Source: a virus
IMG/VR virus record: IMGVR_UViG_3300032278_000102
Location: 1 to 25,970 of that record
DNA: 25,970 bases
Reading direction: 5' to 3' (one strand)
Each line of letters starts with the position of its first letter. Position 1 is the first letter of the stretch. Shown piece by piece: positions 1-25,970 of this stretch. A program made the position numbers and the translations under genes. The notes beneath the pieces are model-generated. The model had not been told where the DNA came from and did no database searches. It worked only from the letters and a program-made list of their open reading frames with translations.

Positions 1-1
1 A

Positions 2-337
2 TACCTGAAACAACTGAAATCTGGAAAGATAGGAAAATTAACTCAGCCTGAACTCATGCAGACGCGAAGCAGGACTCGCTTACGGGCAGAAATCTTGTTC
101 GCTCGTCACTCTGTAAAGAGGCTACTCCTGGCTGTTCTTGACCAAACCTACAGCGAAGACGATACAACGCTCGAAATAGAGCGTTCTGTGGTCGAGGAGT
201 TCTTTGCTGAGCAGCGGAATCTGCAGACTAAATGGAGTGGCGACCTGCCTTATCTCCGCACAGGTATGGACGACGAGCCTGCAAATGGAATATTCGATGA
301 GTTGCTCGGAGGAAACCCCGACGAGGACTCGGCCTGA
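2..337 (+). CDS. Partial protein of unknown function, C-terminal part
   Basis: The frame is open from the first complete codon of the window, so the true start lies upstream. The ATG at 56 is internal, because about 18 residues before it read well in the same frame. I do not recognise a family. The visible part is basic and helical at first (rich in R, K and L), then becomes acidic towards its end, finishing in an Asp/Glu-rich tail. It has no Cys pairs and no membrane segment. It ends with TGA, and a 37-nt gap leads to the next small gene on the same strand. It could be the tail of a larger viral protein. Confidence 0.55.
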   Translation, partial: YLKQLKSGKIGKLTQPELMQTRSRTRLRAEILFARHSVKRLLLAVLDQTYSEDDTTLEIERSVVEEFFAEQRNLQTKWSGDLPYLRTGMDDEPANGIFDELLGGNPDEDSA

Positions 338-374
338 CCAGGCCTCAAATACACCAGACTGACCTGGTGAGTCT

Positions 375-527
375 ATGAAAAAGAACAGTTACTGCTCAGT
401 TTGCTTCTGCATAGACTGTAAAGTGAAAAAAGAGGTCTGCCGCTGCTCTAACAGACTAAAAAATCAAGAGGAGTGTAACTGCTCAGTAAAAAATGTGGGG
501 ATTCGGCAGTATGGAGAAGAGGAATAA
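375..527 (+). CDS. 50-aa Cys-rich mini protein, probable zinc knuckle
   Basis: ATG at 375 is preceded by GGTGA about 5 nt upstream. The product has 50 residues, eight of them Cys, arranged as CxxC, CxxC and CxC groups spaced along a Lys-rich chain. This suggests a small zinc-binding fold, with no identifiable family. It ends in EEE, like several neighbours whose stop codons follow a GGAGGAAGAG-type ribosome site. It is the first of roughly 20 such small Cys-rich proteins in the window. Function unknown; nucleic-acid or protein binding is only a guess. Confidence 0.55.
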   Translation: MKKNSYCSVCFCIDCKVKKEVCRCSNRLKNQEECNCSVKNVGIRQYGEEE

Positions 528-554
528 AAGGGAGCGCACACCCCCCAGACCGAT

Positions 555-569
555 GGTCTTATAAGGGCA
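555..569 (+). promoter_or_regulatory. TATA-box promoter for the ArdC-like gene
   Basis: GGTCTTATAAGGGC contains an archaeal TATA box (TTATAAG) centred about 26 nt before the ATG at 587. No Shine-Dalgarno lies between, so the transcript is probably leaderless. The 11-mer GGTCTTATAAG recurs at 24774-24784. The 59-nt gap 528-586 holds nothing else I can recognise. Confidence 0.55.
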
Positions 570-586
570 TACCCCTTCCGCTGACT

Positions 587-1585
587 ATGGACGAAGGGGC
601 GACGGCGGAAGTCGAGGAAAGTGAGGTGGATATAGATGCCTCACATGGCTTGAAGGTCAAAGACCGAGAGCAGCGACTTACTAACTTCCTGATAGTCGCC
701 TTAGAAAAGGGGGATATTCCCTGGGAAAGAGGATGGGAAGTCCTCGGCGCTCATTACAATGTTAAGTCAGGGAAGCGTTATTCAGGTTCAAATGCCTGGC
801 TGCTACCTATGGTATCGGGCTTCAAAGGCTGGTCATCAAATCAGTGGGGAACATTCAACAATTGGAGGGAAGCCTCCAAGAAGCACAATGAAACCCTCTC
901 TGCTGAAGACCAGGGCTGGTTTGGAATCAAGAAGGGCGAAACAGCGACCTCAGTAGTCCAGTGGAAAGTCATCACTAAGAATGAGGGAACCCCAGAAGAG
1001 GAGACCATCTTCTTCAAGAGGTGGTGGGATGTATTCAACAGGGAACAGACGGGTATGCCCGCGCAGGAGCATGATATGCCCGACATACCCCTTGACGAGC
1101 GTGAGGTCAAACTCATAGAGGCACTAACTGCCTATGCGAATGACCCTGACAGACACACCAGCGGCACACTCAAAATCACACGCGGGGGCGACTCCGCTCA
1201 CTACAATTATGTTAATCATGAGGTAGTTATCCCCGACGACGAGCGATTCACCTCGGTAGAGGAAAGAGTAAATGTGTGGGCGCACGAAATGTTCCACTCA
1301 ACAGGGAAATTCTACAACAGGAAATTGGGTGGAGGCTTTGGGTCTAAGGATTATGCCGCTGAAGAACTCAGGGCGGAAATGGGCGCGGCCCTCATTTGTG
1401 CTGAGTTTGGATTCGACTATACTTCCAGGAATAATCTCGTCGCCTACATTGGGGATTGGCTCAAAAGGCTGAAGTCAGACAAGACCTGGCTGGAGAAAGT
1501 ATCAAGGGCAACAGGGAAGGGCGTTAATCTCATCCTGAACGGCCTCACAGAATATGAAGAAACAAAGAAGGAGGAAGAGGAATGA
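587..1585 (+). CDS. ardC: ArdC-like antirestriction protein (ssDNA-binding domain plus zincin-like metallopeptidase)
   Basis: The 332-aa product has the two-domain layout of the ArdC/DUF1738 family. Residues about 25-165 match the N-terminal ssDNA-binding domain: a Tyr-Ser-Gly-Ser-Asn-Ala stretch followed by a Leu-rich segment, a KKGE turn, a VVQWK strand and a VFNREQ strand. Residues about 180-330 are the zincin-like domain, with HEMFH at 233-237 as the zinc and catalytic motif, and a downstream EELRAEMGA helix that supplies the third ligand in such proteins. ArdC proteins protect incoming plasmid or viral DNA from host restriction. In a virus it would act early, which fits its position just behind a strong TATA box with a leaderless ATG. 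The acidic end (KKEEEE) overlaps the ribosome site of the next gene. Confidence 0.85.
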   Translation: MDEGATAEVEESEVDIDASHGLKVKDREQRLTNFLIVALEKGDIPWERGWEVLGAHYNVKSGKRYSGSNAWLLPMVSGFKGWSSNQWGTFNNWREASKKHNETLSAEDQGWFGIKKGETATSVVQWKVITKNEGTPEEETIFFKRWWDVFNREQTGMPAQEHDMPDIPLDEREVKLIEALTAYANDPDRHTSGTLKITRGGDSAHYNYVNHEVVIPDDERFTSVEERVNVWAHEMFHSTGKFYNRKLGGGFGSKDYAAEELRAEMGAALICAEFGFDYTSRNNLVAYIGDWLKRLKSDKTWLEKVSRATGKGVNLILNGLTEYEETKKEEEE

Positions 1586-1962
1586 GTATGACGCTAAACG
1601 AAATGGTTCAGTTTATCCTGGAGATGACCCCAGAACAAAGAGTGAAATTAGGGTGGCCTGAAAACGCACAAGACATAATTGAGGACCAGAACTTCATGAG
1701 TGACTTGAACGATTCGCTTCAAGCAGCGATAAATCTGGGAGCGGTTGATATGAAACGCCCCGAAGACACTCGAGAACACCCCTGCGAATTCTGCCCTGAA
1801 GAGGCTACTTGGGCTATACAGGCCCACGCGGGAGTCATTCACCTGTGGTGTGATGACTGCGACGAAGAAGTGAGGCGCGTTAATATCGAGGCATCCGGCG
1901 ACCCCAACTGTCTGCAGGATGCAGTTAGAATCGAAGACTTGAAGAACCAGGAGGAAGAGTAA
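1582..1962 (+). CDS. Zinc-ribbon protein of unknown function (126 aa)
   Basis: The start ATG overlaps the TGA of the ArdC-like gene (ATGA), indicating translational coupling; ATG 1588 is an alternative. The first half is helical and acidic. Residues about 67-100 hold CEFC and CDDC pairs with a His-Leu-Trp segment between them, as in a short zinc ribbon. The C-terminus is NQEEE, encoded by the GGAGGAAGAG ribosome site of the next gene. No family recognised. Confidence 0.7.
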   Translation: MSMTLNEMVQFILEMTPEQRVKLGWPENAQDIIEDQNFMSDLNDSLQAAINLGAVDMKRPEDTREHPCEFCPEEATWAIQAHAGVIHLWCDDCDEEVRRVNIEASGDPNCLQDAVRIEDLKNQEEE

Positions 1963-1963
1963 T

Positions 1964-2368
1964 ATGGCAGATATTTATGACCGCATTGAGTCTGACCAAT
2001 TCTCCTCTTATGGAGATTATGAGGACCCTCCGACTAACTATAACATCTGCACCGACAGGAAATTACACCATCTCAAAGAAGACCCTGACTTTTGGAAGAG
2101 TCTGAAGGTAGGAGATATTGTGTGTGGCCGACCTGTTAACTCCACAGCGCAAACCATGAAGTGTTGTGGCTGGCCTCTACTTGACGACTTGATGACTGAT
2201 GAGGGTACAGATTGGATGGTATGCCGATGCGTTGAGTGCGGCTCCTGTGGTAATATCATCAAGGTTGATGACCCCTACTGGCAGGACGACATGGCTGACT
2301 ACTGTTCAACGGAATGCAGGGATTGGGACGGCGAAGGAGACTGTCCTACCCCAACAACAGGGAGGTGA
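1964..2368 (+). CDS. Cys-rich protein of unknown function (134 aa)
   Basis: It is preceded by GGAGGAAGAG at good spacing and starts 1 nt after the previous stop. Cys residues cluster in the second half: CC, CRCVECGSC, then YCSTEC. The last part resembles the YCSxxC signature of short treble-clef or MYND/HIT-like zinc knuckles, but I cannot assign a family. The N-terminal 60 residues are acidic with many Asp and Tyr. It belongs to the run of small zinc-type proteins between 375 and 7792. Confidence 0.65.
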   Translation: MADIYDRIESDQFSSYGDYEDPPTNYNICTDRKLHHLKEDPDFWKSLKVGDIVCGRPVNSTAQTMKCCGWPLLDDLMTDEGTDWMVCRCVECGSCGNIIKVDDPYWQDDMADYCSTECRDWDGEGDCPTPTTGR

Positions 2369-2374
2369 AGAGTA

Positions 2375-2533
2375 ATGGATAAGGGACTCAATACACTCTT
2401 TGATGCGATTTACGATGCTATGAAGAGGCTCATGGATAACGCTTCGGTTCAGACTGAATGCTTGGCCGATATTCGAGCAAGAGTAATCCGATTAGAAGAA
2501 GAATTGAGGGATATGCGTGAGCGACAGGGATAA
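2375..2533 (+). CDS. Small coiled-coil protein (52 aa)
   Basis: ATG at 2375 follows a GGAGGTGAAGAG ribosome site. The 52 residues form one amphipathic helix with heptad-like Leu/Ile/Met spacing in the second half (IRARVIRLEEELRDM), typical of a short coiled coil. The end overlaps the GTG start of the next gene. It resembles the 38-aa protein at 7173 and the 54-aa protein at 20379 in type. Function unknown; such peptides often act as multimerisation or adaptor units. Confidence 0.6.
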   Translation: MDKGLNTLFDAIYDAMKRLMDNASVQTECLADIRARVIRLEEELRDMRERQG

Positions 2534-2759
2534 AATCGCTGCTGCCTGGGAAAGGATTACAGGCTGGGTTAGTCCTAAGAGGACAACCTGTGCGTTCTGC
2601 TACCTCAATCCAGATTGTAAGGTAGTGCGCTCTACCTGGCATTCAGCCAGGTGTGACTACATAATCTGCAAGGCCTGTTTCAACGACTTAGAGAGGTTAG
2701 AGGCAATCAAGAACGGTTGCCTCGGCCCAGGGGACTGTAAATGCGGGTGCCAGGTATGA
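2517..2759 (+). CDS. Cys-rich protein of unknown function (80 aa)
   Basis: GTG start inside the end of the coiled-coil gene, out of frame with it; AGGGATATGC sits upstream. Helical N-terminus with an AWERITGW segment, then CAFC and CKAC pairs spaced like a zinc ribbon (with an additional C and HSARC in between), and a Cys-rich tail CKCGC. No family recognised. The stop overlaps the start of the next mini ORF (ATGA-type junction). Confidence 0.65.
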   Translation: MSDRDKIAAAWERITGWVSPKRTTCAFCYLNPDCKVVRSTWHSARCDYIICKACFNDLERLEAIKNGCLGPGDCKCGCQV

Positions 2760-2830
2760 GTATGTGCTACTGTGGAAATTTAGAGTTCTGTTCCCGTTGC
2801 AGGGGGAAGCCAAATGATGAGCATACATGA
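2756..2830 (+). CDS. Candidate 24-aa Cys-rich peptide
   Basis: ATG overlaps the previous stop. The peptide has CYC and CSRC groups, four Cys in 24 residues, matching the Cys spacing of its neighbours. It is so short that it could be chance, but the unbroken overlap chain on both sides (start in the previous gene's stop, end inside the next gene's start) supports translation. Confidence 0.4.
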   Translation: MSMCYCGNLEFCSRCRGKPNDEHT

Positions 2831-2948
2831 AAACTCCGAGTGCCCTGATTGCGGTTCATCGAACCAGCGAGTGAAGCCTAAAATCTACTACCCTCGCACT
2901 TGGATATGCAGGCTCTGCAACAAAATCTATCTGATGGAGGCTTCCTGA
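2814..2948 (+). CDS. 44-aa zinc-ribbon protein
   Basis: Two adjacent ATGs (2814, 2817) follow AGGGGGAAG. The 44 residues contain CPDCGSSN and, 19 residues later, CRLCNKIY, the classic layout of a rubredoxin-like or TFIIB-like zinc ribbon reduced to its core. The TGA overlaps the ATG of the following gene. Function unknown; such folds bind nucleic acid or protein partners. Confidence 0.65.
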   Translation: MMSIHENSECPDCGSSNQRVKPKIYYPRTWICRLCNKIYLMEAS

Positions 2949-3109
2949 TGGTTGGGCCATGCCTGTGCGGAGATACATTCTGCCCTAATTGTGGTGGGGA
3001 GTGTCCTGTCTGCCATGATGCAGGAAAAGAGGAATGTGACTGCCCCTCGATGTATGCTGATGAGGAGTATCTTGAAAAGTTCAGAAAATCACTCCAGGAG
3101 GAAGAGTAA
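2948..3109 (+). CDS. 53-aa Cys-rich protein, double zinc knuckle
   Basis: ATG 2948 is chosen over an in-frame ATG at 2900 because GGAGG lies 7 nt before it and it makes a TGATG junction with the previous gene. The Cys run C, C, CPNC, CPVC and CDC gives nine Cys within the first 37 residues. The acidic tail ends in LQEEE because the next gene's ribosome site GGAGGAAGAG is embedded in it. Unknown function. Confidence 0.6.
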   Translation: MVGPCLCGDTFCPNCGGECPVCHDAGKEECDCPSMYADEEYLEKFRKSLQEEE

Positions 3110-3675
3110 TGGTTTTGGAGTGGTCCCTGAAAGACTTGCTATTCCTGAAGAGGCTCGCAGATGCTGAAAAGCATGGCCCCTCTATCGCAAAATACTTCCT
3201 CAACATGAGGCAGAAGATGGAAGCCGCTCAAGAGATTTTTGATATTGAGGGTTTCTGCTTCGGAGTTACTGAGGGTGATGCACTCGGAGGACCAGAACAC
3301 TTCTTCTTGGCTGAATTTACCTCGGAGGGGCAGGTAATAACTAAAACTGTCCTGCATAAGATAGACTTCACAGCGCTTGCTGTTACTCGTCAGGTAGTGC
3401 AAACCTGGCACAGACCCCCTTGTAGCATCCTCGAGGGTATGATGGATGCTATGGTTGATGGAGCAGCAGAATGTTCCCCGACGGGAGAGGCATACAAGAG
3501 GTCTTCTGCTCTCATAGAATCCTACCACCAAAACTCACCTCTTCCCTGGGACCTACCAGGAGGATTACCAGAAGTGGATAAGGGGCTTCAGGAGTTCGTG
3601 GAGTCAATCGCAGAAGAGCGATGGAAAAATGACTCAACAGATATCTGGACTAACTTTCAGGGGGATAACGAATGA
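3109..3675 (+). CDS. Protein of unknown function (188 aa)
   Basis: ATG overlaps the preceding TAA and follows GGAGGAAGAG. The protein is mixed alpha/beta and soluble, with no Cys pairs, no membrane segment and no motif I can name. Residues about 75-110 alternate hydrophobic strands (FFLAEFTSEGQVITKTVLHK) and the C-terminus is acidic. It is one of the few mid-sized proteins among the small zinc-type genes. The TGA overlaps the next ATG. Confidence 0.65.
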   Translation: MVLEWSLKDLLFLKRLADAEKHGPSIAKYFLNMRQKMEAAQEIFDIEGFCFGVTEGDALGGPEHFFLAEFTSEGQVITKTVLHKIDFTALAVTRQVVQTWHRPPCSILEGMMDAMVDGAAECSPTGEAYKRSSALIESYHQNSPLPWDLPGGLPEVDKGLQEFVESIAEERWKNDSTDIWTNFQGDNE

Positions 3676-3854
3676 GTTCAGGCAAATGCGTTCATGGTCA
3701 CCATGAGGAGTTCGGTGAGGATATGCCTGACTGTAAAAAGTGTGGCGAACAGGTTATCTGTGGGCCATTCATTCATGTCTGCCTCAAATGCGACCCACAT
3801 TGGGCTGGCAGGTGCAGGATTTGCACCGCCCCCCGCTGGAGGTGCTGCTGTTAA
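3672..3854 (+). CDS. 60-aa Cys/His-rich protein, probable zinc binder
   Basis: ATGA junction with the previous gene. Ten Cys and six His in 60 residues: CVHGHH, CKKC, CLKC, CRICTAP and a CCC terminus. CKKCGEQV followed by CLKCD gives a plausible zinc ribbon, and the rest may hold a second metal. Unknown function. It is followed by the only long untranslated gap of this region, which contains the tRNA-like element. Confidence 0.6.
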   Translation: MSSGKCVHGHHEEFGEDMPDCKKCGEQVICGPFIHVCLKCDPHWAGRCRICTAPRWRCCC

Positions 3855-3894
3855 ACATGAGGGTGTTCCGGTATGGTCCTGCGCGCTGCAGAAC

Positions 3895-3963
3895 AAGGGG
3901 CTTTCGGTAATAGGGACTTGTGCTGCAACACAGGCCAGGGTTCGACTCCCTGCCCCCTCACCA
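3895..3963 (+). tRNA. tRNA-like RNA element (possible divergent tRNA, GCA-like loop, or tRNA 3' end)
   Basis: The 3' half is convincingly tRNA-like: T arm CAGGG-TTCGACT-CCCTG (3936-3952), then a 7-nt acceptor strand, A, and an encoded CCA (3961-3963). The 5' half is weak. AAGGGGC (3895-3901) can pair with GCCCCCT at 6 of 7 positions, TTTC-GGTAATA-GGGA can form a D arm with GU pairs, and CTTGT/ACAGG closes an 8-nt loop GCTGCAAC that would place a GCA (Cys) anticodon. The register conflicts with a full 5-bp T stem. An alternative 5' strand GAGGGTG at 3859 pairs with the acceptor at 6 of 7. It sits in a gene-free gap (3855-3985). It may be a degenerate tRNA, a tRNA mimic or an attachment-type tRNA fragment. 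Confidence 0.45.
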
Positions 3964-3985
3964 ATTCATCAGTTAGGAGAAAAGT

Positions 3986-4210
3986 ATGACCTGGCATCCT
4001 GACTCATTTTCAACAAGTCGCTGGGAAAAAGCGGCTGCAGGTATGGCTGGCCGTAGAGGCTGGCTTGAAAAACCATGCAGAACACCTGGCTGTAAATATA
4101 CTGTCTTCGTCTTCGGACCTGAGGAGCAAAAAAGATGTGAGATATGCACAAGAGTGCTGTTGAACGAATTGGAGCGACATATACGGTCAAAAGAGAAGAG
4201 GGATGAGTGA
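3986..4210 (+). CDS. Small zinc-type protein (74 aa)
   Basis: ATG with TAGGAGA 7 nt upstream. The N-terminal half is basic with an SRWEKAAAGMAGRRGW helix. CRTPGC and CEIC then bracket a beta segment (YTVFVFGPEEQK), a compact zinc-ribbon pattern. The C-terminal helix is strongly charged. No family recognised. The end overlaps the next GTG start. Confidence 0.6.
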   Translation: MTWHPDSFSTSRWEKAAAGMAGRRGWLEKPCRTPGCKYTVFVFGPEEQKRCEICTRVLLNELERHIRSKEKRDE

Positions 4211-4413
4211 CCGGCATGACTATAAGCCGTCACGTCATATCTGAAAACATGGCGGGGGCGCGGGCTAACGACGAGCAAAAAACCACGATATACTGTCGTG
4301 GTTGTAGCCAAGAGTTTCAACAGGTTCGCGTCTGGCAGATAGAAGGCTATACCTATATTCTTCTTGAGTGTCCTGCTTGTGAATTTCCGATACAGATAAG
4401 GGAGCGATTCTAA
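4207..4413 (+). CDS. Zinc-ribbon protein (up to 68 aa)
   Basis: The longest start is GTG 4207, overlapping the previous stop; ATG 4216 and ATG 4249 are alternatives. CRGC and CPAC are 25 residues apart with strands between (VRVWQIEGYTYILLE), a well-formed zinc ribbon. The TAA overlaps the ATG of the YubB-like gene. The true N-terminus is uncertain because the first 15 residues look unconserved in character. Confidence 0.55.
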   Translation: MTGMTISRHVISENMAGARANDEQKTTIYCRGCSQEFQQVRVWQIEGYTYILLECPACEFPIQIRERF

Positions 4414-5075
4414 TGCCTAATTGGTGCAGCAACAAGATTTTCCTCGTCACCGACGAAAAGCAGGACTTGTTGGATTTCGCTGATGAGATGAACACCGTCC
4501 CTCAAGCAGATGATACTCCACCAGGCTTCCACCTCGATAAAGTGTTGCCCACTCCACCAGAATTGCTGGAAATAGGCGCACCCACAAAGACTTTCAGCAC
4601 CCAGGAAGAGTGTGACGAATGGAACGAGAGGTTTCCATCGGTGCTGGCTGAAGACGCAATCAAATACAGGGCTATTACTGAAGAAAGACACGCCTCCCTC
4701 ACGAAGAAGTATGGAGCAGTAAATTGGTATGAATGGGCTACCAGCAATCGAGGAACCAAATGGAATATAGAGCCTATTGAATTGGACTCAGATATGATAG
4801 AGGAACATCACCACTTTACTGAATACGGGAAGTATGCCCTCATCATAGAATTTGAAACTGCCTGGGCTCCACCCGAACCCGTAGCAAAACTCATGAGTGA
4901 AGGCTGGCCCTTCACGGTGGTTATCATCTACTGTGAGGTAGGGGTAGGTTTCTGTGGATATACTGCCTATCACGCTGGCTTCACAAAGGCCGAAGAATTC
5001 GCTCAAGACATCTGGGATAACAAGGCAATAGCAGCCTGCCTGGCAACCAGCCTTATGACTATGGAGGGTGGCTGA
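4413..5075 (+). CDS. YubB/Api92-like protein (DUF1281 family)
   Basis: The 220-aa product begins MPNWCSNKIFLV, the hallmark N-terminus of the YubB/Api92 ferredoxin-like family found in phages, plasmids and symbionts. Further family traits follow in order: YGAVNWYEWATSNRGTKWN at about 100-118, an FETAWAPP strand-turn at about 148-155, and a YCEVGVGFCG segment near 173. The biochemical role of the family is unknown. It is often found beside antirestriction genes on mobile DNA, which agrees with the ArdC-like gene upstream. The TGA overlaps the next ATG (TGATG). Confidence 0.8.
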   Translation: MPNWCSNKIFLVTDEKQDLLDFADEMNTVPQADDTPPGFHLDKVLPTPPELLEIGAPTKTFSTQEECDEWNERFPSVLAEDAIKYRAITEERHASLTKKYGAVNWYEWATSNRGTKWNIEPIELDSDMIEEHHHFTEYGKYALIIEFETAWAPPEPVAKLMSEGWPFTVVIIYCEVGVGFCGYTAYHAGFTKAEEFAQDIWDNKAIAACLATSLMTMEGG

Positions 5076-5155
5076 TGCACCTTTGCGAGTGTGATGATGG
5101 GGGCCAATGCTCGGTCTTCCGTCCCTACTGCTTGAAGTGTGGGGGTGCTATGTGA
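5075..5155 (+). CDS. 26-aa Cys-rich peptide
   Basis: It starts in a TGATG junction with the YubB-like gene and ends in another TGATG with the next gene, so it fills the gap exactly. Five Cys: CEC, C, and CLKCGG at the end. Probably a mini zinc knuckle. Coding is supported by the overlap chain rather than by homology. Confidence 0.45.
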   Translation: MHLCECDDGGQCSVFRPYCLKCGGAM

Positions 5156-5373
5156 TGGCTGGCCTGGTATGGGAGAACACACCTGAGAATATCAGGAAGG
5201 TGGCCGCTATGAGGGGAGATGTCCTTCGCGCCACAATCGCTGCTCTTTACGAAGTCGTTAAGGACACCAGGGAGGGAACAGTTAGTGATGTGTATTACGA
5301 GGTCATTCACGGCCTCACTACGGCCTGTTTTGAAAACATTCCAAACATAGAGGGTTGGGAAGAACATGAGTGA
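5155..5373 (+). CDS. Small helical protein of unknown function (72 aa)
   Basis: ATG 5155 (TGATG junction) is chosen over an in-frame ATG at 5107, which would overlap the mini peptide. The protein is predicted mostly helical (NIRKVAAMRGDVLRATIAALYEVV), acidic, with no Cys pairs or membrane segment. The end overlaps the next gene by 8 nt. No family recognised. Confidence 0.6.
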   Translation: MAGLVWENTPENIRKVAAMRGDVLRATIAALYEVVKDTREGTVSDVYYEVIHGLTTACFENIPNIEGWEEHE

Positions 5374-5719
5374 CCAGGTCAAATACCCGTCTGAGGGCGC
5401 GCTCTCTAATACCTATATGCTCACAGATGAGGATAGCAAATTTGCTCCAGACGCAGTTTTAATTATTAACAAGTGGATGACCTGGAGTAAAGATACTCCG
5501 CCATCCCAACAGATAGCAGCCAGGATTCTATCCGAAATAATCGCTGCCAGCGAAGTGGATAACGGAGGCGTCAGATGTGATTGGTGCGGAGGCTTAGGAG
5601 GTCTCTTTAGGATATGGAGGTCGCGCCGTGACCCAGAACGACACAGCAAAGCAGAAGATGTCTGTTTGTGGTGTATGTCCGACAGGGAAGAAGCCGCCAG
5701 GAAGGAGGTGGGTCTTTGA
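5366..5719 (+). CDS. Zinc-finger protein of unknown function (117 aa)
   Basis: The first 70 residues are helical; then CDWCGGLGG and CLWC about 25 residues apart form a zinc-finger pair around a basic RIWRSRRDPERH segment that could contact nucleic acid. The end EEAARKEVGL carries the GGAGGTGGG ribosome site for the next gene. No family assignment. Confidence 0.65.
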   Translation: MSDQVKYPSEGALSNTYMLTDEDSKFAPDAVLIINKWMTWSKDTPPSQQIAARILSEIIAASEVDNGGVRCDWCGGLGGLFRIWRSRRDPERHSKAEDVCLWCMSDREEAARKEVGL

Positions 5720-5859
5720 TGACTGTTGCAGATTTCTGGTATCAAAAATTCAAAGAGTTGGAGAAAGAAAATGACCGACTTAGGAGATTCCTCTTTGCTG
5801 CATGGTTGTGCTTCACCTTATATCTGGTATATTCTGCCTGGAGGGCTTATTTTGTCTGA
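5719..5859 (+). CDS. Small membrane protein with coiled coil (46 aa)
   Basis: ATG 5719 has GGAGGTG 8 nt upstream and overlaps the previous TGA. A charged helix (KFKELEKENDRLRRF) is followed by one transmembrane helix (about residues 25-42, FAAWLCFTLYLVYSAW). Topology is likely N-in. This is the layout of viral coiled-coil membrane anchors, but no function can be named. Confidence 0.6.
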   Translation: MTVADFWYQKFKELEKENDRLRRFLFAAWLCFTLYLVYSAWRAYFV

Positions 5860-6028
5860 ATTAGGAGCATGGAATAAACCGCCTCAGCACTGCTCGATAT
5901 GCAATAAAGAGATGAAAGGCTGGTTTCAAAGAGCAGGGGACGATAGAGTCTATTGCTACGATTGCTACCCTGGAGATGGAGTGAATCGTGAAACCATACG
6001 GAGGTCTGAAAATGATTCGTTGGACTGA
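5852..6028 (+). CDS. Zinc-ribbon protein with TTG start (58 aa)
   Basis: TTG 5852 is chosen because GGAGGG lies 6 nt upstream and it overlaps the preceding gene by only 8 nt; an ATG at 5726 in the same frame would lie inside that gene. CSICNKEM and CYDCYPG form a zinc ribbon with a WFQRAGDDRVY strand pair between. A charged tail follows. No family recognised. Confidence 0.55.
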   Translation: MSELGAWNKPPQHCSICNKEMKGWFQRAGDDRVYCYDCYPGDGVNRETIRRSENDSLD

Positions 6029-6194
6029 TTCAGAAGGCCGAAATTATAAGAGGGCTGATGCCTTCAAGAACCGACGCTTCGCTGAAATGCTTTGCTGGGA
6101 TTGGGAAAAACACGGAGCACTCACAAAGGTTATCAAGTATGCTCGAAACAGTCAAACCTGGTATGGAGTATTCATCCACCCACAGGAGGCCTGA
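6012..6194 (+). CDS. Small basic protein of unknown function (60 aa)
   Basis: ATG 6012 has GGAGGT 7 nt upstream; an in-frame GTG at 5988 is an alternative. The N-terminal half is basic (EGRNYKRADAFKNRRFAEML) and the C-terminal half alternates strands rich in aromatics (QTWYGVFI). One Cys. The end contains the GGAGG for the next gene. No family recognised; nucleic-acid binding is possible from charge alone. Confidence 0.5.
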   Translation: MIRWTDSEGRNYKRADAFKNRRFAEMLCWDWEKHGALTKVIKYARNSQTWYGVFIHPQEA

Positions 6195-6196
6195 AG

Positions 6197-6664
6197 ATGG
6201 GTGATAGGCTGGATATTGAGTTTATCTATGATTACTCTTACGACGGCAAAGAGGAAAAGGGAAGCATTCATTTCTACTCACATTGGCAGGCATCCTGGAT
6301 TCTCGACAGCGGACTTCAACAAGCAATAGAGGCAGCCAGGTCAAGATGGGGCGACCAGAATTACTGCGCCCGAATCATCATGAGCCAACTCATTCAGGAA
6401 CAATGGACTAAGAAGGTCTCCTGGGGAATCTCCCCCTTCTATTCAGATTCAGAATACCCTGAATTGACCATTGACCTAAAGAGGAGCATAGTCACCCACG
6501 CAGGGCTCCCCTTCACATTCCAAGAGATTACTGACGCTGAAGAGTTTGACTTCACTACGGAGGTGAAGCGTTCCTTGAGCGACTTAGAATACCACTCACA
6601 ATGCAGGTGGATTAAGGACCTGCCGGACGATAAAAAAGAGGAGATGTTGGATATATGGAGATGA
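6197..6664 (+). CDS. Conserved viral hypothetical protein (155 aa)
   Basis: ATG 6197 has GGAGG 8 nt upstream; an upstream ATG at 6092 would overlap the previous gene out of frame. The order of motifs IHFYSHWQ, AARSRWGD, YCARIIM, GISPFYSD and EYPELTIDL matches, from memory, a widespread family of small hypothetical proteins in phages and actinobacteria (YSHW, RWxD, YxxRII, GI). No function is established for it that I know of. It is soluble, with no Cys clusters. It ends over the next ATG. Confidence 0.65.
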   Translation: MGDRLDIEFIYDYSYDGKEEKGSIHFYSHWQASWILDSGLQQAIEAARSRWGDQNYCARIIMSQLIQEQWTKKVSWGISPFYSDSEYPELTIDLKRSIVTHAGLPFTFQEITDAEEFDFTTEVKRSLSDLEYHSQCRWIKDLPDDKKEEMLDIWR

Positions 6665-6846
6665 GCAAAGAAGATTGGAACGAGTATGTTAGAGTGCAGC
6701 GTTCAGGTGTAATGAATATGTTCGGCCACCCGCTGATGAGAACCCTGATGGGGCCGTCAAAAGCAGGTGCGGCCAGCGAAAATTACAGTCGCTGCAAAGA
6801 ACACTTTGACGAACAGGGCAATGAAGAGCCGCTGGAGATGGTTTAG
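6655..6846 (+). CDS. Small protein of unknown function (63 aa)
   Basis: Two in-frame ATGs, 6655 and 6661; the second makes an ATGA junction and gives 61 aa. Helical N-terminus (KEDWNEYVRVQRSGVMNM), a Met/Pro-rich middle and an acidic end. A single Cys. No family recognised. The stop overlaps the next GTG. Confidence 0.5.
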   Translation: MEMSKEDWNEYVRVQRSGVMNMFGHPLMRTLMGPSKAGAASENYSRCKEHFDEQGNEEPLEMV

Positions 6847-7073
6847 TGACTGTTGAATACACAGATATGGCCGTCTTCACCAGCCACTACAAGCCTTGCT
6901 CAACAGGTGTCTCGGAGTTAAAGTCCGGCGCAGACTTCACCTCATTTTGCAGAACTCTGCTCCCTGCAATGCTGGGGCCTGAATGGGTCTTATTTCAGGG
7001 AATACTGTATTCTCGCAGACACGATGACGAGATAGTGGCCCTCATGGCCCTGGTGGAGGAAATAAATGACTGA
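6846..7073 (+). CDS. Small protein of unknown function (75 aa)
   Basis: The GTG start overlaps the previous TAG. Mixed strands and helices, with a hydrophobic segment LLPAMLGPEWVLFQGILY that is probably a buried core rather than a membrane helix. Two Cys far apart. The end carries GGTGGAGGAAAT, the ribosome site for the next gene, and overlaps it. Confidence 0.5.
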   Translation: MTVEYTDMAVFTSHYKPCSTGVSELKSGADFTSFCRTLLPAMLGPEWVLFQGILYSRRHDDEIVALMALVEEIND

Positions 7074-7176
7074 ATACAAAGCCATTATCTGCAAAGAGTG
7101 TGGCTGCTACAAGGACACTCCTATTGGCTTCATAGTCAGACACACCTGTTCCTGCCCGAAGGAGGATAAATCATGA
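7066..7176 (+). CDS. 36-aa Cys-rich peptide
   Basis: ATG 7066 follows GGTGGAGGAAATAA. CKECGC and CSC pairs with strands between, five Cys in 36 residues, a minimal zinc-ribbon pattern. The end carries GGAGGAT, the ribosome site for the next gene, in an ATGA junction. No family recognised. Confidence 0.5.
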   Translation: MTEYKAIICKECGCYKDTPIGFIVRHTCSCPKEDKS

Positions 7177-7289
7177 GTAATAATGAGGAATACAGGGTTG
7201 CAGATTTAAGGATAATCAGAAAGCTGGACAGAATCATTGAATTGTTGGAGAAGATAGCTCACTCAGGCCTCGGATGTGATAAATCGTGA
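7173..7289 (+). CDS. 38-aa helical (coiled-coil) peptide
   Basis: ATG 7173 has GGAGGAT 7 nt upstream. The centre is an amphipathic helix with heptad-like spacing (LRIIRKLDRIIELLEKI), followed by a short polar tail. It ends in a GTGA junction with the next gene. It is one of three short coiled-coil peptides in the window (also 2375 and 20379). Role unknown. Confidence 0.5.
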   Translation: MSNNEEYRVADLRIIRKLDRIIELLEKIAHSGLGCDKS

Positions 7290-7792
7290 GCGAGTATTCA
7301 GGGAAGGATGGCTGGTATGTAGGTGACCCCTGCTATGTGATAAGCAACAGCCGCTGGGGAGAATTCTGCGATTTACTGTTCAGTAATGAAGGCTACCACA
7401 ACAACGAGGCTTCCTGGATTGAGTGGGAAAAAGGCGGAGAAACATACCTTATCGAGGTTTGGGACTCACCAGGCGGAGATGGTATGTGGGGTTTCTCCTG
7501 TGGAAAAATGGGGGTTGATGCTGGTCTACTGGCTGTCGTTCCCCTTGAGTGCTGCGACTACAAACCAAACCACATGGGGATTCTCTTTGAGGAACACCCC
7601 GACCTCAAAACAGACAATCACAATTACAAGGTCTGGCTCAATGACGAACTCGATGATTCCTGGGAGGATTGCCCTACCTGCGGAGAAGAACAATCGCCGG
7701 ACAATATCTGGGACTGTGATACCTGCGCTTCAACCATAGGGTGTGAATCCTGCTGGGAAGGTTGTCCAGACTGCGACAAGTCAGACGATTAG
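7286..7792 (+). CDS. GDPCYV-type viral protein with C-terminal zinc ribbon (168 aa)
   Basis: GTG start overlapping the previous stop. The N-terminal 110 residues begin YVGDPCYVI...WGEFCDLL and contain EVWDSPGGDGMWGFSCG and a VDAGLLAVVPLE strand, a set I recall from small hypothetical proteins of phages that share a GDPCYV motif; their function is unknown. The C-terminal 40 residues add CPTCGEE, CDTCAS, CESCWEGCPDC, a double zinc knuckle typical of the neighbouring mini proteins. It therefore looks like a fusion of a widespread domain with the local zinc module. Confidence 0.6.
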   Translation: MSEYSGKDGWYVGDPCYVISNSRWGEFCDLLFSNEGYHNNEASWIEWEKGGETYLIEVWDSPGGDGMWGFSCGKMGVDAGLLAVVPLECCDYKPNHMGILFEEHPDLKTDNHNYKVWLNDELDDSWEDCPTCGEEQSPDNIWDCDTCASTIGCESCWEGCPDCDKSDD

Positions 7793-7802
7793 GGGGGATT
7801 TT

Positions 7803-7937
7803 CTGACTGCTGAAGAAATTGAGTGGTGGGCTAACGGTCACGTAGGCAGGCTGCAATTGTTCAGAGCTGCTGTTGGGTTCATAAATCTCCTGGTAGGAGT
7901 CCTCATTCTCTCAAAAGTCATGGGGTGGTTAGGCTGA
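7803..7937 (+). CDS. Small membrane protein, start uncertain (CTG or upstream ATG)
   Basis: The frame is open from an ATG at 7743, but that would overlap the previous gene by 50 nt. After the strong G-run AGGGGGGA (7791-7798) the only in-frame start-like codon is CTG 7803. The 44 residues read as a short acidic helix (LTAEEIEWWANGHVG) and one transmembrane helix near the end (GFINLLVGVLILSKVMGW). Non-AUG starts other than GTG/TTG are rare, so the start needs experimental proof. Confidence 0.45.
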   Translation: MTAEEIEWWANGHVGRLQLFRAAVGFINLLVGVLILSKVMGWLG

Positions 7938-8068
7938 GAGCAGGTGGCTCACGGATATTTTTTCTCAATGGTAAAGAGGTATTCAATAATCCCCTGGCAG
8001 GATTTTGGTCAAAAAATTTCTGGGTCGGTCTGGCAGTAACTATTCTACTCATATTGGGGGTGACCTGA
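7925..8068 (+). CDS. 47-aa membrane peptide in frame with the next gene
   Basis: GTG 7925 is the only reasonable start, without a clear ribosome site. It overlaps the previous gene by 13 nt. The product has a polar N-terminal half and a C-terminal transmembrane helix (FWVGLAVTILLILGV). It ends at TGA 8066-8068, and the conserved protein that follows is in the same frame and begins with the very next codon. Readthrough would therefore tether that domain to the membrane. Confidence 0.4.
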   Translation: MVRLRAGGSRIFFLNGKEVFNNPLAGFWSKNFWVGLAVTILLILGVT

Positions 8069-8584
8069 ATCCAGGTCTATCCTCTATCAACGGACCCCGC
8101 TGAAGCTGCGCAGATGTTATGTGACGAGCATCTCCGGTGGATGCCTCGACATATCTCTATTCTTCTTTCTGCTTCTCTTGAGCGAAAAAACATCGAGACC
8201 TGGAATGAAGACAGTAAAAAACTGAAAAATCACCCCTGGGCTGTGTGGGCTTCCGAAAGTCTGGATAATTTCTGGTGGCTTGCGAGCCTCGGTAAAGAGA
8301 TTTGCGTTGAATACTCTATCCGGCACAGCAAATACCATCACCCCCAAGAGGGGGATATTGACCACTCCTGGTATATGGCCAGGGGAGATATTGAGTGGCC
8401 TCACGCCACTTTCACTCCGCTTCCTCAATGTGTGCCTGAAAAATATAAGTCAGATAATGCTATTGAGACATACAGATTATACTATCTGAACCATGTAATT
8501 CAAGTCGCCCCTGCATCCTGGAGGAAAAACCGTAAAGCTCCTGAGTGGTGGGCGCGTCTTGTGAAGCCTGATAGGAACCTTTAA
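8069..8584 (+). CDS. Conserved viral hypothetical protein, apparent ATC start
   Basis: The first ATG in frame is 8114, but the 15 codons before it read IQVYPLSTDPAEAAQ, which matches the N-terminus of a family of conserved hypothetical proteins in marine phages and large viruses (VYxLsxDPxxAAxxLCDxH). Downstream traits agree: HPWAVWASES, WWLASLGKEICVEYSIRHSKYH, TPLPQCVPEKY, ETYRLYYLNH and a final APEWW. No function is known to me. The only codon after the in-frame TGA is ATC 8069, with GGGGGTGA ending 5 nt before it. The start is therefore ATC, or the region is translated by TGA readthrough from the preceding ORF, or the protein is truncated to 156 aa at ATG 8114. Confidence 0.65.
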   Translation: MQVYPLSTDPAEAAQMLCDEHLRWMPRHISILLSASLERKNIETWNEDSKKLKNHPWAVWASESLDNFWWLASLGKEICVEYSIRHSKYHHPQEGDIDHSWYMARGDIEWPHATFTPLPQCVPEKYKSDNAIETYRLYYLNHVIQVAPASWRKNRKAPEWWARLVKPDRNL

Positions 8585-8588
8585 TAGC
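8578..8588 (+). promoter_or_regulatory. Candidate TATA promoter for the winged-helix gene
   Basis: CCTTTAATAGCCG overlaps the stop of the previous gene. It matches the window's recurrent box (TTTAATA followed by S-CCG). Transcription would start near 8608, giving a leader of about 55 nt before ATG 8663. The gap 8585-8662 is otherwise GC-rich without a recognised element. Confidence 0.4.
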
Positions 8589-8662
8589 CGTAGGCTACTA
8601 TCAGCAATTACGGGCGGGGGCCGTGTAGCGACCCCATGCTTATTACTCGAGGAGTGAAAATT

Positions 8663-8986
8663 ATGGTCGTGAGGGATAGGAAAAACAGATGGAATCTGAA
8701 GTCCCGACGACGCAAAGATAAACTCAGACAACGCTTGGTGCTTATCCTAAGAGCCGAGCCGGACGGACTAACGAGTCCTCAAATCATTGACCGCTTGAAG
8801 ACCAGCGGCTGGAAGCATACCGGCTCCACTAATGAGATTACGAATGTTCTCAAGTGTTGCCCTGGTGTGACCAGGTCAGATACACCCATGAGGATGCTCG
8901 CTACCATTGGCTCCAGGAATTATGTAGTCTGGAAATTTACCGATGAGTCTGATTGGGAAGACTATATTTCTGGAGCAAATATCTAA
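8663..8986 (+). CDS. Winged-helix DNA-binding protein (107 aa)
   Basis: ATG 8663 is preceded by CGAGGAGTGA at good spacing; an in-frame ATG at 8636 lacks one. A very basic N-terminus (KNRWNLKSRRRKDKLRQR) leads into helix 1 (LVLILRAEP), a recognition-type helix-turn-helix (TSPQIIDRLKTSGW...STNEITNVLKCCPGV) and a two-strand wing ending YVVWKF. The layout is shared with the proteins at 15810 and 22708. It is likely a transcription regulator or DNA-architecture factor. Confidence 0.6.
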   Translation: MVVRDRKNRWNLKSRRRKDKLRQRLVLILRAEPDGLTSPQIIDRLKTSGWKHTGSTNEITNVLKCCPGVTRSDTPMRMLATIGSRNYVVWKFTDESDWEDYISGANI

Positions 8987-8998
8987 GGGGGCAGTAAA

Positions 8999-9703
8999 AT
9001 GTCGAGCATTCTTAGAGATACAGAAAATAACTTTGAGTATCATCTATTCCACCCAACAGCGAAAAATCTGATTGAAGCCCAACCCTGCAGTAGGGGTGAA
9101 GGTGGGGGGATGTTAATGCAGCCAGCGCTATGGTTCAAAGAGGGTTTCGTGATTTATGGGCGTGAAGCCTTCACAGACCTCCTAAAAAATGTGTTTCCTG
9201 AAGAAAAATGGACCGAGATGGAGGTCTTGATGTTCCTATCTGAAGCAGCGGAAGAAATGTATGGAGGATTCATGGGAGTAATGATGGATATTCTCTCAGA
9301 TAGTAGAGTTATGGTGGGAATCTCTCACTTCGGACAGAATACTAAGCAGGAAAAAATCATCAGGCGCATAGTTACTGTGCCAGGTGAGCGAAATACCGAA
9401 GGAGTGGCTGAAAATATCTTATTTCCCTGGAGGGACAATGAAGGAACTGAATTTATCACCGCAACAGCAGTAAAAAACAGCTCTTGCCCCATAGTCCTGC
9501 TCCCAATATCTCCTTCACACAAAGCCTGGGTAAGATTCGATAAGGACTGCACCTTCATTAGCAGAAAATTGAGTCGGCTACAAGCCTTCCCGCGTGTAGG
9601 TCGCTCCAGCTATGCTCAACCAATCACCCAAGACCAACTCGAAATCTGCCATTCAAAGGAAATAATCTCCTTGCAGAAACTTAATCCAGATTTGTTTTTA
9701 TAG
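8999..9703 (+). CDS. Protein of unknown function (234 aa)
   Basis: ATG with AGGGGG 8 nt upstream. Soluble alpha/beta protein. Notable stretches are a helical, Met/Glu-rich part at about 72-100 (EMEVLMFLSEAAEEMYGGFMG) and alternating strands at 130-185 (CPIVLLPISPSHKAWVRF). No Walker motif, Cys pairs or membrane helix. I do not recognise a family. It ends in a T-rich stretch, so it may close the first block of genes. Confidence 0.6.
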   Translation: MSSILRDTENNFEYHLFHPTAKNLIEAQPCSRGEGGGMLMQPALWFKEGFVIYGREAFTDLLKNVFPEEKWTEMEVLMFLSEAAEEMYGGFMGVMMDILSDSRVMVGISHFGQNTKQEKIIRRIVTVPGERNTEGVAENILFPWRDNEGTEFITATAVKNSSCPIVLLPISPSHKAWVRFDKDCTFISRKLSRLQAFPRVGRSSYAQPITQDQLEICHSKEIISLQKLNPDLFL

Positions 9704-9775
9704 ATTTTGTAGTGCTGGAAAAGAATAAATGGGGAGCGGTGCAACGGTTTTCGTTATTTTGTAATTTCTCTAAGG
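9693..9775 (+). terminator. T-rich stretch, candidate archaeal terminator region
   Basis: T-rich runs (TTTGTTTTTATAG at the gene end, then GGTTTTCGTTATTTTG) with no hairpin, the usual form of archaeal intrinsic termination. They lie after the 234-aa gene and before the next promoter-led unit. The interval 9704-9785 has no gene. Confidence 0.35.
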
Positions 9776-9785
9776 GGTATGTGAA

Positions 9786-9890
9786 GTGAATTGTCCTGTA
9801 TGTAGCAGTAAAGTGGCGAGCATTAAAGACCCATTCACAGGAGCCATATCTTGCTCTTGTAGTGCTTGCTTGTGGTATGCTCTAATGTAA
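9786..9890 (+). CDS. Candidate 34-aa Cys-rich peptide
   Basis: GTG start, with AAGGGG 10 nt upstream. CPVCSSK and CSCSAC groups, six Cys in 34 residues, again the zinc-ribbon pattern of the left-hand genes. It stands alone between two T/A-rich gaps. Coding is inferred from composition only. Confidence 0.4.
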   Translation: MNCPVCSSKVASIKDPFTGAISCSCSACLWYALM

Positions 9891-10012
9891 TGAGTAATAC
9901 AATAAACATCCCATAGAGAAAAAACACAATACCGGAGTATGCCGCGCAATCCCCCGATTTATTCTTTATTCAGGAAGTAGAAAGAATTGAAAGAATTCAC
10001 GCGAGGCACAAA

Positions 10013-10025
10013 CATTTAATACCCG
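10013..10025 (+). promoter_or_regulatory. TATA promoter for the MCM-like ATPase gene
   Basis: CATTTAATACCCG has its TATA part centred 27 nt before ATG 10045, so the mRNA would be leaderless or carry 1-2 nt. The 154-nt gap 9891-10044 is A/T-rich and also holds TTTATTCTTTATTC at 9957-9970. No other element was recognised. Confidence 0.55.
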
Positions 10026-10044
10026 TAGGCACATAGAGGTTAGT

Positions 10045-11409
10045 ATGGCGATAGACATATTCGATGAGGTCATTGACTTCGCACAGAAGAACCACCTGAT
10101 AGATGTTGAAGACAAACTGCCTATCTTTATCTGTTCTGTAGGAGCACACCTGTTCAACACGGTCAATAAATGCTCAATGTGTGACTTCGACCCTGATGAT
10201 TTCAAAGATGACCCTACTGCCTTCACGATTCCATATTGTCCACTCAGACACAAGAACGGCCCAATATACACACCCATGAGCAAACTGCCCGACACCCGCA
10301 TTCATGTGCTGATGAGGGGTGCGAAGGGTAGTGGTAAGTCTGTTCTGGTTGATTTCTTCCTGGCTGAAAGAACGGGGTTGCTATGGTCATCCAGGGCTTC
10401 TCAAGGAGTAGGATATAACACGATGGTTGGCCCTAACTCTATCACGGAGGCAGGAATGTTTGGCTCCGTTGATGAAGAAGGAGAGATAACCGGACGACCA
10501 CTCGCCAGGGAGATGTGTGGTGGTTTCTTAGGATTTGAGGAATTCTCGGCACTAACGGACTCCATGACCAAAGACCACTCAATAGACATGAAGAACCAAT
10601 TGCTGACCTCGACGGACAACGGGAGGGTCAATAAAGCCATGAAGTCTGGCTGGGTGCGCTACGACACTCGCTATACGATATGGGCTGGCACTCAACCCGC
10701 ACGATTTGAATTGGAATCAGGTCTGGACCGTAGGTTCTTCATCATAGAGATACACATGAACCCTGATAAGGAATTGGTGTTCAAGAGGGCTCAATCCAGA
10801 CAATCCAATATGAATTCGGATGAGAGAGTTATTCTGGCAGACCAAGCATTCATGCTGAAGAAGTGGTTCATAGACAGGCAATTGGAAGTCACCTTAGACC
10901 CTCCCAGCGGCATTTACTTCACGGATGAATTGAGTGATTGGTTGGCGCGACCCGAAGTGCGCTCCTTTGAAGCAGACCTATTCCGACGCCTGGCACTCGG
11001 TTATCACATGATGCAACCCACCTGGGAGTGGGGAGGTAAGGTAATGATGGTCGGTCTGGATGATAAACTCAGCGAGCTGTTGGAATCAAGCCTGGCCATG
11101 AGGAGAAATGTGATGGACTCCGATATACAACTCATACGCACGACCTTCTGGATGAAGGACTTGACCAAGAGTCAGTTAATCAAGGAGGTTGCTCGCATGG
11201 TGACTATGGGTGACTACCAATCAGCCAGGCGGTGGATAGAAGAATCATTGAAAGACCAGCCCTGGTATGAAGAGTTCACTCCGAAGAAGGAAGGGCGAGG
11301 TCGTAAGGGAGTTGTCTGCCGCATCGGTGCGCCTGCTCCATCCGACGCACAGGCGAAGAAGACAAAGGCTTCTGGACCTGACCTCAAGTGGGGTAATAAG
11401 GATGAGTGA
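10045..11409 (+). CDS. MCM/MoxR-like AAA+ ATPase, candidate replicative helicase
   Basis: The 454-aa product has a clear AAA+ core. Walker A is GAKGSGKS at 92-99, Walker B FLGFEEF at 161-167, a sensor-1 region WAGTQPAR at 213-220 and a likely arginine finger GLDRRF at 226-231. The MKNQLLTSTDNGRV helix before sensor 1 resembles the MCM insertion of the helix-2/pre-sensor-1 clade, so MCM or MoxR-like enzymes are the nearest relatives I can propose. Residues C43, C46 and C65 with H69 may bind zinc. A helical domain follows (about 300-420), ending in a Lys-rich tail. It is shorter than a cellular MCM. Given the other replication genes, a DNA-unwinding role is likely but inferred. It has its own leaderless-type promoter. 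Confidence 0.6.
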   Translation: MAIDIFDEVIDFAQKNHLIDVEDKLPIFICSVGAHLFNTVNKCSMCDFDPDDFKDDPTAFTIPYCPLRHKNGPIYTPMSKLPDTRIHVLMRGAKGSGKSVLVDFFLAERTGLLWSSRASQGVGYNTMVGPNSITEAGMFGSVDEEGEITGRPLAREMCGGFLGFEEFSALTDSMTKDHSIDMKNQLLTSTDNGRVNKAMKSGWVRYDTRYTIWAGTQPARFELESGLDRRFFIIEIHMNPDKELVFKRAQSRQSNMNSDERVILADQAFMLKKWFIDRQLEVTLDPPSGIYFTDELSDWLARPEVRSFEADLFRRLALGYHMMQPTWEWGGKVMMVGLDDKLSELLESSLAMRRNVMDSDIQLIRTTFWMKDLTKSQLIKEVARMVTMGDYQSARRWIEESLKDQPWYEEFTPKKEGRGRKGVVCRIGAPAPSDAQAKKTKASGPDLKWGNKDE

Positions 11410-11596
11410 TTGGTGGCTGGTAGCTGATAGAGAAGACCCCACTAAGGTCTTCATCTGTTATATGCTGGATGGGGTGTGTTATCCTCCGCCTATGTTTGGT
11501 GAGCCAAAACCAAGCGAGCACCTCATACTAATCAACACAGTTAATATCGCATGGCTCGCCCACAGACTATCGAAGGAGGAACAATATGCAGATTAA
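11402..11596 (+). CDS. Small protein of unknown function (64 aa)
   Basis: ATG 11402 overlaps the end of the ATPase gene; an in-frame ATG at 11267 would lie inside it. Rich in aromatic residues and prolines (WWLVADRED, VCYPPPMFGEPKPSEH), ending in an acidic helix that carries AAGGAGGAAC for the next gene. No family recognised. Confidence 0.55.
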   Translation: MSDWWLVADREDPTKVFICYMLDGVCYPPPMFGEPKPSEHLILINTVNIAWLAHRLSKEEQYAD

Positions 11597-12020
11597 ATCA
11601 TCGAATTGGAATAACCCTGCTAAGGAAGTAGCACAGACAATAGGCCCAGATGCAAACATCATCTATGGGGGTATGTGCTGTGATGTGTGGGTTTACTCCT
11701 GGGTGATGATGGTTCAAGAAGTGCCTGATTGGCTCAAGAAATTGGGAAAAGACATGGAAGGGGTTTTTACTCAGGACTCCGAAGGACCGACACCTAAACT
11801 CATAGCCGACCAATTCCTGTGCATAATGAAGTCGCGAGGTATGGACCTGGGAGCCTACATGGTGACGGGAGAGGCTCTATTGGATAGTCCTGATTTTGAA
11901 TACGGGATAGCAGATAATTACGAAAGCGTTGAGCAATTCGTGAAGGCAGATAAGAGAATCAAACAAGACCTTAGAGAATTATTGCAGGGGAAATCAGATG
12001 CGTTCCTTAAGAGAGATTGA
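11586..12020 (+). CDS. Protein of unknown function (144 aa)
   Basis: Strong ribosome site GAAGGAGGAAC before ATG 11586. Mostly helical and acidic; a Trp/Val/Met-rich segment (CCDVWVYSWVMMVQEVPDW) near residue 40 is probably a folded core. No known motif. It overlaps the next gene by 23 nt. Confidence 0.6.
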   Translation: MQIKSSNWNNPAKEVAQTIGPDANIIYGGMCCDVWVYSWVMMVQEVPDWLKKLGKDMEGVFTQDSEGPTPKLIADQFLCIMKSRGMDLGAYMVTGEALLDSPDFEYGIADNYESVEQFVKADKRIKQDLRELLQGKSDAFLKRD

Positions 12021-12618
12021 AAGAAGATTATCAGATGAGACTGATGATAGGGTGGCGGAGGCCCTCCTATGGGTCATCGAGGACTTAGGGTGTTCATTCT
12101 GTAATCATCCTCAACGCCACGAAATCGAATTGAGATACCAGAACGGTGAGAATACTGCTACCTTTCTGGAAACCAAATTACGGTGGCCTGTCGGAACGGT
12201 AATAGAGCATATCGAAAACCATCTTGGCGCTGACCCAGCGATGGAAAGCCACGTCGAGAAGATGAGAGAAGAAACCATCAACACACTCAACACGGCAGAG
12301 GCTGTGTCGCAACGAGTCCTACATTGGATTGATGAATGGGAGGTTCAGAAGGATGAACACGGCATGGATGCTGAGTGGGTGGCTATGGCTACTCGCCTGG
12401 TGGGGGAAATCAAGGGGTGCTTGAAACTGGTCGGGACACTCAAGAAAGAAATCGGAGTCGAATCACAAGTCCTACTACTCCAGGGGAGACAAGACCAATT
12501 GATGAGGATTCTCGTTTCTAACTTGATTGAGCACCCTGCAGTCCTTGACTCCATTCAAGGAGAACTCTTGGCCCTTGAGGGTCCGGTTATAGATGTTGAG
12601 TTTGAGGAAATGATATGA
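11998..12618 (+). CDS. Zinc/HTH helical protein, possible small-terminase-like DNA-binding protein
   Basis: Residues about 30-80 show CSFCNHPQRHEIELRYQNG followed by an HTH-like segment and IEHIENHLG. This C-x2-C-x-HP-R motif with a following HxxNHL helix is common in phage DNA-binding proteins, often annotated near or as terminase small subunits. The rest (about 85-190) is a long helical region with heptad-like spacing (ATRLVGEIKGCLKLVGTLKKEI). No large terminase is in the window, so a packaging role is only one option; a regulator is equally possible. Confidence 0.5.
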   Translation: MRSLREIERRLSDETDDRVAEALLWVIEDLGCSFCNHPQRHEIELRYQNGENTATFLETKLRWPVGTVIEHIENHLGADPAMESHVEKMREETINTLNTAEAVSQRVLHWIDEWEVQKDEHGMDAEWVAMATRLVGEIKGCLKLVGTLKKEIGVESQVLLLQGRQDQLMRILVSNLIEHPAVLDSIQGELLALEGPVIDVEFEEMI

Positions 12619-12863
12619 GAAGGAAGCGACGGCTGATAGCAACCTATTTAACCCGTCGGGAATACCCAGATATAGTAGCGTGGATGCGAAGTGAGGGGGT
12701 ATGGTGTTCTCTGGACGAAACGGGTTTCCGATGGTTTTCAGGAAGATGCGCCTTAACCACCACAGCAATACGGGAGGCTTACGGTCTAACTCAATCTCAA
12801 TACTACCGATTCAGGGACTGGGTAATGGCAGGAAATATGTGGGACTATGGCAACGACTCCTGA
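12615..12863 (+). CDS. Small basic HTH-like protein (82 aa)
   Basis: ATGA junction with the previous gene. Very basic start (MRRKRRLIATYLTRREY), then a GLTQSQYYRFRDWVMAG segment that could be a helix-turn-helix. A TATA-like box CTATTTAACCCG lies inside it at 12644-12655. In that case a shorter form from ATG 12684 could be produced. No family recognised. Confidence 0.5.
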   Translation: MRRKRRLIATYLTRREYPDIVAWMRSEGVWCSLDETGFRWFSGRCALTTTAIREAYGLTQSQYYRFRDWVMAGNMWDYGNDS

Positions 12864-13035
12864 AGAATCTTTCGATGTTCTCCATGAATTGTTTGAGCGA
12901 TTCGTAAGGGACGCACTTGACGAGAACCCAGAATTTTTTAACGAGCATAAGGATGGAGAAGATGTATGTTCGACATTCTGGTTCTGGTTGGAGAATTTCG
13001 TGATGCGAGATATAGGAAGGGTATTAAATGACTGA
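12847..13035 (+). CDS. Small acidic helical protein (62 aa)
   Basis: ATG 12847 overlaps the previous gene by 17 nt. An acidic, fully helical protein (SFDVLHELFERFVRDALDENPEF) with one Cys. No motif recognised. It overlaps the next ATG by 8 nt, keeping the translational chain. Confidence 0.5.
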   Translation: MATTPEESFDVLHELFERFVRDALDENPEFFNEHKDGEDVCSTFWFWLENFVMRDIGRVLND

Positions 13036-13330
13036 ATTTACAGAAGAATTAGAACGATATGGTGTGCGAGCATCTGTGGGGTATCTCATCATAGACAAAG
13101 GCGCTGGCTTAATGAATCACCAAATCAACAGCGCAGAAGAAGCGGTTAATGCTATCATGGGAGGCAGATTTATCGTGGCTGAAAGAGACAACAACGGCCT
13201 GTGTATTGAAGACCCGCTGGATAACTATGAGGGTTTAGTAATCTATCACAAACCTGACTGCACGATGGTTGAGGTTCGTCCGAAGGTATTCATCATTTCT
13301 CGACTCGATGTAGTGGGGTGGGATGAGTGA
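13028..13330 (+). CDS. Protein of unknown function (100 aa)
   Basis: Preceded by ATAGGAAGGG. Predicted alternating strands and helices (SVGYLIIDKGAG, AVNAIMGGRFIVAERD, CTMVEVRPKVFIISR), a compact alpha/beta domain. No catalytic motif recognised. The stop overlaps the GTG of the chaperonin gene, so it is translated with it and could be a partner, but it does not resemble the GroES co-chaperonin. Confidence 0.55.
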   Translation: MTEFTEELERYGVRASVGYLIIDKGAGLMNHQINSAEEAVNAIMGGRFIVAERDNNGLCIEDPLDNYEGLVIYHKPDCTMVEVRPKVFIISRLDVVGWDE

Positions 13331-14802
13331 TTCGCACAGGTGAGGAGGCCAGGAAGGTTCTCCTAAATGGGATAAGGCAGGTGTCCGAAACAGTTAGTAG
13401 CACGCTGGGGCCGTATGCTTCAACAGCACTATTCAAAGCACCCAGCGGCAGACCCGTTGTGGTTGATGATGGAGTGTCTATCATCAGACAAATCAAACTC
13501 GATGACCCATTCGAGGAACTCGGTGCATCACTAATGCGTGAGGTTGCTGAAGAAGCACAGAAGGCATCCGGTGATGGAACGACCTCAGCTATGGTCATGG
13601 CTCTCGCTATGGCTCAAGAATCATTCAGACTTGTTCAAGAAGACTCAATCTATACGACACCTCGGAATCTAAAAACATTGCTCGACAGGGATTTGAAGAA
13701 GGCTCTATCCTTGTTGAGAGAAGGGGCTATCGAGGTCACGGATGACGACCTGGTCAGGGTAGCCACACTTTCTGCTAACGGGGATGAGGTCTTAGGCAAC
13801 ATTATAGCCGAGGCATTCATCTGTGTGGGTGAAGGAGGGACTGTCTTCGTGAAGGATGGCCTAAGAGAATCCCCCGAACTCGAACTCATCGAAGGGATGA
13901 AGGTTGAAGCAGGTGCTACTACACCTTATCTCCTGAAGGGCCAAAGGGAAATCAAACTCAATGATTGTCTGGTGGCTGTGACTGATGAGATGATAAACGA
14001 CTTCAGCGAGGTTGTTCAAGCATTGAATCATTCTGTGGAAACCAAGAGGCCAATAATTATATTCTGCACCGAGATAAGTCAAGCCGCATTGGATAATCTC
14101 ACCCTCAATGTGGTTCAGGGAAAGGTCAATGCTATGGTGGTGAAACTGCCTGGTATGGGTTCATCCACTCACCACACGGCTCAGGACATAGCCATACGAA
14201 CAGGTGCTACTTGCCTGTCTTCTGGTCTGGGAGAAAGAATCAAGGATATAGAATTGAATCAGCTGGGAGGTGCTGATGGGATATTTACTGAAACCAAGAC
14301 CGTCTTGACTCGCTCACCGCCAGAAACAGATGACGATGTTGCTTCTCGAGAAGAGGAATTGATTCATGAGATGGACTACGCTGAACATGAATGGGATAAG
14401 AAGGTTCTCCAGGGTAGGATTGCTAACCTCCGAGGAAGGGTAGCCACTATTACTGTGTGTGCCGACACAGATACTGAAACCATCGAAATGAAGACTCGCA
14501 TGGATGATGCGATAAATGCTACCAGGGCTGCCCTCAAGGGCGGTGTGATAGCAGGTGGTGGTATATCCCTATCAAGAGTGGCGGAACGCATTCCTGAAGG
14601 CATTATCCAAATGGGACTCGTTGCCGTTCAACAGACCCTGGCAAAGAACGCGGGTGTGTCTGTTGAGGAGTGGGGGTATAGTATGGCCGCATCTGATGAA
14701 GGTATCATTGACCCCCTCCTGGTAGTAGAGAACTCCGTGAAGACAGCGGCATCTATCGCTGGGTTGGTCTTGACGACAGACCTCTTAATCGTAGGGGAGT
14801 GA
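13327..14802 (+). CDS. groEL: Group I chaperonin (GroEL/HSP60-like)
   Basis: The 491-aa product aligns by motif along GroEL: residues 25-29 STLGP, 59-72 DDPFEELGASLMRE, the ATPase motif GDGTT at 82-86 (its Asp corresponds to GroEL D87), SANGDEVLGNII near 150, IEGMKVEAGATTPYLL at the apical entry, and the C-terminal intermediate part with DDAINATRAALKGG and AGGGISL. The Asp of DAINATRA corresponds to catalytic D398. The GroEL-type LGP/GDGTT pattern and apical motifs identify group I, not the archaeal thermosome. It is about 50 residues shorter than GroEL and ends soon after DLLIVGE, without a Gly-Gly-Met tail. GTG start, overlapping the upstream gene. No GroES gene is seen. It probably folds viral proteins in the host cytoplasm. 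Confidence 0.85.
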   Translation: MIRTGEEARKVLLNGIRQVSETVSSTLGPYASTALFKAPSGRPVVVDDGVSIIRQIKLDDPFEELGASLMREVAEEAQKASGDGTTSAMVMALAMAQESFRLVQEDSIYTTPRNLKTLLDRDLKKALSLLREGAIEVTDDDLVRVATLSANGDEVLGNIIAEAFICVGEGGTVFVKDGLRESPELELIEGMKVEAGATTPYLLKGQREIKLNDCLVAVTDEMINDFSEVVQALNHSVETKRPIIIFCTEISQAALDNLTLNVVQGKVNAMVVKLPGMGSSTHHTAQDIAIRTGATCLSSGLGERIKDIELNQLGGADGIFTETKTVLTRSPPETDDDVASREEELIHEMDYAEHEWDKKVLQGRIANLRGRVATITVCADTDTETIEMKTRMDDAINATRAALKGGVIAGGGISLSRVAERIPEGIIQMGLVAVQQTLAKNAGVSVEEWGYSMAASDEGIIDPLLVVENSVKTAASIAGLVLTTDLLIVGE

Positions 14803-14810
14803 GTTTTTTG
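14801..14810 (+). terminator. T6 run after the chaperonin gene
   Basis: GAGTTTTTTG directly follows the chaperonin stop. It could act as an archaeal T-run terminator. A TATA-like GATTTATATCTG at 14839-14850, which could restart transcription near 14871, follows it. Weak evidence; the next small ORF reads through it. Confidence 0.3.
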
Positions 14811-14936
14811 AGAAATTCTCGCGGGCCTTGTTGCGACAGATTTATATCTGCTCGTCAGTTAGATAAGGTCTGTCGGCAATGCTTATGTATGTATGGAGCG
14901 AACGGGGCGAGCCATTGGGGTGACGCATGGGAGTAA
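14808..14936 (+). CDS. Candidate 42-aa Cys-rich peptide with TTG start
   Basis: TTG 14808 follows GGGGAGTGAG. CCDRF and CRQCLC groups, five Cys in 42 residues, as in the other mini zinc proteins. It overlaps the next gene by 10 nt. The T-run and TATA-like site inside it argue that the stretch may instead be untranslated. Confidence 0.4.
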   Translation: MRNSRGPCCDRFISARQLDKVCRQCLCMYGANGASHWGDAWE

Positions 14937-15598
14937 TTATCTATACTTCAGACGACAAGAAGTTTCGTCAGGGAGAATTTGTGGTGATGCACAAGGAGTT
15001 AATGTTCCCACCGACAGCACCAAACACAACCTACATCCTACACAGCAACAAATTCACAGAAAAGGATTGCATTCTGTGGGAGCCACTCATTTCACATAGA
15101 CTCATCGTGGTGACGAACAAACAGCCCAGGATAACCGACAAGAGTTCTGACTTCGTAATTATAGACAACAACCTGGGCTCCAACAAGCAATCATTCGTGA
15201 AGCAACTCAGGGCCTGGCATAATTGGACTGACCGAACAAGAGTCATGTCTATGATTGGCGAGGTTCCTATCCCCTTGACCTTAGCGTTCTTCAGGGTAAA
15301 TCACCCATCTGATATTCAAACAGCCAGGTTATTGGCTGATGTTCAATTCACATTGCCTGACTCATACATGAACGCTGTCCTTGCATTCAGCGTCAAGCCA
15401 CAATCAGGGAGGATAGAGTGGCCGAAGAAGAAGACTCCGACAGAAGAGCCGCCGAACCAGTTCCGCTCATCAGATATCTATTGGAGAACCTTACTTTCTC
15501 ATGCGCCGGAGGTGCAGAATTTAATAAGGGCAGGAGACCCCACTCAACTGCCGAAGGGAGTGCCGAAAACACCAGCGCGCCTGCATGAGTGGTTATAA
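14927..15598 (+). CDS. Protein of unknown function (223 aa)
   Basis: ATG 14927 has GGGGTGA upstream. The N-terminal 90 residues form an alpha/beta unit (VIIYTSDD, TYILHSNKF, RLIVVTNK, DFVIIDNN). A helical part follows, with EVPIPLTLAFFRVNHPSD and ARLLADVQFTLPDSYMNAVLAF, and then a Pro/Lys-rich linker and a short C-terminal helix. A P-loop-lacking alpha/beta domain followed by a helical bundle is the shape of clamp-loader delta-type subunits, and the RFC gene lies 1.3 kb downstream, but I see no diagnostic motif. Unknown function. Confidence 0.6.
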   Translation: MGVIIYTSDDKKFRQGEFVVMHKELMFPPTAPNTTYILHSNKFTEKDCILWEPLISHRLIVVTNKQPRITDKSSDFVIIDNNLGSNKQSFVKQLRAWHNWTDRTRVMSMIGEVPIPLTLAFFRVNHPSDIQTARLLADVQFTLPDSYMNAVLAFSVKPQSGRIEWPKKKTPTEEPPNQFRSSDIYWRTLLSHAPEVQNLIRAGDPTQLPKGVPKTPARLHEWL

Positions 15599-15784
15599 GT
15601 GGAGCCAGGGGAATTTCTGATGTTGTTTGGGTTATTCGTCCTCCTTTTCGCTGCTTGGTGTGCATCTCAATATCCGAAGGATGACGGGTGGAGGCATGAA
15701 ACTCCTGACTTCGCTAAGAGGGAGCAAGTCGGAGAAGATAACGGCTCAGCGATGATTTGGGCATCAGCCTTCCAACAGAATTAA
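15599..15784 (+). CDS. Small N-terminally anchored membrane protein (61 aa)
   Basis: GTG start adjacent to the previous stop. One N-terminal transmembrane helix (LMLFGLFVLLFAAWC, about residues 7-21), or a signal-like anchor, followed by a polar 40-residue domain. No family recognised. Confidence 0.5.
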   Translation: MEPGEFLMLFGLFVLLFAAWCASQYPKDDGWRHETPDFAKREQVGEDNGSAMIWASAFQQN

Positions 15785-15788
15785 AAGC
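15777..15788 (+). promoter_or_regulatory. Candidate TATA promoter upstream of the winged-helix/zinc gene
   Basis: GAATTAAAAGCCGCC overlaps the stop of the small membrane gene. The AT box is centred about 28 nt before GTG 15810, which would make that GTG a leaderless start and explains why AGGAG directly abuts it. Confidence 0.4.
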
Positions 15789-15809
15789 CGCCGACGCTCA
15801 CCAATAGGA

Positions 15810-16220
15810 GTGACGGTCAGTTGTGCTAACAATTCTCGGCTCCGTCGGGCGGTCATGGAGATACTCTTTGAACAAGGTGAAATGTCGAGGTTTGAATTGA
15901 TGAGTAAGCTGAGCTACTATGATAACCGACTTCAGCCGTCGGCACAGTCCTTAGCATCTATCCTGACCAAGACCCAGGCTATTCTCAAAGTGGGAACGAC
16001 TAAGGTTGCATCGAGCAGCGGGAGGATGAAGAACAAACCGACCTTCGATGTGGATAGGAGTTATATCTGGAGCAAGACAGATATTATCCATACGCTACCC
16101 ATCTCCAGCCTATATGCTTACGAAGCCAGGAGAACCACGCGCTGTGAGACTTGCCATAGGAGTAGGATTATGTTTGAAGTGGAGACAGTTTGCATCCGTT
16201 GTAGCAGAAAGCAACATTGA
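15810..16220 (+). CDS. Winged-helix protein with C-terminal zinc ribbon (136 aa)
   Basis: GTG 15810 is supported by the TATA spacing; ATG 15855 is an alternative. Residues 10-70 form a winged-helix domain (RRAVMEILFEQGEMSRFELMSKL, then QSLASILTKTQAILKVG and a wing). The last 30 residues carry CETCHRS and CIRCSRK, a zinc ribbon. The wHTH layout matches the proteins at 8663 and 22708. Likely DNA-binding regulator. Confidence 0.6.
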   Translation: MTVSCANNSRLRRAVMEILFEQGEMSRFELMSKLSYYDNRLQPSAQSLASILTKTQAILKVGTTKVASSSGRMKNKPTFDVDRSYIWSKTDIIHTLPISSLYAYEARRTTRCETCHRSRIMFEVETVCIRCSRKQH

Positions 16221-16246
16221 TAAGCCGGAAGCACCGACTCAAAACC

Positions 16247-16813
16247 ATGCGAAAGGGGCCGCTAAGAATCATCGGGCTGTGTGGGGGCATGAAGTCCGGC
16301 AAGAGTACAGTCGCTCAATTATTTTCTCTCAATCATGAGAATGTTAAGGTAATGTCCTTCGCTACTGGAGTCCGCTGTGAAGTGGCTCGAGGTATGGGGT
16401 TGCACCATACCCAATTCATAACTGACTTCGATAAGGAGACTATAAGACCACTACTTCAGGCCTGGGGTCAAGAAATGAGAAACATCATGGGCGAGGACTA
16501 TTGGATTAGGCTCGTAGAATACAGGGTTAATGAGGTCGAACAGAATGATGTAGTTATAATAGACGATGTGAGATACCTCAACGAATGCGCCTGGATTATA
16601 GAGAACGGAGGCGTTATCATCCGTCTTGACTGTGATGAAGACTGTCGAATCAATAGGGGAGCGAATGACGATGAAGACTCGCTCCGTCATCCTTCCGAAG
16701 TGGCTCTTGATGGCTTTTCGAGTTATCTCGCTACCGTTGATACATCTGCAATGCCTTCTCATGAGGTATATGCACACATACACCAGGTGCTGAATAATGT
16801 TGGGTTTATCTGA
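16247..16813 (+). CDS. Deoxynucleoside monophosphate kinase (dNMP kinase-like)
   Basis: The 188-aa product (from ATG 16247; a TTG at 16217 overlapping the previous stop is an alternative) has the P-loop GGMKSGKS at 13-20. The family's LLQAWGQEMRNIMGEDYWIRL block and VVIIDDVRYLNECAWI (Walker B-like Asp pair) come next, and a HPSE motif near the end. This is the pattern of phage dNMP kinases, which phosphorylate dNMPs to dNDPs for viral DNA synthesis. Its place among the replication genes fits. The end overlaps a mini zinc protein. Confidence 0.75.
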   Translation: MRKGPLRIIGLCGGMKSGKSTVAQLFSLNHENVKVMSFATGVRCEVARGMGLHHTQFITDFDKETIRPLLQAWGQEMRNIMGEDYWIRLVEYRVNEVEQNDVVIIDDVRYLNECAWIIENGGVIIRLDCDEDCRINRGANDDEDSLRHPSEVALDGFSSYLATVDTSAMPSHEVYAHIHQVLNNVGFI

Positions 16814-16940
16814 TTGGGCTGGGTTTTGTAGGGCTTGCGGAAAATGGAGACACGCTGACCATGCACTATTCAATGCTCAAATATGCAGTTTTTGCGGGGC
16901 GAACCTGACTGATAAACCACCGAGGCGATTTGATGGTTAA
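16797..16940 (+). CDS. 47-aa zinc-ribbon protein
   Basis: ATG 16797 overlaps the end of the kinase gene by 17 nt. CRACGKWRHADH and CSFCGANL make a clean CxxC...CxxCG zinc ribbon 16 residues apart, and the tail is basic (KPPRRFDG). It overlaps the start of the RFC gene, so the three genes are probably co-translated. Function unknown. Confidence 0.6.
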   Translation: MLGLSDWAGFCRACGKWRHADHALFNAQICSFCGANLTDKPPRRFDG

Positions 16941-17832
16941 ACAACTGTGGGTCGAGAAATACAGACCGAAGGACATTGTTTCTGTGAAGGGGCAAGAGCA
17001 TATCACAAGTGAAATGAGGAGCGTTGTTGATAGTGGCTCCATGCAACACTACCTATTCTACTCCCCCGAACCTGGCACAGGCAAAACAAGCCTTGCTTAT
17101 GCAGTAGCTGCTGAACTCGACTATCAAGTGCATAGATTCAACGCCTCCTCCAAGCGACAACGAGGCATAGAATTTGTGGAGGAGGACGTGGCTCCCTTGT
17201 CGCGGTCAGGTCTGTGGGAAACCATTTTTCTTCTCGATGAGTCGGATAGGCTAACTACTGCGGCGCAAGATGCTCTTAAGGGAATCATCGAGGAAGCGAC
17301 GGGCTACTTCATACTCACCTGCAATGACCTATCCAAAGTTAGTCCCTGGCTCCAATCAAGATGCCAGGTCAGAACCTTCAAACCCATATCTAAGGAGGTA
17401 ATAATCGAGCAGGTATCACACATAGCCGCTATGGAGCAAGTGGATATTACTGAAGGAGATATACGGACGATAGCAGAATACCACGAAGGAGACCTCCGCA
17501 ACGCTATATCTGCTCTCCAAGCATACGCAACCCTCCCCAAAGACCAAGCCCAACAATTCCTCAGAAGCCTATTCATCAGCGACATAGACCACCAAAGATT
17601 CCTCGCCCTATGTTTCAGGGAGAAGGCCATAGAAGAAGCATACTCACTCCTTGACCCCACGCGGGCGCGGGGGTGCGTTAAATCTGTATTCACATTCGGC
17701 ATGGCTTCCCAGGCCTCGGATGATTCTAAGATGAAACTCATCCGGTCAGCCGTATTGACTGAAAGAGACCTCATTAACGGGGTGGAGCCAATCATAGCCC
17801 TTCACAATTTCTGCAAGGAGTTGAGCGCATGA
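16933..17832 (+). CDS. rfcS: Replication factor C small subunit (clamp loader)
   Basis: ATG 16933 is preferred over TTG 16930. The start LWVEKYRPKDI is the RFC N-terminal signature (RFC box). Walker A is PEPGTGKT at 45-52 (the usual first Gly is replaced by S44), Walker B FLLDESD at 99-105, sensor 1 at N131, the arginine finger SRC at 142-144 and sensor 2 HEGDLRNAI near 185. A C-terminal helical collar domain follows. At 299 aa it is close to archaeal RFC small subunits. It loads the PCNA-like clamp encoded at 20589. No RFC large subunit is seen, so the loader may be homomeric or use host RFC-L. Confidence 0.9.
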   Translation: MVKQLWVEKYRPKDIVSVKGQEHITSEMRSVVDSGSMQHYLFYSPEPGTGKTSLAYAVAAELDYQVHRFNASSKRQRGIEFVEEDVAPLSRSGLWETIFLLDESDRLTTAAQDALKGIIEEATGYFILTCNDLSKVSPWLQSRCQVRTFKPISKEVIIEQVSHIAAMEQVDITEGDIRTIAEYHEGDLRNAISALQAYATLPKDQAQQFLRSLFISDIDHQRFLALCFREKAIEEAYSLLDPTRARGCVKSVFTFGMASQASDDSKMKLIRSAVLTERDLINGVEPIIALHNFCKELSA

Positions 17833-17999
17833 AGCAAGTGGAAGACCTGATGATGATTGCCTGTTGTCCTTCTTGCGGTGAACTCCAGGAGTTAGGGCAT
17901 CAGTATTGGTGCGCTTGCACTTGTCAGACCTGCGGAGGTAAAATCCATAATTGGCTCCACAACTGTGAAGGGAAAAGGACTTGTAATTGGGAGCCCTGA
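17829..17999 (+). CDS. 56-aa Cys-rich protein, double zinc knuckle
   Basis: ATGA junction with the RFC gene. Ten Cys in 56 residues: CCPSCG, CACTCQTCGG and a C..C end with interspersed His, enough for two zinc sites. One of the densest Cys patterns in the window. It is followed by the promoter of the next gene. Function unknown. Confidence 0.6.
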   Translation: MKQVEDLMMIACCPSCGELQELGHQYWCACTCQTCGGKIHNWLHNCEGKRTCNWEP

Positions 18000-18013
18000 T
18001 GGTGCAATGCAAA

Positions 18014-18026
18014 CCTTTATTACCCG
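18014..18026 (+). promoter_or_regulatory. Candidate TATA promoter for the 396-aa gene
   Basis: CCTTTATTACCCG matches the recurrent TTTAWTA-SCCG box. Transcription from about 18045 would give an 18-nt leader containing AAGGTGA before ATG 18063, and supports that start over ATG 18027. Confidence 0.45.
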
Positions 18027-18062
18027 TTGATGACGACCAGAATTTACCAAAAGGTGAAAGAA

Positions 18063-19253
18063 ATGACAGACCTAAAAACAGTCGCAAACCAAGTCGGCGT
18101 ATCTGAGGAAGCCCTCCGAAGCCGCATAGATGTTGTAATCGGTGAGCAATCGCTCGCTTGGAAACAAGCCAACCTGAATGAGGCGGATATTCAGACTAAG
18201 GCCATCCGAATTGCCGCCAGGCAGCTAACATCAGAACGCGCCCGAATAGCCAAATCCGGCTGTGAGCGCTTCGATGGAATGTTCGTATCAGTCCCACCTA
18301 AGAAGGATTGGGCTCACATGGCTTACAGAAAGATGACGGCCACCCTTCAGAATGGGAGTGTTGATATTGAGGCCCTGGTCTCCAACGGCGAAATCATCTT
18401 CTACCGAAAGACTGACGATGGCTACCTGCGACTATACAACTCCAACCTTGAAAACAAGAGGGCTTTCGCTTCCGACCTGTCCGAAGAAAATTACGACTCG
18501 CTCCCGAAGCGGTCTGTGGAACTCGACAACGGTGATGCGTTTAGCCTGGTCTGGAACAAGACCAATCACCAACTGCCTTCTGGTGACTCAAATTGGCAGT
18601 ATGGTATAGCCCGACCACTTGAGGACTCCGAAAGGACTTGTAAATTCCTCGGTATGGGTAAGGGCGACTCCGAACTGACTCTTTTCACGGTTCGATTCAG
18701 GGGTGAGGAAGCATCACGCGGCCCACCCTCATTCGAGCCAGGCTACATAGCCCTTAAGAGGGGTAAGAACGAAAACTGCTACTCTAAGGCGGGTGTTAGC
18801 ACATTCACGCCTGATTCTGAAGCGGCATCTATGTTCCCAGGGCCTCCATTGGCTATTGGTGATGACGGGCCTGAAGGTATCATACCTGAATTGGTTTCAG
18901 AATTCCTCGGTGGTCTTAGTGACCTCAGGGACTACTACACTACTCACCGTGAGGATGACGATTGGTGGGGTCAGTCAGTAGCGACTGTTGTTGAAGTGGT
19001 TCATATAGACCCTCGCGAAAGGGGTGGCTGGTCAATAACTGTGGGCGATTTGGATATTATGTCTGATGCACCGACCATTGATATCTGGCTCCCGAAGGGC
19101 GACCTGTCCTTCGGTGTCGGCTCGTCAATGTGTGTAATGGGTGCTCCCTGGATTACGAAGGAAGATGAGGTTAGGTTCTCGGTCTATGGCTGGTGGATTT
19201 GTGATAACATCTCTCCTGTGGCTTCTAACGAAGATGCTGAGGGGTGGGATTGA
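18063..19253 (+). CDS. Unknown protein next to the recombinase, possible OB-fold ssDNA-binding protein (396 aa)
   Basis: ATG 18063 is chosen because AAGGTGA is 5 nt upstream and the promoter places the transcript start after ATG 18027. The first 60 residues are helical, residues about 65-260 are mixed alpha/beta, and the C-terminal 90 residues alternate strands (VATVVEVVHIDPRERGGWSI, IDIWLPKGDLSFGVGSSMCVMG) in a manner compatible with an OB fold. It lies directly before a RecA-like ATPase and near PCNA, so an SSB role is attractive but unproven. No zinc finger or Walker motif. Confidence 0.5.
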   Translation: MTDLKTVANQVGVSEEALRSRIDVVIGEQSLAWKQANLNEADIQTKAIRIAARQLTSERARIAKSGCERFDGMFVSVPPKKDWAHMAYRKMTATLQNGSVDIEALVSNGEIIFYRKTDDGYLRLYNSNLENKRAFASDLSEENYDSLPKRSVELDNGDAFSLVWNKTNHQLPSGDSNWQYGIARPLEDSERTCKFLGMGKGDSELTLFTVRFRGEEASRGPPSFEPGYIALKRGKNENCYSKAGVSTFTPDSEAASMFPGPPLAIGDDGPEGIIPELVSEFLGGLSDLRDYYTTHREDDDWWGQSVATVVEVVHIDPRERGGWSITVGDLDIMSDAPTIDIWLPKGDLSFGVGSSMCVMGAPWITKEDEVRFSVYGWWICDNISPVASNEDAEGWD

Positions 19254-20209
19254 TGGCTAAGGCAGCGAGCTGGGGGTCTAAGGCCGTTTCAGATACCGTT
19301 GATGAGTCAGCGAAATACGATAAGGAATACTACCGCGCCCTCTTTGAGAAGCGTAAAGAGGCTCCTTCCGTAGTGCCTGTTAGGATGGCCCTCGTTGGGC
19401 GTGAAAACACAGCGAAGACCGGCCTGGCAGTTGATTTGATTCGACAGAACAAGCCTGAAGGTATCATCAGCATATTCGACTTCGATAACTCGGCGGCTTC
19501 TACTGTGAATCACAATTTCGCAGACGACGAGAACATTCAAGTGTTCCCCATCTATGATGAGGCAGATGAATCACTATTCAACGATGATAACACAGTCAAG
19601 TGGCACGCTGTGATTGATAAGGTGGGGAGGTTCGCTAACCTTCTGGCCGAGGACATACGCGAAAACCCTGACGACCACGCTGGCTTCGTCTTCGATGGAG
19701 GTTCGACCTTCATGAAGTGGTGCGAGTTCTCTATGAATTGGATGCTCCAAAATCGCTCCAGAAACAAAATCAATGTTGATGATGGAGATAGGTTCAACCA
19801 GGCGGAATGGAGATTCCGAAACCAGATGTTCCGTGACCTAATCAACAGAATGCACTCGCTACCCCTCCAATACGGGGTATTCACCTTCCACCTGAAAGAC
19901 ATTCGGAATTATGTTGACTCAGGAACTGGAGGTAAGGTTCTAATGACCATTGGTACTCGCCCTGATTGGGTGGATGGGACTCAGCGAATGATGAGCTCAC
20001 AGATATTCTTGACCCGATACATGAAGGAGGCTGACCAAGCCGCTGGTGTTATGGTGGATAAGGCACTCGGCAAGGACGAGTGGGAAATTCGCGGTATCAT
20101 TGAGGAGATGAAGGGAAAGAACATGGAACACCTCGGAACCGAACACACAGTACTGAATGTGAAAGGTGGGAAAATCTCCTGGACAGGGCTACCCTTCCTG
20201 GAGTGGTAA
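19253..20209 (+). CDS. RecA/RadA-superfamily ATPase (Sak4-like)
   Basis: ATG 19253 forms a TGATG junction with the previous gene, with GAGGGGTGGG upstream. The 318-aa protein has a P-loop GRENTAKT at 49-56 and a Walker B-like strand HAGFVFDGGST near 140, followed by a region with TFHLKDIRNY near 217. The spacing fits phage Sak4/AAA_24-type recombinases. The residue before the catalytic Lys is Ala rather than Gly, an unusual P-loop. It would support recombination-dependent replication or DNA repair alongside the putative SSB and PCNA. The exact subfamily cannot be settled by eye. Confidence 0.6.
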   Translation: MAKAASWGSKAVSDTVDESAKYDKEYYRALFEKRKEAPSVVPVRMALVGRENTAKTGLAVDLIRQNKPEGIISIFDFDNSAASTVNHNFADDENIQVFPIYDEADESLFNDDNTVKWHAVIDKVGRFANLLAEDIRENPDDHAGFVFDGGSTFMKWCEFSMNWMLQNRSRNKINVDDGDRFNQAEWRFRNQMFRDLINRMHSLPLQYGVFTFHLKDIRNYVDSGTGGKVLMTIGTRPDWVDGTQRMMSSQIFLTRYMKEADQAAGVMVDKALGKDEWEIRGIIEEMKGKNMEHLGTEHTVLNVKGGKISWTGLPFLEW

Positions 20210-20379
20210 TGTTGGCCGAGGTTGATTGCGCTCAATTCACATCTCATCATGTGTGGGAATTCTCTCGGATGAGGGGTTCCCATGTCGGTGAAGAAATGCT
20301 GGTCATGGCTTACTGCCGCCATTGTGGTGCTGAATTAGAACTGACAGGAATTATCAAGGCGACCATGAGGCGGGGTTGA
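20209..20379 (+). CDS. 56-aa small protein with a CxxCG half-knuckle
   Basis: The ATG overlaps the TAA of the ATPase gene. It contains CRHCGAEL preceded by a His-rich segment (TSHHVW), so a zinc site with His ligands is possible. Basic C-terminus. The TGA overlaps the next ATG. Function unknown. Confidence 0.5.
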   Translation: MLAEVDCAQFTSHHVWEFSRMRGSHVGEEMLVMAYCRHCGAELELTGIIKATMRRG

Positions 20380-20543
20380 TGAGTAGGATTGACGAAATTA
20401 GCTCCGAGCTAAACGGCGTCAAGGCCGACCTCAACGGGGCTTTGCGAACCATCGAGAACCTGGAGACTTGTGTGGCGACCCTGATTTTTGAATTGGAGAT
20501 GAGCGTTCCCGACTTCCATATACCAGCGAGATTCAAACCGTAA
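20379..20543 (+). CDS. 54-aa coiled-coil protein
   Basis: TGATG junction with the previous gene. Residues 1-40 form a regular amphipathic helix (RIDEISSELNGVKADLNGAL, then IENLETCVATLIFELE), followed by an extended tail VPDFHIPARFKP. Such a helix plus extended tail next to the clamp gene could be a clamp- or polymerase-binding adaptor, but no PIP-box is evident. Third short coiled-coil protein of the window. The 45 nt before the clamp gene show no promoter. Confidence 0.5.
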   Translation: MSRIDEISSELNGVKADLNGALRTIENLETCVATLIFELEMSVPDFHIPARFKP

Positions 20544-20588
20544 AAGACAGACCAATACATTGATAACCCAACGAAGGAAGGCAGAAAC

Positions 20589-21443
20589 ATGACGGCGATG
20601 GCTACGGACAATGGCTCACTACGAAGAACCTTAGAACTCACTCAGCGAAAGCAATCTATCGCTGGAAAAATGCAAGAGCAAGTGATGGCTTGTGTCTTGA
20701 GAGCAGCGAACGGGACTATATCAACCACTTCGCTGGTTCGTGACGGGAAGACCTCCCTGGCTCAATTCGTCTTTGATAAGTCTGATGATGAGTCGTCTGA
20801 ATCCACAATTTGCATCCCAGATATTAACCGTCTTCTCGGTGTGCTGGGAGCGCATGGAACGAAGGTCACACTAACTCCTGACGGAAACAAAATCCGCATT
20901 AAATCAGCCAACAAGCAAACCACCCTGACAGGTGACTTAGGCGGTTTGGCTTTCCCCCATTCAACTGAAACCATTGGTGAGTGGGAGGCTAAGTCGGTTG
21001 ATTTATCTACTCGTCTCAATGTCGAAGACGGCTCATATCAAATGGCCGATGGCTCAACTCGTGAGCCATTCTGTCGCTTCGTTGTAGAGGCGGTGGAACT
21101 CTTTGAAGCATTCAGATGCGACAACATCAACAACCAGAAACTCAACCGATACAAATTTAGAGTGGACGGTGACGGACTGTGGGTTGAGGTCGGTGATGAC
21201 CTCAAGGGACGAACAGTCGCTCAGCTATTATCTTTCGCAGAAGACGACCAAATCAGCACCAAGAACATAGGGTATGATGAGCACTGGGAGTGGGACTTTG
21301 AAGGGGGTCTGGAGAATGTGGTAAAGCCGTATTCAGGTGAATGCACATTATCTTTCTTGGACTTCAGACCTGAAGGACAAGGCATCAGACTTCTATTGGT
21401 TCTGCCTGGCGGCTCTTGGGTATTCCAGGCAGGTGTCCTGTGA
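20589..21443 (+). CDS. pcn: PCNA-like sliding clamp (putative)
   Basis: ATG with GAAGGAAGGC upstream. 284 aa of mainly beta structure with the two-fold repetition expected of a clamp subunit. The best-matching region is the C-terminal domain: a Tyr-Ser-Gly-Glu stretch, then TLSFLDFRPEGQGIRLLLVL and a final aromatic strand SWVFQAGVL, where cellular PCNA has a core strand and the LAP end. Sequence identity is low, so the call rests on length, beta-strand pattern and context (RFC, PolB and helicase nearby). It would encircle DNA and tether PolB. It is slightly longer than cellular PCNA (about 250 aa). The TGA overlaps the GTG of the methyltransferase gene. Confidence 0.55.
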   Translation: MTAMATDNGSLRRTLELTQRKQSIAGKMQEQVMACVLRAANGTISTTSLVRDGKTSLAQFVFDKSDDESSESTICIPDINRLLGVLGAHGTKVTLTPDGNKIRIKSANKQTTLTGDLGGLAFPHSTETIGEWEAKSVDLSTRLNVEDGSYQMADGSTREPFCRFVVEAVELFEAFRCDNINNQKLNRYKFRVDGDGLWVEVGDDLKGRTVAQLLSFAEDDQISTKNIGYDEHWEWDFEGGLENVVKPYSGECTLSFLDFRPEGQGIRLLLVLPGGSWVFQAGVL

Positions 21444-22573
21444 ATGTCTTATCTCTATGTTCCGGCATCGCTGGACTTGACCTCGGAGTCATGCTTGCAG
21501 AACCCTCATCCCGAATCGTGGGTTATGTTGAGGGGGAAGCCTTCGCAGCATCAGTCATTGTGTCGCAAATACAAGCGGGAGCCCTGGATGACGCGCCTAT
21601 CTGGTCTGATGTTCGCACCTTCGACGCTCGCCCCTATCGTGGAGTCGTGGATTGCATCACAGGCGGCTACCCATGCCAGCCATTCAGTCACGCCGGAAAG
21701 AGAAGAGGAGAAGATGACCCCAGACACCTGTGGCCCCACATCAGAAGAATCATCGAAGAAGTCAGACCTGAATGGTGCTTCTTTGAGAATGTCGAAGGAC
21801 ACCTCTCGCTCGGATTTGATGTGGTCGGACGAGAATTATCAGAAATTGGTTATTCAGTTAAGGCGGGATTATTCAGCGCGGCTGAAATCGGCTCAAGCCA
21901 TCAACGAAAAAGGCTCTTTATCTTGGCCCACTCCAACAGCAATGGACGGGCTGAGGGGCGGCAAAGCAGACGACCCGATAGATTGGAAAGCGAGGAGCAA
22001 AAGGAAAGCGGCGGAGGGAATCAACCTTCACAAACCGCTGAACATAGCCGCGAAGATATGGAGAACTCCTCAAGCGCGAGACCACAAGGGAGGCAAGCGG
22101 AAACAGGAAGGACGGGAAGACCGGCAACTCATGCTGACGGACCAAGCCCTCCACCGATGGCCGACTCCATGCGCGTTCGACACGATAGACAGGAAGGGAA
22201 TGCGTCCGAGCCGAGCGGCGACCAATCGAAAGTCAGGCTACTTGACGGAGGAGATAACGCGGTGGCCGACTCCGGTAGTGTCGAACGCTCACGGAGCGAT
22301 AGACCCGAACGCTCCATCGAACCGAGATGCCGTTGCGAAGGCTCGCCTGAACGGGGTGGCCCTCCAAGCGTCTTCCCACCTGGACCAGGTGGAGAATGGG
22401 GCGGAATCTGCGCAGACTTCTGGCCAGCCCTATCGGTTGAACGCAGCGTTTGTGGAGTGGCTGATGGGCTTACCAATAGAGTGGACCGGCTCAGGGCGCT
22501 CGGTAATGCCGTTCTCCCATTGGTTGCTGGCCATGCGTGGCTTACTCTTTTCGATGAAATCAACCGAGGTTGA
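21440..22573 (+). CDS. dcm: C5-cytosine DNA methyltransferase
   Basis: GTG 21440 starts inside the clamp gene's stop, with AGGTG 6 nt upstream; 377 aa. Motif I NVLSLCSGIAGLDLG at 2-16 (SAM binding), motif IV GGYPCQPFSHAG with catalytic C79, motif VI ENV at 116-118, motif VIII HQRKRLFIL at 154-162 and the final motif X VDRLRALGNAV are all present. Residues about 165-330, the target-recognition part, are very unusual: low-complexity R/S/G/E/P-rich, more like a disordered linker. This stretch overlaps the recognisable part of a second long frame in +1. It probably methylates cytosines in the viral genome to evade restriction; target unknown. Confidence 0.85.
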   Translation: MNVLSLCSGIAGLDLGVMLAEPSSRIVGYVEGEAFAASVIVSQIQAGALDDAPIWSDVRTFDARPYRGVVDCITGGYPCQPFSHAGKRRGEDDPRHLWPHIRRIIEEVRPEWCFFENVEGHLSLGFDVVGRELSEIGYSVKAGLFSAAEIGSSHQRKRLFILAHSNSNGRAEGRQSRRPDRLESEEQKESGGGNQPSQTAEHSREDMENSSSARPQGRQAETGRTGRPATHADGPSPPPMADSMRVRHDRQEGNASEPSGDQSKVRLLDGGDNAVADSGSVERSRSDRPERSIEPRCRCEGSPERGGPPSVFPPGPGGEWGGICADFWPALSVERSVCGVADGLTNRVDRLRALGNAVLPLVAGHAWLTLFDEINRG

Positions 22574-22583
22574 ATGGATATGA
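21444..22583 (+). CDS. Second long frame overlapping the methyltransferase, WPTP-repeat protein
   Basis: ATG 21444 lies 4 nt after the methyltransferase GTG and uses the same ribosome site. The frame stays open for 379 codons and stops 10 nt after the methyltransferase. It has its own motifs: WPTP or WRTP at residues 161, 206, 239 and 274, each followed closely by a conserved Asp or Ala, and FVEWLMGLPIEWT at about 336-348. These WPTP and EWLMGxPxxWT motifs, and the beginning YLYVPASLDL with WRTP further on, are familiar from many phage and prophage proteins annotated as hypothetical or methyltransferase. It might supply a target-recognition region, be a separate protein, or be a passive echo of the other frame. 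Which frame is under selection is unproven. Confidence 0.55.
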   Translation: MSYLYVPASLDLTSESCLQNPHPESWVMLRGKPSQHQSLCRKYKREPWMTRLSGLMFAPSTLAPIVESWIASQAATHASHSVTPEREEEKMTPDTCGPTSEESSKKSDLNGASLRMSKDTSRSDLMWSDENYQKLVIQLRRDYSARLKSAQAINEKGSLSWPTPTAMDGLRGGKADDPIDWKARSKRKAAEGINLHKPLNIAAKIWRTPQARDHKGGKRKQEGREDRQLMLTDQALHRWPTPCAFDTIDRKGMRPSRAATNRKSGYLTEEITRWPTPVVSNAHGAIDPNAPSNRDAVAKARLNGVALQASSHLDQVENGAESAQTSGQPYRLNAAFVEWLMGLPIEWTGSGRSVMPFSHWLLAMRGLLFSMKSTEVEWI

Positions 22584-22714
22584 TACTCAACGGGGGCGAC
22601 AGGTCTTGCTCAGCAAGAAAGGGGGCTGAAAATCTTCTCTTCGCTAATCTGTCTGACGCAAATGGTGGTGTGTGCGTTGGCTCCTCCCCCGACCTTGAGG
22701 TGATAGCATGGTGA
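22574..22714 (+). CDS. Candidate 46-aa protein
   Basis: ATG 22574 overlaps the end of the two long frames and the stop overlaps the winged-helix gene. Acidic/neutral and polar with two Cys, no clear motif. It carries the ribosome site GAGGTGA of the next gene. Coding is inferred from gap-filling and overlaps only. Confidence 0.35.
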   Translation: MDMILNGGDRSCSARKGAENLLFANLSDANGGVCVGSSPDLEVIAW

Positions 22715-23010
22715 TGCCGACAGGTTCAGAAGAGGACTTGCAAGGACGAGGCGACAAGAAGATGTTCGCTAAGACTCACAAGAATAACAGAATGAGGATT
22801 GCTATTTACGAAATCATGCGGGACAGACCTGGTTATGAGTGGCGGGCTGTTGAAGTAAGGGAGGCCCTCTTTGACCATTCTAATTGGTGCAGAAGAGCCC
22901 TGGGCAGCACACAACAAGTCGTGGGTATCATGTTGAGGGCTCCAGGTGTAGAAAGACTCTATGTTGCTCGCAACAATACCAAGTGGAGGTTGTTCGATGA
23001 GTTCAAATGA
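22708..23010 (+). CDS. Winged-helix DNA-binding protein (100 aa)
   Basis: ATG 22708 has GAGGTGA 5 nt upstream; ATG 22762 is an alternative. Helix 1 (RMRIAIYEIMRDRPG), a helix-turn-helix (EWRAVEVREAL, then ALGSTQQVVGIMLRAPGV) and a wing (RLYVARNNTKWRLF). It has the same order and ending as the protein at 8663 (GV...YVVWKF), so the two are probably paralogues. It lies between the methyltransferase and acyltransferase genes and may regulate them. Confidence 0.6.
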   Translation: MVMPTGSEEDLQGRGDKKMFAKTHKNNRMRIAIYEIMRDRPGYEWRAVEVREALFDHSNWCRRALGSTQQVVGIMLRAPGVERLYVARNNTKWRLFDEFK

Positions 23011-24151
23011 GATTATTTTGGAAACAGACGTCATCCACGACGAATACACAGCGATTGCTGAAAAGATGTTCGATGTTCCCCTTGAGGTGAGGATGAGAAC
23101 AACCATCATCAATAACATTCGCTTGCCTGAGGAGTGGTCAATAGGTGCTATCTATGGCTCGTCAGGAGCAGGTAAAACTACTCTATTGAAAACCTTTGGC
23201 GAGATATACCATCACGAGTGGGGTCAGGGACAAGCGATTATCTCATCCATAGGTAGCATAGGGCTGACCCCAGAAGAAGCGGGAAGTATTCTCTCGGCGG
23301 TTGGTCTGTCTTCTGTGCCGTCATGGTGCAGACCATTCAATACTCTCTCTAATGGTGAGCAATTCAGGGCTAACCTTGCCGCCGCTGTTGCTCACGGAAA
23401 AGTAAATGGTGGCCTCATTCTCATAGATGAATTTACCTCAGTAGTAGATAGAAATGTGGCGAAGGCCGCCTCTTCTGCACTGCAAAAATTCATCCGAAAG
23501 TCAGACGCAAAGGTTATCGTAGCCTCCTGCCATGACGATATTCTCGAATGGCTGAATGCCGATTGGGTCTATAATCCCCTCGATGGGAAAACAGTAATAA
23601 ACGAGACCAGGGGGTGGTCTTTTCATAGACCACAGATTGAACTCAAGATATTCCGAGCGCAATATGAGGCGTGGGACTTGTTCAAAGAGCATCACTATTT
23701 GACCAAAGACCTCAATAAGGCTGCTCGAATTTTCATAGCCACATGGGACGACAGGCCGGTTGCTATATCCTGCACTCTACCATTCCCTAATGGAGGTATT
23801 CAGAACGGTTGGCGGGCGAGCCGGACTGTGGTTTTGCCTGACTATCAAGGGTTGGGTATAGGAGTGAAATTGTCTGACTTCATAGGCTCGATGGTGCTGG
23901 CTAACAATGGTCGGTATTTCAGCCGACACGCTCACTTCGCATTCGCCAAACACAGATTCAACAATCCTAACTGGAAAGAGACAGCGGTGTCCCGTAAGGT
24001 GCATACTCACCCAGGGAATGAGGAGTGGGGTTGGAAACAGAACCTCCGTGAATGCTATTCATTTGAGTTTGTAGGTGAACCAGCACCACCGGAAGTAGCT
24101 GAGCTATTCTGGAATTGGAAGATAGATACTGGAGGAGTAGAATGGGTTTGA
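22997..24151 (+). CDS. ABC-type ATPase fused to a GNAT acetyltransferase-like domain
   Basis: ATG 22997 has GGAGG 6 nt upstream and overlaps the previous gene; 384 aa. The N-terminal ABC ATPase has Walker A GSSGAGKT at 54-61, signature LSNGE at 117-121 and Walker B LILIDE at 140-145, with no transmembrane helices. The C-terminal half (about 210-370) has a GNAT fold with VVLPDYQGLGIGVKLSDFIG, the acetyl-CoA binding loop. This is the layout of the ABC-ATPase/acetyltransferase fusion family COG2401, found in phages and archaea. Its role is unproven; DNA base modification or an antirestriction function has been suggested for related GNAT systems. The next gene overlaps it. Confidence 0.75.
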   Translation: MSSNEIILETDVIHDEYTAIAEKMFDVPLEVRMRTTIINNIRLPEEWSIGAIYGSSGAGKTTLLKTFGEIYHHEWGQGQAIISSIGSIGLTPEEAGSILSAVGLSSVPSWCRPFNTLSNGEQFRANLAAAVAHGKVNGGLILIDEFTSVVDRNVAKAASSALQKFIRKSDAKVIVASCHDDILEWLNADWVYNPLDGKTVINETRGWSFHRPQIELKIFRAQYEAWDLFKEHHYLTKDLNKAARIFIATWDDRPVAISCTLPFPNGGIQNGWRASRTVVLPDYQGLGIGVKLSDFIGSMVLANNGRYFSRHAHFAFAKHRFNNPNWKETAVSRKVHTHPGNEEWGWKQNLRECYSFEFVGEPAPPEVAELFWNWKIDTGGVEWV

Positions 24152-24699
24152 GATTGATACCCCTTACTCTTAAGAAGGCTAATGAGTTTGTCGAGAAATT
24201 CCATAGGCACTCAAGGAAAATGCAGGGACATAAATTCTCCCTCGGTCTGATAGATGACGATACCAATACTCTATGCGGAGTGTGCATCGTAGGCAGACCT
24301 ATCTCGCGGTGGGTAAATCAGGTATTCGTATGTGAAGTGAGCCGCCTGGCTACTGACGGGACTAAGACCGCCTGTTCTATGTTGTATGGTGCTGCCGCTC
24401 GCACAGCGAAGGCAATGGGCTACCTCAAAATTCAGACCTACATCTTAGAAAGTGAGCCAGGCACATCATTAAAGGCTGCTGGTTGGAAACACTTAGGAGA
24501 TTCTAAGGGAGCCAAAGAGGGTCAAGGGTGGTCAGGCAGACCAGACATATACAAGAACAAGCGGGGCGGTATGAAGTCTCAGAAATTCATGAGCATGAAC
24601 AAGCAATTGTGGGGTCGGACACTCAATCCAGGTGAACCTATCGTGATAGACCAATTACTCTTGGAGAATCAAGAAGAGGTGAAACAAGAATGGATATGA
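24142..24699 (+). CDS. XF1762-type GNAT-like protein (185 aa)
   Basis: ATG 24142 follows GGAGGAGTAG and overlaps the ABC-GNAT stop. The traits LTLKKANEFVEKFHRHSRKM, GHKFSLGLI, LCGVCIVGRPISRW, SRLATDGTKTACSMLYGAAA and SEPGTSLKAAGW match the XF1762 family, common in phages and plasmids and probably GNAT-related. It often neighbours DNA modification genes. Function unknown. With the ABC-GNAT fusion and the methyltransferase it forms a likely DNA modification or antirestriction unit. It has a basic C-terminal tail absent from typical short members. Confidence 0.75.
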   Translation: MGLRLIPLTLKKANEFVEKFHRHSRKMQGHKFSLGLIDDDTNTLCGVCIVGRPISRWVNQVFVCEVSRLATDGTKTACSMLYGAAARTAKAMGYLKIQTYILESEPGTSLKAAGWKHLGDSKGAKEGQGWSGRPDIYKNKRGGMKSQKFMSMNKQLWGRTLNPGEPIVIDQLLLENQEEVKQEWI

Positions 24700-24710
24700 T
24701 AGGACGCGCA

Positions 24711-24733
24711 GGGGGGTTGCATGGGGGGGTTGC
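24711..24733 (+). repeat. Direct repeat of a G-rich 10-mer
   Basis: GGGGGGTTGC occurs at 24711-24720 and again at 24724-24733, 13 nt apart. The G runs of six and seven are the longest in the window. They lie in the 167-nt gene-free gap 24700-24866, upstream of two TATA boxes; a regulator or structural site is possible. Confidence 0.4.
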
Positions 24734-24775
24734 CGCACCGACCCTTTCATCTGGCCACACGACGCGCCCTACGGG

Positions 24776-24786
24776 TCTTATAAGCC
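24776..24786 (+). promoter_or_regulatory. Upstream TATA-like box in the regulator gap
   Basis: TCTTATAAGCC, sharing the 11-mer GGTCTTATAAG with the ArdC promoter. Its transcript would start near 24805, where no good gene starts; it may give a long leader for the HTH gene or a small RNA. Confidence 0.35.
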
Positions 24787-24835
24787 ATACAGGGTGGGGT
24801 ATTGCCTATCCCAAAACGACCCCATCTATCCTCAA

Positions 24836-24847
24836 GTTTATAAGCCG
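24836..24847 (+). promoter_or_regulatory. TATA promoter for the HTH regulator
   Basis: GTTTATAAGCC centred 26 nt before ATG 24867, the distance expected for a leaderless archaeal mRNA. It is the better of the two boxes in this gap. Confidence 0.55.
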
Positions 24848-24859
24848 GAGGTTCTCCGG
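24845..24859. repeat. Perfect inverted repeat between TATA box and start (candidate operator)
   Basis: CCGGAG-GTT-CTCCGG is a perfect 6-bp palindrome with a 3-nt spacer, placed between the TATA box and the expected transcription start of the HTH gene. A dimeric protein bound there would block the initiation complex, so autoregulation by the HTH protein is plausible. As DNA upstream of the start it would not be transcribed from this box. Confidence 0.5.
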
Positions 24860-24866
24860 TGATAAC

Positions 24867-25178
24867 ATGGTCACGATATACGACCCAGCTACTGGGACAG
24901 AATATACGATTGATAATGAGGTTGAATTAGGAAAGACGAGACTCGAAGTGGAGACAGACAACGGCTTGTTGTATGTGAATATCTCCAGCGGGTTTATTGA
25001 GGGGGAAAAGGCATACAAGGATGCTGATTGGCTCGCCAAAATGTATGTCGTCCAGAACAAGACGATGAAGGAGATTGCTGACATTTGCAATGTGACTCCT
25101 ATGACCATCAACCTGTGGCTCAATAGATTGGGAATAGAAACCAGACGGCGAGGTAGAAGAACCGCACCGAATGATTGA
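24867..25178 (+). CDS. HTH DNA-binding regulator (103 aa)
   Basis: ATG 24867 is chosen because a TATA box lies 26 nt upstream; the frame is open back to an ATG at 24690, but those 59 codons contain the promoter elements and look non-coding. The first 50 residues are beta-rich (TIYDPATGTEYTIDNEVELG). Residues about 53-92 form a helix-turn-helix (WLAKMYVVQNKTMKEIADI, then TPMTINLWLNRLGIETR), as in sigma-region-4 and resolvase-type regulators. The tail is very basic (RRRGRR). It likely controls the polymerase gene that follows and itself. Confidence 0.65.
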   Translation: MVTIYDPATGTEYTIDNEVELGKTRLEVETDNGLLYVNISSGFIEGEKAYKDADWLAKMYVVQNKTMKEIADICNVTPMTINLWLNRLGIETRRRGRRTAPND

Positions 25179-25214
25179 TAAGGCGTGGCCCCGTAGCCTG
25201 ATTGGGTTCGGGGG

Positions 25215-25970
25215 ATGATTGTTGAACGCGAAAGAGGGAAGACCGTTCTTATTCGGAGGCGTGACCCAGTTACGCTGGAGCGAATAGAAGAACGCATTTC
25301 AGATGTCTATCCTTACTGCTTCGTGCAAACAGAAGTAGCACCTGTGGTTGATTGCCTCGCTAAGAAGGACGGCTTCAAAGGAGTCTATGGTGAAGACCTC
25401 ACCAAACTCATTTTCAATGACCCCTACGACGTGGGGCAACTGAAGAAGAGCATGAAGACCTGGGAGGCGAATATCCCATTCGTCAATAGAGTCCTGTCCG
25501 ACAAGATGACTGACTACCCTAACTACCAGCATAGAATTTGGTATCTCGATATGGAATGGTCAATCCACTCCGAAGCCATAACCGCTATAACTGTCCTCGA
25601 TTCCTACACCGAGAAGGTTTTCACATGGTTCGTCTGCAATGACTCATGGACTACACCTGGGCCTGTTCAAATCATGCCCTGCGTTAATCACCCAGAAGGG
25701 CTGGAAGAAGTAGTGTTCGACACTCCTGCATTGGCGTTCGAGACCGAAGCAGAAATGCTCCGACACTTCGTTAAACACCTCAACAAGCACGACCCAGATG
25801 TTATCACAGGCTGGTATGTGGTAGGTGCTGATATTCAAGTATTGAGCAAACGGCTCGATAAACACGACATAGGGCGCAAATCGCTGTCGCCCATGAACAG
25901 ACACCGCTATGAGTATGATGACGATTGGAGCCAACCGATACCAGGCCGACTGTGCATAGACCTCATGGTG
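25215..25970 (+). CDS. polB: Family B DNA polymerase, N-terminal part (runs off window)
   Basis: ATG 25215 follows TTCGGGGG; the frame is open for all 252 codons to the window end. Residues 1-105 are the N-terminal domain. Exo I is WYLDMEW (D112, E114, the catalytic DxE of the 3'-5' exonuclease). Exo II is TGWYVVGADIQVL (198-210), with the catalytic Asp D206. The usual Asn and Phe of the motif (NxxxFD) are replaced by Tyr and Ala, which is uncommon. The Exo III and polymerase motifs lie beyond the window. It is the replicative polymerase of the virus, working with PCNA and RFC. Cytoplasmic. The 36-nt gap before it has no promoter, so it may be co-transcribed with the HTH gene. Confidence 0.85.
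   Translation, partial: MIVERERGKTVLIRRRDPVTLERIEERISDVYPYCFVQTEVAPVVDCLAKKDGFKGVYGEDLTKLIFNDPYDVGQLKKSMKTWEANIPFVNRVLSDKMTDYPNYQHRIWYLDMEWSIHSEAITAITVLDSYTEKVFTWFVCNDSWTTPGPVQIMPCVNHPEGLEEVVFDTPALAFETEAEMLRHFVKHLNKHDPDVITGWYVVGADIQVLSKRLDKHDIGRKSLSPMNRHRYEYDDDWSQPIPGRLCIDLMV

Follow-up and report, generated by a model that had tools for sequence, protein, structure and literature searches.

Two almost fully overlapping reading frames in a viral genome record probably encode the two chains of one C5-cytosine methyltransferase

Long conserved genes that overlap almost wholly on the same strand are rare in prokaryotes and the viruses that infect them, and they are usually read as overprinting of unrelated proteins. 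The window analysed here, a viral record of 25,970 bases, contains two overlapping same-strand frames near 21440-22583, the first of which (frame 1, alpha) has the motifs of a C5-cytosine methyltransferase. This raises the question of what the second frame (frame 2, beta) is: a passive shadow of the first, an independent protein, a stretch reached by frameshifting, or a part of the same enzyme. We favour the last of these, with a probability of roughly 0.8: the locus would encode one C5-cytosine methyltransferase as two full-length chains, alpha for catalysis and beta for specificity. As the two frames seem to be complementary halves of one enzyme, the persistence of overlaps becomes testable.

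Locus layout and paired starts

The original prediction had described a GTG-initiated frame at 21440 and an ATG-initiated frame at 21444, and its coordinates proved correct (Table 1). The starts lie 4 nt apart and the stops 10 nt apart, so that the overlap is nearly complete at ~1.14 kb. A single ribosome site had been proposed for both frames, and a stretch resembling AGGCAGGTG is indeed found upstream of the two starts. The alpha GTG overlaps the TGA stop (21441-21443) of the upstream ORF 20589-21443, and the beta ATG follows directly after that stop.

Table 1. Positions of the two overlapping frames and their features in the window
Feature	Position	Strand	Basis or remark
Shine-Dalgarno-like AGGCAGGTG	21427..21435	+	read from sequence; probably common to both starts
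Paired start GTGAATG	21440..21446	+	sequence
Alpha ORF, frame 1	21440..22573	+	GTG start, 377 aa; C5-cytosine methyltransferase motifs I-VIII and X; between VIII and X, a spacer replaces the recognition domain
Alpha motif I, VLSLCSGIAGLDLG	21446..21487	+	sequence, alignment
Alpha motif IV, GGYPCQPFS (catalytic Cys)	21662..21688	+	Cys invariant in 70 relatives
Alpha motif VI, FFENVEG	21779..21799	+	sequence, alignment
Alpha motif VIII, SSHQRKRLFILA	21893..21928	+	end overlaps start of beta module 1; alignment
Alpha spacer	21932..22474	+	same DNA as beta modules; neutral in relatives, predicted disordered
Alpha motif X, NRVDRLRALGNAVLPLVAGHAW	22475..22540	+	overlaps end of beta motif IX; frame-1 constraint resumes there in relatives
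Beta ORF, frame 2 (alpha frame +1)	21444..22583	+	ATG start, 379 aa; leader, four modules, motif IX
Beta N-terminal signature MSYLYVP	21444..21464	+	family consensus M[TS]WLY[VIL]P
Beta candidate recognition module 1, WPTP, 45 aa	21924..22058	+	
Beta candidate recognition module 2, WRTP, 33 aa	22059..22157	+	
Beta candidate recognition module 3, WPTP, 35 aa	22158..22262	+	
Beta candidate recognition module 4, WPTP, plus linker to motif IX	22263..22436	+	
Beta motif IX, LNAAFVEWLMGLPIEWT	22437..22487	+	profile-aligned to in-frame motif IX of the Mycobacterium phage WillSterrel single-frame enzyme

Paired starts recur among relatives. In 102 of the 104 relatives with a beta N-terminal signature, the alpha and beta starts are at most 5 nt apart (+2, -4 or +5), frequent forms being ATGCATGACC, GTGTGGCTCT and ATGTGG. 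In a minority of loci (L138, L147, L151, L223 and L227) the beta frame opens within alpha. Three of these betas (L151, L223 and L227) open just 5' of alpha motif IV, all near the sequence QLTLF, which is the frame-2 shadow of that motif; the beta of M.EcoHK31I also opens within alpha. The QLTLFPE of internal-start betas was considered as a clamp-binding motif and dropped, as it is the same shadow of motif IV.

Both frames are held open in viral and bacterial relatives

The simplest account of frame 2 is a passive shadow, open merely through composition, codon use or DNA-level repeats. The window sequence lends this some plausibility, as its base composition is moderately GC-rich and the W-P-T-P and (L/A/D)-S motifs of the two frames partly force each other through the DNA that they share. 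We therefore shuffled the synonymous codons of frame 1, with the protein and the codon counts fixed. The longest open stretch of frame 2 in the window spans 375 codons, compared to a mean of 143 in 500 shuffles, none of which reached 375. Beyond codon 160, frame 2 has no stops where the shuffles predict 3.5. The earlier estimate that the openness of frame 2 goes beyond chance is thus borne out.

Viral relatives were fetched by their alpha, first 54 and then 80 more out of at least 594 matching. From codon 4 to codon 160, frame 2 has a single stop versus 262 expected in 116 non-redundant full-length viral loci found by alpha, and is open in 115 of them; the homologues share kinship, and these counts are thus not independent draws. 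Downstream of codon 160, the same loci contain 24 frame-2 stops versus 147 expected. Frame 3 has 510 stops versus 639 expected in the first of these regions and 852 versus 820 in the second. Frame-2 stops in 145 neighbouring control ORFs are at expectation (1526 versus 1520), and a general bias therefore does not explain the openness of frame 2. Viral relatives of the gene number in the hundreds, and nearly all that were checked keep both frames open.

The converse question was addressed with 80 bacterial loci found by beta alone, through a scan of bacterial and archaeal genomes with a six-row beta alignment. This set was confirmed with full betas, so it leans towards overlapped loci, although several loci matched only in the module part. 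In all 80, beta is overlapped by the N-terminal motifs of alpha, and the relation of the frames is each time beta = alpha + 1; a motif IX with no alpha in the other frame was found in none of the 80. Between motifs VIII and IX, the alpha frame of 79 bacterial loci contains 14 stops, compared to 219 expected when the beta codons are shuffled, and it is fully open in 75 of the 79 (11 expected). Three bacterial loci (L189, L194 and L203) have an open beta but four to five alpha-frame stops across the modules; these are possibly broken copies.

Motifs and models of the two chains

Alpha matches PF00145 (3.6e-34) over residues 2-217 only, and it also matches phrog_363. It contains motifs I, IV (PCQ), VI (ENV), VIII and X of this family in order, whereas motif IX and a recognition domain are absent from the chain; motif IX and the candidate recognition modules are in beta. 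Judged by these motifs, methyltransferase function would need both the alpha and the beta chain. An AlphaFold model of alpha has pLDDT values mostly above 84 for residues 1-170 and above 90 for a C-terminal helix region (about 361-377), but of about 40-57 over residues 171-340. Its best match among solved structures is M.HhaI (2i9k; Z 22.0, 212 of 327 residues aligned, rmsd 3.6).

Beta has no match in Pfam; its match is to phrog_1008 (5.5e-29), which is a family of phage proteins with the label DNA methyltransferase. The same profile is matched by 66 of 67 betas; the annotation of phrog_1008, however, contains no hint that its members overlap alphas of the phrog_363 type in another frame. Both readings had been described as annotated phage protein families and an HMM search of both proteins had been proposed; the searches place frame 1 in PF00145/phrog_363 and frame 2 in phrog_1008. 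We also found in frame 2 the predicted four W-x-T-P repeats followed by FVEWLMGLPIEWT. The repeated 11-mer noted earlier is present once as TGGCCCACTCC, twice as TGGCCGACTCC and once as a divergent copy, TGGAGAACTCC, and it sits at module boundaries.

The two frames differ in which relatives they find across the recognition stretch. With motif IX left out, this stretch of the window beta has relatives in 58 of 126 loci (E < 1e-3), in the beta frame only, whereas the alpha spacer of the window has no relative at E < 0.05 in the alpha frame of the 126 loci. Sequence searches with beta gave little. Viral contigs scanned with the beta sequence of the window returned no match, and tblastn searches of plasmids and phages for a beta returned few, because the beta sequence diverges too fast. 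The structure model of beta alone is poor (pLDDT 58, pTM 0.28). When its profile was compared with solved chains, beta hit nothing but the MS2 coat protein, at chance level, and a Foldseek search of the model against solved structures listed nothing.

Constraint alternates between the two frames along the gene

To see which frame is under selection along the gene, we compared 31 independent close pairs of relatives, with figures alike for the long and the short type. In the long type, the rates of change at frame-1 codon positions 1, 2 and 3 are.057/.035/.162 for the N-terminal part,.228/.086/.106 for the recognition stretch that runs from motif VIII to motif IX, and.092/.030/.144 for the C-terminal part. 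Change in the recognition stretch is fastest at frame-1 position 1, which is position 3 of frame 2, and the middle part therefore evolves as frame-2 coding DNA.

Frame-specific dN/dS, for which changes were counted by their effect in both frames, agrees with these rates. For frame 1, dN/dS is 0.24 in the N-terminal part, 1.02 in the recognition stretch (dNN/dSN) and 0.24 in the C-terminal part; for frame 2, it is 0.79, 0.39 and 0.46, respectively, compared to 0.72 for unused frames in control genes. The window has no close relative, and these values apply to its locus by way of its relatives. By these values, the stretch that is constrained in beta is neutral in alpha, and the first 160 codons of beta are little constrained beyond their openness. 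The handover of constraint between frames that the original prediction had proposed, with dN/dS per frame as its check, is thus seen in both measures. It does not end with frame 2: from motif X on, frame 1 is again the constrained one, a return that had not been foreseen.

These rates also speak against the passive shadow, which predicts neither that frame-2 third positions change fastest in the recognition stretch nor a frame-2 dN/dS of 0.39 against 0.72 for unused frames. Normal synonymous change, with stops in homologues, had been named as the outcome that would reduce one frame to a shadow of the other, and frame 2 does not behave in this way. Together with the synonymous shuffles and the neighbouring genes, which contradict it as well, this makes the passive shadow hardly credible.

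Constraint changes frame for the first time immediately behind motif VIII and for the second time at the junction of motifs IX and X, so the constrained segments follow the exact order of an ordinary single-chain C5-methyltransferase. This order invites another explanation, in which two programmed frameshifts yield one chain that is read in frame 1 to motif VIII, in the +1 frame for the modules and motif IX, and in frame 1 again for motif X. Single-frame versions of the enzyme in actinophages, described below, fit this explanation too. A double frameshift would, however, require neither an open beta frame over the first 160 codons (1 versus 262 stops) nor an open alpha frame across the modules (14 versus 219 stops), and it would need no pairing of the starts and no conserved N-terminus in beta. 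A shift site would be expected to suppress synonymous change; at the first handover, no such suppression and no conserved shift site are seen. The second handover is less telling, as motifs IX and X overlap there and each constrains the other regardless of any shift site. We consider the double frameshift unlikely. The original prediction had named both two proteins and a frameshifted enzyme; the open frames and the paired starts favour the former, while no conserved shift site that would fit the latter is seen at the first handover.

Single-frame relatives in actinophages

The enzyme gp71 of Mycobacterium phage WillSterrel has motifs I-VIII, L-P-T-P modules, motif IX and motif X in one chain. 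The beta profile aligns to it along the L-P-T-P modules and on to the end of motif IX (hhalign, 97.1%, E 6.5e-11). Gordonia phages Gudmit, CheeseTouch, Neville and SchottB have single-frame methylases as well. These actinophage enzymes and the locus described here have motifs IX and X in common, as well as the catalytic part, and WillSterrel and Gudmit also share the L-P-T-P modules, but they hold I-VIII, IX and X all in one frame.

Single-frame enzymes with these parts bear on a further alternative, overprinting, in which beta would be an independent protein of unrelated function (e.g., anti-restriction) that overlaps the methyltransferase by chance. Beta forms an annotated family of its own and has a start codon to itself, which would suit such a protein, as would modules that match no solved structure. 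It would leave unexplained, however, why alpha lacks motif IX and a constrained recognition domain where beta has them, why beta modules and motif IX are found inside single-frame methyltransferases, and why alpha is present at each of the bacterial loci found by beta (80/80). We regard overprinting as very improbable.

Further variants were seen among the relatives. In two Gordonia phage loci (L140 and L149), the modules are in frame 2 until a stop and motif IX is in frame 1; by their sequence, these appear to be intermediate between the split and the single-frame forms. In L044, L046 and L115, the W-x-T-P part is in the frame of the N-terminal catalytic part, and the C-terminal part of alpha is lost, shifted or unseen. 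These three may be frame-swapped forms or degraded copies.

A split enzyme with exchangeable modules

In the two-chain reading, alpha would be the source of the large domain and its catalysis, through motifs I-VIII and X, and its unconstrained stretch between VIII and X would be a probably disordered spacer. Beta would supply specificity through an open leader, tandem W-x-T-P modules in the place of target recognition, and motif IX. Both chains would start at the paired start codons behind one ribosome-binding region, which would give one message for both subunits and could allow assembly during synthesis. Both frames would be translated, and the chains would form a heterodimer in which the modules recognise DNA; the enzyme may serve to protect the viral DNA from host restriction. 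Several findings count against this reading. The poor beta model and the lack of a solved match give no structural support to the modules as a recognition domain, and three bacterial loci have broken alpha frames. The first 160 residues of beta are, moreover, nearly without amino-acid constraint, which is odd for a protein of 379 aa. This leader may be demanded by the paired start, as the price of equal synthesis of both chains.

Most betas have one to six W/L/F/M-x-T-P modules, with four in the window and none by the strict pattern in a few. Among relatives whose DNA diverges by 7-8%, blocks of 28, 35 or 63 residues starting at W-x-T-P have been cleanly gained or lost. The loci L014 and L047 share one module that is 89% identical in protein and 76% in DNA, with changes mostly at beta third positions, although their alpha N-termini are only 40% identical. 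The putative recognition part is thus movable, as had been suspected, with whole modules gained or lost among close relatives and held in common by distant alphas. Gain, loss and exchange of modules would alter target specificity and leave the catalytic part as it is, as long as the new module is open in both frames.

In multispecific Bacillus phage C5-methyltransferases, a number of short recognition units follow one another in the region from motif VIII to motif IX. Beta is like them in its serial units between VIII and IX, of which the window has four modules; they are, however, single-chain and single-frame enzymes, and the multispecificity of the window modules is only putative. This precedent, the place between VIII and IX and the variability of the modules together suggest that the middle of beta is the recognition part, and the alignment of its profile to the WillSterrel enzyme agrees with this. 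Multispecific enzymes of this kind are those of the Bacillus phages SPR, phi3T, rho11 and H2 (PMC8936443). If the modules do set specificity, they represent a library supplied by nature with which the cytosine methylation of a heterodimer could be reprogrammed.

A wider proposal, to which we give even odds, is that these loci form an unrecognised large class of viral and prophage enzymes. Such an enzyme would be written twice over the same DNA; either full-length chain would contain one functional half, with the DNA of the other half serving as neutral filler that needs only to be open, and the dual-open specificity modules would circulate between genes as a shared cassette pool for new methylation targets.

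Comparison with known split and hidden genes

In M.EcoHK31I, beta is read from another frame within the alpha gene, as a small subunit of 176 aa with an internal start. That subunit is short, whereas beta here overlaps alpha almost wholly from a paired start. M.EcoHK31I and M.AquI are the two known natural C5-methyltransferases made of two polypeptides (PMC3404938). The large subunit of M.EcoHK31I (YGGCCR) contains motifs I-VIII and X and the small subunit contains motif IX (PMC3404938), and compared to that description, I-VIII and X are here in alpha and motif IX in the second chain too. The recognition domain of M.EcoHK31I, on the other hand, has been published as part of its large subunit, whereas here the modules and motif IX are in beta. 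As the recognition stretch of alpha is neutral (1.02) and that of beta constrained (0.39) in relatives, we do not class the locus as the same arrangement, although it would work in a similar way. M.AquI is likewise one enzyme in two chains, cut near the variable region, but both IX and X are in its second chain, while X is in alpha here.

Another phage methylase gene with a second protein hidden out of frame is that of the ShiLan element, in which an HNH homing endonuclease is inserted out of frame (PMC11855218). The hidden protein is in that case an inserted endonuclease and not a part of the methylase. Beta as an insertion element like that of ShiLan was dropped, as there are methyltransferases that contain beta modules and motif IX in their own frame. 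We found no earlier description of a full-length dual-frame phage methyltransferase in the literature searched, which took in few subscription papers.

Annotation and neighbouring genes

One of the two frames is usually left unannotated, and public annotation is inconsistent as to which. Synechococcus phage Ssp-JY39 and Acidovorax phage Alfacinha3 have an annotation for beta only, and phage C75C1 and Microcystis phage Mae-JY24 for alpha only. Both frames are annotated in Xanthomonas phage PhiXhv-28 (L141:782-1774 and 864-1769), each as DNA methyltransferase. The families phrog_363 and phrog_1008, both labelled 'DNA methyltransferase', are two readings of one locus; the two-chain reading would explain both this pair of families and the variation in the annotated frame.

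Elsewhere in the window are genes for a group II-type chaperonin (13327-14802; TCP-1/cpn60, 1.7e-39) and a clamp-loader ATPase (16930-17832), which together suggest a virus of archaea. An ArdC-like anti-restriction protein is encoded at 587-1585. Another ORF among the relatives, L014:6401-7228, has no stops in its +1 frame where about four are expected, and it is possibly a second overlap or a case of the wrong frame being called. Downstream of the methyltransferase locus, the ORF at 22961-24151 fuses an ABC-type ATPase part and a GNAT-like part, and strongly matches phrog_11143.
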